Origin: Geminicoccus sp.
GTDB taxonomy: Bacteria > Pseudomonadota > Alphaproteobacteria > UBA7985
NCBI GenBank assembly: GCA_002708995.1
Contig: PAPT01000014.1
Location: 62,001-126,000, forward strand
DNA: 64,000 nt
Direction of reading: 5' to 3'
The position numbers and the translations under genes are program-made. Shown here one piece after another: positions 1 to 64,000 of this stretch. The notes under the pieces are model-generated. The model was not told where the DNA came from and made no database searches. It saw nothing but the letters and a program-made list of their open reading frames with translations. Within the stretch, counting starts at the first letter, position 1; the number at the start of each line of letters is the position of its first letter.

Positions 1-214
1 TCCGCGCCCGTGCCGTGCCCCACTGGGCGCGTGCATCGCGGCTTTCGTCGCGTGGGGACACGCTGACTTCACCGTTTTCGAACTTGATTTCGACCGCGCT
101 GTTCGCAACGAACTTCAGCTCGCCGAGCTTGCCCTTGGTCTTCACTTCCTGACCGCTGACGGAAACTTCCACGCCAGCAGGCACAGGGACCGGGTTCTTA
201 CCAATACGAGACAT
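1..214 (-). CDS. rplF: 50S ribosomal protein L6, N-terminal part (cut by window edge)
   Basis: Reading the minus strand from the ATG at 214 gives about 71 codons that match the start of L6 ([15 protein letters not shown]...), followed by the expected KGKLGEL segment. L6 binds 23S rRNA near the sarcin-ricin loop and helps form the factor-binding site of the large subunit. The family is about 177 residues, so roughly 40 percent of the gene is present and the rest lies left of the window. It follows rpsH by 17 bases, as usual in the spc operon. Identification is firm; only the 3' end is unseen. Confidence 0.95.
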
Positions 215-231
215 GTCTCACGCTTCCCTTC

Positions 232-630
232 TTAGAAGATCCGGCAGAGCACTTCGCCGCCGACGTTGCGGGCACGGGCTTCGCCGTCTGCCATCACGCC
301 GGAGGAGGTCGAAATGATCTGCACGCCCAGGCCGTTACGGAACGGGCGCAGGTCGTTAATCTTGGTGAACACGCGACGACCGGGCGTGGAAACACGGTCC
401 AGCTCACGGATAACCGGGTCACCGTCGTGGTACTTCAGCTCGATGGTTAGCTCGGAGATACCCTTGCGCACTTCCTCGACCTTGTAGCCGCGGATGAACC
501 CCTGGGATTCAAGCACCTTGAGAACGCTTTCACGCATCTTCGACGCCGGCGACTTCACCGACGAGAGGCGAGCAAGCTGACCGTTGCGAATGCGGGTGAG
601 CATATCACCCAATGGATCGGACATTGCCAT
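232..630 (-). CDS. rpsH: 30S ribosomal protein S8
   Basis: The protein has 132 residues, the usual S8 length. It begins MSDPLGDMLTRIRNGQ after an extra Met-Ala and ends with the typical GGEVLCRIF. S8 is a primary binder of 16S rRNA in the central domain. In E. coli it also represses the spc operon by binding the L5 leader; whether that happens here is unknown. It lies between rpsN (11 bases away) and rplF in the standard spc order. The start at 630 gives MAMSDPLGD; a start two codons later is also possible. Confidence 0.97.
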   Translation of the reverse strand: MAMSDPLGDMLTRIRNGQLARLSSVKSPASKMRESVLKVLESQGFIRGYKVEEVRKGISELTIELKYHDGDPVIRELDRVSTPGRRVFTKINDLRPFRNGLGVQIISTSSGVMADGEARARNVGGEVLCRIF

Positions 631-641
631 GTGCGTTCTCC

Positions 642-947
642 TTACCAGCTCGACTTGATCACGCCGGGGAGGCGACCCGTGGAGCCCAGCTCACGCAGGG
701 CAATACGGGAAATGTTGAAACGACGGTAAACCGCGTGCGGGCGGCCGGTGAGGCCACAGCGGTTGTGCATCCGGATGCGCGAGGAGTTGCGCGGCAGCTT
801 CTGCAGCTTCAGCACAGCCATAAACCGCTCGGATGGGTCCAGGTCCTTGTTGGAGATGGTCGCCTTCAGCTCGGCACGCTTCTCCGCGTACTTGTTGACC
901 AGGCGCTCCCGCTTCACTTCGCGGGCAATCATAGACTTCTTAGCCAT
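642..947 (-). CDS. rpsN: 30S ribosomal protein S14
   Basis: This is a 101-residue S14 of the long, zinc-independent type. It starts [14 protein letters not shown] and contains the conserved block [15 protein letters not shown] followed by the end SSW. The CxxC pairs of the short zinc-binding S14 are absent, so the gene should not depend on zinc supply. S14 sits in the 3' domain of 16S rRNA and is assembled late into the head of the small subunit. It lies between rplE and rpsH in normal spc order. Confidence 0.97.
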
Positions 948-965
948 TTTTCAGATCCTCTCCGC

Positions 966-1511
966 TCAGTTCGCAAACGGCATTTCGAAAGCAGACAGCA
1001 GCGCCTTGCCTTCTTCGTTGGTGGTCGCGGTGGTTACGATAACAACGTTCAGGCCGCGGATCGTGTCGATCTTGTCGTATTCGATTTCCGGGAAAACGAT
1101 CTGCTCAGTGATCCCCATGGCGAAGTTGCCACGGCCGTCGAAGCCCTTGCCGGTTAGGCCGCGGAAGTCGCGGATACGCGGCATGGCGATGGTGATCAGG
1201 CGATCGAGGAATTCGTACATCCGGGTCCCGCGCAGCGTGACCTTACAGCCGATTTTCATCCCGTCACGGATCTTGAACCCGGCTTCGGACTTCCGCGCGA
1301 TCGTTTCAACTGGCTTCTGACCGGCGATCAGGGTCATTTCGTCCATGGCCTGCGTCAGCACCTTACGGTCGGTCACAGCGCCGGAGACACCCATGTTCAG
1401 CACGATCTTTTCCAGCTTCGGCACGGCCATGGGGTTCTTGATCTCAAGGTCAGCGGCGAGCTTGGGCACGACCACTTCCTTGTAGTGTGTTTTCAGCCGA
1501 GGTTCGCTCAT
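966..1511 (-). CDS. rplE: 50S ribosomal protein L5
   Basis: The 181-residue protein has the L5 hallmarks: [13 protein letters not shown] near the start, [13 protein letters not shown], the [14 protein letters not shown] segment and the end [15 protein letters not shown]5 binds 5S rRNA with L18 and contacts P-site tRNA and the small subunit. Length is normal (about 179-185). It is 14 bases after rplX and 18 bases before rpsN, consistent with one transcript. Confidence 0.97.
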
Positions 1512-1525
1512 GTCGTCGGCCTCCC

Positions 1526-1840
1526 TCAGGAAATCACGGCGCCGGAGCGCTTGGAGAACCGCTCCTTCACGCCAGCGTTGTTGAAGCGGTAGCCAACGCG
1601 GGTCGGCTTGCTGTCAGTCGGATCGATGATCGAAACGTTGGAAATGTGCAGCGACGCTTCCTGACGAACAATCCCGCCGGTGTTGGCCTGGGACGGCTTC
1701 TGGTGCTTGGTCACCAGGTTGGCGCCCTGCACGACCACACGGTTCTGCGCGCGCAGGACCTTGGTCACCTTGCCGCGCTTACCCTTGTCCTTACCTGCTG
1801 TGACGATCACGTCGTCACCGGTCTTGATCTTGAACTTCAT
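1526..1840 (-). CDS. rplX: 50S ribosomal protein L24
   Basis: The 104-residue protein begins [20 protein letters not shown], the KOW motif of L24, followed by the [18 protein letters not shown] loop. L24 starts assembly of the large subunit by binding the 5' domain of 23S rRNA near the exit tunnel. It directly follows rplN with a 3-base gap, as in nearly all spc operons. Length is normal for Proteobacteria. Confidence 0.97.
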
Positions 1841-1843
1841 GGC

Positions 1844-2212
1844 TTAGAGAACCTCCGGTGCCAGAGAGATGATCTTCATGAAGTTCTTCGCACGCAGTTC
1901 ACGGGTAACCGGGCCAAAGATACGGGTTCCAATCGGATCGTTGTTCTTGTTGATCAGAACGGCAGCGTTCTTATCAAAGCGGATGACAGAGCCATCGGGG
2001 CGCTGAATGTCAAAAGCGGTCCGCACGATTACAGCGCGCTGGACGTCACCCTTCCGCACACGGCCGCGTGGGATCGCTTCCTTCACGGAAACCACCACGA
2101 TGTCACCGACACCTGCCGTACGGCGCTTCGAGCCGCCCAGTACTTTAATGCACTGAACGCGGCGAGCGCCGGAGTTATCGGCCACATCCATGTTGGACTG
2201 CATCTGGATCAT
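1844..2212 (-). CDS. rplN: 50S ribosomal protein L14
   Basis: The 122-residue protein starts [18 protein letters not shown], which is diagnostic for L14, and ends [16 protein letters not shown]14 binds 23S rRNA and is the docking site of the silencing factor RsfS. A strong ribosome-binding site (GAGGGAGGT on the minus strand) lies just before the ATG. It is the first ribosomal gene of this cluster: the usual upstream neighbour rpsQ is missing and sppA lies 221 bases upstream, so rplN probably needs its own promoter. Confidence 0.97.
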
Positions 2213-2433
2213 GACGACCTCCCTCTAGCTGATTTAAAACTTTAAACAGCACAAATAGCCGACGGGCTTTCTTCCCCGGATGCGGGAAAGGAGTTCCTGT
2301 CGGCATTGCGATAACGACGTGTACTACGGAAACAGGGGCCGGAGCGCAACCGCTGGCGCCCTGATGCGCGCGCATAGCTGGCTGGCAGATTCGGTCGTCA
2401 GGCGTTGGTTCAGCGAGTGTTCTTGTGCCCGGC
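2213..2433 (-). promoter_or_regulatory. Leader of the rplN-rplF cluster, with long imperfect hairpin
   Basis: This gap between the sppA stop and rplN holds no coding frame and is too short and unlike S17 to hide rpsQ. On the minus strand it contains an imperfect stem closed by GCCGAC and GTCGGC (2258-2304) with an inner pyrimidine/purine arm, followed by a T-rich stretch and then the rplN ribosome-binding site. That could be an sppA terminator, an attenuator or a ribosomal-protein control site. A weak promoter-like pair (TTGCGC, 17 bases, TAGTAC) lies upstream of the stem. The regulatory role is inference. Confidence 0.4.
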
Positions 2434-3732
2434 TCAGCAGCCCGGGTAAGCCTGCGCGTGGAAGGCACTGAGCACCAGTGGCTCGGCGCGCTGGCACACC
2501 GCCACGCCCTTGCTCGTCTGGGATCGGCCAGCGATCGAGGCGGCGTCCGGGCCACGGGCACCATCGGGCGAACCACCCCCGGCCAGAATCCTGAAGCCAC
2601 CCAGCAAGCCGGTAAACCAGTCCAGATCCTGCCAGCCCTGCTGCACAGCGGCGAAATTCTCACCCAGCCCCGCCGCCTCAGCCAGCGCTGCAAGCGCGGC
2701 ATCGAAGTCGGCCACCTCGTCGATCAGGCCGGCGTCCTGCGCCTGCCTGGGGGCATAGATCATGGCGCCCAGCTCGCGCACCGCCTCATCAGAAAGCCCG
2801 CGGGCTTCGGCCACGTGGGCGCGAAAGACATCGTAGGACTCGTCGAGACTGGCCTGAATCACGGCAAGCTCTTCAGCGCCTGGTTCGCGGAAGGGGTTAC
2901 CGAAGTCCTTGCCCTCACCCGCTGTCAGTGGAATGGCGCGAATACCGCCCCGGGTCTCGACACCGCCGCCGAACAGTCCGCCGTCGAGCGCAACGGGATC
3001 GTCGTAGTAAACCCAGTTGCCCATGATCACGCCGATCGAGCCAACCAGCGCGCCTTCGTCGGCAATAATCCGGTCGGCGCCCGCCATCGACCACAATCCG
3101 CCCGAGGCCGAGATCGACTCAACGAAGGCATAGACCGGCCGGCCGGTCGCTTCCCGGTAGGCTGCAACACCATCACTGATGGCTTTGGAGCCGTTGATGG
3201 TTCCGCCCGGGGTGTTGAGCAGGAGCAGGACTCCCTTGACGTCACTGTCGTTGGCCAGCGCGGCAAGCGTCTGTTTGACTGTGTAGCCGAACGTTACAAA
3301 CTCGTCCGCAAACCAGCCCGCCGGGCTGTCGGCCGAGAGCGACAGGCTGTCGATGATCCCCGTGACCGGGACGATGGCGAGCTTGTTGTCACCGTCGTCG
3401 TTGAGTGAGCCACGCACTACGTCGCCGAAGTCCACGCCGCCATTGCCGTCGCCGCTGGTCTCATAGCTTCCGTCGTCCCCGCTGCCGACGGCAAAACCAC
3501 CAACAACGGCGATGGCGCCGAGAAAGAGCATGGCAACCACGATCAGGCCCTTGATGGCGAACTTGGCGATTTCAGCGAAAAAGGACATGGGCCCCTCCCG
3601 GTTGGCCATCGGCGTGGTGCCGCCCGACCGCTTCACGGTCCGACGCAACCCGCCGGGGGCGAGAAAATCTTTGCCCTGTGCCTGCGCTTTGGTCAGCGAA
3701 GCGTAGGAGGGCCTGGAACGAGGATCAGTCAT
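2434..3732 (-). CDS. sppA: Signal peptide peptidase SppA, S49 family serine protease
   Basis: The 432-residue protein has a cytoplasmic N-terminus, one membrane anchor (about residues 56-80) and a periplasmic S49 domain. The presumed catalytic Ser is S210 in SASGG, and K275 in the GEGKDFG segment is the candidate general base. The short length and single domain match the small Gram-positive/alphaproteobacterial form, not the 618-residue E. coli double-domain form. SppA cleaves signal peptides left in the membrane. It is tandem with NUDIX and lipB upstream (18-base gap) and the rplN cluster downstream. An alternative Met at residue 49 would leave a much shorter cytoplasmic tail. Confidence 0.88.
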   Translation of the reverse strand: MTDPRSRPSYASLTKAQAQGKDFLAPGGLRRTVKRSGGTTPMANREGPMSFFAEIAKFAIKGLIVVAMLFLGAIAVVGGFAVGSGDDGSYETSGDGNGGVDFGDVVRGSLNDDGDNKLAIVPVTGIIDSLSLSADSPAGWFADEFVTFGYTVKQTLAALANDSDVKGVLLLLNTPGGTINGSKAISDGVAAYREATGRPVYAFVESISASGGLWSMAGADRIIADEGALVGSIGVIMGNWVYYDDPVALDGGLFGGGVETRGGIRAIPLTAGEGKDFGNPFREPGAEELAVIQASLDESYDVFRAHVAEARGLSDEAVRELGAMIYAPRQAQDAGLIDEVADFDAALAALAEAAGLGENFAAVQQGWQDLDWFTGLLGGFRILAGGGSPDGARGPDAASIAGRSQTSKGVAVCQRAEPLVLSAFHAQAYPGC

Positions 3733-3750
3733 GGTCTTCAGGTGGTTGCC

Positions 3751-4206
3751 TCAGCCTCCCGGCGCAAGGCCGTGGCGGCGCATGTGACGCTGCAGCACCC
3801 GGGTCCAGCTGCGCTCAGGCAGGCGGCTCAGCGGCAGCCAGAACCAGCGGATGCGCACGGGCTCGTGCCAGTCCGAGGGATCCATTTCCCACGACGTCCA
3901 GCTTGCTGGCAGTGACCGACGCGGAAAGCTCAGGTAGAACCAGCGGTCCATTTTCAGGCGGTGTTTGGGGTGTACCTGCACGTCCGTCCCGATCAGCCGC
4001 AGGTTGCCGAAACCGCCGTCCAGACCGGTTTCTTCCACCGACTCCCGCCATGCCGCCAGCGGCGGCAGTTCTCTGGGCTCAAGCGTGCCACCGGGCAGCG
4101 CCAGCGGCATGTCCGGATAGTCGACATGCTCGTGCACCAGCAGGTGCTGGCGACGGACCATGTAGACGTAGGCTTTTTTGACGGGCTTCAGTGGTTTCAG
4201 GCTCAC
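3751..4206 (-). CDS. NUDIX hydrolase
   Basis: The 151-residue protein carries a full Nudix box at residues 40-62: G40, E46, R54-E55, E58-E59 and G61-L62 at the right spacing. Nudix enzymes cleave nucleoside diphosphates linked to another moiety, using metal held by the EE pair. The substrate cannot be told from the sequence. The tail is rich in Trp and Arg. Its start overlaps the lipB stop by 4 bases, so the two are translationally coupled; a lipoate-related role would be a guess. Confidence 0.85.
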
Positions 4207-4889
4207 AGGTTCAAATGGTCCGGTGCGTGTTTGATCAGGGCGGCATCGACAGCGGCGAGGTCGGCATCGATCCCCAGATCCGCCAGCGACGTCACGCCGA
4301 AGTCACGGATGCCGCAGGGAACGATGCCCTCGAAGTGCTGGAGGTTTGGGGCCACATTGAGACTGATTCCATGAAAACTGATCCACTTTCTGACCCGGAT
4401 ACCAATGGCGGCGATTTTGGCCTCCGAGCCGTCCGGCTTGACCACCCAGACCCCGATCCAGCCTTCGCGCACCCCGGCTGTCACCCCGAATTCAGCCAGC
4501 GCCGCGATGATCCAGCCCTCTAGCGACGCGACGAAGGCGCGCAGATCCTTCTTGCGCCGTCCAAGGTCGAGCATGACGTAGACCACCCGCTGCCCGGGGC
4601 CGTGATAGGTGTACTCCCCGCCCCTGCCCGCCTCAAAGACCTCAAAGGCACCGGGATTGAGCAGGTCCTCGGACCGGGCCGACGTGCCACTGGTGTAAAG
4701 GGGTGGGTGTTCGAGGAACCACAGCTGTTCCCGACCGCTGCCGCTCGCCAGTGCTGCGACCTGTGCCTCCATGTCCGCCAGTGCATCGGGATAGGGTACG
4801 AGGCGGTCTGAGAACCGGAAAGGACTGCCCTTCCCCTGCAAAATATCCCCGCCAGAGTCGCGGTTTTGCTGGGTCTTCTCTGGCTTCAT
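4203..4889 (-). CDS. lipB: Octanoyl-[acyl carrier protein]:protein N-octanoyltransferase LipB
   Basis: LipB moves octanoate from ACP to the lipoyl domains of 2-oxoacid dehydrogenases and the glycine cleavage H protein, before LipA adds sulfur. The 228-residue protein has the family blocks: [11 protein letters not shown] (91-101), the catalytic Lys K158 in SEAKIAAIG and the catalytic Cys C192 in IVPCGI. Length is normal. It is the first gene of a run lipB-NUDIX-sppA on the minus strand and is divergent from the tRNA and mgtE. No lipA is visible nearby. Confidence 0.95.
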
Positions 4890-4947
4890 CCGTCTTGCAC
4901 CTCGTCGTTAAAGCGGTTATCCCACACTCCTTGCTCCTAGCAGATGT

Positions 4948-5034
4948 GCGGCCGTGGCGGAATTGGTAGACGCGCAACGTTGAGGTCGTTGTGGCCCTTG
5001 GGCCGTGGAAGTTCGAGTCTTCTCGGCCGCACCA
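4948..5034 (+). tRNA. tRNA-Leu (anticodon GAG)
   Basis: The acceptor arms GCGGCCG (4948-4954) and CGGCCGC (5024-5030) pair perfectly, followed by A and an encoded CCA. The anticodon stem CAACG/CGTTG encloses the loop TTGAGGT, giving anticodon GAG (codons CUC and CUU). A long variable arm (GTGGCCCTTGGGCC region) and the T loop TTCGAGT fit a class II leucine tRNA. It ends 52 bases before mgtE. Confidence 0.96.
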
Positions 5035-5086
5035 TCTACAAGAGCTGATCCCGGACAGAGCGAAAATCATAGCGCAGGGGGTGTTC

Positions 5087-6478
5087 ATGACCGAACCGAC
5101 ACAAGCCCTCGCCACGTCTCCGGACCCAGATAAAGCCCGCACCATCGAAGCCCTGCTCCCCGAACTCGTCGAGGCTATTCGCGCCGGCCAGCTCGAAGCC
5201 ATGCGCGCCGAGGTGCTGGCGCTCCACCCTGCCGACCTTGGCGACGTGCTCGAAGGCCTGTCACGCGATGACCGGACGGCAGTCGTGGAAGTCTTTGGCG
5301 ACCAGTTGCCGCCCGAGCTGCTGATCGAGGTCGAGGGCGTTGTCCTCGAAGATGTCCTCGACACCCTCGCCGACGACGTGATTTCCGAGCGCCTGACCGA
5401 GCTCAATTCGGACGATCGGATCGACATGCTCGAAGACCTCGACGAAGAGGCCAAGCAGAAGATCCTCGCCAACCTGCCCGAAGCCGCCCGCTGGGCGGTC
5501 GAGGACGCACTCCGCTACCCCAAATCCTCGACCGGCCGCCTGATGGCGCGGGAATTCGTGACCGTCCCGGCCGACTGGAACGTAGGTCAGACCATCGACT
5601 TCCTGCGCGCCAATCCCGATCTCCCCGACGACTTCTATGACATTTATCTGGTTGACGAGGCTTACCGCCCGGTCAGCTCCGTGTCGGTCAGCCACGTGCT
5701 GCGCACCCGCCGCGCGGTGGCTCTGACCGACGTCGCGCAGGGGGACCTGCGGGTCTTCCCGCCTGAGCTGGATCAGGAAGAACTGGCCCACACCTTCCGT
5801 CAGTACGGCTTTTCCTCGGCGCCGGTGGCCGACGCCGAAACCGGCCGGCTGGTCGGTGTGGTGACGCTCGACGACATCGTGCACGTAATCGACGAAGAAG
5901 CCGAAGACGACCTAATGCGGCTGGTCGGTCTGGGCAGTGTGTCGGATATCAACCGCTCGTCACTGCAGACCGCGCGCAATCGCTTCATCTGGCTGAGCGT
6001 CAACTTCGGCACTGCCGTGCTGGCGTCGATGGTGATCTCCTTGTTTCAGGGCACGATCCGCGAAGTGGTGGCGCTGGCCGTCCTGATGCCGATCGTGGCG
6101 TCGATGGGCGGTAACGCCGGCACCCAGACCCTCGCTGTTGCTGTCCGGGCGCTGGCCATGAAGGACCTGCGGGCCCGCAAGGCGGTGCAGTTCATCACCC
6201 GTGAAGCGCTGGTGGGACTGTTCAACGGTGTGGGCTTTGCGCTGGTCGCCTTCGTGTTCTCAGCGCTGTGGTTCCAGGACGTGGTCCTCGGCACCATCAT
6301 CGCCGTTGCCATGCTGATCAACCTGATCGTCGCCGGGCTGTCGGGTACTATGGTGCCGATTATCCTCGACCGGCTGAAAATCGACCCGGCCAACGCGTCC
6401 GCGGTGTTCCTGACCACCATCACCGACGTGGTTGGCTTTTTCGTCTTCCTCGGCCTCGCTGCGGCCTTCCTCGTCTGA
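5087..6478 (+). CDS. mgtE: Magnesium transporter MgtE
   Basis: MgtE is a dimeric magnesium channel whose cytoplasmic domains close the pore when magnesium is high. The 463-residue protein has the standard order: acidic helical N domain (about 30-150), paired CBS domains (about 150-285) and a five-helix membrane domain (about 315-460) with the signature NAGTQTLAVAVRALA. The frame is open further upstream, but those codons lie inside the tRNA. ATG 5087 (or GTG 5081, after AGGGG) is therefore the realistic start. Confidence 0.93.
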   Translation: MTEPTQALATSPDPDKARTIEALLPELVEAIRAGQLEAMRAEVLALHPADLGDVLEGLSRDDRTAVVEVFGDQLPPELLIEVEGVVLEDVLDTLADDVISERLTELNSDDRIDMLEDLDEEAKQKILANLPEAARWAVEDALRYPKSSTGRLMAREFVTVPADWNVGQTIDFLRANPDLPDDFYDIYLVDEAYRPVSSVSVSHVLRTRRAVALTDVAQGDLRVFPPELDQEELAHTFRQYGFSSAPVADAETGRLVGVVTLDDIVHVIDEEAEDDLMRLVGLGSVSDINRSSLQTARNRFIWLSVNFGTAVLASMVISLFQGTIREVVALAVLMPIVASMGGNAGTQTLAVAVRALAMKDLRARKAVQFITREALVGLFNGVGFALVAFVFSALWFQDVVLGTIIAVAMLINLIVAGLSGTMVPIILDRLKIDPANASAVFLTTITDVVGFFVFLGLAAAFLV

Positions 6479-6536
6479 GTGTGGCGCCAACGGGCGGAAA
6501 GCCACGCCTCACGCTTTGTTCACTGATCGGATTACC

Positions 6537-7157
6537 ATGGCTCAGAAGCTGGAGTTCATCTTCGATTTTTCCTCGCCCTACGGCTATCTGGGCGCCACGG
6601 TCACCGACCAGATCACCGCGGAATTTCCTGAACTGGAAGTCGTGTGGCGGCCCTACCTCATGGGCGCGGCGATGAAGCAGACCGGCATCCCGGCGCTGGT
6701 CGAAATCCCGATCAAGAGCCGCTACGTCGCCCGCGATATGAGCCGCTCAGCCGAGCGTCTTGGCGTGCCGCTGACCATGCCGGGCAACTTCCCCTTTAAG
6801 TCGGTCGCCGTTTGCCGCGCCTTCTACGCCATCGAGGCTGAGGTCGGGCAGCCCGGGGCGCAGGCCTTTGCCCGCGCGGCCTACAGCGCGTGCTTCGGCC
6901 GGGGGCGCAAAATCAGCCAGACGGAGGTGCTGGCCGAGTCGGCTGCGGCTGCGGGCAGCCCGGCTTGGGCGCAGGATGCAGCGACGCTTGAACCCCGCTT
7001 GCAGGATCAAAACCTGAAGGACCACCTGCGCGCGTTGACCGATGGCCTGATCGCACGCGGCTGCTGGGGCTCGCCGCACTTCATCGTCGATGAGGCGGAG
7101 ATGTTCTGGGGCAATGATAAGCGCTGGGAGCTCAGGGCCTTCCTCGCCGGTGAGTGA
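6537..7157 (+). CDS. 2-hydroxychromene-2-carboxylate isomerase / DsbA-family (kappa GST-like) protein
   Basis: The 206-residue protein has a thioredoxin-fold N-terminus with FDFSSPYGYLG (active Ser near residue 12-13 in place of a CxxC pair) and the C-terminal signature GSPHFIVDEAEMFWGND. This is the glutathione-dependent isomerase/kappa-class transferase group. Such proteins act in aromatic degradation in some bacteria, but here no such pathway is nearby, so the substrate is unknown. ATG 6537 is chosen because the fold begins right after it; the open frame upstream overlaps mgtE. Confidence 0.85.
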   Translation: MAQKLEFIFDFSSPYGYLGATVTDQITAEFPELEVVWRPYLMGAAMKQTGIPALVEIPIKSRYVARDMSRSAERLGVPLTMPGNFPFKSVAVCRAFYAIEAEVGQPGAQAFARAAYSACFGRGRKISQTEVLAESAAAAGSPAWAQDAATLEPRLQDQNLKDHLRALTDGLIARGCWGSPHFIVDEAEMFWGNDKRWELRAFLAGE

Positions 7158-7179
7158 GCCTTCTGAAACAAAGGACTGC

Positions 7180-7217
7180 ATCCGAAAATAAAAGAGGCGG
7201 TTCGAAACCGAACCGCC
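7180..7217 (-). terminator. Rho-independent terminator of nrdJ
   Basis: A perfect 9-bp stem, GGCGGTTCG / CGAACCGCC (7196-7204 and 7209-7217), is followed on the minus strand by a T-rich run (TCTTTTATTTT). On the plus strand no T run follows, so it mainly serves nrdJ, whose stop is 38 bases away. It separates two convergent genes. Confidence 0.8.
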
Positions 7218-7254
7218 CCCTTCGCTCTGATCATCGGAGATTCGAGTAAACCGA

Positions 7255-10200
7255 TCAGCTACAGCCCGTGGTCGAGCCGCAGGTAACACACTTCAGGCAG
7301 GTCCCGTTGCGCACCAGCGTGAAGTTCCCGCAGCTGTCACAGGCGTCGCCGGTGTAGCCCTTCATCCGCGCCTCTTCCATGTTGCGCATCTTGTCGTCAG
7401 CGCCGTCGATTGCGCCGCTCGCCATGGAAAAGCGCTCGGACTCGCCCGCCGCCAGTTGCACCGTCGCACCGCCGCCGTGGCTGTGGTCGTGGTCATGGCT
7501 GTGGCCGGGGCTTAGGTTGGTAGTGTCGAAGGACGTCTCACCGGACTGCTCGTCGTAGAGCGCGGTGACAACCGTCGTTTCTGCGCCGACCGTCGCGCCG
7601 GTAGTGCCTTCCTTTTTGCCGCCTTTGACCACGACGAGCTGGTTCTTCACCTCTTTCTTGCCGCCGCGCAGGTAGCCTGCGGAGGCAAAATCGAGCGCCA
7701 TTTGCAGCGCATCGTCGTTCTCGCCTTCGCCGTCACCCGACATGGCCGACTCCTGATGGCCGTGGCCGAGGGTGTCGGTGCGCAGGTCCGCAGGTTCTAC
7801 GTGGGCCAGATCGTTCCGGCCGAGGTAGGAAACCGCCAGCTCGCGGAAGATGTAGTCGAGGGTCGACGTTGCCATCTTGATCACGTCGTTGCCCTCAACC
7901 ATCCCGTTCGGCTCGAAGCGGGTGAAGGTGAAGCTGTCGACGTATTCTTCCAGCGGTACGCCGTACTGGAGGCCCAGCGAAACGGCGATGGCGAAGTTGT
8001 TCATCATCGACCGAAAGGCCGCGCCTTCCTTGTGCATGTCGACGAAGATCTCACCCAGCGCACCGTCCTCGAATTCGCCGGTACGCAGGTAGATCTTGTG
8101 GCCGCCCACGATCGCCTTCTGGGTGTAGCCCTTGCGGCGGTTGGGCAGGCGCTTCCGCTCGGGCATACGCTCGACAATGCGCTCAACGATCCGCTCTGCG
8201 ACCACTTCGGCCTGCTTGACCGGGTTGGCCTGTGCCAGTGCTTCGGCTGCATCGGCTGCCTCGTCGGCGTCCGCATCGGCGTCGACCAGCAGGGCTGAGC
8301 TCAGCGGCTGGGACAGCTTGGAGCCGTCACGGTAAAGCGCGTTCGCCTTGATCCCCAGCTTCCAGGACAGCATGTAGGCGTCTTTGACTTCGCCGACTGT
8401 CGCCGTGTTCGGCATGTTGATGGTCTTGGAAATCGCCCCGGAAATGAACGGCTGGGATACCGCCATCATGCGGATATGGGAGTCGGTGGACAGCTCGCGC
8501 GTGCCCTTGGCCCCACAGCGGTTTGCACAGTCGAAGACCTTCATGTGCTCGGCCTTCAGGTGCGGCGCGCCCTCGACCGTCATTGTGCCACAAATGTGCT
8601 CATTCGCCGCCTCGATGTCTTCTGCGCTGAAACCCATGCCCCCGAGCATGTCGAAGTTAAAGTCGTTCAGCTGCGCATCGGTGAAACCAAGCACATCGCG
8701 GCAGAAATCGTCGCCAAGGCTGAAGCGGTTGAAGGCAAACTTGAGCTGGAACGCCGTGCTCAGCGAAGCTTCGATCGCCTGCAGCTTCTCATCATCAAAG
8801 CCGCGCGCGCGCAGGCTGTCGTGGTTGATGCCCGGCGCGTTGGACAGCGAACCCGTGCCCACTGCGTAAGCGATGACGTCGTCGATCTGATCGCTGCTGT
8901 AACCGAGGTTCTGCAGCGCCAGCGGCACCGTCTGGTTGATGATCTTGAAGTAGCCGCCGCCGGCGAGCTTCTTGAACTTCACCAGCGAAAAGTCCGGCTC
9001 GATCCCGGTGGTGTCGCAATCCATGACGAGACCGATGGTGCCCGTCGGGGCGACCACGGTGGTCTGGGCGTTGCGGTAGCCGTGCTTCTCGCCTTCGCTC
9101 AACGCACGATCCCATGCCGTCCTGGAGGCGTCGACCAGCGCCGGAACCGGGCAGTCATCGGCCACCAGCGGGACGGGCAGGATGGTGAGGTCTTCGTAGC
9201 CTTCGGACTCGCCGTAGGCCGCGCGACGGTGGTTGCGGATGACCCGCAGCATCGACGCAGCATTGCGCTCGTAGCCCGGGAAGGCCCCGCGCTCGGATGC
9301 GATTTCTGCCGATGTCGCGTAGGACACACCGGTCATCAGCGCCGACAGACCGCCACAGATCGCCCGGCCTTCGTCGGAATCGTAGCCCAGACCCATGGAC
9401 ATCAGCAGCGCGCCAATGTTGGCAAAGCCCAGACCCAGCGTCCGGTATTCGTAGGACAGCTTGGCGATTTCCTTGGACGGGAACTGCGCCATCAGCACCG
9501 AGGTCTCGAGCGTCAGCGTCCACAGACGGCAGGCGTGTTCGTAGGCTTCGATATCCAGCGTGCCCGGCTCGCTGCCGACAAACTTCATCAAGTTCAGCGA
9601 TGCAAGGTTACAGGCGGTATCGTCGAGGAACATGTACTCGGAACAGGGGTTCGACGCGTTGATCCGACCGGACTCGGGACAGGTGTGCCACTCGTTGATG
9701 GTGCTGTCGTACTGCAGACCCGGGTCTGCACAGGCCCAGGCGGCAAACGAAATCTGATCCCAGAGGTCGGCCGCGTTGACCGACTTCATCACCTTGCCGG
9801 TGATACGGCTGGTCAGGTCCCAGTTCTCGCCACTCTCGACCTTGCCGAGGAAATCGTTGGTCACGCGAACGGAGTTGTTCGAGTTCTGACCAGAAACAGT
9901 CAGGTAGGCGTCGCTGTCCCAATCGGTGTCGTAGGTCGGGATCTCGATCTCGGTGAAGCCCTGCCGCGCCATTTCGATCACGCGGTAGATGTAGTTATCT
10001 GGCACCTGCGCCCGACGCGCTTCGCGGATCGACTGCTTCAGCGCGGGGTTGGCTTTTGCATCGAGGCGCTCGTCGCCGTCCATGGACTGGCAGGCCGTCA
10101 TGATCGCCTGCATGTGCTTGTTCAGGTTCTTTGAACCCGCAACCAGGCTGGCGACCTTCTGCTCTTCGACCCACTTCCAGTTGATGTAGGACTCGATATC

Positions 10201-11064
10201 GGGGTGGTCGGCGTCGACCGTGACCATCTTCGCCGCGCGGCGGGTGGTGCCGCCGGACTTGATCGCGCCGGCAGCCCGGTCGCCGATGCGCAGGAAGGAC
10301 ATCAGGCCCGAGGACTTTCCGCCCCCGCCGAGGCTCTCGCCTTCGCCGCGCAGGGCGGAGAAGTTCGAGCCGGTGCCGGAACCGTACTTGAACAGGCGCG
10401 CTTCGCGCACCCACAGGTCCATGATCCCGCCGTCGTTAACGAGATCGTCGGCCACGGACTGAATGAAACAGGCGTGGGGCTGGGGATGCTCGTAGGCCGA
10501 CTTGGATTTGGTCAGCTTACCGGTCTCGTAGTCGACGTAGTAGTGACCCTGGCTGGGGCCGTCGATGCCGTAGGCCCAGTGCAGACCGGTGTTGAACCAC
10601 TGCGGAGAGTTCGGCGCAGCCATCTGGCTCGCCAGCATGTAGCGCATCTCATCGAAATAGGCCTGTGCGTCGTCTTCGCTGTCGAAGTAGCCGCCCTTCC
10701 ATGCCCAGTAAGTCCAGGTGCCGGCCAGACGGTCGAACACCTGACGCGCGTCGGTCTCACCGACGTAGCGCTCTTCTTCCGGCAGCTTAGCTAGTGCCTT
10801 TTCGTCTGCAACCGACCGCCACAGGAACGACGGTACGCTGGACTCTTCCACGCGCTTCAGGCGCGCAGGCACGCCAGCCTTCCGGAAGTATTTCTGCGCC
10901 AGAATATCGCTGGCCACCTGGCTGAAATTCTCAGGCACCAAGATGTCGGGCGCAGAGAAGACTAGCGACCCGTCTGGGTTTCTGATTTCAGATGAAGTCT
11001 GACGGAACTGAAGATTGCCGTAAGCCGACTGGGAATCCGCGGTGAAGCGCCGCTCGATACGCAT
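7255..11064 (-). CDS. nrdJ: Adenosylcobalamin-dependent (class II) ribonucleotide reductase
   Basis: The 1269-residue enzyme reduces ribonucleotides to deoxyribonucleotides using adenosylcobalamin to form a thiyl radical, so it works with or without oxygen. It has the ten-stranded barrel motifs [22 protein letters not shown] and NPCSE (472-476, radical Cys C474), and a C-terminal cysteine-rich tail (CDSCG...CLKC...CGSTTGC) resembling a zinc ribbon with a redox pair. ATG 11064 is chosen because MRIERRF is the usual start and AAGGGG lies 9 bases before it. No class I or III genes are in the window. It has a leader of about 0.5 kb. Confidence 0.96.
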
Positions 11065-11578
11065 GTGTAACCAACCCCTTATGCTGATGCCAATCCGTCT
11101 GGTTGCACGGAAAAGGCACCCGCTTACGGGCTCGCAAGGCGCACCCGTTCGCAATACTTTTCTTAAGCGCTAAACCTGTAAACCGCGGTCATTAAATCCC
11201 GCGCGGCGTCGCACCCCCGAGTTTTTATCCCTCTTCCCACCGCAAAAATGACTTGCTGTCGCGGGCTCTCCAGCTGCCGAAGGAATCGGCGTCCAAAGAG
11301 GCGGCTTATGCGACTAACAAACGCCGTCGTCCAGCGCCGAAAATCGCTTGCCTTGGCCTTCCGGGTTGAATTGCGTGGAAAACTGCCACGCAATTGAAAC
11401 ATCGACCATGATGCAACAAAATTCCGGAACGAATCAAGAACTTTAAGGTCGGTTCTGACCCATATGTTCTCGCTCGGCCGAATGACCTTGCTATGCCATT
11501 CAGGGCCCCCAACAGTCTCACAATTGCCCAAGGTTTTCCACAGAAAAAATCAACATTTCGTCTCATTGAGAGGCCGAA
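11065..11578 (-). promoter_or_regulatory. Long structured nrdJ leader, no coding frame recognised
   Basis: This is the stretch between the NrdR box and the nrdJ start. It is less GC-rich than its surroundings. It contains a perfect 10-bp stem, AATTGCGTGG / CCACGCAATT with a 7-base loop (11369-11395). Close to the start codon, one CGGG (11127-11130) could pair with either of two CCCG copies (11119-11122 or 11044-bases-distant alternative at 11144-11147), giving mutually exclusive hairpins. I looked for the cobalamin riboswitch core and B12 box and did not find a convincing match. Short open frames here show no recognisable protein. Confidence 0.4.
11369..11395. repeat. Perfect inverted repeat in the nrdJ leader
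   Basis: Arms AATTGCGTGG (11369-11378) and CCACGCAATT (11386-11395) surround a 7-base loop. There is no T run on either side, so it does not look like a simple terminator. It could be an RNA stem in the leader or an operator; the sequence does not decide. Confidence 0.6.
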
Positions 11579-11594
11579 ACACAAGATATAGTGT
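11579..11594. promoter_or_regulatory. NrdR box
   Basis: The 16-base site acacaagatatagtgt is a close match to the palindromic NrdR operator (ACAC-WATATW-GTGT type). NrdR is the zinc-finger/ATP-cone repressor of ribonucleotide reductase genes. On the minus strand a -10-like CATAAT (complement of 11609-11614) lies just upstream, so the box would sit near a transcription start and could block nrdJ. Only one good box is visible, whereas known targets usually have two about three helical turns apart. The site is 515 bases from the nrdJ ATG, and 220 bases from the plus-strand gene at 11815. Confidence 0.7.
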
Positions 11595-11814
11595 CTGAGG
11601 CCTTTGAAATTATGCGAAAATAAGGCGAAGAAAATTTGTCGCACCAGGACGAATCGTTGTGTTCAGTCCCGTCAGACTGATGGGACTCAGCAGCCTTAAC
11701 CCGTCTGTCCGCGCCAGATTATGCGCGAAAACGCCGGGGCTGGCATTTTGAATCCGCCGCGTTTAAGTTCCGGGGTGGTTTCAAACGCACCTTCCAGCCG
11801 AATCGGAAATACAG
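11595..11814. other. Divergent promoter region upstream of the NDUFA12-type gene
   Basis: No coding frame is convincing here. The stretch is AT-rich next to the NrdR box and becomes GC-rich towards 11800. It must hold the promoters for nrdJ (minus) and probably the 11815 gene (plus), but apart from the -10-like element noted for nrdJ I cannot define them. Confidence 0.4.
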
Positions 11815-12195
11815 ATGTCGTCCTTTGCCACGCGCCTGCACACCTTCTTCAATGGTACGCTCGTCGGAACCGATGAGGAGGGCAACCGCTACTATAAAGA
11901 GCGGCGCGCCAAGCCGATGGTCGGTTCATCGCTGAAGGAGCGCCGGTGGGTCATCTACCGCACTGAGAAAGAAGCCAGCCGCGTGCCACCCGAGTGGCAG
12001 GGCTGGATGAACCACACACTGGAACAGGCGCCGACTGAAGCCAGCCTGACCAAGTTCGCGTGGCAGAAACAGCACCAGCCCAATCAGACCGGTTCGCCGG
12101 GTGCTTACGTCCCCGAGGGCGATCCCCGGACAGCAAAGCCTCGCGCAGCGACCACAGGCGACTATCAGGCCTGGAACCCCAACGAGGCGGGTTGA
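11815..12195 (+). CDS. NDUFA12-family NADH:ubiquinone oxidoreductase accessory subunit (17.2 kDa type)
   Basis: The 126-residue protein has the family pattern GNRYYKERR... followed by RRWVIY, then P-x-x-W-x-x-W-M (PPEWQGWMNH). NDUFA12 homologues are accessory subunits of complex I found in alphaproteobacteria and mitochondria, sitting on the matrix/cytoplasmic side. The C-terminal tail is basic and Pro-rich, without clear function. It is followed after 10 bases by an mlaD-like gene, a pairing common in alphaproteobacteria. The core nuo genes are not in the window. Confidence 0.9.
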   Translation: MSSFATRLHTFFNGTLVGTDEEGNRYYKERRAKPMVGSSLKERRWVIYRTEKEASRVPPEWQGWMNHTLEQAPTEASLTKFAWQKQHQPNQTGSPGAYVPEGDPRTAKPRAATTGDYQAWNPNEAG

Positions 12196-12205
12196 GCGCG
12201 TAAGC

Positions 12206-12844
12206 ATGGCTCCGACCAACCGATCTCTTGAAATCATACTCGGTGCGCTGGTCGTCGGCGTGGCCATCTTCTTTGGCGGCCTGCTGCTCTCCGGACGTCC
12301 CCTTGCCGGTGGCGGCGAAGGTACGCGGGTGTTCGCGGTCTTCGGCAATGCCGACGGCATCGACCCGGGCGCGACGATCAAGATGTCCGGTGTACCCATC
12401 GGCCGGGTTATCGCGACCCGGTTGGAAGAGCCCTACTTCGACGCGGTTGTTGAAATAAGCCTGAACCCGGGCTTGTCCCTGCCCGACGACACGGCTGCCA
12501 AGATCAGCTTCGGCTCGCTGCTGGGCGGCAACTTCATCCAACTGGTGCCGGGTGGGTCCATGACCATGATGGTCGATGGACACATCATCGAGGACACCAG
12601 CGACGCCGTGAACCTCGTGGATCTAATCAGCCAGACCATGTTCGGCGGCGGGGTTGGCGAAGGCAATCTACCGGTGGACGCCGGCGTGGGAGGCTTCAGC
12701 TTCGGCTTTGGCGGCGGCGATGACAGCTTTGCTGACGACGCCGACGGAGGCTTTGGTGAGGACTTCGGCGACAGCCCGGATTCTGATCCGGCCTTTGACG
12801 CCGGCGACGGCGCTGGTACTGACGGCGAGACCTCAGCGCAATAA
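12206..12844 (+). CDS. MlaD-family phospholipid transport substrate-binding protein
   Basis: The 212-residue protein has one N-terminal membrane helix (about 8-28), an MCE domain (about 36-125, with the GIDPGATIKMSGVPIGRV stretch and GGNFIQLVPGG) and a low-complexity tail rich in Gly, Asp and Phe. MlaD forms a periplasmic hexamer passing phospholipids between the Mla ABC transporter and MlaC. No mlaE, mlaF or mlaC is nearby, so the transporter would be encoded elsewhere. ATG 12206 is chosen because the helix starts right after it and it lies 10 bases after the preceding gene. Confidence 0.88.
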   Translation: MAPTNRSLEIILGALVVGVAIFFGGLLLSGRPLAGGGEGTRVFAVFGNADGIDPGATIKMSGVPIGRVIATRLEEPYFDAVVEISLNPGLSLPDDTAAKISFGSLLGGNFIQLVPGGSMTMMVDGHIIEDTSDAVNLVDLISQTMFGGGVGEGNLPVDAGVGGFSFGFGGGDDSFADDADGGFGEDFGDSPDSDPAFDAGDGAGTDGETSAQ

Positions 12845-12923
12845 GCAACCCTCCTATCCAAGGTCTTCTTTGGCGACGCGCTTTGATCTAAAGGCTTGAT
12901 CAGACACAGAAGCGAGACGCCCC

Positions 12924-13685
12924 ATGCCCAAGTTGATTATCCCCGGTCCCGAAGGTCGCATCGAAGCCCGCTACGAAGGCAACGACGACGAATCGGCGCC
13001 TATCGCCCTCATTTTGCACCCGCATCCGCAGCACAATGGCACCATGGACAACACGGTGACCTTCCTGATGTTCCACACCTTTGTGAACGCGGGCTTCAAC
13101 GTGCTGCGCTTCAATTTCCGCGGGGTCGGCGCATCGGAAGGCGAGTATGATCGGGGCGAAGGTGAGTTGTCCGACGCCGCTACGGCGCTGGACTGGCTGC
13201 AGACCCACCGCCCCAATGCGCGCGGGTGCTGGGTCGCGGGCTACGATTTCGGCGCGTGGATCGGCATGCAGTTGCTGATGCGCCGCCCGGAGATCAATGC
13301 CTTCATCAGCGTATCGCCCCCGGCCAATCTTTACGACTTCACCTTCCTCGCGCCGTGTCCGAACTCGGGCCTGTTCATTCAGGGCAACCAGGACGATTTC
13401 GTCCCGCAGGATCAGGTGTTCAAACTCGTCGAGAAGCTGCGGGCGCAGCGCGGTATCGACATCGACTATCACGTGATCGAAGGCGCCAACCACTTCTTCA
13501 CCGGCAAGGAGAAGGAGCTGGAGGGCTCGATCCGCAGCTACATCGAAGCCACCCCTCAGTTGCTGCCGCCTGAGGAAGAGGAAGAACCTGAGGTCGAGGT
13601 CGAGGACGAAGACGTGGAAATGGACTTCGACGAACTCCTCGATTCCATGGATGCCGAGGACGGCGACGCGGCGGATGAGGGCTAA
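12924..13685 (+). CDS. Alpha/beta hydrolase-fold protein with Asp at the nucleophile position
   Basis: The 253-residue protein has an HPHP oxyanion-hole motif (32-35), FRGVG (65-69) and an elbow reading GYDFGAW (106-112). Most relatives have GxSxG here; this one has Asp108 (codon GAT), so it may be a dehalogenase-like or non-hydrolytic member. Later candidates for the acid and His are the DD in GNQDDF and the His in GANHFF. The last 45 residues are highly acidic (EEEEEPEVEVEDEDVE) and likely disordered. It is followed after 44 bases by tyrS. Substrate unknown. Confidence 0.8.
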   Translation: MPKLIIPGPEGRIEARYEGNDDESAPIALILHPHPQHNGTMDNTVTFLMFHTFVNAGFNVLRFNFRGVGASEGEYDRGEGELSDAATALDWLQTHRPNARGCWVAGYDFGAWIGMQLLMRRPEINAFISVSPPANLYDFTFLAPCPNSGLFIQGNQDDFVPQDQVFKLVEKLRAQRGIDIDYHVIEGANHFFTGKEKELEGSIRSYIEATPQLLPPEEEEEPEVEVEDEDVEMDFDELLDSMDAEDGDAADEG

Positions 13686-13729
13686 GGCAGGCCAGCAGTA
13701 AGAGACCCAGCAGAGAAAGACCCAGCAGT

Positions 13730-15001
13730 ATGAGCACCGAGCAGCCCCTGTCCCACGCGCAATCGCTCTTCCTCAAGGAAGCTTTCGCCCGCGGCTATCT
13801 GCACCAGTGCACCGACGTCGAGGGGCTGAACAAGGCCTTCGCCGCCGGGCCTGTGACGGCCTATATCGGCTACGACTGTACGGCGGACTCGCTGCACGTC
13901 GGGCACCTGATGAACATCATGATGCTGCGGCTGTTCCAGCGGACCGGCAACCGGCCCATCACCCTCATGGGCGGTGGGACGACCAAGATCGGCGACCCGT
14001 CGGACAAGAACGAGGCCCGTCCGCTACTGACCGATGAAATCATCGCGGCGAACATGGCCGGGATCCGGACCATCTTTGACCGTTTCCTGCGCTACGACGA
14101 CAGCCCGACCGGGGCCATCATGGCCAACAACGCAGACTGGCTGGAGGGGCTGAATTACATCGACTTTCTGCGTGAGGTCGGGCGGCACTTCTCCGTCAAT
14201 GCCATGACCAAGATGGACTTCGTCCGGCGCCGCCTCGAGAACGAGCAGAACCTTAGCTTCCTCGAGTTCAACTACATGATCATCCAGGGCTATGATTTCC
14301 TTGAGCTCTCGCGCCGTCATGGCGCGGCGCTGCAGATGGGCGGGTCTGACCAGTGGGGCAATATCGTTCAGGGGATCGAGCTGGGTCGTCGGATCGACGG
14401 GACGGAGCTGTTCGGCCTGACGGTGCCGCTGCTGGCTACGGCGTCGGGGCAGAAGATGGGCAAATCTGCCGGGGGTGCGGTGTGGCTTAACGCGGACAAG
14501 CTCAGCGATTTCGACTTCTACCAATTCTGGCGGAATACCGAAGACGCCGACGTCGGTCGCTTCCTCAAGCTGTTTACCGAACTGCCGATCGAGGAATGCG
14601 ACGCGCTCGGGCAGGCTGAGGGTGCAGCAATAAATGAAGGCAAGAAGGTCCTTGCCCTGGAAGCGATGCGGTTGTGCCGGGGCGAGGCCGCAGCCGAAGC
14701 GGCAGCCGGCGCAGCGGCGACGACCTTCGGCGGTGGCGGTGTTTCGGCCGACCTTCCGCGGGTGCAGGCCCCCGCCGGCGCAATCGAGGCCGGGATGGGG
14801 GTGCAGGACGCCTTTGTTGCGGCCGGACTTGCAGCCTCCAAGGGTGAGGTCAAGCGGCTGATAAAGGGCGGCGGCGCGCGGATCAACGGCGATAAGGTCG
14901 AAGACGAGGACCTGCAGATCACCGCAGCCGATGTCGACGCGGATACAGGCGCTGTCAAACTGTCTTCGGGCAAGAAGAAACACGTACTGCTGGTCGCCTG
15001 A
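13730..15001 (+). CDS. tyrS: Tyrosyl-tRNA synthetase
   Basis: The 423-residue class I synthetase has HVGH at 56-59 (HIGH motif), KMGKS at 242-246 (KMSKS motif), the YIGYDCTADSLH active-site segment and a C-terminal S4 RNA-binding domain (about 350-423). It attaches Tyr to tRNA-Tyr. Length and order are normal. The preceding hydrolase may share its transcript. The 3' side faces the biotin carboxylase gene, with a repeat element in between that may act as the terminator. Confidence 0.96.
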   Translation: MSTEQPLSHAQSLFLKEAFARGYLHQCTDVEGLNKAFAAGPVTAYIGYDCTADSLHVGHLMNIMMLRLFQRTGNRPITLMGGGTTKIGDPSDKNEARPLLTDEIIAANMAGIRTIFDRFLRYDDSPTGAIMANNADWLEGLNYIDFLREVGRHFSVNAMTKMDFVRRRLENEQNLSFLEFNYMIIQGYDFLELSRRHGAALQMGGSDQWGNIVQGIELGRRIDGTELFGLTVPLLATASGQKMGKSAGGAVWLNADKLSDFDFYQFWRNTEDADVGRFLKLFTELPIEECDALGQAEGAAINEGKKVLALEAMRLCRGEAAAEAAAGAAATTFGGGGVSADLPRVQAPAGAIEAGMGVQDAFVAAGLAASKGEVKRLIKGGGARINGDKVEDEDLQITAADVDADTGAVKLSSGKKKHVLLVA

Positions 15002-15575
15002 ACCAACACTGGCCGATTTTCGCAGAGCGGACCGGGCTGCGCGACGCTTGGCCCCGCCGGGCGAAGCTCGGTCGGGGGCAAGTCGGCGCAACCAAATAGT
15101 CCTAATGTCAGACACAGCCTGTCAACAGGCCCGTCGATCGCTACTCCCCGGCTCAGCACACCGGCACCGGTGGCGTCCCGCCCCCTCAGCGGCTTCGCCG
15201 TTTTCGGGGTCGGCCCGCGCAATTCAACGGCCCTGCGGAGCAAGGCTCCGCAGGAATATTTCACTCAAGCTGCGCGTGGGAGGACCGAAGGCCGCGAAGA
15301 GGCCAAGGTCCGAGCGCGCCACCTATCGTTTCACACTCAAAACGCTTCGCTTTGAGTGTCGCTTCAGTTCACTCTCAACACGCTGGGTTTAACCTGAACC
15401 TGTCGAAGGACTTTTAGTGTCGTTCGACCAAAAATCTCCCACACGCTCACAGCGACGCGTTTTGAGCCGGACTGTTAACAGGTTGCGGGCTCGATTTGAC
15501 GCTGCTTCGCGGCTTTCAAATCTCCCCCGCTCAGCATCCTTATCGGCATGATCGGCAGATACAGACGAGGGCCGG
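15002..15575. repeat. Non-coding repeat element, copy A, between convergent tyrS and the carboxylase gene
   Basis: This gap of 574 bases has no credible gene but is full of repeats shared with 44096-44460. Shared blocks: 15038-15095 (hairpin block), 15272-15323 (GCGTGGGAGG...CCGAAGGCCGCGAAG; about 46 of 52 bases identical to 44096-44147), 15399-15452, and 15482-15530 (about 46 of 49 identical to the end of copy B). The block order differs between copies. It holds several GCGAAGC mini-hairpin sequences on either strand. A frame on the plus strand reads VGGPKAAKRPRSERAT, similar to copy B. Function unknown; a mobile hairpin element or bidirectional terminator is plausible. Confidence 0.75.
15232..15254. 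repeat. Perfect hairpin inside repeat copy A
   Basis: A 10-bp perfect stem, CCTGCGGAGC / GCTCCGCAGG, with a 3-base loop AAG. It is followed on the plus strand by AATATTTC, a weak terminator-like tail, so it may end tyrS transcription. It has no exact counterpart in copy B. Confidence 0.6.
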
Positions 15576-17558
15576 TCAGCCCTGTTCGAGGGTCAGAATT
15601 ACCTCATCACGGCGAAGCGTCCCGCCAATGGTCGCGGGGATACTCTCGACTACGCCATCGACAGCCGCCGTCAGCAGGTTCTCCATCTTCATGGCTTCGA
15701 CAACAGCGAGGGTTTCACCGGCCTTAACCGCCTGCCCTACCTCGACCGCGACCGACCGCAGCAGCCCGGGCATGGGCGAGATCAGCTGCCGCGACGTGTC
15801 GACAACCTTTGGCTCTGGCATGAGATCGTAGAGCGCGGCGACCTCAGCCCGCATCGGGGTCAGGCTCACCGACCGCCCCCCATGCGACACTGTCCACACC
15901 AGCCCGCGCCGGCGGGCCTGCAGCACCAGCGCTCGGCCACCCAGCGTACAGCTGTAAACCCGCTTACCCGCCCGCCAGTCACGAACATCCGCGCCGAACT
16001 GCGCAGACCCCGGCTTGGGCCCGTCCACGTGCAGGCTCAGCCCTTCAGCGCTGTCTTCAAACCGCAGGCTATAGGCCTGCCGCTCCACCAGCACCGTGTA
16101 AGCGCCATCTGCATCTGCGGCCTCAAGCGCCTGATTGACGCGCAGCACCTGCCCGGCCAGGGCCACGAGCATGCCCTCATCGGCGCCGCCGGCGCCGTGC
16201 GCGGGGGTAAAGCCCTCGGGGAATTCCTCAGCGATATAGTTGGTGGTCAGGGCGCCGGACTGGAACCGCTCAGCGCCCAGCACCTGATTGACGAAGGCGA
16301 CGTTGTGGTCGAGCCCCTCGATCACGTACCCATCCAGCGCCCCAGCCAGCCGCTCGATCGCCTCGCTTCGATCCGCCCCGAAGGCGATCACCTTGGCGAT
16401 CATGGGGTCGTAGTGCATGGAAATCTCATCGCCCTCGCGGACCCCTGAATCCACTCGCACGCCCTCGCCCAGCGGCTCCTCGTAGACTGACAGCCGACCG
16501 ATCGACGGCAGAAACCCGCGCAACGGATCCTCGGCGTAGACCCGGGCTTCGACCGCCCAGCCCTCGTGCTCGATCTCGGATTGGCGGAAGGGCAGCTCCT
16601 CCCCGGCCGCAACCCGGATCATCCACTCGACCAGATCGATATCGTGGATCAACTCGGTCACTGGGTGCTCGACCTGCAGCCGCGTGTTCATCTCCAGAAA
16701 GTAGAAGTTACGGTCCTGATCAGCGATGAATTCCACCGTCCCCGCCGAAACGTAGTCGACCGCCTGCGCCAGCGCGATCGCCTCCGCACCCATGGCGGCC
16801 CGGGTCTCCGATTCGATCAGCGGCGAGGGAGCCTCCTCGATCACCTTCTGGTGCCGGCGCTGGATCGAGCACTCGCGTTCGCCCAGATGCACAATGTTGC
16901 CGCGCTGGTCGGCGAGGATCTGGATTTCGATGTGGCGCGGATTGACGATGAATTTCTCGATGAAAATGCGGTCGTCGCCAAAGGCGCCCTTGGCCTCGGC
17001 CTGTGCCGCGCGGAAGCCCTCGGCCACGTCCTCGGCGCTCTCGGCGATGCGCATGCCCTTGCCCCCGCCCCCGGCCGACGCTTTTATCATCACCGGAAAA
17101 CCGATCTCGGTTGCGATCTCGACGGCCTGCTCGGGGCTGTCGATCTCGCCGACGTAGCCAGGCACGGTGGAAACACCGGCGGCAGCGGCGAGGCGCTTGG
17201 ACTCGATCTTGTCGCCCATGGAACGAATGGCGCCCGTCGGCGGACCGATCCAGACCAGCCCCGCCGCCTGCACCGCTTCACAGAATTCAGCATTTTCACT
17301 CAGAAAGCCGAAACCGGGGTGGATCGCCTTGGCGCCGGTCTTGAGCGCGGCGTCGATAATCCGCCGACCTTGCAGGTAGGACGCCGCCGAGGCAGCCTCC
17401 CCGACCCGCACCGCTTCATCGGCCATCTGCACGTGCTTGGACCCGGCATCAGCGTCGGAAAAGACCGCAACTGTGCTGATGCCCATGGCGCGAGCCGTGC
17501 GGATTACGCGGCAGGCGATCTCGCCCCGGTTCGCGATCAGAATTTTATCAAAGGGCAA
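15576..17558 (-). CDS. Acyl-CoA carboxylase alpha subunit (biotin carboxylase + BCCP), propionyl-CoA type
   Basis: The 660-residue protein has a biotin carboxylase domain (about 1-450: KILIANRGEIACRVIRTA, HPGFGFLSEN, GGGGKGMR, EMNTRLQVEHPVTE), a linker/BT region and a C-terminal biotinyl domain with EAMKMEN (621-627, biotin on K624). It carboxylates biotin for transfer to an acyl-CoA by a partner beta subunit. Length and the BT region fit propionyl-CoA carboxylase (pccA) best; methylcrotonyl-CoA carboxylase cannot be excluded because the beta subunit is not in the window. Confidence 0.88.
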   Translation of the reverse strand: MPFDKILIANRGEIACRVIRTARAMGISTVAVFSDADAGSKHVQMADEAVRVGEAASAASYLQGRRIIDAALKTGAKAIHPGFGFLSENAEFCEAVQAAGLVWIGPPTGAIRSMGDKIESKRLAAAAGVSTVPGYVGEIDSPEQAVEIATEIGFPVMIKASAGGGGKGMRIAESAEDVAEGFRAAQAEAKGAFGDDRIFIEKFIVNPRHIEIQILADQRGNIVHLGERECSIQRRHQKVIEEAPSPLIESETRAAMGAEAIALAQAVDYVSAGTVEFIADQDRNFYFLEMNTRLQVEHPVTELIHDIDLVEWMIRVAAGEELPFRQSEIEHEGWAVEARVYAEDPLRGFLPSIGRLSVYEEPLGEGVRVDSGVREGDEISMHYDPMIAKVIAFGADRSEAIERLAGALDGYVIEGLDHNVAFVNQVLGAERFQSGALTTNYIAEEFPEGFTPAHGAGGADEGMLVALAGQVLRVNQALEAADADGAYTVLVERQAYSLRFEDSAEGLSLHVDGPKPGSAQFGADVRDWRAGKRVYSCTLGGRALVLQARRRGLVWTVSHGGRSVSLTPMRAEVAALYDLMPEPKVVDTSRQLISPMPGLLRSVAVEVGQAVKAGETLAVVEAMKMENLLTAAVDGVVESIPATIGGTLRRDEVILTLEQG

Positions 17559-17829
17559 AACCGCCTCCCCTTACCTCACAGACACACCCGACCGGTCAGG
17601 CGACCAGAGCCCCGCCACTAAGCCATTCAGCCATCTAGTCCCTCGGACCTGCCGGCCTTCGCCCCCCCCCGCCCCCTCAACCCGTGCCCTCAAGCTTGGT
17701 TGACCGTGACGAGCTGCCCCCGGGCTGCACAGCATCTGTTCACCCACCGTGCCCGGCTGCGACTGGCCTTCGCCCCGGCGAGCTTCTATGTCTAGCACAG
17801 GCTCTTTCGCTATGAGAGAAAGCGGATTT

Positions 17830-18516
17830 ATGACGCTCTGGCAACGGATTTTGCGCGCATTGGAGGTCGGCTTCGAAGCCGTGCTAGGCCGTGCGCGTGA
17901 GCGGGGCGACAAGTCCGAGGCCTTCACCATCGGCGTTATTGCCCTTGGCGCCAAGCTGTCCAAGGCTGACGGCCAGGTCACCCGCGACGAGGTCCGGGCC
18001 TTCCGCGAGGTCTTCCACGTCCCCGAAGACCAGCACGAAAATGTCGGCATGCTGTTCAACCTCGCCCGGCAGGATGTGGCCGGCTTTGACGGCTATGCCC
18101 GGCGCATCGCGCGGCTGTTCAACCCGCGCAGCCCGGAACTGGAACGGCTCATGGCCTGCCTGTTCCACATAGCCTCCGCCGACGGCGAGGTCTCACCGCC
18201 CGAGCTGGATTTCCTCGCGTTCGTTGCGGATATCTTCGGCTGGTCAGCGGCCGAGTTCGAGCGTCTGGCGCTGATCTACCGTCAGGACCTCGAAGACGAC
18301 CCCTTTATCATTCTCGGGGTGGAACGCGACGCGGACTGGGAAACAATCCGCAAGGCGCATCGCTCGCTGGTCCGCGAACACCACCCCGACCAGCTGGCGT
18401 CGCTGGGCCTACCCGACGAACTCATGGCCCTTGCCGACAAGCAACTCGCCCGGATCAATGCAGCTTTCTCCCGGCTGAAAGATCTTTACACCGTCCCGCG
18501 CTTAGCCGAGGACTAG
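17830..18516 (+). CDS. DjlA-like co-chaperone: TerB domain plus C-terminal J domain, no membrane anchor
   Basis: The 228-residue protein has a TerB-like helical domain (about 28-150, with LSKADGQVTRDE and ASADGEVSPPEL repeats) and a J domain (about 157-222) with HPD at 185-187, which stimulates DnaK ATPase. Unlike E. coli DjlA there is no N-terminal membrane helix. The start is uncertain: ATG 17830 is used; ATG 17812 is in frame. The upstream gap 17559-17829, which includes a run of C bases at about 17664, shows no gene. RNase P RNA starts 5 bases after the stop. Confidence 0.85.
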   Translation: MTLWQRILRALEVGFEAVLGRARERGDKSEAFTIGVIALGAKLSKADGQVTRDEVRAFREVFHVPEDQHENVGMLFNLARQDVAGFDGYARRIARLFNPRSPELERLMACLFHIASADGEVSPPELDFLAFVADIFGWSAAEFERLALIYRQDLEDDPFIILGVERDADWETIRKAHRSLVREHHPDQLASLGLPDELMALADKQLARINAAFSRLKDLYTVPRLAED

Positions 18517-18520
18517 CACC

Positions 18521-18918
<398 letters not shown>

Positions 18919-19190
18919 CGCCGCTCATGGACGGCATCAGCCCGCACAGCCGCCCTGAAGCCGGATCGTAACGATGCTACTGCGGCGCTATGGTCGAACG
19001 CGAGGCGCGAGCGAATCGAATTCCTGCCACTTTTTCGACTCTGAAAAACGCAAACTTTCTTGCGATTTCAATTTACTCTTACCATATCGTGAGATAGTCT
19101 GCTTCGCGTTATGCGCTGCGTTTTTAGCAGTGTTCGCCGTTTCATCGATGATTTTGACCCCGCCGTTAGTTTTGTAGGCCACTTGCCACC
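18919..19190 (+). promoter_or_regulatory. Upstream region of the dcw cluster; mraZ absent
   Basis: This AT-rich gap lies between rnpB and rsmH, the place where mraZ is usually found. No MraZ-like frame and no TGGGN-type MraZ boxes are seen. A promoter-like pair, TTGCGA, 17 bases, CATATC, lies in the stretch around 19061-19090 and is the best guess for the cluster promoter. Confidence in the exact site is low. Confidence 0.35.
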
Positions 19191-20240
19191 ATGTTCGCCG
19201 TCCCGCCCGAGCTGATCGACACACTGCACGCCCACGACCCGGTGATGCTGCGCGAAGTGCTGTCCTTGGCGGCCATTCCGGCCGGCGCCATCGTGATCGA
19301 CGGCACCTTCGGCCGCGGCGGCTATGCCCGAGCCCTGCTCAGGGCGCAACCGGACTGCCGCTACATCGCGTTCGACCGCGACCCGGTCGCCGTGGACTAC
19401 GGCAAAGCGCTGATGGCAGCCCTACCCGGGCTTGAGGTGCACCACGCCGCGTTTTCAGACATGAAGCAGGTGACCCGCGAACTGGGTCAGGCATCGGTGG
19501 ACTTGATCGTGCTGGATCTGGGCGTATCCTCACCGCAGATCGATGAGGCGGAGCGCGGCTTCTCCTTCGGCAAGGACGGCCCGCTGGATATGCGCATGGA
19601 CCCCTCGCGCGGCCCGTCAGCGGCGGACATCGTCAACGCCATGGACGAAGGCGACCTCGCCGACGTGATCTACAAATACGGTGAAGAGCGCCGCTCCCGC
19701 GCGGTAGCCCGCGCCATTGTCGGCGCCCGGGCCGAATCCCGTATCGAGACCACTGGGCAGCTGGCCGATATCGTCCGCTCGGTTGTCCGCCGCGCCAAGG
19801 ACGGCATCGACCCTGCCACCCGCACATTTCAGGCGCTGCGCATCCACGTGAACGACGAACTCGGGGAGCTGGAGCGCGGGCTGGAAGCGGCCGAGCGGCT
19901 GCTGTCAACCGAAGGTCGGCTCATCGTCGTCAGCTTCCACAGCCTCGAAGACCGCATCGTCAAGACCTTCCTGCGCGCCCGAAGCGAGCAGCACCAGAGA
20001 GACGGCCGCCGGCTGCCGTGGGAGGCCGAAGCCGCCCCTGCGCGCGAGCAGAGCTTCACGCTGCTCACGCGCAAGCCGATGGAAGCGCAGAGCGACGAGT
20101 GCCGCGCCAACCCGCGCGCCCGCTCCGCCAAGCTGCGGGCCGCCAGCCGGACCGCTGCTCCGGCGTGGTCAGACCCTGACCTGTCCGCCAGTGCCGCCCC
20201 CGGGCCGACGACGGCAGAGCAAGGGAGCACGAGGCCATGA
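19191..20240 (+). CDS. rsmH: 16S rRNA (cytosine(1402)-N(4))-methyltransferase RsmH (MraW)
   Basis: The 349-residue enzyme methylates N4 of C1402 in the ribosomal decoding centre. It shows HDPVMLREVL, the SAM-binding DGTFGRGGYARALL, LDLGVSSPQ, FSFGKDGPLDMRM and SFHSLEDRIVK. The C-terminal 40 residues are a low-complexity Ala/Pro/Ser tail. It is the first protein gene of the dcw cluster here and overlaps ftsL by 4 bases, so translation is coupled. Confidence 0.96.
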   Translation: MFAVPPELIDTLHAHDPVMLREVLSLAAIPAGAIVIDGTFGRGGYARALLRAQPDCRYIAFDRDPVAVDYGKALMAALPGLEVHHAAFSDMKQVTRELGQASVDLIVLDLGVSSPQIDEAERGFSFGKDGPLDMRMDPSRGPSAADIVNAMDEGDLADVIYKYGEERRSRAVARAIVGARAESRIETTGQLADIVRSVVRRAKDGIDPATRTFQALRIHVNDELGELERGLEAAERLLSTEGRLIVVSFHSLEDRIVKTFLRARSEQHQRDGRRLPWEAEAAPAREQSFTLLTRKPMEAQSDECRANPRARSAKLRAASRTAAPAWSDPDLSASAAPGPTTAEQGSTRP

Positions 20241-20692
20241 TCCGAGTTTCCCACCTGTTCTGGGCCACGATCTTCATCGGTCTGGTCATCACCCTGTTCC
20301 AGCTCAAAATCTCCGTGCAGCAGCTGGACGACGAGCGCAACGCCGCCGTCGGCAACATCAATGAGACCCGCGAACGCATCCGCCAGCTGCAGCTGGAGTG
20401 GACCCAGCTCAACCAGCCCCGGCGTTTGACCAAGCTGAGCCAAGACTTTCTTGCCGGGTTCGAAGAATCCCGGGCTGGCACGATCGCGCCCGTCGACTCC
20501 ATCCCGGTTCGCCCGGATGAAATGCGGCCTGTGGCGCTGCTGACCATCGACGAAGCCTCGAATGCCGCGCTGGGCCTGCATTCAATCGAAGGCGATGAGG
20601 CCAGCCGCATCGGGTCCCTGCGCCCCATCCACGCACCCGACCTGATCTCCGCGATGATCAACCAGTCCGGCCGCCGTGGTGGATCGGAGTGA
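20237..20692 (+). CDS. ftsL: Cell division protein FtsL
   Basis: The 151-residue protein has a short cytoplasmic start, one membrane helix (about 7-23) and a periplasmic coiled-coil segment (about 25-75, QQLDDERNAAVGNINETRERIRQLQ in part). FtsL joins FtsB and FtsQ in the complex that activates FtsWI. Sequence similarity in this family is weak, so the call rests on topology, length and position between rsmH and ftsI. The C-terminal 70 residues are poorly conserved. Confidence 0.88.
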   Translation: MIRVSHLFWATIFIGLVITLFQLKISVQQLDDERNAAVGNINETRERIRQLQLEWTQLNQPRRLTKLSQDFLAGFEESRAGTIAPVDSIPVRPDEMRPVALLTIDEASNAALGLHSIEGDEASRIGSLRPIHAPDLISAMINQSGRRGGSE

Positions 20693-20702
20693 CGCATCGA
20701 TC

Positions 20703-22451
20703 ATGACAGCCTACACCCCTGATCCCACGAGCCACGTGCTCGATGCCAATCTGACCTCCAACCCGCAGCGCATGCTGAGCGGGGGCAAGACCAGCAGCCG
20801 CCACGCTGAACGCAGCTACCGGCTCGGCCGCGCGGTCAGCCTGTGGCGACTGTGGCTGCTGGGGCTGGGTTTTCTGACCCTGTTCACTATCATCGGCGCG
20901 AAAATTGTGCACTTGGCGGTGCTCGCTGAAGGCCGTGAGCCAGTCCCCACCATCACCGCCAAGCTCGACACCGGCGCGCAGGAATTCCGCCGCAGCCAAC
21001 TCACCGACCGCAACGGCCGCCTGCTCTCGGACAACGTCTATCGAAAGGCGGCCTACGCCGTACCGGCGAAAATCGTTGACCTCGACGGCACCATCGATGG
21101 GCTGGCACAGATTTTCCCGGAGCTGGACGTTGGCCGGCTGCGCGCTGACCTGAATTCCAACAAGAACTTCGTGTACATCAAACGTCGCCTGACCCCGGAT
21201 CAGGAAGCCGCCGTTTTCAACCTCGGTGAGCCGGGCCTGAACTTTCTAGAAGAACAGTACCGGGTCTATCCGCACGGCAACCTGACCTCGCACATTGTCG
21301 GCTTCAACGACATCGACACATTCGGGCAGGCGGGGGTCGAGGCCTACTTCGATGAAACCCTGAAGGAAGGCCTGAACCCGATTGCACTGTCGATCGACGT
21401 GCGGGTCCAGCACATCGTCGCCGAAGAACTCGCCGCGACGATTCAGGAGTTCAACGCCATCGCCGGCACCGCCGTTCTGCTGGATTCCAACACCGGCGAG
21501 GTCATCGCGCTGGTGTCCCTGCCTGACTTCGACCCCTACAACCCGGCTACCCAATCCGAGGCGCAGCGGCTCAATCGCGCCACCTATGGCAACTACGAGC
21601 TCGGCTCGGTGTTCAAGGTGTTCACGCTGGCTTCCGCGATCGAGGCCGATGTCGTCCGCCTCGATGAGATGATTGATGTTTCGAAGCCGATCCGGGTCGG
21701 CGGTCACAAAATCTCCGACTACAAGCGCTACGAAGACCAGATGAATCCGCGCGACATCCTGCGCCGCTCCTCGAACATCGGCGCCTCCAAGCTCGCCTTG
21801 CGGGTTGGCAGCGAGGCGCAGGAAAGCTTCCTGCGCGAGCTCAGACTGCTGAGCCCGAGCACGCTGGAAATTCAGGAGACCTCGACCCCGGAATATCCGG
21901 CGCGCTGGGGCAAGGCCAGCACGGCAACAATCTCCTACGGCTACGGCGTCGCGGCATCGCCCCTGCAGATCGCCAACGCGTTTTCAACCATGGTCAATGG
22001 CGGTGTTTTCCGCGCAGCGACGCTGGTGCGCCAGCCCGAAGACCAGCCCTTATCGCCGGGCCACCGGGTCATTTCCGAGCAAACCTCAGCCACCATGCGC
22101 GATATGCTGGAGTACGTGGTGCGGGAAGGCACAGGGCGGTTTGCAGCCGCTGAGGGCTACCGCGTCGGCGGCAAGACGGGGACGGCCAACATCGCCCGTG
22201 GCGGCGGTTACAACGAAGACGCGCGGCGCGCGACCTTCCTCGGTGCCTTCCCGATCAACGACCCGAAATACACCCTGCTGGTGATGGTGGAGAACCCCGA
22301 CCCCGAGGCGCAGGAATACACCCAAGGCTATGCGACCGGCGGCTGGGTGGCAGCGCCTGCCTTCCACCGCATCGTGGAGCGAGCCGCGCCCATGCTGGGC
22401 CTCGAACCCCAGCCAGACCCCGAGGACGGCGACGCGCTCGCCAGCCACTGA
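20703..22451 (+). CDS. ftsI: Septal peptidoglycan transpeptidase FtsI (PBP3)
   Basis: FtsI crosslinks septal peptidoglycan with FtsW. The 582-residue protein has a cytoplasmic N-terminus, one membrane helix (about 49-72), a pedestal domain and a transpeptidase domain with SVFK (302-305, active Ser302), SSN and KTG (491-493). An in-frame GTG at 20676 would overlap ftsL, but has no ribosome-binding site; ATG 20703 has GGAG about 15 bases upstream. It ends with an acidic tail and is 3 bases from murE. Confidence 0.95.
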   Translation: MTAYTPDPTSHVLDANLTSNPQRMLSGGKTSSRHAERSYRLGRAVSLWRLWLLGLGFLTLFTIIGAKIVHLAVLAEGREPVPTITAKLDTGAQEFRRSQLTDRNGRLLSDNVYRKAAYAVPAKIVDLDGTIDGLAQIFPELDVGRLRADLNSNKNFVYIKRRLTPDQEAAVFNLGEPGLNFLEEQYRVYPHGNLTSHIVGFNDIDTFGQAGVEAYFDETLKEGLNPIALSIDVRVQHIVAEELAATIQEFNAIAGTAVLLDSNTGEVIALVSLPDFDPYNPATQSEAQRLNRATYGNYELGSVFKVFTLASAIEADVVRLDEMIDVSKPIRVGGHKISDYKRYEDQMNPRDILRRSSNIGASKLALRVGSEAQESFLRELRLLSPSTLEIQETSTPEYPARWGKASTATISYGYGVAASPLQIANAFSTMVNGGVFRAATLVRQPEDQPLSPGHRVISEQTSATMRDMLEYVVREGTGRFAAAEGYRVGGKTGTANIARGGGYNEDARRATFLGAFPINDPKYTLLVMVENPDPEAQEYTQGYATGGWVAAPAFHRIVERAAPMLGLEPQPDPEDGDALASH

Positions 22452-22454
22452 ACC

Positions 22455-24023
22455 ATGACCCACAGCGTCCAGACCCTGCTCCAATGGCTTCGCGAAGACG
22501 GCTTCAGTCCTGAGGTCAACGGCCCGGCAGCAGACGGGACTGGCGCGGTGGCGGCCATCGACCCGGACACCGTTATCACGAGGCTCTGCATCGACAGCCG
22601 CGCGGTTACCCGTGGCAGCCTGTTCGCAGCGCTGCCGGGACATCAGGTCGACGGCCACAGTTTCATCGCACGCGCGCTCGAAGCCGGCGCTGCCTGCGTT
22701 CTGGCCCAGCGCCCGCCGCAGGATGACGAAAAAGCCGCCCTCTCGGGATGCTGGATCACCCTAGATTACAGCCCCCGCGCGTTGGCCCGTCTGGCGGCAA
22801 GGTTCTACGGCCCCCTGCCTGAGCGGCTGATCGGGGTCACCGGCACAAACGGCAAAACATCGGTTGCACACTTCACCCGGTTGCTGCTCGACCCAGCGCG
22901 GTGCGCGTCGATCGGCACCTTGGGGCTGAGGCCCGAAGGCCTGTTCGCGCTCCCCAGCCTGACCAGCCCGGATGCGCTGTCGCTGGCACAGGCACTGGGC
23001 GCGGCGGCGGGGGCAGGCATGGATCACGCCGTGCTAGAGGCCTCGTCGCACGGCCTCGAACAGGGGCGGTTGGCCGGGCTGGATTTCACCGCCGCTGGCT
23101 TCACACACCTCAGCCGCGATCACCTCGATTACCATGAAACCATGGACGCCTACTGGCAGGCGAAGCGGTCACTGTTCACCCGCCACCTTACCCCCGGCGC
23201 CCGGGTGGTGGTCGACGAGCGACTGCCACAGGCACGGGAACTCGCCGCGCTCGGCCTTGATCTGTTCCGGCTGGGTGCGCTGGGCTCGGAGACGGCCGAT
23301 CTGGCCTACGCGGCACGGCCGCGGTCGGGCGGGCTGACCCTGCAACTTGCCTGGAAAGGCGAGCAGGCAAAGGACTTCGACCTGCCCCTGTTCGGCACGT
23401 TTCAGGTCGAGAACATCGCCGTGGCGATGGGGTTGGCGCGGGTTGGCAGCGCCGATGCCACTCCTGAAGCACTCGACGCGCGACTAGCGGGACTGACGCA
23501 GGCCGGGACCACGCTGGGCGTGCCGGGACGGATGATGCCGGTCACCCATCACCCCGAAGCGCCGCACGGGCGGGTGCTGATCGATTACGCCCACACGCCG
23601 GATGCCCTCGCGACCGCCCTCCAAGCTGCCCGCCCACACTGTGAGGGTCGGCTGATGGTCGTCTTCGGTGCCGGTGGCGACCGCGACCCGGGCAAGCGGG
23701 TGTTGATGGGCGAAGCCGCCGCGCAATTCGCCGACTGGAGCCTGATCACCGACGACAACCCGCGCAGCGAAGACCCCTCAGCCATCCGCGCCGCCGTCCG
23801 GCGTGGCGCACCCAAGGCGCTGGAGGTCGGCGACCGCGCCGACGCGATTGCTGCTGCGCTGGCGGCCATGGCGCCCGAAGACCTACTGCTGATCGCCGGA
23901 AAGGGCCACGAAACCGGACAGGTTGTCGGCGCGACGACCCTGCCCTTCGATGATGCCGAGCAAACACGGCAGGCCGCTGCAGCCCTCTGGGGCAGCAGTA
24001 CGAACGGAGGCGCAGGATCATGA
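22455..24023 (+). CDS. murE: UDP-MurNAc-L-Ala-D-Glu:meso-diaminopimelate ligase MurE
   Basis: MurE adds the third residue of the peptidoglycan stem peptide. The 522-residue protein has the ATP motif GTNGKTS (130-136), the HLSRDHLDYH catalytic segment and DNPR (434-437), the motif that selects meso-diaminopimelate rather than lysine. It also carries the GKGHE motif near the C-terminus. The stop overlaps murF by 4 bases. Confidence 0.96.
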   Translation: MTHSVQTLLQWLREDGFSPEVNGPAADGTGAVAAIDPDTVITRLCIDSRAVTRGSLFAALPGHQVDGHSFIARALEAGAACVLAQRPPQDDEKAALSGCWITLDYSPRALARLAARFYGPLPERLIGVTGTNGKTSVAHFTRLLLDPARCASIGTLGLRPEGLFALPSLTSPDALSLAQALGAAAGAGMDHAVLEASSHGLEQGRLAGLDFTAAGFTHLSRDHLDYHETMDAYWQAKRSLFTRHLTPGARVVVDERLPQARELAALGLDLFRLGALGSETADLAYAARPRSGGLTLQLAWKGEQAKDFDLPLFGTFQVENIAVAMGLARVGSADATPEALDARLAGLTQAGTTLGVPGRMMPVTHHPEAPHGRVLIDYAHTPDALATALQAARPHCEGRLMVVFGAGGDRDPGKRVLMGEAAAQFADWSLITDDNPRSEDPSAIRAAVRRGAPKALEVGDRADAIAAALAAMAPEDLLLIAGKGHETGQVVGATTLPFDDAEQTRQAAAALWGSSTNGGAGS

Positions 24024-25423
24024 GCCTCTGGACTGTCGCAGACATCGCCCGAGCCACCCAAGGCGCCCTACACGGCGATGCCGCGAGCAACCCCGCAACC
24101 CCGGTCACTGGCGTTTCCATCGACACCCGCAGCCTTGTACCCGGTGACCTGTTCGTCGCGCTGCGCGGCCCGAACAACGACGCCCACGATTTCGCCGGCG
24201 CAGCCTTGGCTGCGGGCGCCGCTGCGCTGCTAGTCGAGCGTCCGCTGGACCTGAGCACGCCCCAGATCATCGTAAAGAACACTACCGCTGCGCTGGAAGC
24301 CTTGGGCCGAGACCGCCGCGCTGCTGCCAAAGACGCCTTCGTGCTCGGGATCACAGGCTCGGTCGGCAAAACCGGGACCAAGGAACTGGCAGCCGCAGGC
24401 TTTGCAGCGCTGGGCCCGACCCACGCCACCCGGGGCAATCTCAACAACCACTTCGGCGTTCCTCTGACCCTGGCGCGGATGCCCGTGGACACCCGTTTTG
24501 CCGTGATCGAGATGGGCATGAGCGCAGCGGGCGAAATCCGCGCTCTGAGCCGCATGGTCCGCCCGGACGCCGCACTCATCACCTGGGTCTCCGCAGCCCA
24601 CAGCGCGTTTTTCAACGGCACTGAAGAGATTGCCGACGCCAAGGCCGAGATTTTCCAAGGCCTGAACACCCCTAACGGATCGACCGCAGAACCCAAAGGG
24701 CTGGCGGTGCTGCCCGCCGACAACCCCCACTTTGACCGCCTGCTGGCGACTGCCCAGCGCCACGCCGGCATCGTCCGGAGCTTCGGCACCGACGAGACCG
24801 CCGATCTGCGGCTGAAGACGGATGCCGGAGATGGTTCGAGAGCGATCAACGGCACGCGGGTGAACCTGCAACTGGCTGGTGATCAGTGGTGCAGCGCGCT
24901 GGCGGGCCTGCTCGCCGTGCTGCCCGCCGCAGGCCTGCGCGATCCGGCAGCCGAAACGGCGGCGTTCATCGCAGCGGCCGGGACTGTCGAGCCACTGCGC
25001 GGGCGGGGCCAGACCCTGAGCCTGGCCGGGATCGACGGCGGGGCTGCGCGGCTCATCGACGAGTCCTACAACGCCTCGCCCGCCGCCATGGAAGCCGCGC
25101 TCCGCCTGCTGGTTCAAACCCCAACGACCGGGCGCCGGATCGCCGTGCTGGGCGACATGCTGGAGCTCGACGATCCTGCCACCGAGCACGCACGGATCGG
25201 CCGTCTGATCGCCGCAATGCCGATCGATGTTGTCCACGTCTGCGGGGCTTATGCCGACACCGTGCTGGCCGAGGTTGAACCCGGCCAGCGCGGCCTGTCT
25301 GCACCCAAAGCCCTCGACCTCTTCACAGGAATTGCACAGTCCATTCACGGCGGTGACACATGGTTGGTCAAAGGCTCTCTGGGGTCCGAAGTGCACCTTC
25401 TCGTCGATAAACTGAGCCCCTGA
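24020..25423 (+). CDS. murF: UDP-MurNAc-tripeptide:D-Ala-D-Ala ligase MurF
   Basis: MurF completes the UDP-MurNAc pentapeptide in the cytoplasm. The 467-residue protein shows the Mur ligase ATP loop GSVGKTGTK (113-121), GNLNNHFGVPLTL and DESYNASPAAMEAAL, all typical of MurF. Length is normal. It overlaps murE by 4 bases and precedes mraY, in the standard dcw order. Confidence 0.96.
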   Translation: MSLWTVADIARATQGALHGDAASNPATPVTGVSIDTRSLVPGDLFVALRGPNNDAHDFAGAALAAGAAALLVERPLDLSTPQIIVKNTTAALEALGRDRRAAAKDAFVLGITGSVGKTGTKELAAAGFAALGPTHATRGNLNNHFGVPLTLARMPVDTRFAVIEMGMSAAGEIRALSRMVRPDAALITWVSAAHSAFFNGTEEIADAKAEIFQGLNTPNGSTAEPKGLAVLPADNPHFDRLLATAQRHAGIVRSFGTDETADLRLKTDAGDGSRAINGTRVNLQLAGDQWCSALAGLLAVLPAAGLRDPAAETAAFIAAAGTVEPLRGRGQTLSLAGIDGGAARLIDESYNASPAAMEAALRLLVQTPTTGRRIAVLGDMLELDDPATEHARIGRLIAAMPIDVVHVCGAYADTVLAEVEPGQRGLSAPKALDLFTGIAQSIHGGDTWLVKGSLGSEVHLLVDKLSP

Positions 25424-25464
25424 ATTGATTTGAAACCAAGCGCATAAAGCGGTAACGCCAGTCC

Positions 25465-26553
25465 ATGATTCCAATCCTGCTTGACCCCTACGCCAGCGAT
25501 TACACACTCGCTAACCTGCTCAGCTACACCAGCACGCGTGGCGGTCTTGCCGTCTTCACCGCCATGGTGATCTGCTTCTTCATCGGCCCGCCGATCATCA
25601 ACTGGCTGCGCTCAGTGCAGGAGAAGGGGCAGCCCATCCGCAGCGATGGCCCCGAAACCCACCTGCTGACCAAGAAGGGCACGCCGACCATGGGTGGGGC
25701 CATGATCCTCGCGTCGATGCTGATTTCGACGGTGATCTGGGCCGATCTGCGCAATGCCTACGTCTGGATCGTGCTGTTTGTGACCAGCGGCTACGGCCTG
25801 CTAGGGTTCATCGACGACTACATGAAGGTGTCCCAGCAGGACCCGAACGGGATCGCAGGACGCTTCAAAATCTTCGGACAGGTCGGCATCGGGCTGATCG
25901 CCTGTGCCATGATCTACGTCAACTCGCCCCCGGATCTAGCGGGCAAGCTGCTGTTCCCGGTGTTCAAGGACTGGTACCTCGCGCTCGGGCCGCTGATGAT
26001 CCTGTTCGGCCTGTTCGTCGTTGTCGGCAGTTCCAATTCCGTGAACCTCACAGACGGCCTCGACGGTCTGGCCATCGTACCGATCATGATTGCCGCAGGC
26101 TCCTTCGCCGTGATCGCCTATGTGGTCAGCCGCCCCGACTGGTCGGCAGATTTGGCCCTGAACCTTATCCCCCATACCTCCGAACTGGCGGTGCTGTGCG
26201 CGGCGCTGGTCGGGTCCGGGCTGGGTTTCCTGTGGTTCAACGCCCCACCGGCGCAGGTGTTCATGGGTGACACCGGTTCGCTGGCCGCTGGGGGCGCCAT
26301 CGGCACTATCGCCGTGATTACCAAACACGAGCTGGTGCTGGCCATTATCGGCGGGCTGTTCGTCATGGAAGCCCTGTCGGTCATCATTCAGGTCGTTTCG
26401 TTCAAACTTACCGGCCGCCGCATCTTCCGCATGGCGCCGATCCACCACCATTTCGAAAAGATGGGCTGGCAGGAGCCGACCATCGTCATCCGGTTCTGGA
26501 TCGTCGCTGTCGTGCTCGCCATGATCGGGCTGGCGACGCTGAAGATCCGCTGA
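25465..26553 (+). CDS. mraY: Phospho-MurNAc-pentapeptide transferase MraY
   Basis: MraY makes lipid I on the inner membrane from UDP-MurNAc-pentapeptide and undecaprenyl phosphate. The 362-residue protein has about ten membrane helices and the signature blocks KKGTPTMGG, FIDDYMK (Asp-rich site), NLTDGLDGLA and APIHHHFEK-like (APIHHHFE). A 41-base gap separates it from murF. The length matches the family. Confidence 0.97.
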   Translation: MIPILLDPYASDYTLANLLSYTSTRGGLAVFTAMVICFFIGPPIINWLRSVQEKGQPIRSDGPETHLLTKKGTPTMGGAMILASMLISTVIWADLRNAYVWIVLFVTSGYGLLGFIDDYMKVSQQDPNGIAGRFKIFGQVGIGLIACAMIYVNSPPDLAGKLLFPVFKDWYLALGPLMILFGLFVVVGSSNSVNLTDGLDGLAIVPIMIAAGSFAVIAYVVSRPDWSADLALNLIPHTSELAVLCAALVGSGLGFLWFNAPPAQVFMGDTGSLAAGGAIGTIAVITKHELVLAIIGGLFVMEALSVIIQVVSFKLTGRRIFRMAPIHHHFEKMGWQEPTIVIRFWIVAVVLAMIGLATLKIR

Positions 26554-26614
26554 CCCGGCCCCCTCGACGTCGTGGCGCTCCAGCGCTCCCCATCAGCACA
26601 GGACAGGCGAAGCG

Positions 26615-27997
26615 ATGATCCCCCTCCACCCCCTGCAAAACCGGAAGATTGGCGTTCTCGGTCTGTCGCGGACCGGCGAAGCGGTGGTCGCGGCTGCCCT
26701 CGCCGGCGGCGCTGCCGGCGTTGAGGTCTGGGACGACAGCCCTGACAGCCTAGAGGCCACGCTGGTAGCCTTCCCCGCTGCGCAGGCCCGCAATTTCGCC
26801 GAGACTGGTTTCGATGCGGATCACTTTGCGCTGGTGATGTCGCCGGGGATCCCCCTGACCCATCCCAGCCCGCACCCGGCCGTGTTCCGTGCCAGGGCGC
26901 AATCGATCCCCGTGGTCGGCGACGTCGAACTGCTGTGGCAGGCCTGCGGGCAGACAAACCCCTTCATCGGCCTAACCGGCACTAATGGGAAATCAACGGC
27001 AACGGCCCTGCTCGGCCACGTTCTGACCGCCGCGGGGCTGAGCCCTGCCGTCGGCGGAAACATTGGTGAAGCCGTGCTGGCGCTCGACTCGCCGTCGCGG
27101 GGCGCACCCTTCGTGCTCGAACTGTCGAGTTATCAGCTGGACCTGTGCCGCAGCACGGGCTTCGCGGGCGCGGCACTGCTCAACATCAGCCCCGACCACC
27201 TGTCCCGTCACGGCGGGCTTTCGGGCTATATCGACGCCAAGCTGCGCATATTTGCGCGGCAGCTACCCGGCAACCTTGCGCTGATCGGGGTGGACGACGA
27301 CTACGGACCGACAATCGCCGCCGCCCTGACCAATCACAGCCAGGCGACCGTGCTGCCCGTTACCACCGTGCGGACGCTCAATGTCGGTCTGTCGGCGGCA
27401 GGGGGTGACCTGCGCCTGAACGGACAGGCGATCCTCAACCTGGCGGACCTGCCGCACCTCTCCGGCACCCACAACTGGCAGAACGCCGCCGTTGCCGCGG
27501 GGCTCGCCTGGCACGCCGGCCTAAGCGTCGATGCGATTGCCACCGGCATCGCTGGGTTTACCGGTCTCGCCCACCGCCAGGAACGCATCGGTAGCCGCAA
27601 CGGCGTCACTTTCGTCAACGACAGCAAGGCCACCAATGGTGAAGCCGCTGCCGTCGCCCTGCGGGCGCATTCAAACATCTACTGGCTGCTCGGCGGACAG
27701 GCCAAGGAAGACGGCCTGCAGGCCGCCCTGCACGACCTCGCACAGGTTCGCGGGGCCTTCTGCTATGGCGAAAGCGGCGCTGAATTCGCAGCGACGCTGG
27801 CCGAAAAGGGCGTGCAGGCTGCCATTTTCAGCGATCTGGAGCAGGCCTTTGGCGCTGCTTTGGCCACAGCCGAGGGCGAATCGGCACATTCTGCGACGAT
27901 TTTACTGGCCCCAGCGGCCGCTTCGTGGGATCAATTCCCATCTTTTGAAGTCCGGGGCGATGCATTTCGAGCTCTGGCAGCGACATATTTGACCTAG
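26615..27997 (+). CDS. murD: UDP-MurNAc-L-alanine:D-glutamate ligase MurD
   Basis: MurD adds D-glutamate to UDP-MurNAc-L-Ala. The 460-residue protein begins with the N-terminal Rossmann loop GLSRTG, then the ATP motif TGTNGKST (121-128), ELSSYQLD, NISPDHLSRH and FVNDSKATN. A 61-base gap follows mraY. It ends 11 bases before ftsW, with a more AT-rich 3' end than the rest. Confidence 0.96.
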   Translation: MIPLHPLQNRKIGVLGLSRTGEAVVAAALAGGAAGVEVWDDSPDSLEATLVAFPAAQARNFAETGFDADHFALVMSPGIPLTHPSPHPAVFRARAQSIPVVGDVELLWQACGQTNPFIGLTGTNGKSTATALLGHVLTAAGLSPAVGGNIGEAVLALDSPSRGAPFVLELSSYQLDLCRSTGFAGAALLNISPDHLSRHGGLSGYIDAKLRIFARQLPGNLALIGVDDDYGPTIAAALTNHSQATVLPVTTVRTLNVGLSAAGGDLRLNGQAILNLADLPHLSGTHNWQNAAVAAGLAWHAGLSVDAIATGIAGFTGLAHRQERIGSRNGVTFVNDSKATNGEAAAVALRAHSNIYWLLGGQAKEDGLQAALHDLAQVRGAFCYGESGAEFAATLAEKGVQAAIFSDLEQAFGAALATAEGESAHSATILLAPAAASWDQFPSFEVRGDAFRALAATYLT

Positions 27998-28008
27998 GGG
28001 ATTTTGAC

Positions 28009-29130
28009 ATGAGCCATGTCTCCCGCACTGATACGTCTGTTTTCGGGCGTTGGTGGTGGACGGTGGACCGCACGACGATTGGTATCGTGCTGATCTTGAT
28101 GGCCATCGGCGCCTTATTGTCCTTTTCTGCTTCACCAGCCATGGCTGAAGACCTGCGACTGGGCGCGTACTACTTCGTTAACCGGCACCTGATCTTTCTG
28201 GTGCCTGCTGCGCTGATCTTTTTCGTGCTGAGCCTGTTTTCGCCGGTGTGGATCTGGCGGTTGAGCGTGCTCGGCGTGGTCCTCGGCCTCGCGGGCATGG
28301 CGACGACGCTGGTTTACGGCTCGACGATCAAGGGCGCTGAGCGCTGGATCGACCTCGGCATGATTAAGCTCCAGCCCTCCGAGTTCATGAAACCGGCGTT
28401 TTTCGTGGTCAGCGCGTGGCTGTTCGCGCTCGACCGGCGGATGCAGACCCGCTGGGCGCTGCCCGTCAACTTCGTTCTGCTGGTGCTTATTCTCGGCCTG
28501 CTGACGCTGCAGAAGGACTTCGGCCAGTCGGTGCTGTTCGCCGCGATCTGGGGCTTCCAGCTCTTCCTCGGTGGCTATCGCATGATCTGGATCGTCGGTC
28601 TGGGGGGGCTTGGCGGGGTCGCCGGCTTCGCCGCCTATACCTTCATGTCGCATGTGCAAAGCCGCATCGACGGCTTCATCACCGCCGGGGGTGAGCAATA
28701 CCAGCTCAAGCGCGCCGCAGACGCCTTCAACGACGGTGGCTGGCTCGGCGTCGGACCGGGCGAAGGCCTGGTCAAAGACGCGATTCCGGACGTGCACAAC
28801 GACTTCATCTTCTCGGTGCTGGGCGAGGAATTCGGGCTAATGGCCTGCATCGGCGTGCTGCTGATCTACACACTGCTGGTGCTGCGCGGGGTCGCGCTGA
28901 CCGCGCGCCACGACAGCCTGTTCACCGCGCTGGCCGCCGCTGGTCTGGTTTCGCAGCTGGGTTTGCAAGCCCTGATCAACATGGCGTCAACTTTGGCGCT
29001 TATCCCGACCAAGGGCATGACCCTGCCGTTCCTGAGTTACGGGGGCTCATCCCTGCTGTCGCTCGCCATCTCCATGGGCATCTTTCTGGCCCTGACCCGG
29101 CGGCGACCCCGGCAAGAGAGCGTTCTATGA
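28009..29130 (+). CDS. ftsW: Peptidoglycan glycosyltransferase FtsW (SEDS family)
   Basis: FtsW polymerises septal glycan from lipid II together with FtsI. The 373-residue protein has about ten membrane helices and the SEDS signatures RWIDLGMIKLQPSE, FGQSVLF and the C-terminal PTKGMTLPFLSYGGSS. The start ATG 28009 is preceded by an AGGGG site. It overlaps murG by 4 bases. Confidence 0.95.
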   Translation: MSHVSRTDTSVFGRWWWTVDRTTIGIVLILMAIGALLSFSASPAMAEDLRLGAYYFVNRHLIFLVPAALIFFVLSLFSPVWIWRLSVLGVVLGLAGMATTLVYGSTIKGAERWIDLGMIKLQPSEFMKPAFFVVSAWLFALDRRMQTRWALPVNFVLLVLILGLLTLQKDFGQSVLFAAIWGFQLFLGGYRMIWIVGLGGLGGVAGFAAYTFMSHVQSRIDGFITAGGEQYQLKRAADAFNDGGWLGVGPGEGLVKDAIPDVHNDFIFSVLGEEFGLMACIGVLLIYTLLVLRGVALTARHDSLFTALAAAGLVSQLGLQALINMASTLALIPTKGMTLPFLSYGGSSLLSLAISMGIFLALTRRRPRQESVL

Positions 29131-30224
29131 GCCTGATCACCCTGGCCGCCGGTGGCACCGGTGGTCACGTCTTTCCAGCCCTGGCGCTGGCCCGCAGCCT
29201 GAGTGCGCGCGGCCATAGCCTGCGGCTGGTGACGGATCAGCGTGGTCTTGCTTTCGCCGGTGACTTTGACCCAGCGGGTATCGATGTGATTTCTGCAGGC
29301 GGGCTGGTATCCGGCGCCCTGCACCGCCGCGCCACCGGGCTGTTCCGGTTGGCCCGCGGCTATGTGCAGGCCCGCAGCCTGCTCCGCCGCCAAAAGCCCG
29401 CCGCGGTAGTCGGCTTCGGTGGCTTTCCCTCCGCCCCGCCCATGCTCGCCGCCCAGCATTTGGGCCTGCCCACCCTGCTGCACGAGCAGAACGGCATCAT
29501 GGGCCGCGCCAATGCCTTTGTCAGCCGACAGGTCCGTCAGATTTCTTCGGCCTTCCCGCTGCTCGAGGGCGTGCCAGCGTCAGCCGAGGACCGGGTCAGC
29601 GCCGTCGGCAACCCGATCCGGGCCGATATCGTGGCCGTGGGCGAGACCGCGTTCACGCCCCCCAAGCCCAATGGCGCCCTCAACCTGATGGTTGTCGGCG
29701 GGTCGCAGGGCGCGGCCGTGTTTGCCAGCCTGCTTCCTGCTGCGCTGAACCGGCTCAGCCCGGCCGAGCGCGCACGCCTGCATCTGGTCGCCCAGATCCG
29801 CGACGAAAGCCGCGCCGAGACCGAAGCCCGCCTCGCCACACTCGGGCTGGGACGCCTCGAAATCGCGCCCTTCTTTTCCGACATGCCCCAGCGCCTCGCC
29901 GCAGCCCATTTGGTGCTCAGCCGGTCCGGCGCCACCACGGTGCACGAGCTGGCCGCCGCCGGACGCCCGGCGATCTTTGTGCCGCTGTCGGTGCACCGTG
30001 ATGACCAACAAGGGCGCAATGCCCGCCTGCTGACCGACCCCGGTGCTGCCCTGCTCGTCCGTGAAGGCGGCGACGCACCGCAGTGGGTCGCCGCCCACAT
30101 CTCGACCCTGCTGGCAGCCCCCGAGGCCCTCGCTGACATGGCCACCAAGGCCCGCGCGAGCGCCCTGCTCGGGGCCGCCGATAAGCTCGCCGACATGGTC
30201 GAGCAGGAGATCGCCACGCCATGA
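29127..30224 (+). CDS. murG: UDP-GlcNAc:lipid I N-acetylglucosaminyltransferase MurG
   Basis: MurG makes lipid II on the inner face of the membrane. The 365-residue GT-B protein starts with the G-loop [16 protein letters not shown], has [12 protein letters not shown] in the acceptor side and [17 protein letters not shown] plus the [15 protein letters not shown] donor-site segment. Length is normal. It overlaps ftsW and murC by 4 bases each. Confidence 0.96.
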
Positions 30225-31672
30225 ACAACGTCCTGTCCTCGATGCGGCACATGCCGCTGGATACCGGCATCTTTCACTTTGTCGGCATTGGCGGTATCGG
30301 CATGTCCGGCATCGCCGAGGTCCTGAATAACCTCGGTTACGAGGTGCAGGGCTCCGACATCGGCGAAAACGCCAACGTCAAACGCCTGCGCGAGCAGGGG
30401 ATCACCGTGCAGGTCGGCCACAGCGCCGAAAACGTCCAGAACGCCGCCGTGCTCGTGGTCTCGTCCGCCATCCGCGACGATAATCCAGAATTGCAGGAAG
30501 CCCGCGCGCTGTCCCTGCCCGTTGTCCGGCGCGCGGACATGCTGGGTGAGCTCATGCGCCTGAAGTGGGCCGTCGCCGTTGGCGGCACCCACGGCAAGAC
30601 CACCACGACCTCACTCATAGCCTGCCTGCTCGACGCCGGGGGCAAGGACCCGACAGTGATCAACGGCGGCATCATCAACGCCTACGGCACCAACGCCCGC
30701 CTGGGCGACGGCGACTGGCTGGTGGCCGAAGCCGACGAGAGCGACGGCACCTTCACCCGCCTGCCGGCTACCGTGTCGGTGGTGACCAACATCGACGCCG
30801 AACACCTCGACCACTACGGCGGTGAAGACGCGCTCCATGACGCCTTCCGCGCCTTCATGGGCAACATCCCGTTCTATGGCTTCGCGGTAGCCTGCATCGA
30901 CAACGAGACGGTACAGGGCTTGCTGCCTGCCGTCGAAGACCGGCGCGTGCTGACCTATGGATTCAACCCGCAGGCCGACCTGCGCGCAGTCAACGTAGCC
31001 TCCAACGGGCTGGGCATGACCTTTGACGTCCATGTCACCGAGCGGGTCAGCCCGACCGGCGCCAGTCAGGTGATCGCGGATATCCACCTGCCCATGTTCG
31101 GCGACCACAACGTCTCCAACGCCGTTGCCGCCATCGCCGTCGCGCTCGAACTCGGGGTTGCGCCGGAGACTATCCAGAGTGGCTTCGAAGCCTTCGGTGG
31201 GGTCCGGCGTCGCTTCACACTGACCGGCGAGTGGCAGGGGGGCAGCGTCATCGACGACTACGGCCACCATCCGGTGGAGATTGCCGCCGTCCTGCGCGCG
31301 GCGCGGCAGCGGGTCGAGAGCACCGGCGGCAAGGTTCACGCTATCCACCAGCCCCACCGCTTTTCCCGCCTCAGTTCGCTGTTCGAAGACTTCTGCACCT
31401 GCTTCAACGAGGCCGACAGCGTGCTGATCGCCGACGTTTTTACCGCTGGGGAAGCCCCGATCGAGGGCGCCGATGCCAGCGCGCTGGTCGCGGGGATTCA
31501 GGCACGGGGCCACCGCAGCGCTGGCTACCTCGCCGACGCTGGCGATCTGGCCGCCCGGGTCCGGGAACGCGCCGAGCCCGGCGATCTGGTCGTCTGTCTG
31601 GGCGCGGGTAGCATCACGGCCTGGGCCAACGCCCTGCCCGAACAGCTGGCTGTTGGAGACAAGGCCCCTTGA
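30221..31672 (+). CDS. murC: UDP-MurNAc:L-alanine ligase MurC
   Basis: MurC adds the first amino acid of the stem peptide. The 483-residue protein has the [12 protein letters not shown] loop (22-33), the ATP motif GTHGKTTTT (122-130), EADESDGTF and [10 protein letters not shown]. Length is normal. The TGA stop overlaps the TTG start of murB, so the two are tightly coupled. Confidence 0.97.
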
Positions 31673-32667
31673 ACGCCGCCGCCATAGGGACCCGGCAGGG
31701 TGATGATCCACAGGCGCTGATCGACGCCCTGCCCGCGGTCCGGGGCAGCTACAAGCCCGATCACCCGGTCGGTCCGCTGACATGGTTCCGCGTGGGCGGG
31801 GCAGCGCAGGTGTTCTTCCGGCCCGAAGACCCCGACGACCTCGCCCGCTTCCTCCGCGACAGACCCAGAGACGTGCCGGTTTCCATCCTCGGGGTCGGTT
31901 CGAACAGCCTGATCCGTGACGGCGGCGTCCCCGGTGTGATGATCCGTCTGAGCGCCAAGGCTTTCGGCAGCATCAGCATCGACGGCAGCCGCCTGACCGC
32001 CGGCGCGGCTGCACTGGATGCCACCGTCGCCAAAATCGCCGCCAAGGCCGGCCGAGCCGGGCTGGGCTTCTACGTCGGCGTTCCTGGGACCATCGGCGGG
32101 GCGCTGCGCATGAACGCTGGCGCCCACGGCGGCGAGACCCGCCAGCGGCTGGTTTCCGCGCGGGTGATTTCACCCGATGGCGTGCTGCAGGACCTGCCCG
32201 CCGCCGATCTGGGTCTGTCCTACCGCCACTGTTCCCTTCCGCCGGACTGGCTGTTCGTTTCCGCGACCTTCGAGACCGACGACGGCGACCCCGCCGAGCT
32301 TCAGGACGAACTTGCTGCGATCCAGAACCAGCGCGAAGACACCCAGCCGATCCAGGAGAAAACCGGCGGCTCCACCTTCAAGAACCCGGCCGATGACGCC
32401 CCCCACGGTCCCAGCGCGTGGAACCACGTCGACGCGGCCGGCTGCCGGGGCCTGCGCGTCGGTGGGGCGCAGGTTTCCGAGAAGCACTGCAACTTCCTGA
32501 TCAACACCGGTAAGGCCACCGCCTTCGATATCGAACAACTGGGCGAAACAGTCCGGGAGCGGGTCTACCGTGACTGCGGCCTGCTGCTGCACTGGGAAAT
32601 CCGTCGCGTCGGCGCATTCGCGCCAGACGCCGTTGTCGCCCCGGCTGAAGAGGTGCTGGGGCTATGA
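31669..32667 (+). CDS. murB: UDP-N-acetylenolpyruvoylglucosamine reductase MurB
   Basis: MurB reduces enolpyruvyl-UDP-GlcNAc to UDP-MurNAc with FAD and NADPH. The 332-residue protein has TWFRVGGAA (FAD-binding), [31 protein letters not shown] and the catalytic-Ser motif GSTFKNP (Ser235). It uses a TTG start that overlaps the murC stop; no better in-frame ATG precedes the conserved region. It overlaps ddl by 4 bases. Confidence 0.94.
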
Positions 32668-33596
32668 GTGCCGCACGTATCCTGCTGCTCCGGGGCGGGC
32701 TTTCGGCCGAGCGCGAGGTCTCGCTGACCAGCGCGGCCGAGGTCGAACGCGCGCTGGTCGGCGCAGGCTACGAAGTTACCAGCCTCGACCCCGGCTGGGA
32801 CGTGGCCGAGACCCTGCCCTGGGCGCTTGAGGGTGTCGACGTGGTCTTCAACGCCCTGCACGGCAAATGGGGTGAAGACGGCAATATCCAGGCGCTGCTG
32901 AACTTTGCGCGCGTGCCCTATACCCATTCGGGCGTGATGGCGTCCTCGCTAGCCATGGACAAGCCACGTGCCAAGCTGCTGTTCGCCGCGGCGGGTATCC
33001 CCATCGTGCACGATCGCCCGGTGACGCTGGCCGAACTGCGCACTGGCAGCGACCCGCTGCTCCGCCCCTACGTGATCAAACCCAGCCACGAAGGCTCCTC
33101 GGTCGGGGTCAAGATCGTCATGCCCGGCAGCGGCCCGACAGACCTGAGCGGTATGGAAACCTACGACAGTCTCATAGTCGAGGACTACGTACCGGGCCGG
33201 GAACTGACCGTATCGGTGCTGCAGGCCCGGGGCCAAGCGCCGCGCGCGCTGGCGGTGACGGAGCTGGAAACCGACGCCGCGTTCTATGACTACGAAGCCA
33301 AATACAGCGCCGAGGCGCAGACCCGGCACATCGTAAACCCGGACAGCCTGCCCGGAGATGTGCAGGAGGCACTGCTGCGCTGGTCGGAGGCCGCGCACGA
33401 GACCCTGGGCTGTCGGGGCGCGACGCGGGCGGACTTCCGCTACGATCCCGACTCTGGCCGAATCGCGATTCTTGAGGTAAATACTCAACCCGGGCTGACC
33501 CCGCTCAGCCTGCTGCCGGAACAGGCTCTGGCCACCGGCATGGATTTTACCACGCTCGTCACTTGGATGGTGGAAAACGCAGCATGCGACGCCTGA
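32664..33596 (+). CDS. ddl: D-alanine:D-alanine ligase
   Basis: Ddl makes the D-Ala-D-Ala used by MurF. The 310-residue ATP-grasp protein has LRGGLSAEREVSL, ALHGKWGEDG, KPSHEGSSVGV and EVNTQPGLTPLSL. The length fits the DdlB type. It overlaps murB by 4 bases and the ftsQ start by 13 bases. Confidence 0.96.
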   Translation: MSAARILLLRGGLSAEREVSLTSAAEVERALVGAGYEVTSLDPGWDVAETLPWALEGVDVVFNALHGKWGEDGNIQALLNFARVPYTHSGVMASSLAMDKPRAKLLFAAAGIPIVHDRPVTLAELRTGSDPLLRPYVIKPSHEGSSVGVKIVMPGSGPTDLSGMETYDSLIVEDYVPGRELTVSVLQARGQAPRALAVTELETDAAFYDYEAKYSAEAQTRHIVNPDSLPGDVQEALLRWSEAAHETLGCRGATRADFRYDPDSGRIAILEVNTQPGLTPLSLLPEQALATGMDFTTLVTWMVENAACDA

Positions 33597-34819
33597 TGCG
33601 CTTTTGGCGGAAAAACGGGGATCAGTTCCCCCAGAATCCGGCGCATAACGTTGATTATCACGACTTAGAGCCGGGCTTCGGGACCGTTGCTGAGCCGATG
33701 CAGGCGGCTGCAGACGCCAGCGCTGAAATGGCCGTGGATGCCGACTGGGCGACCGAAGTTCCGGCGGTCGAGACTGAATTCACCGATGCACGCTCCAGCG
33801 ACGCTGAACGGGCTAGCGCTGGACTGGCCGAGGAAGATTTCGCCGGGTCCATGGCCGATTGCGCTGCAGCGATGCCGCCCCCTGCCCCCGCGCCAGAGCG
33901 CTTAACCCGGACTGCGCTAGAGCAGCGCCGCCAACGGCTCTCCCGCGTCTCCCGCGCCCGCCGCATCGGCACCGTGCTCAGCGTAGCCGTGCCGCTCACG
34001 CTGCTGACCTTGTTCATCGGTGGTGGTAGCTGGGCCTGGTACAGCGGCCGTCTCGATATCGCCAGCATCCGAGGGACCGAAGCGGCGCAGGTCGCCGGGG
34101 CCACCCTCGGCCTTCGTATTGAAGAGTTTTCGATCTCGGGGCGCCGCTATACCCGCGAATCTGAGATTGTGGCCGCCGTTGGCGCCTACTACGGCGATCC
34201 CATTCTCGGCATCGAGCCGGGCGACGCGAAGCTGCGGATCGAGGGCCTGCCCTGGGTGCAGAGCGCCGAGGTCGAACGCATCCTGCCCAAGACCATCTCG
34301 GTCACCGTGGTCGAGCGCGTGCCGCTGGCCATCTGGCAGAACGATGCTCGGCACCAGATCATCGATACTGAAGGCATGGTCATCCCGGACCAGCAGGCTT
34401 CCCTGTTTCTCGAAAAGCTACCGGTGGTATCCGGTCTTGGTGCGCCGGAGGCTGCATCGACCCTGATCGACTCGCTGACCGAAGTGCCCAACGTGCAGCA
34501 ATACGTGGTCGCTGCGCATCGGCGCGGCACCCGTCGCTGGGACCTGTTCCTGACACTGGGGATCAAAGTGCAGTTGCCGGCGCAGGACACCGAACTGGCA
34601 CTGCGGCAGCTGAGCGAAGCAGACCTGAAATACGGGCTGTTCGACCGCGATATCGTCAATATCGACCTGCGGATCCCCAACCGTATGATCGTCCGGAAAC
34701 GAAACGACTCTGAGGATTTTGATCTTGATTTGTTCTCAGATGATGAGAATGTTTCAACTTATTTTCAAGATAATACAGAAAATAGCTTAACTCCTGTGTC
34801 AGATTCGATTACATTATGA
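33584..34819 (+). CDS. ftsQ: Cell division protein FtsQ, with long N-terminus and AT-rich acidic tail
   Basis: FtsQ scaffolds FtsB and FtsL in the divisome. The 411-residue protein has an unusually long cytoplasmic segment (1-127, low complexity), one membrane helix (about 129-148), a POTRA domain (about 178-250, LRIEEFSISGRRYT onward) and a beta domain. The last 40 residues are acidic and Ser/Asn-rich, encoded by clearly AT-rich DNA (34697-34819) unlike the neighbours. The start is uncertain: ATG 33584 has GGTGGA upstream; ATG 33596 overlaps the ddl stop. Confidence 0.88.
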   Translation: MRRLMRFWRKNGDQFPQNPAHNVDYHDLEPGFGTVAEPMQAAADASAEMAVDADWATEVPAVETEFTDARSSDAERASAGLAEEDFAGSMADCAAAMPPPAPAPERLTRTALEQRRQRLSRVSRARRIGTVLSVAVPLTLLTLFIGGGSWAWYSGRLDIASIRGTEAAQVAGATLGLRIEEFSISGRRYTRESEIVAAVGAYYGDPILGIEPGDAKLRIEGLPWVQSAEVERILPKTISVTVVERVPLAIWQNDARHQIIDTEGMVIPDQQASLFLEKLPVVSGLGAPEAASTLIDSLTEVPNVQQYVVAAHRRGTRRWDLFLTLGIKVQLPAQDTELALRQLSEADLKYGLFDRDIVNIDLRIPNRMIVRKRNDSEDFDLDLFSDDENVSTYFQDNTENSLTPVSDSITL

Positions 34820-34944
34820 GCTGAAGGGGCACGATGCACTCATTTTACGCGTCGGCCGCAACCTCGGGTCAGGGTGTGGATCCGGGATTTTAAAGGCAAA
34901 AGGCGCTGTTTTGGCGCCATGATTTGACGGAAATATTTTTGAGC

Positions 34945-36228
34945 ATGCGAACGCTACGTTCACATCGCGGGCTCTATGGAGTTCTTGACGTTGGCTCGTC
35001 GAAAATCACGTGTCTCGTGGTTAACGCGACCAACCCCCGCTTACCGAAGATCCTCGGCATGGGGCATCGCGCGTCGAAGGGACTGCGCGGCGGTGAAATC
35101 GTGGACATGGACGCGGCTCAGGACGCCATTCTCGCCGCCATCACCGACGCTGAAGACGCCGCTGGCCTAACCATCGAAGACGTCTTTCTGACCTACGCCG
35201 GCGGCAAGCCGCGCAGCCAGCTGATCGATCTGGAGATCGAAGTCGGCGGGCACGCGGTCATCGCCCCCCACATCAATGCCCTGCTCAACTACGCTGCACA
35301 GGAACTGCCCTTCGAGCAAGAATCCGTGCGGCCGATGCAGCGCATTCACACCCTGCCCGTGGACTACCGCGTCGACCGCAACCACGGCATCCGTGATCCG
35401 CGCGGCATGACCGCCTTCCACCTTGGTTCACGCCTGCTCGCTGTTTCCCTGTCACGCTCCAGCCTCGACCACCTCGTCGATGCCGTCGACAAGTGCCACC
35501 TCACCATCCGTGGGGTGATGATCGGCGGGCTGGCCAGCCACCACGCGGTTGTCACCGAAGAAGAGATGCAGCTTGGCGCCTGCCTTGTTGAAATTGGCGC
35601 CTCGGTCTCGACGCTGGTCGTCTTCAATGGCGGCGGCCCGGTTCACGTTGAAACCATGCCCGTGGGCTCCGACCACCTGACCCGCGACCTCGCAGCCGCG
35701 CTGAACTGCAACACGGCAGCGGCCGAGCGCATCAAGACGCTTTACGGCTCCGCCCTGAGCAACCCGTCAGACAGCGACCGCGAAATCCGGCTCCCCCGCG
35801 AGGCCATGGACGGCGGGCTGGTCGGCAGCGACCGCATTACCCGCTCGCTGGTCGTCGGCGTGCTGCAGCCCCGGCTGGACGAGATGTTCGGCCTGATCCG
35901 GCAGCGCATGGAACACCCAAATCTTCGCAAGTTCGCCGGTCGCCGCGTGATTTTCACCGGCGGCGGGGCCAACCTCACCGGCCTGCGCGACTATGCAACC
36001 CTGGCGCTCGACCGCCAGATCAGAATTGGAAGGCCAAGGGAGATGGCGGGTTTGCCCGCATCTCACATTGGCTTCGAGCTCTCGGCCGCTCTGGGACTGG
36101 CACATTTTGCCGCCGCTCCCGGTCAGACTGCGGCCAACGGCTCGGTCGGCTCAGCACATCTGCAGCGGAAGTCCATTTTGCAGTCCATCCCACTCGTCGG
36201 TGGCCTGTTTAACAAGAGGGCCGCGTGA
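34945..36228 (+). CDS. ftsA: Cell division protein FtsA
   Basis: FtsA is the actin-like protein that tethers FtsZ to the membrane. The 427-residue protein has the ATP-binding LDVGSSKITCLVV (14-26), the 1C-domain region, the phosphate-2 segment VEIGASVSTLVVF and FTGGGANLTGL. The C-terminus (KRKSILQSIPLVGGLFNKRAA in part) fits a membrane-targeting helix. A TTG at 34924 is in frame but the ATG matches the family start. The gap upstream (34820-34944) is AT-rich and may contain a promoter. Confidence 0.94.
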   Translation: MRTLRSHRGLYGVLDVGSSKITCLVVNATNPRLPKILGMGHRASKGLRGGEIVDMDAAQDAILAAITDAEDAAGLTIEDVFLTYAGGKPRSQLIDLEIEVGGHAVIAPHINALLNYAAQELPFEQESVRPMQRIHTLPVDYRVDRNHGIRDPRGMTAFHLGSRLLAVSLSRSSLDHLVDAVDKCHLTIRGVMIGGLASHHAVVTEEEMQLGACLVEIGASVSTLVVFNGGGPVHVETMPVGSDHLTRDLAAALNCNTAAAERIKTLYGSALSNPSDSDREIRLPREAMDGGLVGSDRITRSLVVGVLQPRLDEMFGLIRQRMEHPNLRKFAGRRVIFTGGGANLTGLRDYATLALDRQIRIGRPREMAGLPASHIGFELSAALGLAHFAAAPGQTAANGSVGSAHLQRKSILQSIPLVGGLFNKRAA

Positions 36229-36269
36229 AATGACGGCCCCGATCAATACAGCGATCACAAAAAATATAA

Positions 36270-36282
36270 GCGACTCAGTCGC
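36270..36282. repeat. Short palindrome upstream of ftsZ
   Basis: GCGACT and AGTCGC flank a single C, a perfect 13-base palindrome 24 bases before the ftsZ start and close to the ribosome-binding site. It could be an operator or a small RNA stem affecting ftsZ translation. Its size makes chance possible. Confidence 0.35.
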
Positions 36283-36305
36283 ACGAGATACTGGTGGAGA
36301 ATTTT

Positions 36306-38222
36306 ATGTGTGCTCTTAATTTGGGCGTCCCGGATCAGAAGGCGATCTTCAAGCCCCGGATCCTCGTCCTCGGCGTCGGCGGCGCCGGTGGAAACGCTGT
36401 TAACAATATGATTCAGGCAGACCTCCAAGGCGTGGAGTTTGCCGTAACCAACACCGATGCACAGGCGCTCGAGACGTCGCTCAGCGACCGTCGCGTGCGG
36501 CTGGGAACCATGGCAACGCAGGGCCTGGGCGCAGGCGCGAACCCCATGGTGGGCCGCGCGGCAGCGGAAGAGTCGCTGCAGGACGTGCTCGACGAGATCG
36601 GCGACGTCAACATGGTGTTCATCACCGCTGGCATGGGTGGCGGCACCGGCACCGGTGCAGCCCCGCTGATCGCCAAAGCCCTCAAGGAGCGCGGTGTCCT
36701 GACTGTCGGCGTCGCGACCAAGCCCTTCGCATTCGAAGGCGTAGTGCGCATGCGTCAGGCCGAGGAAGGCATCGACCTCTTCGCCTCGACTGTCGACACC
36801 TTGATCGTGATCCCGAACGAAAACCTGTTCCGGATTGCCAACGAAAACACATCCTACGCCGACGCGCTGAAGATGGCTGACGAAGTGCTGTACGACGGCG
36901 TTCGGGCAATTTCCGACCTGATCGTCCGCCCGGGCAACATCAACCTCGATTTTGCCGACGTGCGCGCGCTGATGACCGTCATGGGCAAATCGATGATGGG
37001 CACCGGCGAGGCCGATGGCGAAAACCGGGCGCTGGACGCGGCCGAGCGCGCCATCAAGAACCCGCTGCTCGACGACGTTAACCTGAAGTCGGCCAAGGGC
37101 GTTCTGCTGAACATTTCCGGCGGCCCCGATCTGACCATGTACGAGGTCGACGAAGCCGCCAAGCGCATCACCCGCGAAGTCATGCCGGAGAGCAACATCA
37201 TCACCGGCACGTCGATTGACCCATCGCTCGACGGCACGGTCCGCGTTTCGGTCGTCGCGACCGGGATCGACGAGGAACTGGGACAGCAGGAAACGACCCC
37301 GACCAACGGTTTTGCACGGCAGGAACTGGGCCTCGCGCCTTCGGCCGCGGCACCGGTCAAGCCAACCCCTATTGCCCCCCCTGCACCCGCCACCAACGTG
37401 GCCAGCAAGGGGCGCGGCGGCGCCTTCACCATTGGCAGCGGCACCGGCGGCGTAATCCACGCGATCCAAGGCGTACCCGGCTCGATGGAATTCGCGCGCG
37501 CTGTCGCCAATCCACCCAAGCCAGCCGCCGAACCCACCCCGGCACCGCAGGCAGTTGAAGCGGCTGACGCCCCGGTGATGGAAAAGCCGCGCAACCCGAT
37601 TGCGCCGCTGCCCGAAACCCTGCTCACCCCGCCTGCGCGGAATGAATTGATGGACATGCGGGAGGCTTACAACAGCCAATCAGCGGCGCAGGCAACCCAG
37701 CACCGTGAAGAGGTGGGCTCGGCACCAGTGTCGGCACCCGTGCCGGCATCCGCGCCCGCTCCTGCTGCACCGGCAGCGCCAGCCGTTGCAGCCGCCGAGC
37801 CGCAGCTGTTCGAACCCCTTGGTGGACGGGACGACCCATTCGCCGGGATGGACGAACCAGCCCGCAATGAAGGCCGCGCTGAAGCCCCGTCCGAGGCGGA
37901 CCAGACCGCACGGCCAGGCGGCGCTCTCGGGTTCCTCAAGGGCCTCGCCCGTGGCGGTTTTTCCAAGGCCACGACCGCGCAGGATGTGCATGAAGCCGAA
38001 GAGCGGGAACGCCGCGTTCGCGAGAACGGTTTCGACCGGCTTGTCCGGCCCGCCTTCGAGCCCGACGGACCCGCAGAACCGGTCGCAACCCGGAGCCTGA
38101 ACGGCCCGGGTCAGCAGCCTGCGCTGACCAGCCTCTCGACGACACCGCCGGGGGTCGACCCTCTGGATGTCGATGAGTCTGAGATCAACATTCCCGCCTT
38201 CCTCCGTCGTCAGATGAACTGA
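36306..38222 (+). CDS. ftsZ: Cell division protein FtsZ with very long C-terminal linker
   Basis: FtsZ is the tubulin-like GTPase that forms the division ring. The 638-residue protein has the GTP-binding GGGTGTG (111-117) and the T7 loop NLDFAD (213-218). The GTPase domain ends at about residue 325, and a linker of about 290 residues rich in Pro, Ala and Glu follows. The C-terminal peptide ends [11 protein letters not shown]. Typical FtsZ is 380-590 residues. ATG 36306 has GGAG 8 bases upstream; an in-frame GTG at 36294 lies within that site. Confidence 0.95.
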
Positions 38223-38272
38223 TTACAGCAGGAAGTCACAAAACCACCGACTTACCACCACTATTCTCCCTC

Positions 38273-38309
38273 GGGGCGGGGTGCCAAGGCACCTTCGCCC
38301 TTTCTTTTT
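38273..38309 (+). terminator. Rho-independent terminator after ftsZ
   Basis: A stem built from GGGCG...GGTGCC and GGCACC...CGCCC with a 2-base AA loop and one bulge (38274-38300) is followed by TTTCTTTTT (38301-38309). It lies 51 bases after the ftsZ stop and would end the dcw transcript before lpxC. Confidence 0.85.
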
Positions 38310-38336
38310 GGGGCGGGGTGACGCACACCCGTGACG

Positions 38337-39272
38337 ATGACGAAGGAATGGTGGCCCGTGACAAACCAACGAACTCTCTCCCAGCCCTTGCGGCTCTCGG
38401 GTCTCACGCTTCACGCCGGCGTGCCGGTGTCATGCACCGTAGCCCCCGCGAGTGTTAGTCATGGTCTGATTTTCCGACGGCTTGATTCCCTGCCCGAGGT
38501 CGCCGACGTGCCTGTGGCTCCGGGCCGACTGGTCGCTGCACCGCTATGCTCTCGCATAGCCAACGAGGGCGGGACCAGTATTTCCACGCTCGAACACCTG
38601 ATGGCAGCCTTTCGGGTCTACGGCATCACCAACGCGCTGATCACCCTCGACGGCCCGGAAGTGCCGATCCTCGATGGCTCGGCTCTGCCGTGGGTCCGGG
38701 CGATCGAAGAAGCCGGCATCTTCGAGCAGGACTGCATCGCCCCCATGGTTGAGCTGCGGCGCCCCGTGCGGGTGTCCTACGACGACCGTCACGCGACCCT
38801 GATACCGCTCCGGAACCGAGAGGAGACCGCAACCTTCACCGCACGGATTGAATTTGCCTCCATCGGGATCGGCGCGCAGTCGTTTTCCGGCGGGGCCAAG
38901 CCTGCATTTTTCAATGCTGAAATCGCGGCGGCGAGGTCATTTGTGGAAGCCAGTGAGTTGCCGGCCCTGCAGTCCAAAGGGTTGGTTCGGGGCGGGTCGC
39001 TGGCCAATGCCGTAGTCTTCGATGCGGTGGGCGTGCGCAATCCGGAGGGGCTGCGCTTCCCGGACGAACCCGCCCGTCATAAGGTGCTAGACGCCATGGG
39101 CGATATGTACCTCGGCGGGGTGCAGATCCTCGCGCACTATCAGGGGTACAAGGCGGGCCACGCATTGCATGCGACCCTGCTGCGCGCCCTGTTCGCCGAT
39201 GAAACGGCCTGGCGTTGGACGGAAGAGAGCGTCGCCAGCAAAGTTGTAGCCATGGACCACTTCCGGCGCTAA
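38337..39272 (+). CDS. lpxC: UDP-3-O-acyl-N-acetylglucosamine deacetylase LpxC
   Basis: LpxC is the committed step of lipid A synthesis. The 311-residue protein has the zinc ligands His87 (STLEHLMA), His248 and Asp252 (HKVLDAMGD), the catalytic Glu86 and His275, and FSGGAKPAFF in the insert. Length is normal. It lies behind the ftsZ terminator and so has its own promoter. Three starts are close together (GTG 38331, ATG 38337, GTG 38358); ATG 38337 is used. Confidence 0.94.
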   Translation: MTKEWWPVTNQRTLSQPLRLSGLTLHAGVPVSCTVAPASVSHGLIFRRLDSLPEVADVPVAPGRLVAAPLCSRIANEGGTSISTLEHLMAAFRVYGITNALITLDGPEVPILDGSALPWVRAIEEAGIFEQDCIAPMVELRRPVRVSYDDRHATLIPLRNREETATFTARIEFASIGIGAQSFSGGAKPAFFNAEIAAARSFVEASELPALQSKGLVRGGSLANAVVFDAVGVRNPEGLRFPDEPARHKVLDAMGDMYLGGVQILAHYQGYKAGHALHATLLRALFADETAWRWTEESVASKVVAMDHFRR

Positions 39273-39374
39273 AACGGCGACAGGATTATGCGGCGAGCAC
39301 TCTGGCGATCGGCCCTGGGTCCAAGCCGCGCTCCGTGTGTCCCGACATCCCATTCTGCGAGGTCAGCCCAAGCC

Positions 39375-40193
39375 TTGAAATCGATCCTGTCCCTGTTTGT
39401 AGGCCTGCTTGCCCTCTTCGCCCTGACCGCCTGTGAAGACCGGGTGGATCGTGTCGCGCGACTGCAAACCGAAGCGGATACCATTGACGAGTTGGCCGAA
39501 GAAGCCCAGCGCTCGATCAACGGCATGCGCTACATCGAGGCAGCCCGGCTGCTCGATGAAATCGACCGACAGTTCCCGACTTCGGTCGAGGCGCCTCGAG
39601 CGCTGATCCTGTCCGGCCGCTACTTCTTTGAAGGTCAAGAATACGAGCAAGCGGTCGCCGTCCTCTCCCGCTTCATCCGCGACCACCGCGGCCACCCGGA
39701 TATTGCTTACGGCTACTATCTGCGTGCGGTTAGCGCTTATCGCTCCGTTTCCGAAGTTGATAAGGACGAGGGCGATACCCGAAAGGCCGAAACCTTCCTG
39801 CTCGAGGTGATCAACAAGTTCTCCGGCACCGACTATGCCCTCGACGCCAGCGTCAAGCTGAACGCGATCAAGAACCAGCGGGCGGCCAAGGAACTGGTGA
39901 TCGGCAAGTTCTACCACGACCGCAAGGAATTCCTCGCTGCGCTGACCCGGTACCAGAACGTGGTCAGCGAATTCCCGGACTCGACCTACGTCGAGGAGGC
40001 GCTTTATCGCATCATCGAGGTCTACGTGAGCCTTGGCCTAACGCAGGAGGCGCGGAACACAGCCGTGCTGCTCGGCCATAACTTCCCGGCCAGCACGTGG
40101 TATTTCAAGGCCTATGAGATTGTTGAAGGCCCTCTGCCGCGCCATATCACACCCAAGGGTGGCGGCATCGGACGCCTGAACCCCTTCGGCTGA
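39375..40193 (+). CDS. bamD: Outer membrane assembly lipoprotein BamD
   Basis: BamD is the essential TPR lipoprotein of the BAM complex that inserts outer-membrane beta-barrels. From the TTG at 39375 the protein has a clean lipoprotein signal (MKSILSLFVGLLALFALTAC), with the lipidated Cys at the end of LTAC, then five TPR-like repeats (about 35-240). An in-frame ATG at 39288 would add 29 Arg-rich residues before the signal, which fits less well, but cannot be excluded. It is followed after 20 bases by recN. Confidence 0.88.
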   Translation: MKSILSLFVGLLALFALTACEDRVDRVARLQTEADTIDELAEEAQRSINGMRYIEAARLLDEIDRQFPTSVEAPRALILSGRYFFEGQEYEQAVAVLSRFIRDHRGHPDIAYGYYLRAVSAYRSVSEVDKDEGDTRKAETFLLEVINKFSGTDYALDASVKLNAIKNQRAAKELVIGKFYHDRKEFLAALTRYQNVVSEFPDSTYVEEALYRIIEVYVSLGLTQEARNTAVLLGHNFPASTWYFKAYEIVEGPLPRHITPKGGGIGRLNPFG

Positions 40194-40213
40194 TACGGGA
40201 ATGAGAGGGCGCT

Positions 40214-44073
<3,860 letters not shown>

Positions 44074-44463
44074 GCTTCATCAGGCACTCAGGCGTGTGCG
44101 TGGGAGGGCCGAAGGCCGCGAAGCGGCTGAGGACCGAGCGCGCCACCCTAACTCAGGCCCAAAGCATTGAGCTTCAAACATTGGTTGTGTTTTGCGCAAC
44201 GCTTGGCCCGACCGCGCGAAGCGCGGTCGGGCCAAGTCGGCACAACTTCTTTGGGTTAATGCTCAACACGCAAAGGTTATCCTACGCCTGTTGAAGGACT
44301 TTGAGGGTTGTTCAAGTGAATATCTACCACACGCTCAATGACTAGCCACCGTTGGACGTCAAGGGAAACCTCGCTCACAGCGAAGCGTTTTGAGCGCAGA
44401 GCGAGAGAAGTTGCGGGCTCGATTTGATGCCGCTTCGCGGCTTACAAATCTCCCCCACGCAAC
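44074..44463. repeat. Non-coding repeat element, copy B, between convergent ligA and clcA-like gene
   Basis: This 390-base gap carries the second copy of the element at 15038-15530. It opens with GCGTGGGAGGGCCGAAGGCC (44098-44117) and ends with the near inverted sequence whose complement begins GCGTGGGGGAGATTTG (to 44460), so the ends look like imperfect inverted repeats. It contains at least four GCGAAGC/GCTTCGC mini-hairpin cores and the strong hairpin at 44202-44236. The plus strand has a frame reading VGGPKAAKRLRTERAT. No gene is recognised. Confidence 0.75.
44202..44236. repeat. Perfect 16-bp hairpin with GAA triloop in repeat copy B
   Basis: CTTGGCCCGACCGCGC (44202-44217) and its exact complement (44221-44236) enclose a GAA loop, forming the GCGAAGC mini-hairpin at the tip. 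Copy A has a related but imperfect stem at 15047-15082. As DNA or RNA this would be very stable. No T run follows, so it is not a standard terminator. Confidence 0.85.
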
Positions 44464-46251
44464 TCAGGCCCTGTCCTCCCGGCTCCAGGGCGCAGCCTCG
44501 GGCAGCTCTTCCTGCCCCTCAGCCACCAGCATGGCCCGGTGATAGGCATAGGACACGTCGAAGTCGTGGATGACGCCGATCAGCCGCTGGCTGGTTTCAT
44601 CCTCGATCACCGGTACGTGGGCCTCACCCTTCTCCACGAAGCGCTTCATCGCCGTCGTCAGGTCGCAGGCCGAGGTCACCGACAACGCCGGGGACGCCAG
44701 GTCGGCGGCCGTCTTATCGGGATCATCGAAGGCACTGCGCGATGTCTCAAGCGTAATGAATCCCTCCAACCGGCTTCCCTCACCAATCACAAACACTCGC
44801 CCCCAGCGGCTGGCAATCACCGCCTCGAGCGTCGCTGGTGCAGGCAGGTCTGGCGTCACCGTGTCCGGCTCTTCATCCAGCACCTCGGAAACCTGCGTGT
44901 TGGCCAACAAAGAGATGTCCTTGCCATCGCGGATGTCGTGCCCCATCGACTGCAGCTGCCGGGTGAAGAACGAATGCCCGGTCAGGGTCCGCGACAGCCC
45001 GACCGCGAACACCACCGCCACCATCGACCCCACCGCCATGGGGTAAGAGCCGGTCAGCTCGAACACCATCAGCACGGTCGAAATCGGCGCGCCGAGCACC
45101 GCCGCCGCGACCGCCCCCATGCCGACAATTGCGTAGGCCGATGACCCCGAAGTCTCCCACGGCAACCAGCCCACCAGCTGGCCGAATACGGCCCCCAGCG
45201 CCGCGCCGATCAGCAGCGAAGGCGAGAACACGCCACCGCCGAAGCCCAGCCCTTGGCAGGCCGTCGCACAAATGATCTTCCCCACCAGAATGGCGACCAG
45301 CAGCAGCAGACCGTACTGACCGGCCAGCGTCAGCTGTGTCGCCTCGTAGCCGATCCCCAGCACCTGCGGCAGCTGGATTGCGATCAGGCCAACGATCAGC
45401 CCCGCGATCGCCGGACGGCACCACCACGGCAGCCGGAGCTGATCGGCCACCCGCACAATCCGGAAGCTTATGAAGATGAACAGCACGGCTATGAGCCCAC
45501 TGACGCCCCCCAGAGCCCCGAACAGCGGAAAATCGATCGGGCCGGCAATAACAATCTCCGGCATCACGAAGGCCGGGTCATCGCCCCGCACCGCTCGACC
45601 GACCAGCGTCGCAGTCAGCGCCGCGAGCACGCAGGGCGCAAAGACAGAAAAGGCGTAGTGCCCGACCACGACCTCGAGCGCGAAGAACACCCCGGCCAGC
45701 GGCGCATTAAACGAGGCCGCCACCGCCGCAGAGACCCCGCAGGCCAGCAGTGTCCGCCGCACCCGCGGGTCAAGCCCCAGCGCCCGCGCACCCCAGGCAC
45801 CAATAGTGGCCCCCCAGTGCACCATGGGTCCCTCGCGCCCGACGGACGCGCCAAAACCCAGGGAAATCCCATTGAGAGTCGCCGCCTTGATCCCGTCGCG
45901 GAAACTCATGGTTCCCCGCCGCAGCGCCGACGCCGCGATCACATAAGCCACCCCCGGGGGGCGGGGCAGGTTGGGGTAAAAGACCAGCATCAACCCGCCG
46001 ATGATCAGGCCACCGACAACCGGCGCGGCCATCCGCCGCCACCAGTGGTCCTGGTTGAGGCCGGATATCAGCAGCTCCTCCCGGGTCCCCAGCGCCAGCC
46101 ACTGGGTCCAGGCGATCAGCTCAAGGAAAACAACGGCCGCCAACCCCACCAGGGCCCCCACGACCACCGCCAAACCCATGGCCACCACAAGTCCCCGCTG
46201 GCGAAAGGCCAGATGGGGTGAGGCGGTAGCACGGGTCGATGGATCTGCCAT
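44464..46251 (-). CDS. ClC-family chloride channel/transporter with C-terminal CBS pair
   Basis: The 595-residue protein has a ClC membrane domain (about 20-445) and two CBS domains (about 460-580). The gating-Glu motif GREGP is present (SVGREGPMVH), as is GGGVFSPSL and a Glu at the internal proton site (FFALEVV), which favours a chloride/proton exchanger. The first selectivity motif (GSGIP) is degenerate. It faces ligA across repeat copy B and is 23 bases downstream of the thioesterase gene. Confidence 0.9.
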   Translation of the reverse strand: MADPSTRATASPHLAFRQRGLVVAMGLAVVVGALVGLAAVVFLELIAWTQWLALGTREELLISGLNQDHWWRRMAAPVVGGLIIGGLMLVFYPNLPRPPGVAYVIAASALRRGTMSFRDGIKAATLNGISLGFGASVGREGPMVHWGATIGAWGARALGLDPRVRRTLLACGVSAAVAASFNAPLAGVFFALEVVVGHYAFSVFAPCVLAALTATLVGRAVRGDDPAFVMPEIVIAGPIDFPLFGALGGVSGLIAVLFIFISFRIVRVADQLRLPWWCRPAIAGLIVGLIAIQLPQVLGIGYEATQLTLAGQYGLLLLVAILVGKIICATACQGLGFGGGVFSPSLLIGAALGAVFGQLVGWLPWETSGSSAYAIVGMGAVAAAVLGAPISTVLMVFELTGSYPMAVGSMVAVVFAVGLSRTLTGHSFFTRQLQSMGHDIRDGKDISLLANTQVSEVLDEEPDTVTPDLPAPATLEAVIASRWGRVFVIGEGSRLEGFITLETSRSAFDDPDKTAADLASPALSVTSACDLTTAMKRFVEKGEAHVPVIEDETSQRLIGVIHDFDVSYAYHRAMLVAEGQEELPEAAPWSREDRA

Positions 46252-46274
46252 GGCTTGGTGTGTGTGCGTCTACC

Positions 46275-46805
46275 TCAGCGAACCAGAGACTTGCCGGGCG
46301 GCAGGCCGATCGACCGGCCGACCCAGTCGGGCGCATCCCAGTCCTTGTGGATTTCCCAAACCAGCGCGAGGGCTTCCATCACGTCTTCGTGGAAGGGCGC
46401 TGAGCGCCGCGTCTCCAGCGACACCGACAGGCTCATCCACTCCATGGTCGCAGAGAGAAACTCGCTGCCATCCTCGTTCACGCCGAACATCTGCTGGATC
46501 AGGTGCATGCGCTTGGCATCGTAGTCGTAGAGGTGGTTGCGCAGGCGGTAGGTCTGCCCTTCCATCAGCTCACCGAGGTACTGCACGTGCCCCTCGAGGG
46601 TCATGGTTGTCATCTGCGTGCGCATCCGCGCCGCCTCGCCAAAATCAAGGGCATCGACAAAGGCATCGAGACCGGTATCAAACGCCACCAGATAGTAGGC
46701 GACGTTCATGTGACCGTTGTAGTCGATCCACACGGGCAGAACCTTGCCCTCAAGCGCGAAGCAGGATTGGGCAGCCGCCCTCACCGCGTCCAGGTCAAAA
46801 CCCAC
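46275..46805 (-). CDS. Hotdog-fold acyl-CoA thioesterase (4HBT family)
   Basis: The 176-residue protein has WIDYNGHMNVAYY, the loop and helix start of 4-hydroxybenzoyl-CoA-type hotdog thioesterases, with the catalytic residue expected at the Asp/Asn of DYNGHMN. It resembles the thioesterases of carnitine/betaine degradation loci, but no such genes are here and the substrate is unknown. It is transcribed towards the ClC gene, with which it may share a promoter. Confidence 0.8.
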   Translation of the reverse strand: MGFDLDAVRAAAQSCFALEGKVLPVWIDYNGHMNVAYYLVAFDTGLDAFVDALDFGEAARMRTQMTTMTLEGHVQYLGELMEGQTYRLRNHLYDYDAKRMHLIQQMFGVNEDGSEFLSATMEWMSLSVSLETRRSAPFHEDVMEALALVWEIHKDWDAPDWVGRSIGLPPGKSLVR

Positions 46806-47161
46806 TGATACCCCCTATGCGCAGGCTGTCTTGGAGGCAGGCTTAACCTCCCCGTCGTCCTTAGGCTAGGGGGCAGACCAAATATTTCGCCGACCCGTCG
46901 CTTGTTCACCCTGCGAACGCGCCTCCCGCCACGTCGTTCCGCTTCACGGCGAAGGCGGCTCTGCAACGAACGACAAGGGTGCGCGCCGGGATAGCAGCCG
47001 CAACCGCCGCCCGGATGACAAGCCATGGCAGAGGCCCTAAAACCTTTGCAGTGCAACCCGCCTCAGCGTCGACGGAGCGCTGGTGCCACCGCTGCAGCCT
47101 GCCGCCCGAGCCGATCCCACAGACACCGATTGCCCCAGAACAAAGACGCACCAGATCAATC
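46806..47161. other. Divergent intergenic region with an imperfect hairpin
   Basis: The 356 bases separate the thioesterase and tsaC, which point away from each other, so promoters for both should be here. No gene is recognised, although the tsaC frame is open leftwards to 46979. An inverted repeat GTCGTTC / GAACGAC (46933-46974) with an inner CCGCTTC/GAAGGCGG stem may form a hairpin. Confidence 0.45.
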
Positions 47162-48184
47162 ATGACCCTTCGCCAGCCCCTCAGCCCTGAAACCCTCGAC
47201 CGCGCGGCAGACAACCTGCGCGCAGGGCAACTGGTGGCCTTCGCGACCGAGACCGTCTACGGCCTCGGGGGTGACGCCGCCAACCCGCTGGCCGTCGCGC
47301 GAATTTTCGAGACCAAAGGCCGGCCGCGCTTCAACCCTCTGATCGCGCACTTTGCCGATACTGCAGCAGCCTTTGCCGTGGTGGAACCGGACCAGCGCGC
47401 GCGCGCACTTGCGACGGCCTTCTGGCCGGGACCGCTGACGCTGGTCCTGCCCCGCCGCCCAGACTGCCCGATAGACCCGCTGGCCAGCGCTGGTCTGGCG
47501 ACACAGGCCGTGCGCGTACCCCGGGTGTCACCGGGCTTCCGCAGCCTGCTCACCAGATTTAACGGCGGAATTGTCGCGCCGAGCGCCAACCCCTCGGGGC
47601 GTTTATCACCCACCTCCGCCGAACACGTGGAAGCCGGTTTTCTCAGCCAACGGGAGCACGCGCCCGAACACCTCGCGCTGATCCTCGACGATGGCCCCTG
47701 CCTTGCGGGTCTGGAAAGTACCGTGGTCGATCTCTCCGACGCCGGGCAGCCGCGCCTGCTCCGCCACGGCGCCATCGCCCAGACCGATATTGAAGCAGTG
47801 CTGGGACAGGCACTGACCCCAGATACCGACCCGGCGGTCAAGACCGCACCAGGTCAGATGACGCGCCACTACGCCCCGGGCGCGCCGCTGATCCTCAACG
47901 CTGAGACGGCGACGCCAGATCAGGCCGCGCTGGTATTCTCCAACCCGACGGGCTTCGAGGCTTCCAGCGCGCTGGAGGTGCTCAGCCCGAACGGGTCAAC
48001 CACGGAAGCCGCCGCCGCCCTGTTCGCCGCCCTGCACCGCCTCGACGCGCTTGAACCTACGGCCATCGCCGTCGGCCCGGTGCCGATGACCGGGTTGGGC
48101 GAGGCCATCAACGACCGCCTGCGCCGCGCGGCAGCGGGTAGCGCCCCGGGCCGAAAGGCGGCCGGGCGAAGCCCGAGGGCCTGA
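47162..48184 (+). CDS. L-threonylcarbamoyladenylate synthase, Sua5 type
   Basis: This enzyme makes threonylcarbamoyl-AMP for t6A at position 37 of ANN-reading tRNAs. The 340-residue protein has the YrdC domain (FATETVYGLGGDA, KGRPRFNPLIAH, WPGPLTLVL, APSANPSG) and the C-terminal Sua5 domain with the linker PGQMTRHYAP. The last 15 codons sit in a GC-rich palindromic stretch (48150-48180) with a CGGGC-GAA-GCCCG hairpin, so the C-terminus (RKAAGRSPRA) may be a late addition. It is followed after 50 bases by the FAD-linked dehydrogenase. Confidence 0.92.
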   Translation: MTLRQPLSPETLDRAADNLRAGQLVAFATETVYGLGGDAANPLAVARIFETKGRPRFNPLIAHFADTAAAFAVVEPDQRARALATAFWPGPLTLVLPRRPDCPIDPLASAGLATQAVRVPRVSPGFRSLLTRFNGGIVAPSANPSGRLSPTSAEHVEAGFLSQREHAPEHLALILDDGPCLAGLESTVVDLSDAGQPRLLRHGAIAQTDIEAVLGQALTPDTDPAVKTAPGQMTRHYAPGAPLILNAETATPDQAALVFSNPTGFEASSALEVLSPNGSTTEAAAALFAALHRLDALEPTAIAVGPVPMTGLGEAINDRLRRAAAGSAPGRKAAGRSPRA

Positions 48185-48234
48185 GGGCCTGAGATCAAAG
48201 GACCGGAGCAAGCAAGGAACCAAGGACGCACACA

Positions 48235-49665
48235 ATGGTCCAGAAAACGCCCGTGACCGCTGCCCTGCTCGACCAGTTTGGCCCCACAGTCGTGCTGACC
48301 GAAGCCGAGGCCAAGGCCGCTTACACGCTCGACTGGCGCGGCAAGTACCCCAGCGACGCACTCGCCGTGGTCCGCCCGGACAGCACCGCCATGGTCGCCG
48401 ACGTAGTGCGGCTGTGCGCCCGTCACGACGTGGCGATCACGCCGCAAGGGGGCAATACCGGCCTCGTTGGTGGGTCTGTGCCAACCCAGCCCCGGCGTGA
48501 AATCGTGCTGTCGCTCGAACGGATGAGCGCCGTCGAAGACGTCGACGCCGTCGGGAACACCATGCTGGTCCAGACCGGCTGTATCCTCGCCCACGCGCAA
48601 CAGGCTGCCGAGGCCAAAGACCGGCTGTTTCCGCTGTCACTGGGCGCAGAAGGCACCTGCCGCATCGGCGGCAACCTGTCGACCAACGCCGGGGGCATCA
48701 ACGTGCTCAAGTACGGCAACATGCGCGATCTGGTGCTCGGGCTGGAAGTGGTGCTCGCCGACGGGCAGGTCTGGAACGGCCTCAACCGCCTGCGAAAGGA
48801 CAACACCGGCTACGACCTGAAGCACCTGTTCATCGGCGCCGAAGGCTCGCTGGGGATCATCACCCGCGCCGTGCTCAAGCTGTTCCCGCGCCCCCGCGAC
48901 CGGGTCACGCTGTGGCTGGCCTGCGCAGACCCAGCGCAGTGTCTGGCGACCCTCAACGCATTTCGCGGGCGACTGGGCGAGGCGGTCATGGCGGGCGAAA
49001 TCATGCCCCGGATCGCCGTCGAGCAGGCGCTGAGCCGGATCGAAGGCCTGCGCCCCCCGATGCCGGACACGCCGCCCTGGTCACTCCTGCTCGAAGTCGG
49101 GGTGTTCGACGAGCGCGGTCAGATCAACGAGACCATCGACGCCATTGTGCAGGACAGCATGGCCGCAGGGCTGGTGCAGGACGGCGTGATCGCGCAAACC
49201 AGCGAGCAGGCACGCGCCCTGTGGCAAATCCGCGAGGGCGTGCCGGAGGCGGAAACACGCGCCGGTCCATCGATCAAGCACGACGTCTCCGTCCCCGTTG
49301 CGATGATCCCAGCGCTGATCGAGGAAGGCACGGCGCTGCTCGAACGGCTCTATCCCGGCAGTCGCCCGGTACCCTTCGGCCACCTTGGCGATGGCAACCT
49401 GCACTTCAACCTGTGTGCCCCGGCCGAGGCCGTGGGCGACCCGGAACGCGAGGCGCATTTCCTCGCTGCCTGGGGTGAAATCAACGCCGCCTTCCACGAT
49501 CTGGTCGGGTCGATGGGCGGCTCAATCTCAGCCGAGCACGGCATCGGTCAGATGAAGAAAGACGAACTGGCACGAACGGCGGACCCGGTCGGCCTCGCAC
49601 TCATGCGCCAGCTCAAGGCCACGCTCGACCCTGAAAATCGGTTCAATCCGGGAAAGTTAATCTGA
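48235..49665 (+). CDS. FAD-linked 2-hydroxyacid dehydrogenase (D-2-hydroxyglutarate/D-lactate dehydrogenase-like)
   Basis: The 476-residue protein is of the VAO/PCMH fold: an FAD-binding N-terminus with PQGGNTGLVGGSVP and GNLSTNAGG, and a C-terminal FAD-oxidase domain with GHLGDGNLHFN and SAEHGIGQMKK. The metal-binding His residues of the D-2-hydroxyacid group are present in these motifs. The exact substrate cannot be set from sequence. Position next to the Sua5 gene suggests shared transcription only. Confidence 0.88.
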   Translation: MVQKTPVTAALLDQFGPTVVLTEAEAKAAYTLDWRGKYPSDALAVVRPDSTAMVADVVRLCARHDVAITPQGGNTGLVGGSVPTQPRREIVLSLERMSAVEDVDAVGNTMLVQTGCILAHAQQAAEAKDRLFPLSLGAEGTCRIGGNLSTNAGGINVLKYGNMRDLVLGLEVVLADGQVWNGLNRLRKDNTGYDLKHLFIGAEGSLGIITRAVLKLFPRPRDRVTLWLACADPAQCLATLNAFRGRLGEAVMAGEIMPRIAVEQALSRIEGLRPPMPDTPPWSLLLEVGVFDERGQINETIDAIVQDSMAAGLVQDGVIAQTSEQARALWQIREGVPEAETRAGPSIKHDVSVPVAMIPALIEEGTALLERLYPGSRPVPFGHLGDGNLHFNLCAPAEAVGDPEREAHFLAAWGEINAAFHDLVGSMGGSISAEHGIGQMKKDELARTADPVGLALMRQLKATLDPENRFNPGKLI

Positions 49666-49687
49666 GCGCTGAGCGCCGTATCGAAGG

Positions 49688-50950
49688 TCAGCGGTTCTGC
49701 AGCAGGGTTACGATGGCTTCGAGGCTGAAGGTCTCGTTTGGCTCCTCAGGTTCAGCGTCCTGCGCCTTTGATCCCAACCGCAGACTACCGTTGCGGCTGA
49801 GGCTGAAAGTGATGCCGCCGGACGTCGCCGTCGCCTCGTCTTCGCCCTGCGCCGGAATATCGGCCGAAGCCCCCGCCGGCGCTAGCGTCGATGTTGATGT
49901 TGAGAGGGTTGAAACCAGTGCAACTTCGGTCGCTTCCACCTCTTCCAGCCCGGCCGGATCCGACGAAACATCAGCCATGACGTCATCGGTGACTTCGTAG
50001 ATGGCAGCCCCGGTAGCGGCTTCGGTGGCTGTTTCGGTGATATCGCCACTCAGGCTGTCACCGGCATCATTAGAGGCCTCGGCCTCAGCCACGACAGCCA
50101 GCTGGCCGTCCTCAGGCACCCCCAGCGCCGCACTGTCTTCGTTGCGCGCCGCCTCGATCAGCAGAGCCCGGTGCAGAGCGTCGCGCAGCAGCGTGCTGAG
50201 GCTGTCGCCATCACGATCGTTGAGGGCGTAGGCCTGCTCCCGCAGGCGCTGCACCAGCGTCAGCGGATCGATGGCGTTGGAGTCCTTCCGCGCCCGCTGA
50301 GACTTGGTGTTGCCGGTCAGGTGCACCGAGTAGTGCAGGTGCGTGCGGGTCCCCCACGGCACCAGCGTGCCCACGGGATCGCCGAGATCCACGTCCTGCC
50401 CCACCCGCAAGCCCTTGGCCGGCCGGGTGTGCCAGAAGGTGTGCTGCCGCTCGCCATCGAAGACGACAACACCGCTGTCGGTACCAGCAACCTTGGTGTG
50501 GATGACCTCACCGGTGACCGGCGTGAATACGGTTGCGCCGGGGGCGGCGACAATATCAATGCCGGAGTGGAAGTCGTGGCGGCGGTTCAGGCTGCGCCAG
50601 CCGAAATCGCTGCTCAGCTGGGCGGTGACTTCGTCGGCCAGCAGGGGGATTTCATTGTCCCACGGCTGCTTGACGAAGGGACTGGGCAGCTTGCGCGGGC
50701 GCTTGCTTGGGTCAAAGGATACGTTTTCAGCCAGCGATTCAGCGCGCCATTGCATCTGAATCTGAAGCGACTGGCTCAGGGCAAGATCACCCGCTGCACC
50801 ATCGCCCCGGCCAAGACGGCCGAAGTCAGACAGTGCAGACATCCACCCGCGGATTGGGTCAGTGTCCTGCAATTCGATGGAGGAGCAGGCACCCATCGTC
50901 ATTGCAAAGACGATCGCTGCACCTGCTCGGCCTATAGCCTGCAAATCCAT
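49688..50950 (-). CDS. M23-family lipoprotein peptidase (LysM-less murein hydrolase-like)
   Basis: The 420-residue protein has a lipoprotein signal ending MGAC (Cys22), an M23 domain (about 95-230) with HSGIDI (HxxxD) and HLHYS (HxH) zinc motifs, and a long acidic, Ala/Thr/Ser-rich tail (about 270-400). All zinc ligands are present, so it could cleave peptidoglycan crosslinks; EnvC-like inactive forms lose them. ATG 50950 is used; an earlier start at 50977 would put nine residues before the signal. It is convergent with the dehydrogenase gene. Confidence 0.85.
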   Translation of the reverse strand: MDLQAIGRAGAAIVFAMTMGACSSIELQDTDPIRGWMSALSDFGRLGRGDGAAGDLALSQSLQIQMQWRAESLAENVSFDPSKRPRKLPSPFVKQPWDNEIPLLADEVTAQLSSDFGWRSLNRRHDFHSGIDIVAAPGATVFTPVTGEVIHTKVAGTDSGVVVFDGERQHTFWHTRPAKGLRVGQDVDLGDPVGTLVPWGTRTHLHYSVHLTGNTKSQRARKDSNAIDPLTLVQRLREQAYALNDRDGDSLSTLLRDALHRALLIEAARNEDSAALGVPEDGQLAVVAEAEASNDAGDSLSGDITETATEAATGAAIYEVTDDVMADVSSDPAGLEEVEATEVALVSTLSTSTSTLAPAGASADIPAQGEDEATATSGGITFSLSRNGSLRLGSKAQDAEPEEPNETFSLEAIVTLLQNR

Positions 50951-51062
50951 CCGCTCCCTTACCCACTCGCCCAACACTTATTTTGCTCAGACTGTATCGC
51001 GGGAATGAGCAAGCATTATGGCAGACAATTATCAAGCGGATTTCGACTCGGAGCCTCGGGGG

Positions 51063-52130
51063 TCAGTCCAGCGCCTCGATTCCGCCGTACTGAGCCCGCA
51101 CCTCGAGGTACTGCTGCAGACCCCGGTGCTGAGGGGCTACAAGCCCGGCTCGCAGGGCTCCTTCAGGGTCGAGCATGGTCAGCGCCGGATGCAGCGATCG
51201 GAAGAAATCAAAGTCGGCAAAGGCGGCCTGCAGCAGAGCGGTTACGCGCCCCTGCGGCACCACTTCGCGTGACACCAAAGTCAGGGCCAGACCGATGCTT
51301 TCGACCGGCACTTCGAGGCCGTAGGCGTCCTGCGGGATCAGATACGGTTCGAAGAACGGATTTGAGTCGACCAGCACGTCGACCCCTTCAGAGGCCAGCG
51401 GGATCAGGCGGGCACCGCACTCCCACAGCGCGTCGCTGACCAGGGTGGAAGGCAGCACGCTGGGGAAGATGACGGCATCGAGTTCGTTGGCACAGAGCGC
51501 CTCGATCTGCGTGGCGAGTGAACCCTCGTGGACCCGAGCCATCCGCGAGACCGGCACGTCGGAGGCGAAGAGCGCTGCCTGCGCCAGCAGACGCTGTGAG
51601 GAATCCATCGGCCCGAGCCCTACCCGGCCCCCGGCAAGGCCGTCCAGTCCCTCGGCCGGTGACGTCGCACTGGCCAGCACGTGGATCGGCAGCACGGCAA
51701 AGGAAAAGACAGCGCGCAGATCCTCGATGGCATCGCCACCGGCGTAATCGGCCTGTCCGCTGAAGGCGAAGTACTGCCGGTCGGACTGCACCACCGCAAA
51801 ATCAGCACGGCCCTCCGCTACCAGCGCGAGGTTTTCAGCCGATCCGGTCGTTGCCCGCACCAGACAGACCGGCTCATCGGGGTTAACCTGCACATTGTAA
51901 GCCGTGCACAGCGCGCCAGCGAGCCCGAAGCCGGGTGCATTCGCCGGGCCGCCGGCAATCACAAAGTCATCGAGGTTGCCTCCAGCCGGCGTATCGGACG
52001 GCAGCACGAGCGAAGGCTGACCCGAGAGACTGTTCGCCCCCTCGTCACCAGTGGATTGCGCCGCGGCCGGGGCCGCCAGCATCGTTCCGAATGCTGCAAG
52101 CAGAAGGATCACAGGGCGCAGTGCAGACAT
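51063..52130 (-). CDS. TAXI-family TRAP transporter solute-binding protein
   Basis: The 355-residue protein has an N-terminal signal peptide (about 1-23, ending AAPAAAQ) and a TAXI domain (GFGLAGALCTAYN, TTGSAENLALVAEGRADFAVVQSD in part). TAXI proteins bind small carboxylates such as glutamate for a fused DctQM permease. No permease gene is adjacent, so it is an orphan here. ATG 52130 is used; an upstream frame to 52325 lies over the next gene and is not needed. Confidence 0.87.
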   Translation of the reverse strand: MSALRPVILLLAAFGTMLAAPAAAQSTGDEGANSLSGQPSLVLPSDTPAGGNLDDFVIAGGPANAPGFGLAGALCTAYNVQVNPDEPVCLVRATTGSAENLALVAEGRADFAVVQSDRQYFAFSGQADYAGGDAIEDLRAVFSFAVLPIHVLASATSPAEGLDGLAGGRVGLGPMDSSQRLLAQAALFASDVPVSRMARVHEGSLATQIEALCANELDAVIFPSVLPSTLVSDALWECGARLIPLASEGVDVLVDSNPFFEPYLIPQDAYGLEVPVESIGLALTLVSREVVPQGRVTALLQAAFADFDFFRSLHPALTMLDPEGALRAGLVAPQHRGLQQYLEVRAQYGGIEALD

Positions 52131-52176
52131 GGGTGGAGAACTCCCGGAAATATTCCGTTTGTTATACGGCCAATGC

Positions 52177-52947
52177 TCAGAAATCCAAAGCCTGACCATC
52201 GCGCTGAATCGCCTCCATGTCCGGCGTAACCTGATCATCAGGGTCGCGCACCGTGATCCCTGGATCAAGCACCATTCCGGCGCGAGCCTCGCGCCGTCCG
52301 CGGACGAGCACACGGTTGGCCTCACGGCCCGGCTTGGGCCAGATCGGGCAGACCCGGATTCCGCCCACGCGCGGGGTGAGCAGGCTGATGATGTCCTGCA
52401 GGCGGTCGGTGCGGTGGACCAGACTCAGGTGTCCCCGCTCCCGCACCCAGTACAACATGGCATCGATCCAGTCGGCGAGGTCGGCGTCGGTCTCGCGCTT
52501 GGAGATATCCGCGCGCGCCGTGCCGCTGGTCTGGCCACTGTCCTCGGCGACGTAGGGCGGGTTGCAGATCACGTGGTCGAAACTGCGGGCTTCGAGGATC
52601 GACCCGCGGGCGCGCAGATCGCCAGCGATGAAGGTCGCGCGGCCAGCCAGCCCGTTGCGCGCGGCATTTTCCGCCGCCAGCGCACACAGGTCGGGCTGGA
52701 GCTCGACCCCGGTAATCCGCAGCCCTTCGACCCGTCGCGCCAGACACAGCCCTGCCGTGCCGACCCCGCAGCCCAGATCGAGCACCGCCTGCCCGGGCTC
52801 AGCCGGCACCGATGCCGCGAGCAGGACCGCGTCCATCCCGGCCCGATACCCGTGCCGAGGCTGCAGCAGGCGCAGCTGTCCGCCGAGGAACTCGTCCTCG
52901 GTCAGCGCGTCGAGATCGAGGCTGGTTTCGGAAACGGTGCTGTCCAT
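52177..52947 (-). CDS. SAM-dependent methyltransferase, YfiC/TrmN6-like
   Basis: The 256-residue protein has the SAM site DLGCGVG (57-63) and NPPY (129-132), the motif of amino-group methyltransferases. Length and an N-terminal LGGQLRLLQPRHGYRAGMD segment fit the family that methylates A37 of tRNA-Val; the substrate is inferred from family only. It lies 30 bases downstream of the hypothetical gene that precedes it. Confidence 0.82.
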   Translation of the reverse strand: MDSTVSETSLDLDALTEDEFLGGQLRLLQPRHGYRAGMDAVLLAASVPAEPGQAVLDLGCGVGTAGLCLARRVEGLRITGVELQPDLCALAAENAARNGLAGRATFIAGDLRARGSILEARSFDHVICNPPYVAEDSGQTSGTARADISKRETDADLADWIDAMLYWVRERGHLSLVHRTDRLQDIISLLTPRVGGIRVCPIWPKPGREANRVLVRGRREARAGMVLDPGITVRDPDDQVTPDMEAIQRDGQALDF

Positions 52948-52977
52948 GGCTGCCGCCGTCCGCGCGGGAAATGCGGG

Positions 52978-53424
52978 CTAGGCCGCAGCGGGTGCCGCCA
53001 GCCCGGGGGCCTGGTCGATGAGCTGGTCACACAGGTCCTCATCGGTCCGGATTTTCAGGTGCTGGTTGCCCAGCGCCTTGTCGACCATGAGGATAAAGGC
53101 GTTCCAGTGGACGTGCTCCATCTGCCGCTCGTCCAGACGGCTCAGGCCAGCCTTGACCGTGCGCTGCAGCGCTTTTTCGGTCTTGCGCAGGATGGCTTTG
53201 CGGTGGCTGGACTTGATATCGCACTGGTCCAGCATCTCCTGCCGAATCAGCGAGCGCCAGACGGTGAAGGTCAGGCTTTTGCCCAGCAGGCTGTGGGTGA
53301 CGTCCCAGACGGGCTCATCGCTCGGTGCGTCGGGGAACAGGCGCTGTGCCTCATCGCCCATGGGCGCGGCCTCAGCAGCGGCAGGCTCAGAAACGGGTTC
53401 GGGCTGAAGGTCGTCATCAGTCAT
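52978..53424 (-). CDS. Conserved-looking hypothetical protein, function not recognised
   Basis: The 148-residue protein has an acidic, Pro/Ala-rich N-terminus (1-38) and a helical, basic middle (about 45-130, with KSSHRKAILRKTEKALQ and LDERQMEHVHWNAF). There is no signal peptide, membrane helix or metal motif. Codon use matches the neighbours, so it is likely a real gene. It is the upstream partner of the YfiC-like gene (30-base gap) and lies 72 bases after msrA. I cannot assign a family. Confidence 0.65.
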   Translation of the reverse strand: MTDDDLQPEPVSEPAAAEAAPMGDEAQRLFPDAPSDEPVWDVTHSLLGKSLTFTVWRSLIRQEMLDQCDIKSSHRKAILRKTEKALQRTVKAGLSRLDERQMEHVHWNAFILMVDKALGNQHLKIRTDEDLCDQLIDQAPGLAAPAAA

Positions 53425-53496
53425 GGGCGGGCGGCCTCGATCGTGGCTGGCAAAGGAACGGGCGCGAGCATCTTGGAGCGCCCGCGCCCCCCTCCT

Positions 53497-53955
53497 TTAA
53501 TGGCTAAAGCCGCGCTTTTCAAAGTATCGCTGATGGTAGTCTTCTGCGGGGTAGAATTCAGAGGCTTCGGTAACCTCGGTGGCGATGCTGCCCCGGACCT
53601 GTGACTGATCCTGAATCGCCGCTTCAGCCGCAGCGCGCTGGCCGTCGTCCTTGAAAAAGACCCCGGACCGGTACTGGGTGCCGATGTCCGGTCCCTGGCG
53701 GTTGACCTGCGTCGGGTCGTGCATCTCAAAGAAGGCGTTGAGCAGGGTGCGGTAGTCGACTTTGTCGTCGTCAAAGACGACGCGGACGGCTTCGGCGTGA
53801 CCCGTCCCGCCCGTACAAACCTGCTGATAGGTCGGGTTCGGCGTCGAACCGCCGGTATAGCCGCTGATCGCATCCTTGACCCCCGGCATCTTGCGGAACG
53901 TGTCTTCGATACTCCAAAAACAGCCCGCAGCGAATATTGCTTCTTTCTCGGCCAT
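53497..53955 (-). CDS. msrA: Peptide methionine sulfoxide reductase MsrA
   Basis: MsrA reduces the S-epimer of methionine sulfoxide. The 152-residue protein has the GCFW motif (11-14, catalytic Cys12), the YTGG segment, CTGGTGHAEAV and the DYHQRYFEK region. ATG 53955 has AAGGAG 8 bases upstream; the ATG at 53961 is too close to it. Length is normal for the short form. Confidence 0.93.
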   Translation of the reverse strand: MAEKEAIFAAGCFWSIEDTFRKMPGVKDAISGYTGGSTPNPTYQQVCTGGTGHAEAVRVVFDDDKVDYRTLLNAFFEMHDPTQVNRQGPDIGTQYRSGVFFKDDGQRAAAEAAIQDQSQVRGSIATEVTEASEFYPAEDYHQRYFEKRGFSH

Positions 53956-54046
53956 GGTCATGGCTCCTTGCCTGGTGTCTAGGGTGTTACACGCCCCAGA
54001 GATGGCAACGGAAGCGGCGGCGGGCAAGCCCGCCAAAGGTCGCGTT

Positions 54047-54517
54047 TCAGAACCGGTCGATATGGGCGTGGGTCACGAACTCAGTGCTGTAACGGACCAC
54101 GGTACGGTTGCCCTGGAACCACTGCTTCAAGCGTTCAGAAATTGTGGTGATATCGGTTCCCGCAATCTTCATCCTGAGCTTGGTGAAACCGGCCAGTTCG
54201 GACAGCTCCAGCACATCGTCAGCAGCGGAGAGCGCGGCGAGCAAATCGCCGTAAGCCGCCTGATCATCGCTCGAATACTCAATCGTTACGTAGGCCAGCT
54301 GAGCCTGCCCGAGCACCGTGCGGTCAACCTTTGCGTGGTACCCCATCAGCACGCCCGTGCGTTCCAGTTTCCGAACCCGCTCGTAGCAGGGTGTCGGTGA
54401 CAGGTTCACGCGCTTGGCCAACTCTACATTTGAAATACGAGCGTTCTGTTTGAGTTCCGCCACGATGAGCCGGTCGGTCTCATCCAGACCGTCCTCCCGC
54501 CGCCTTACCTGCACCAT
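54047..54517 (-). CDS. Lrp/AsnC-family transcriptional regulator
   Basis: The 156-residue protein has an N-terminal winged helix (about 15-70: DETDRLIVAELKQNARISNVELAKRV in part, then TPCYERVRKLE) and a C-terminal RAM/ActD ligand-binding domain (about 80-150). Such proteins sense amino acids and form octamers. ATG 54517 follows GGAAAG. It points left towards msrA; the LptF/G-like gene lies on the other side of a 290-base divergent region (54518-54807), which is AT-rich and probably holds the promoters, perhaps autoregulated. Confidence 0.9.
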   Translation of the reverse strand: MVQVRRREDGLDETDRLIVAELKQNARISNVELAKRVNLSPTPCYERVRKLERTGVLMGYHAKVDRTVLGQAQLAYVTIEYSSDDQAAYGDLLAALSAADDVLELSELAGFTKLRMKIAGTDITTISERLKQWFQGNRTVVRYSTEFVTHAHIDRF

Positions 54518-54807
54518 CTTTACTTTCCTTCGCCGGATCGATCTGCAAAATACGCCGCTCCACTGCCCCAACGCTACCAAAGGACAAATCAGAAAACGAG
54601 ATTTGTATTTCAAGTTAAATTTTTTATTTTATCTTCAGCCGACTAGCATGACCACCTTGGGCTGTCACGATGTCAGCCGGTGAATTCCAGATAAAGTTCG
54701 CCCGTCGGTTATTGCACGAAGCATCCTTCAACTTTGCCAGATAAAAATTCTGTTTTCATTGCGGGTTTCATCCTAGTTTCGAATCCTGAAAACGGAGATT
54801 TTCCACG
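54518..54807. promoter_or_regulatory. AT-rich divergent promoter region
   Basis: The region between the Lrp-family gene and the LptF/G-like gene is clearly AT-rich (for example AAATTTTTTATTTTATC near 54620). No gene is seen. It is the likely site of promoters for both flanking genes and possibly of Lrp binding; no single operator is clear. Confidence 0.45.
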
Positions 54808-55818
54808 GTGCTGGTCCGTCGCCTACTGTTATTGCTGTCCGGATACGCGATCGCCGTCGGCCTCGTGCTCACGGCGATCATGCTTGTACCGGCGCTGATG
54901 AACAGCCTCAACGCCCGGTCTGCGGGACTGCAGGCGTGGTTAAGCCACGTCTTCGCCCCCCTGCCCGGGCTTTGGCTGATCCTGCTGCCAACGGCGCTGA
55001 TGCTGACCGTACTGATAGCCATTTCACGCCTCAATCTCCGCGGTGAAATCCGGCAGTGGCGGGCTGCGGGGGCGTCGGTCTGGCCCTTCGCCCTGTCGAC
55101 CGCGCTGGTTGCCCTGCTGATCGCCGGACTCATGGCCGGCCCGTTCTGGAGCTGGACGCAACCTAAGGGCGCGGTTCTGGTTGAGACAGAAAATACCGGC
55201 CCGCATTTCATCGACGAGCTCGGGGAGCTCTGGGCCCTGCCGGTGTCGGCCACCGCAGCGCAATCGGATGAGCCATCCGCAGGCGCCGTCATCGGGTTGT
55301 TTTCCCTGCCCCCGGCCCGTCGGACACTGACCGGCAAGGTTGCCGCCGTGCACGCCGACGGCACCATTGTGCTGCAGGACGCCCAAGTCACTGGCGACCC
55401 CGCCGGAGAGGCCGTCCCCGCCCGGCCACAGCCGGTCCGACTGACCCCACAGCCGGGCGCGACCGGGCAAAACGTGCAAAACGGCACCGACGCAGCCAAC
55501 AGCACCCAAAGCCAGAGCCAGAGCCAAACCCGCGTCTTTGCCGGGCTGGGCTACCGGCTGTCCTACCCCGCGCTGGTCATCGGCCTGTCGCTGCTGATCC
55601 TGCCACTGGCGCTGAGCATCGACGGCAAGCGCTGGACCCTGCTCAAAATCGCTGCCGGGTGCCTGCTCGCCCTGAATATTCTGTTCCTCCTGCTGATGAC
55701 GAACGCCTTGGTCCGGGCGGGCTTCTGGGATGAAAGCTGGTTCTTCCCCCTGCGCGGGGCGATGGCGCTGGGGCTGGGGCTATTGGTGCTGACGCTGTTC
55801 GAGGAACGCGCCGCCTGA
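54808..55818 (+). CDS. Orphan LptF/LptG-family (YjgP/YjgQ) membrane protein, divergent
   Basis: The 336-residue protein has three N-terminal helices, a periplasmic domain (about 118-245, shorter than the usual 160) and three C-terminal helices. The junction RGEIRQWRAAGASVWP matches the E-x-x-x-x-R-A-A-G-x-S segment of LptF/LptG. These form the lipopolysaccharide export ABC transporter with LptB. Here it stands alone and carries a low-complexity QSQSQSQ stretch, so it may be a paralogue rather than the core LptF or LptG. Assignment from topology and one motif. Confidence 0.6.
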   Translation: MLVRRLLLLLSGYAIAVGLVLTAIMLVPALMNSLNARSAGLQAWLSHVFAPLPGLWLILLPTALMLTVLIAISRLNLRGEIRQWRAAGASVWPFALSTALVALLIAGLMAGPFWSWTQPKGAVLVETENTGPHFIDELGELWALPVSATAAQSDEPSAGAVIGLFSLPPARRTLTGKVAAVHADGTIVLQDAQVTGDPAGEAVPARPQPVRLTPQPGATGQNVQNGTDAANSTQSQSQSQTRVFAGLGYRLSYPALVIGLSLLILPLALSIDGKRWTLLKIAAGCLLALNILFLLLMTNALVRAGFWDESWFFPLRGAMALGLGLLVLTLFEERAA

Positions 55819-55941
55819 GGCCTCTCGGCACCCGCTCCATCGCTTTGTTTTAAAAAGTCTAAAATTCGTATAATGTGAGATGCGTTTTCCGGGCGGGGTT
55901 CTAGCTTGGCCCATGGATCTCATGTCTTGAACGGCTGTGTC

Positions 55942-56358
55942 ATGATGTTTGCTCTTTCCGTTCTTGTCGGCGGTATCGCCGCCTACGCCCTCGGCGTGCT
56001 CTGGTACATGCTCCTGTCTGGTCCCTGGATGGCGGCGGCCAAGGTGTCGCGCGAGGACATTGGCGGCGGCTCGGCGGGCGGCAATGGCCGCAGCATGTTG
56101 CTGACCTACGCCGTCACATTTCTCGCTTGGCTGGCGGCATCCTTCATCCTGCAAAGCCACCTGTTTCCCATGGCAGCCGCGGCAGACGTCAACGTTTTCC
56201 GCCTGACCATCGGCATTTGGCTGGCCTTCGGTCTGCTCTCAACGCTGATGTCCACCCTCTACGGACTGCGCGGCCTCAATCTGATCTGGATCGACGGGGG
56301 GTACGTGTTCGTCGGCGGCCTGCTGATCGCGGCGTCTTATACCTTCATCGCCCCCTAG
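55942..56358 (+). CDS. DUF1761 membrane protein
   Basis: The 138-residue protein has four membrane helices and the DUF1761 pattern GVLWYMLLSGPWM followed by the RxxG-type ends. Function of the family is unknown. ATG 55942 is used, but ATG 55945 and an earlier start at 55906 are possible. It is convergent with glmS, whose stop is 33 bases away. Confidence 0.75.
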   Translation: MMFALSVLVGGIAAYALGVLWYMLLSGPWMAAAKVSREDIGGGSAGGNGRSMLLTYAVTFLAWLAASFILQSHLFPMAAAADVNVFRLTIGIWLAFGLLSTLMSTLYGLRGLNLIWIDGGYVFVGGLLIAASYTFIAP

Positions 56359-56390
56359 CCCCGGATAGGGGCATCATCCGGCACCGAGCC

Positions 56391-58214
56391 TCACTCGACA
56401 GTCACGGACTTCGCGAGGTTGCGGGGCTGGTCCACGTCAGTGCCCTTCTGCACCGCCGCGTGATAGGCCAGCAGCTGGATCGGCAACGCGTAGAGCAAAG
56501 GTGCGACCAGACTGTCGACCGTCGGCATGACGATCACGTCTTCCGCCGTCCCGCCCAGCCGCTTGGCGCCCACGGCATCGGTGATCAGGATCAGCCTGCC
56601 GCCCCGTGCCGCGACCTGCTCGACGTTCGAGGCGGTCTTCTCCAGCATCGGACCGGAGGGCGCGCAGACCACCACCGGCACGCCGTCATCGATCAGCGCG
56701 ATCGGCCCGTGTTTCATCTCACCAGCCGCGTAGCCCTCGGCGTGGATGTAGGAAATTTCCTTGAGCTTCAGCGCGCCTTCCATGGCCAGCGGGAACATTG
56801 ATCCGCGCCCCAGATAGAGCACGTCGCGGGTCTGGGCGACCTTGCCGGCGATCTCGCGGATGCTGTCATCGTGGTTCAGAACCTGCGCCATCAGGGCGGG
56901 GATGCCGACCAGCGCCTGACTCAACCGCGCTTCGTCATCCGCGCTGATCGCGCCACGCTGCCGACCCGCCCAGATCGCCAGTGCCGCCAGCACCGTCAGC
57001 TGGGTGGTGAAGGCCTTGGTCGACGCCACCCCGATTTCGGGTCCGGCGAGGGTCTTGAGCACGGCGTCTGCCTCGCGGGCGATCGCGGACTCGGTGACGT
57101 TCACCAGCGCCAGCACCGGGTTGCCTTCCCCCCGGGCGAAGCGCATCGCCTCCAGCGTATCGATGGTTTCACCGGACTGGGAAATCGCGATGCTCGCACC
57201 CTGCGGCGATAGGGGCGCCTCGCGGTAGCGGAACTCGGAGGCGATATCGACCTCGACCGGGATCCGCGCGAGGCTCTCGAACCAGTACTTCGCGGTGAGG
57301 CCGGCATAGAATGCCGTGCCGCAGGCCATGATCGTCAGCCGGTCCAGCGCCTTGAAATCAAGCGACAGGTCTTCGAAGTTGAGGCGCTTTTCGGCCGGGT
57401 TGAAATGCGCCTGCAGCGTGTCGCCGACCACCGAAGGCTGCTCGTAGATTTCCTTGAGCATGTAGTGGGGGAAATTGCCTTTGCCGATCATGTCGCCGGA
57501 AACGGCGCTCTCGACTTTGGGCCGGTCTACGGCGGCGTTGCTGCTGTCGTAAATCTCCAGACTGTCCCGGGTCAGCACGCACCAGTCGCCGTCTTCGAGG
57601 TAGGTGATTTCGCGGGTCAGCGGCGCCAGCACAATGGCATCCGAGCCCAGATACATCTCGCCCTCGCCGTGACCGATGGCCAGCGGCGAGCCCTTGCGCG
57701 CACCGATCATCAGGCTGTCGTGACCGGCGAAGATAATCGCCAGCGCGAAGGCGCCCTGCAGCCGTCTAATGACGGATTTGACCGCCTCGACCGGCCCAAG
57801 GCCGTCGGCCATGGCTGCGGAGATCAGGTGGACGATGGTTTCGGTGTCGGTATCGGTGCTCCATGAAATACCGCGTGCGCTGAGGTCCGCGCGCAGGGCA
57901 TCGAAATTCTCGATGATGCCGTTGTGGACCACGGCGACGCGCTCATCCGCGTGCGGGTGGGCGTTGGTCAGGTTCGGAACGCCGTGGGTGGCCCAGCGGG
58001 TGTGTCCGATCCCAGTGCGGCCCGGCAGCGGGCTGTCCTGCACCACATCGGCAAGATTGCGCAGCTTGCCTTCCGCCCGGCGGCGGTCGATGTGGCCGTT
58101 GACCAGCGTCGCGATCCCGGCGCTGTCGTAGCCCCGGTATTCGAGCCGTCGCAGCCCGTCGAGCAGGTCGCTTGCGACCCCGTCCTGTCCGAGAATACCG
58201 ATGATGCCACACAT
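56391..58214 (-). CDS. glmS: Glutamine:fructose-6-phosphate aminotransferase
   Basis: GlmS makes glucosamine-6-phosphate, the first step of UDP-GlcNAc synthesis. The 607-residue protein has the N-terminal glutaminase domain with catalytic Cys2 (MCGIIG) and two SIS domains (GTAFYAGLTAKYW, SQSGETIDTLEAM, EGALKLKEISYIHAE), ending AKSVTVE. It lies 50 bases downstream of glmU on the same strand, so the two UDP-GlcNAc genes are probably cotranscribed. No GlmS ribozyme is seen. Confidence 0.97.
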   Translation of the reverse strand: MCGIIGILGQDGVASDLLDGLRRLEYRGYDSAGIATLVNGHIDRRRAEGKLRNLADVVQDSPLPGRTGIGHTRWATHGVPNLTNAHPHADERVAVVHNGIIENFDALRADLSARGISWSTDTDTETIVHLISAAMADGLGPVEAVKSVIRRLQGAFALAIIFAGHDSLMIGARKGSPLAIGHGEGEMYLGSDAIVLAPLTREITYLEDGDWCVLTRDSLEIYDSSNAAVDRPKVESAVSGDMIGKGNFPHYMLKEIYEQPSVVGDTLQAHFNPAEKRLNFEDLSLDFKALDRLTIMACGTAFYAGLTAKYWFESLARIPVEVDIASEFRYREAPLSPQGASIAISQSGETIDTLEAMRFARGEGNPVLALVNVTESAIAREADAVLKTLAGPEIGVASTKAFTTQLTVLAALAIWAGRQRGAISADDEARLSQALVGIPALMAQVLNHDDSIREIAGKVAQTRDVLYLGRGSMFPLAMEGALKLKEISYIHAEGYAAGEMKHGPIALIDDGVPVVVCAPSGPMLEKTASNVEQVAARGGRLILITDAVGAKRLGGTAEDVIVMPTVDSLVAPLLYALPIQLLAYHAAVQKGTDVDQPRNLAKSVTVE

Positions 58215-58264
58215 GGGGTGGAGGGTTCCTTTCGGGTCAGCGCCGTCTGGCGAAAGCGGGGGGC

Positions 58265-59647
58265 TCAGCCGCCGCCGTTTTCGCGGCGCGCCTTGAGCTG
58301 CCGCAGGCGATTGCGATAGCGCTCGGCGGCGCCCGCTTTCAGGCGCGCCGGGGCGCGGGTGGTGATGATGGCGTCGTCGGCGACGTCTTCAGTGACAGTT
58401 GAACAGGCACCAACGATCGCGCCTGCACCGATGCTGACCGGCGCCACCAGAGCGGCGTTCGACCCGATGAAGGCGCCGGGGCCGATGGTGGTCTGGTGCT
58501 TGTTCACGCCGTCGTAGTTGCAGGTAATGGTCCCAGCGCCGAGGTTGGCCCGCTCACCCACCTTCGCATCGCCGACGTAAGTCAGGTGCGGGGCCTTGGC
58601 GCCAGCGGCCAGATGCGCCTTCTTGATCTCAACGAAGTTACCGACCTTCACGCCCTGGTCGAGCTGACTGCCCTCGCGAAGGCGTGCCATGGGGCCGATG
58701 ATGACCCCTTCGCCGACGCTCGCGCCCTCGAAATAACTACCAGCACGCAGCCGGCAGCCAGTGCCGATGCTAACCCCAGGGCCAAAGAAAACGTTGGGTT
58801 CGACCACGGTATCCGCCCCGATGACGGTATCGTGGCAGAGGGTAACGGTTTCCGGCGCGATCAGGGTCACGCCCGCCTCCATGACAGCGGCCCGCAGTCG
58901 CTGCTGCAACTGCGCCTCGACGGCGGCCAGATCGGCGCGGCTGTTGACCCCGGCCAGCAGGGCCTGCTCGAGCTCGGCTGCCCGCGTTTTCAGCCCCGCC
59001 TCACGCGCCAGCGCCACCACGTCGGTCATATAGAGTTCACCGGCAGCGTTGTCCGCGCGCAGCTGTCCGAGCAGGTCGAACAGCACGGCGTTGCGGACCA
59101 GCATCAGCCCGCCGTTGCACAGGGTCAGTGCACGCTGTTCGGCCGTGGCATCGCGCTCTTCAACGATGGCGGACGGACGGCCCTCGGCGTCGAGAATGAC
59201 CCGGCCATAGCCCGCAGGCTGCCCGGTTTCAAAGGTGCTGAGCGCCAGGTCGGCCCCATCGGCGAGCGTGTCGGCGACCAGTTCCGCCAGCGCCTGCGTC
59301 GTCACCAGCGGCGTATCGGCATAGAGCACCAGCGTGTAGCCCGTCGCACCCTGCAGGGCGTCCTTCGCCTGAGCCACCGCATGGCCGGTGCCCTTACGCT
59401 CGGCCTGAACCGACCAGCTCGTGACCGCATCCTGCCCCGGCAGCGTGCCCTGCGCGGCGTCGGTCTCGGTCTCCGGCCCCACCACAAGATGCAGGTGTTC
59501 CGGCTTCAATCCCTGCGCGGCCCTGATCACCCACGCCAGCAGCGGCAGACCCGCGGCTTCGTGCAAAACCTTCGGCCGCGCGGACCGCATGCGCGTGCCT
59601 TTGCCGGCGGCAAGGATTACAACATTCAGCGGTGCAGAAGCGGCCAT
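58265..59647 (-). CDS. glmU: Bifunctional GlmU: GlcNAc-1-phosphate uridyltransferase / GlcN-1-phosphate acetyltransferase
   Basis: GlmU completes UDP-GlcNAc, used for peptidoglycan and lipid A. The 460-residue protein has the pyrophosphorylase loop LAAGKGTRM (11-19) and a left-handed beta-helix acetyltransferase half (about 250-440) with the GAGTITCNYDG motif. Length is normal. It is followed by glmS in the same direction; upstream at 59714-59742 is a promoter-like site. Confidence 0.97.
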   Translation of the reverse strand: MAASAPLNVVILAAGKGTRMRSARPKVLHEAAGLPLLAWVIRAAQGLKPEHLHLVVGPETETDAAQGTLPGQDAVTSWSVQAERKGTGHAVAQAKDALQGATGYTLVLYADTPLVTTQALAELVADTLADGADLALSTFETGQPAGYGRVILDAEGRPSAIVEERDATAEQRALTLCNGGLMLVRNAVLFDLLGQLRADNAAGELYMTDVVALAREAGLKTRAAELEQALLAGVNSRADLAAVEAQLQQRLRAAVMEAGVTLIAPETVTLCHDTVIGADTVVEPNVFFGPGVSIGTGCRLRAGSYFEGASVGEGVIIGPMARLREGSQLDQGVKVGNFVEIKKAHLAAGAKAPHLTYVGDAKVGERANLGAGTITCNYDGVNKHQTTIGPGAFIGSNAALVAPVSIGAGAIVGACSTVTEDVADDAIITTRAPARLKAGAAERYRNRLRQLKARRENGGG

Positions 59648-59713
59648 GGTGCAGCGAAATATCCGGTCTGTGAAATCGGGCGAATGCGGCAGGCGATCAA
59701 ATCGATAACACGC

Positions 59714-59742
59714 ATAATAGGCGGAGATATGGGCCGATTAAA
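59714..59742 (-). promoter_or_regulatory. Possible sigma-70-like promoter of glmU-glmS
   Basis: On the minus strand TTTAAT and TATTAT are separated by 17 bases, and the -10 lies 67 bases upstream of the glmU ATG. The -10 box is good; the -35 box is weak. The surrounding gap 59648-59807 is AT-rich and has no gene. Confidence 0.35.
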
Positions 59743-59807
59743 GTCTGTAATTCTATGGAAAATCGAGGTGAGAACGGGCGAGGGACAGGTGTGGCCCTGC
59801 CTGATCA

Positions 59808-60617
59808 TCAGAATAGGCTTCCCTGCGCCGGTTTCGCGGCCGGTTCCTGCAAAAATGGTGCAGCGCCCTCATCAATGGCGTGCAACAGCCCGGGCCCCTG
59901 GTTGCGGACCTGCCCCACGGCCCGGTCGACGGGGTGGTGCACGAAATCGGGACTGTCAAAGGGACGGCACAGCGAGTACAGCAGATCCGGCTCCGCCCCC
60001 GGCGCCAGCCACGCGTCCCACTCATCCTCGCTGTCGAGCACCACGGGCATGCGCGCGTGCAGGCCATCCATGGACGCACTCGCGCCGGTCGTCAGCATGG
60101 CGCACGACCCCAGCACCGAGCCGTCCGGCGCCTGCCAGACTTCAAACAGCCCGGCCATGACCATCAGCCGCTCGTCGCGGAAAAAAATCCGGTGGGGCTG
60201 CTTCACCGCTCGGGTGGTGTTCGCCGGGGTCAGGGTCTGCCATTCGAAGAACCCCGAAGTCGGCATCAGGCACCGCCGGTGCCGGAACGCCACCCGGAAT
60301 GACGGCTTTTCAGCCACGGTCTCGCTGCGGGCATTGATGGCGTTCGCCGCCCGCGACGTATCCTTGGCCCACGCGGGCACGAGCCCCCAGTGGGCGAAGT
60401 CGAGGATGCGCCGCCCGCGCTGAGGGCCTTCGGTCTCCAGCCGGATGATCGGCACCATCTGCGTCGGGGCGATGTTGTAGCGCGGCCCGAGCGCGGTCGG
60501 CGCAGCAGCGGTGGCGCTGTCGCGATCGAGTGCTCGCCGAACCTCATCAGGGATGAGGGCATCGAAGACCTCGGCCACCGCCTCGATCGGGCGGGTGATG
60601 TGATATCGACCGCACAT
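59808..60617 (-). CDS. SOS response-associated peptidase (SRAP/YedK/HMCES family)
   Basis: SRAP proteins form a stable thiazolidine crosslink with abasic sites in single-stranded DNA. The 269-residue protein has the catalytic Cys2 (MCGRY), Asn95 (NARSET), Glu125 (GFFEWQ) and His187 (HARMPVVL). ATG 60617 puts Cys at position 2, which is required; longer frames would bury it. It is divergent from gor, with 153 bases between them. Confidence 0.93.
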   Translation of the reverse strand: MCGRYHITRPIEAVAEVFDALIPDEVRRALDRDSATAAAPTALGPRYNIAPTQMVPIIRLETEGPQRGRRILDFAHWGLVPAWAKDTSRAANAINARSETVAEKPSFRVAFRHRRCLMPTSGFFEWQTLTPANTTRAVKQPHRIFFRDERLMVMAGLFEVWQAPDGSVLGSCAMLTTGASASMDGLHARMPVVLDSEDEWDAWLAPGAEPDLLYSLCRPFDSPDFVHHPVDRAVGQVRNQGPGLLHAIDEGAAPFLQEPAAKPAQGSLF

Positions 60618-60770
60618 GGCTTGTCCGCCGGCTCCCTTCACCGTCCTCTCTGCCTGAACCCTCCCCGGCAAGATCAGCATTTGTAAACCAGCCGGGCGCC
60701 GGGCGATCCTAGCACAGTCACTCAGGCGGGTGGCACAGCAGACTGCAGGCACGTAACCCGGGAGAGAACC

Positions 60771-62147
60771 GTGAGCTTTGACTACGACTTATTCGTGATT
60801 GGCGGCGGCTCGGGCGGGGTTCGGGCAGCCCGGTTTACCGCCCCGAAGGGCTACCGCGTCGGTCTCGCCGAGGAATACCGCATGGGCGGCACCTGTGTGA
60901 TCCGCGGCTGCGTGCCGAAGAAGCTGCTGTCCTACGCCGCCCACGGCTTCGAGGACGTTGCCGACCTCGCCGGTTTTGGCTTCGAGGCCAGCGTCACCGG
61001 GTTCAGCTGGCCTGCGCTGATCGCTGCCAAGGACAAGGAAATCGCCCGTCTTGAAGGCGCCTACCAGAACACCCTGAACAACGCCGGGGTCGAGTGGTTC
61101 AAGGCGCGGGCGCGGCTCGATGACCCCCACACCGTCGTGATGACCGACACTGAAACCGGCGAGGAAAGCCGGGTAACGGCGGCCAAGATTCTGCTCGCCA
61201 CCGGCGGCACGCCCAGCCTGCCCGATATCCCGGGCAAGGAACTCGCCATCAGCTCGAACGAAGCCTTCGACCTGCCCGAGCTGCCTAAGCGCGTTGTGGT
61301 TTACGGCGGGGGTTATATCGCGGTCGAGTTCGCTGGTATCTTTTCGGGGCTGGGCGCTGAGACCCACCTGATCTACCGCGGCGACAAGCCCCTGCGCGGC
61401 TTCGATGAAGACCTGCGCCAATTCTTCCTTGAGCAGCTGGAAGGGCGTGAAAACCTTCATCTGCACATGGGCCGCAGCATCGCCGGTCTCGCTGAAAACC
61501 GCGGCGATGACCTGACCGTCACCCTCGACGACGGCAGCACGCTGAGTGCCGGTGCGGCCATGTTCGCCACCGGCCGCCGGCCCAACACCCCGGAGAGCCT
61601 GACGCTAGGCGGGCAGATCGAGACCAACGCCGCCAGTGCCGTGGTGGTCGACGCCTACAGCCGCACCTCCCTGCCCCATGTTTTCGCCGTGGGTGACGTC
61701 ACCGGCCGGCTGGCGCTGACCCCGGTTGCCCTGCACGAGGCCATGGCCTTCGTCAAAACCGCCTTCGACGATCGGCCGACGGCCATGGATCACAGCGACG
61801 TGGCGACGGCCGTGTTCTCGAACCCGGAGATCGCCACCTGCGGGCTGACCGAGGCCGAAGCCCGGGACAGGTTCGAGGCCGTCGATATCTATCGCTCTTC
61901 GTTCCGGCCGATGCGCAACACCCTCTCCGGCAACCCTTCACGGTCATTCATGAAGCTGGTGGTCGACCGCGCCTCTGACCGTGTGGTGGGCGTCCACCTC
62001 GCCGGCCGGGACTCGGCCGAGATGATGCAGGGCTTCGCCGTCGCGGTGAAAATGGGCGCACGCAAGGCTGATTTTGACGCCACCGTGGGCATCCATCCCA
62101 CCGGCGCTGAAGAGCTGGTGACCATGCGCACGCCGGTGCAGGACTAG
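60771..62147 (+). CDS. gor: Glutathione-disulfide reductase
   Basis: Gor reduces oxidised glutathione with NADPH. The 458-residue flavoprotein has the FAD loop GGGSGG (11-16), the redox pair GTCVIRGC (Cys42 and Cys47), the NADPH loop GGGYIAVEFAG and the C-terminal catalytic IHPTGAEELVTMR. It uses GTG 60771, with GGAGAG 7 bases upstream. The length matches alphaproteobacterial Gor. Confidence 0.95.
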   Translation: MSFDYDLFVIGGGSGGVRAARFTAPKGYRVGLAEEYRMGGTCVIRGCVPKKLLSYAAHGFEDVADLAGFGFEASVTGFSWPALIAAKDKEIARLEGAYQNTLNNAGVEWFKARARLDDPHTVVMTDTETGEESRVTAAKILLATGGTPSLPDIPGKELAISSNEAFDLPELPKRVVVYGGGYIAVEFAGIFSGLGAETHLIYRGDKPLRGFDEDLRQFFLEQLEGRENLHLHMGRSIAGLAENRGDDLTVTLDDGSTLSAGAAMFATGRRPNTPESLTLGGQIETNAASAVVVDAYSRTSLPHVFAVGDVTGRLALTPVALHEAMAFVKTAFDDRPTAMDHSDVATAVFSNPEIATCGLTEAEARDRFEAVDIYRSSFRPMRNTLSGNPSRSFMKLVVDRASDRVVGVHLAGRDSAEMMQGFAVAVKMGARKADFDATVGIHPTGAEELVTMRTPVQD

Positions 62148-62193
62148 CCAAAGCGCTATTGTTCCCCTTCCGGCGCTGGGTTATCCCGGCTGC

Positions 62194-63147
62194 ATGGTCG
62201 AGCAAATTCTGAGTCAAATGCAGGATACAGGCAGCCTGCTGCTGGGGCTGGCGCTCAACAAGTGGCTGATCCTCGCAGTGGCCAGCTGCGTGTTCAGCTT
62301 TGTCGTTCGTCTGCTGCTCGGCCCGGTGCACGGGCAGGATATCGCCGGGCTTTCACTGGCACCAGTGTTGGCCGGGGTCATGGTCATCCTGATCGGACAG
62401 GCGCTGTTCATCAAACCAGCCCCCGGCAACAACTGGGCGCTGTCGTGGGAATGGCGGATCGATCAGGTGCTGCTGCTGTTCACGGCGCTGGGCTGGGGGC
62501 TCGGCCTGCTGCTGGACTTGATGCGCCGGCCCATGAGCCTGTCGCTCATGTTCGGCCTAATCGCGGGGCTGGGCTACAGCATCGCCTTCCTGATTCTGCT
62601 GGTGCCGACCGGACCGAGCCTGCCCGAGCTGTTCAGCAAGACCATGACCTTCTGCCTGCTGTTGACCTTCATCGTCTGGCGCTTCGCCCAGACCGATCCC
62701 GGCTATACGGTGCTGCGCAGCCTGCAGCTGGCCGTAGCAGCGGTTGGCGCGGCTGCCGTTGGCTTCATCATGCTGTGGGCAGGCCGTGAGGCGGTGCTCA
62801 CCGGGGTGTTCGTGCTGGCGTTTGCGCCGGCGTTTCTGGTGGCCTTGCTGATGTGGACGGGGGTCGGCCGCGGGTCGAGCCTGGGCGCGGCGGGGTTGTT
62901 CGGGGGGTTGTCGCCCTTCCTGCTGTTCATCGGCCATCTGGTGCTGGTCGAGGAGGCAATGAGCCTCTATGCCGGGGCGCTGATCGTGCTGATGCTGACC
63001 GGCCCGGACCTGGTCAGCGGCTTTGAGCGGCGGAGCGGGATCAACGCCGACCGGATCCCGGTGTGGAACCGGATCGTCTATCTGGCGGTGATTTTCGTGC
63101 TCTACGTCGCGCTGGTGTTCATCGCCGGCCTCGACGCCCGGGGCTGA
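62194..63147 (+). CDS. Multi-pass membrane protein of unknown function
   Basis: The 317-residue protein has about nine to ten hydrophobic helices from residue 12 to the end, with short charged loops and no recognised motif. There is no signal cleavage site. The codon use is like the neighbours. It follows gor by 46 bases on the same strand and is convergent with gluQ. I do not recognise the family. Confidence 0.65.
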   Translation: MVEQILSQMQDTGSLLLGLALNKWLILAVASCVFSFVVRLLLGPVHGQDIAGLSLAPVLAGVMVILIGQALFIKPAPGNNWALSWEWRIDQVLLLFTALGWGLGLLLDLMRRPMSLSLMFGLIAGLGYSIAFLILLVPTGPSLPELFSKTMTFCLLLTFIVWRFAQTDPGYTVLRSLQLAVAAVGAAAVGFIMLWAGREAVLTGVFVLAFAPAFLVALLMWTGVGRGSSLGAAGLFGGLSPFLLFIGHLVLVEEAMSLYAGALIVLMLTGPDLVSGFERRSGINADRIPVWNRIVYLAVIFVLYVALVFIAGLDARG

Positions 63148-63154
63148 TCCGGCG

Positions 63155-64000
63155 CTATCGCACGGCCGCAGCCGGGTCCCCAACTGGGTCCACAGCCGCA
63201 CGTGCCATCGCCCGCACCTGCCCCGGGCTGTAACCGACTTCCCGCAGCGCGGCCAGACCCTCTGCCCCGTAGCGCTTGGAGAGCTTGTGGCTGCCATCGG
63301 CCATCATGATCAGCGGATGAAAGGCATAGGTCGGCGTGGGCAGGTCGAGCAGCGCCTGCAGCACGCGGTGCACGGCCGTGGCCTCGTACATATCCTGCCC
63401 GCGCATGACGTGGGTCACATTCTGAGCTGCATCATCGACCGTGACACTGAGATGGTAGCTGGTGCCGATATCCCGGCGGCAAAGCACCACGTCGCCGGTA
63501 GCCTCGGCCAGCACGCGGAAATCCACAAGCGCGCTCGCATCGAGCACGGGCGTGTGCAAATCCTTGCCATCGGCTGTGATCCGTTCAAGCGCCCCTGCCA
63601 TATCCAGCCGCCAGGCAACCGGCTCATCGGCGACCAGATCCGCCGCCTTGAGGCCGCGGCAGGTGCCGGAATATTGCAGGCCCTCAGGGCCGTACACCGG
63701 CGCCTCGCCCCAGGCCACTTCGATGTCGTGGCGGGTGCAGCGGCAGGGATAAAGCAGCCCCAGCGCCCGCAGACGATCGGCGGCTTCGGCGTAGACCGCG
63801 CCGCGCTCGGACTGGCGCAGCACCGGCTCGCGCCACGTGAAGCCCAGCCAGCGCAGGTCCTCCAGCATGGCCGTTTCGAAGGCCGGGCGACATCGCGTGG
63901 TGTCGATATCCTCGACCCGCAGCAACACAGGCGCACCCAGCCGCTCCGCCATCGACCAGACCTGTTCCGCCGCCAGCACGTGCCCAAGGTGCAGCCGCCC
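63155..64000 (-). CDS. gluQ: Glutamyl-Q tRNA(Asp) synthetase, N-terminus cut by window edge
   Basis: GluQ glutamylates queuosine in tRNA-Asp. The frame runs off the right edge; the first visible residues are GRLHLGHVLAAE, containing the HIGH-type motif HLGH. It has the zinc site with CRC and a later Cys (GTCRG), and KLSKR in place of KMSKS. The anticodon-binding domain of GluRS is absent, as expected for GluQ. About 282 codons are visible; only a few N-terminal residues are missing. Confidence 0.9.
   Translation of the reverse strand, partial: GRLHLGHVLAAEQVWSMAERLGAPVLLRVEDIDTTRCRPAFETAMLEDLRWLGFTWREPVLRQSERGAVYAEAADRLRALGLLYPCRCTRHDIEVAWGEAPVYGPEGLQYSGTCRGLKAADLVADEPVAWRLDMAGALERITADGKDLHTPVLDASALVDFRVLAEATGDVVLCRRDIGTSYHLSVTVDDAAQNVTHVMRGQDMYEATAVHRVLQALLDLPTPTYAFHPLIMMADGSHKLSKRYGAEGLAALREVGYSPGQVRAMARAAVDPVGDPAAAVR

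Follow-up and report, generated by a model that had tools for sequence, protein, structure and literature searches.

A BIME-like family of palindromic repeats, probably of REP type, beside gene 3' ends in one uncultured alphaproteobacterial genus

REPs described in the literature are palindromes whose foot carries a tetranucleotide, either GTAG or GTGG, or CGTC in many Alphaproteobacteria (PMC3733652, PMC6006769, PMC8266576), the last type combining its CGTC foot tag with a stem of 8-9 bp and a loop of 4-5 nt (PMC3733652). They often occur as dimers with their tags pointing outward, 20-100 bp apart, and adjoin gene 3' ends where the neighbouring ORFs are convergent or co-directional (PMC3733652). 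The enzyme that commonly mobilises REPs is RAYT (TnpA-REP), a transposase with a Y1_Tnp (HUH) domain whose gene frequently stands among REPs of its own. Mosaics of inverted REPs with linkers are known as BIMEs (PMC2817692), whilst outward-facing REP dimers, termed REPINs, have been taken as the mobile unit (PMC3116915).

Two copies, A and B, of a hairpin-rich intergenic element were compared within the window (the whole 64-kb stretch of DNA analysed), and were followed through the assembly that holds it (G000; 2.6 Mb, 42 contigs, 94% complete) and through five relatives of the same genus (G001 to G005). Genes were called by codon usage, and the calls around both copies agreed with Pfam matches. 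The copies, their palindromic units (T, G and H), their other modules and the flanking genes are as follows.

13730-15001, plus strand: tyrS, flanking copy A
15038-15534: copy A, between tyrS and the biotin carboxylase/biotinyl subunit gene, in a gap of 574 bp
15038-15092, plus strand: copy A unit H, a 55-bp palindrome (TGCGCGACGCTTGGCC...GGCAAGTCGGCGCAAC) with the tag GTTG on the minus strand; 95% to the H consensus, model R3 E 1.8e-16
15170-15222, no strand assigned: copy A hairpin module K (GTGGCGTCCCGCCCCC..GGCTTCGCC..GGGGTCGGCCCGCGCAA), common to the orthologous site in G002 and G004 by aligned blocks
15232-15254, no strand assigned: copy A module J, a hairpin (CCTGCGGAG-CAAGG-CTCCGCAGG) read from the sequence
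15271-15323, plus strand: copy A unit G, a 53-bp palindrome (TGCGCGTGGGAGG...GCGCGCCACC) with the tag GTGG on the minus strand; 94% to the G consensus, model R2 E 4.2e-16
15330-15372, plus strand: copy A linker module W, a small hairpin (ACACTCAAAACGCTTCGCTTTGAGTGT)
15374-15449, plus strand: copy A linker module M (..TTTAACCTGAACCTGTCGAAGGACTTT..); 86% to the M consensus
15441-15467, plus strand: copy A linker module S, a CGCTCACAGCGACGCGTTTTGAGC hairpin
15481-15534, plus strand: copy A unit T, a 54-bp palindrome (GGTTGCGGGCTCGATTTGACGC..CTTCGCGGC..CAAATCTCCCCCGC) with the tag GTTG on the plus strand; 94% to the T consensus, model R1 E 1.5e-18
15576-17558, minus strand: biotin carboxylase/biotinyl subunit gene, flanking copy A
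Ending at 44073, plus strand: ligA, flanking copy B
44095-44461: copy B, between ligA and a gene for a ClC channel with a CBS domain, in a gap of 390 bp
44095-44147, plus strand: copy B unit G; 92% to the G consensus, model R2 E 2.4e-15
44193-44246, plus strand: copy B unit H, an almost perfect hairpin; 89% to the H consensus, model R3 E 8.3e-14
44262-44337, plus strand: copy B linker module M; 80% to the M consensus
44372-44408, plus strand: copy B linker module S, a CGCTCACAGCGAAGCGTTTTGAGCG hairpin; 92% to the S consensus
44410-44461, plus strand: copy B unit T; 96% to the T consensus, model R1 E 2.8e-18
44464-46188, minus strand: gene for the ClC channel with a CBS domain, flanking copy B

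BLASTN aligned copies A and B in four blocks on the same strand (84% over 91 bp, 87% over 63 bp, 85% over 55 bp and 75% over 83 bp), bearing out the similarity between 15038-15530 and 44096-44460 that a first-pass annotation had reported. The blocks are indeed shuffled, as it had also stated: the module order is H-K-J-G-W-M-S-T in copy A and G-H-M-S-T in copy B, with H preceding the GTGGGAGG block, that is unit G, in the former (15038 against 15271) and following it in the latter (44193 against 44095). The tyrS/carboxylase and ligA/clc gaps are both convergent, and each copy thus faces gene 3' ends on either side. Added to that first description are the reverse-complement kinship of units G and T, several more linker modules, and two extra hairpins in copy A (15170-15222 and 15232-15254). 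At the position of module J, G004 carries another stem with a similar loop, and module W was not detected in the orthologous element of the genome MED803 (G002). Above the gathering score, an Rfam scan of the window returned RNase P and tRNA only, with no credible match for copy A; the RNase P RNA (class A) lies at 18522-18921 (E 9e-90).

The family extends well past the two copies first noted, and the first-pass annotation's other ground for refutation, a count of two copies at most, does not hold. With copy A as query, 94 matching pieces were retrieved from G000 at E <= 0.01, the lowest E reaching 1e-50. Covariance models for T (R1, made from 25 units), G (R2, from 15) and H (R3, from 18) located at least 120 palindromic units at 60 intergenic loci once their matches had been merged, and no unit fell within a called gene at any of these loci. 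The true number of units is probably higher, since six of the 60 loci are situated at contig ends. Contigs C9, C10, C32, C33 and C35 were observed to end within a few hundred bases of element loci (six loci in all), and the adjoining of these six loci to contig ends indicates that the assembly breaks at these repeats.

The three units are palindromes of about 54 bp built on one plan: the tag is degenerate (GTTG/GTGG), the loop reads CTTC and the end CGCGCA. T lies forward and both G and H are reversed, and T, reversed G and reversed H all read alike: GGTTG/GGTGG, a CG-rich outer stem, an inner stem, the CTTC loop and ..CGCGCA. It was found that model R2, made for G, picks up T units on the opposite strand, which identifies G and T as reverse-complement relatives. 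Of 116 units, 92 carry GTNG at the foot (GTTG in 59, GTGG in 29 and GTAG in two). The unit folds used contain approximately 17-21 base pairs; compensatory changes numbered 21 events in G against 3.5 in shuffles, and eight in H against 1.3, whilst covariation among T units was not above shuffles.

The commonest arrangement is a T-X-G or T-X-H pair with the tags outward and a linker of about 58 bp. Among the 29 pairs that run from T to G or H, the spacing was 50-59 bp in 22 and exactly 58 bp in 13. The opposite arrangement, G or H followed by T, was seen in 13 pairs, and the G...T spacing in these is not fixed (49-230 bp). Linker X consists of a GC hairpin of 9-10 bp (about -22 kcal/mol) followed by CTTTT. 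Other recurrent linkers are W (a CACTCAACACGCTTCGCTTTGAGTG hairpin), M and S (the CGCTCACAGCGAAGCGTTTTGAGCG hairpin of copy B), and their combinations vary between loci; at L011, S is present four times. Near the core of linker M, the word TTCATCCTGAGCNTGTCGAAGGA occurs 11 times in another alphaproteobacterium (G038) and twice in G193, and the pattern TTCATCCTGAGC[CT]TGTCGAAGGA, also near that core, likewise occurs 11 times in G038, an unrelated complete alphaproteobacterial genome (L266, L268-L270), and twice in G193 (L265, L267). An exact copy of TTCATCCTGAGCNTGTCGAAGGA is absent from G000, and no paper with such letters was found.

Placement relative to genes was assessed against a background drawn from the sequence stretches around elements together with the 64-kb window. 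Neighbours were called for 54 unit-bearing gaps, which divide into 29 convergent, 20 tandem and five divergent; the initial calls had given 29, 19 and six, but one 'divergent' gap (C30:45204) owes that label to a spurious call of 135 bp and belongs with the tandem ones. Gaps without units, from 60 bp upward, comprise 25 convergent, 120 tandem and 60 divergent cases, so that the convergent excess amounts to an odds ratio of 8.4 (Fisher p 7e-10), and an element is present in 29 of 69 convergent gaps. Elements in tandem gaps almost always adjoin the upstream stop codon. The proposal that the copies cluster between convergent genes was thereby confirmed, and such clustering is expected for REPs, for which both convergent and post-stop placement are already known (PMC3733652).

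A scan of one genome per GTDB species recovered the T pattern in only three Mediterranean metagenome genomes, those of Rhodospirillaceae bacterium MED803, Rhodospirillaceae bacterium MED834 and Kiloniella sp. MED755, and the exact T pattern was not found in viral contigs. Within the genus, G000, G002 and G004 each gave at least about 70 model matches among the matches listed, G/T cross-matches included, whilst G003 gave four, G005 three weak ones, and G001 none by the models and one weak match by blastn query. Among 55 genomes tested by blastn, none outside the genus was matched. Expansion of the family took place in a single clade within an uncultured Rhodospirillaceae/Kiloniella-like genus of marine alphaproteobacteria.

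The two sites of the window could be followed across these relatives. Elements occupy both the tyrS/carboxylase and the ligA/clc gaps in G000, G002 and G004; in G001, G003 and G005, the corresponding gaps are without units and measure 93, 30 and 40 bp (tyrS/carboxylase) and 8, 18 and 5 bp (ligA/clc). On these near-empty sister gaps, the simplest account is an arrival of the elements in the lineage ancestral to G000, G002 and G004, with loss from the others also possible. The unit-free tyrS/carboxylase gap of G001 (L226 2772-2865) contains a terminator-like hairpin of its own (GAGGGTGCCTT..AAGGCACCCTC, then TGCTGTTTTT). In the comparison with MED803, 15 comparable sites hold elements in both genomes, with a unit string that differs in 13 and is the same in two, and their flanks are mostly 92-97% identical (about 94%). 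Against MED755 and MED834, all 14 shared sites differ in content and one site was seen in MED755 only (L039); the sharing of sites is biased in these sets, as the G000 stretches compared were those surrounding elements. In G004, the tyrS and ligA sites carry the same element of 434 bp, differing solely by an N, though an assembly join is possible for this pair because the ligA copy ends with its contig. Identities of orthologous-site unit pairs relative to other unit pairs were 0.919 and 0.899 for T, 0.921 and 0.872 for G, and 0.899 and 0.896 for H, and this test of concerted evolution yields no clear conclusion because the divergence of orthologous units fits that of their flanks. All genomes compared were assembled from metagenomes, where repeats can be joined wrongly, and some differences in content may be artefacts.

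Several explanations of the family were weighed against these observations. A chance resemblance among GC-rich convergent spacers has only their common GC-rich composition in its favour, and its probability is negligible: no unit-free intergenic region (of 188, each at least 80 bp) matched a block of copy A at 40 bits or more, compared with 53 of 54 unit-bearing regions, the informative figure being 0/188 given that the unit-bearing set is defined by the units themselves, and matches in the genome extend to the E of 1e-50 given above. Chance, which the first-pass annotation had named as a possible undoing of the similarity, is therefore excluded. That annotation had also suggested a non-autonomous mobile repeat, which is supported. 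The family is dispersed and clade-specific, the sister gaps are near-empty and an identical 434-bp pair exists; a mobilising enzyme and a target-site duplication were both looked for and not seen. Searches for Y1_Tnp/RAYT (PF01797) gave no match in G000 and its five genus relatives, several of them incomplete, whilst the E. coli and Caulobacter controls were positive, and the genes between close element pairs are housekeeping or unnamed, with no transposase among them. No target-site duplication was visible at sites A and B, whose flanking sequence has diverged too far from that of the near-empty sister gaps, and no insertion junction was recovered, the MED755-only site (L039) included, which did not resolve. 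If the repeat were a MITE family, in which a classical DDE transposase acting in trans moved an element of 300-450 bp that is bounded by G on one side and on the other by T, imperfectly reverse-complementary to G, then the 434-bp element of G004 would be its best example, as it starts exactly with G (TGCGCGTGGGAG), ends with the reverse complement of that 12-mer and is identical at two loci but for the one N, and copies A and B of the window both run G...T. We nonetheless judge this very improbable, as it is the opposite order, T-X-G/H with TGCGCG ends inside, that dominates (29 pairs against 13), the G...T spacings vary, and neither a target-site duplication nor a transposase between close pairs was seen; terminal inverted repeats on an element of fixed length are true of the G004 pair, and not of the variable G000 elements.

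The first-pass annotation had further suggested a putative protein/RNA-binding site and a role in ending transcription, as a bidirectional barrier, and in what was a weak test the latter drew little support: in unit-bearing convergent gaps, terminator-like hairpins stood at 43 of 60 gene ends against 34.8 in dinucleotide-shuffled sequence, and in unit-free gaps at 13 of 58 against 11.6. As unit-bearing gaps hardly exceed their shuffles, their excess of hairpins is mostly due to length, and intrinsic termination as a general property of the elements is not supported. Termination by elements is still plausible, and linker X is a fair candidate terminator. The stronger statement, that these are bidirectional terminators or 3' stabilisers selected by the host, spread by conversion and kept for ending or protecting flanking transcripts, appears doubtful to us; the strong preference for positions behind stop codons and in convergent gaps, the structure of linker X, and the other hairpins carried by sister genomes at one of sites A and B would suit it, but the near-parity with shuffles, the lack of elements at both sites in three sister species, and the fact that tolerance of insertion alone accounts for 3' placement do not. 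The most plausible host effect, by analogy with proposals for REPs elsewhere, would be on the formation or stability of upstream transcript 3' ends, or on supercoiling between convergent genes. We hold somewhat more open, as a tentative possibility, that the elements are hot spots of chromosome rearrangement at which recombination between dispersed copies reshuffles both modules and gene order. Gene adjacency between G000 and its relatives is broken at 11 of 39 element gaps (L031-L087; three of them being our own contig ends) against none of 179 unit-free gaps, and L045 of MED803 unites the outer flanks of two G000 elements that enclose 2.9 kb. Set against this are a strong detection bias, in that the G000 stretches covered were those around elements only, the tendency of short-read metagenome assemblies to mis-join exactly at such repeats, and the lower identity of MED803 segment L082, which is typical of another species and chimera-like. 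The region enclosed by the two elements (G000:C33:31415-34991) holds a gene for a 714-aa unnamed membrane protein and a pyridoxamine-phosphate-oxidase-like gene, and more diverged copies of these genes (73-76%, L082 compared) lie between elements elsewhere in MED803. The pattern formed by C33, L045 and L082 may reflect either element-mediated movement or chimeric assembly.

The reading that we consider probable is that the family represents BIME-like REP elements of one uncultured alphaproteobacterial genus, formerly mobile and now reshuffled mainly by recombination. In an ancestral lineage, the units may have been spread by a recombinase of single-strand (HUH) type or one comparable to it, and they would have persisted mostly in the DNA that flanks gene 3' ends, particularly between convergent genes, because coding sequence and promoter stay unbroken there. 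The mobilising enzyme would since have been lost, or goes unrecognised, and today's changes in site content would arise mostly among similar modules, through recombination, slippage and deletion between them, the sites themselves being inherited. We think it quite unlikely that a REP-like system instead spreads and swaps modules without a Y1 transposase, with cassettes exchanged in place through their outward-tagged ends by a putative host or recombinase mechanism and the junctions serving as renewable docking sites. The repeat family is real, abundant and well-structured, its sequence new and its kind already known. A less ordinary trait, as far as metagenome assemblies portray it, would be that the sites are stable whilst their modules turn over rapidly and no mobiliser can be recognised.

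Judged by description, the RIME/ABC elements of Rhizobium/Sinorhizobium are the nearest mosaics from Alphaproteobacteria. They are likewise intergenic and palindromic, with dozens per genome (named in PMC2573895), whereas the unit pattern of the present family was found only in this genus among GTDB representatives. MITEs are resembled in the imperfect terminal inverted repeats of about 52 bp on G...T elements and in the one identical pair of G004, but differ in that here the opposite arrangement is dominant and neither target duplication nor partner transposase was found. The CGTC-tagged REPs of Alphaproteobacteria share with the family their alphaproteobacterial hosts, the lack of a dedicated transposase, a predominance of HH dimers and the 3'-flank placement (PMC3733652); in contrast, the units described here have GTNG instead of the CGTC foot tag, stems far longer than the 8-9 bp of CGTC REPs, and common mosaics where clusters are rare among the latter. 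There is also a likeness to the GTAG-tagged REPs, HH dimers, REPINs and BIMEs of E. coli, Pseudomonas and Stenotrophomonas, with which the family has in common intergenic palindromes that number from dozens to hundreds and bear a tetranucleotide where the hairpin starts at its foot, tags-outward pairs with a fixed linker, several palindrome types in linker mosaics, and a position beside stop codons, between convergent or co-directional genes (PMC3733652, PMC2817692, PMC3116915, PMC8266576). Against a REP reading stand a tag that is mostly GTTG, then GTGG and rarely GTAG, rather than the GTAG/GTGG of described REPs, and total palindromes longer than most REPs, of about 54 bp in three paired blocks; no RAYT was found in the six genomes. 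The elements are accordingly called BIME-like REPs, and not RAYT-mobilised REPtrons, because architecture and placement agree with the former, the tag is degenerate and the RAYT search gave no match. Other REP-like repeats that lack a RAYT in the same genome are known, and this family joins them. As the same junctions can be followed through six related genomes in a nearly empty, an occupied and a remodelled state, they offer a way to separate insertion from later reshuffling in REPs, and the elements add to the described systems a well-defined REP/BIME family that is restricted to its genus, comes from an uncultured marine alphaproteobacterium and comprises three tagged palindromes homologous to one another, a dimer of fixed length and few linker modules.
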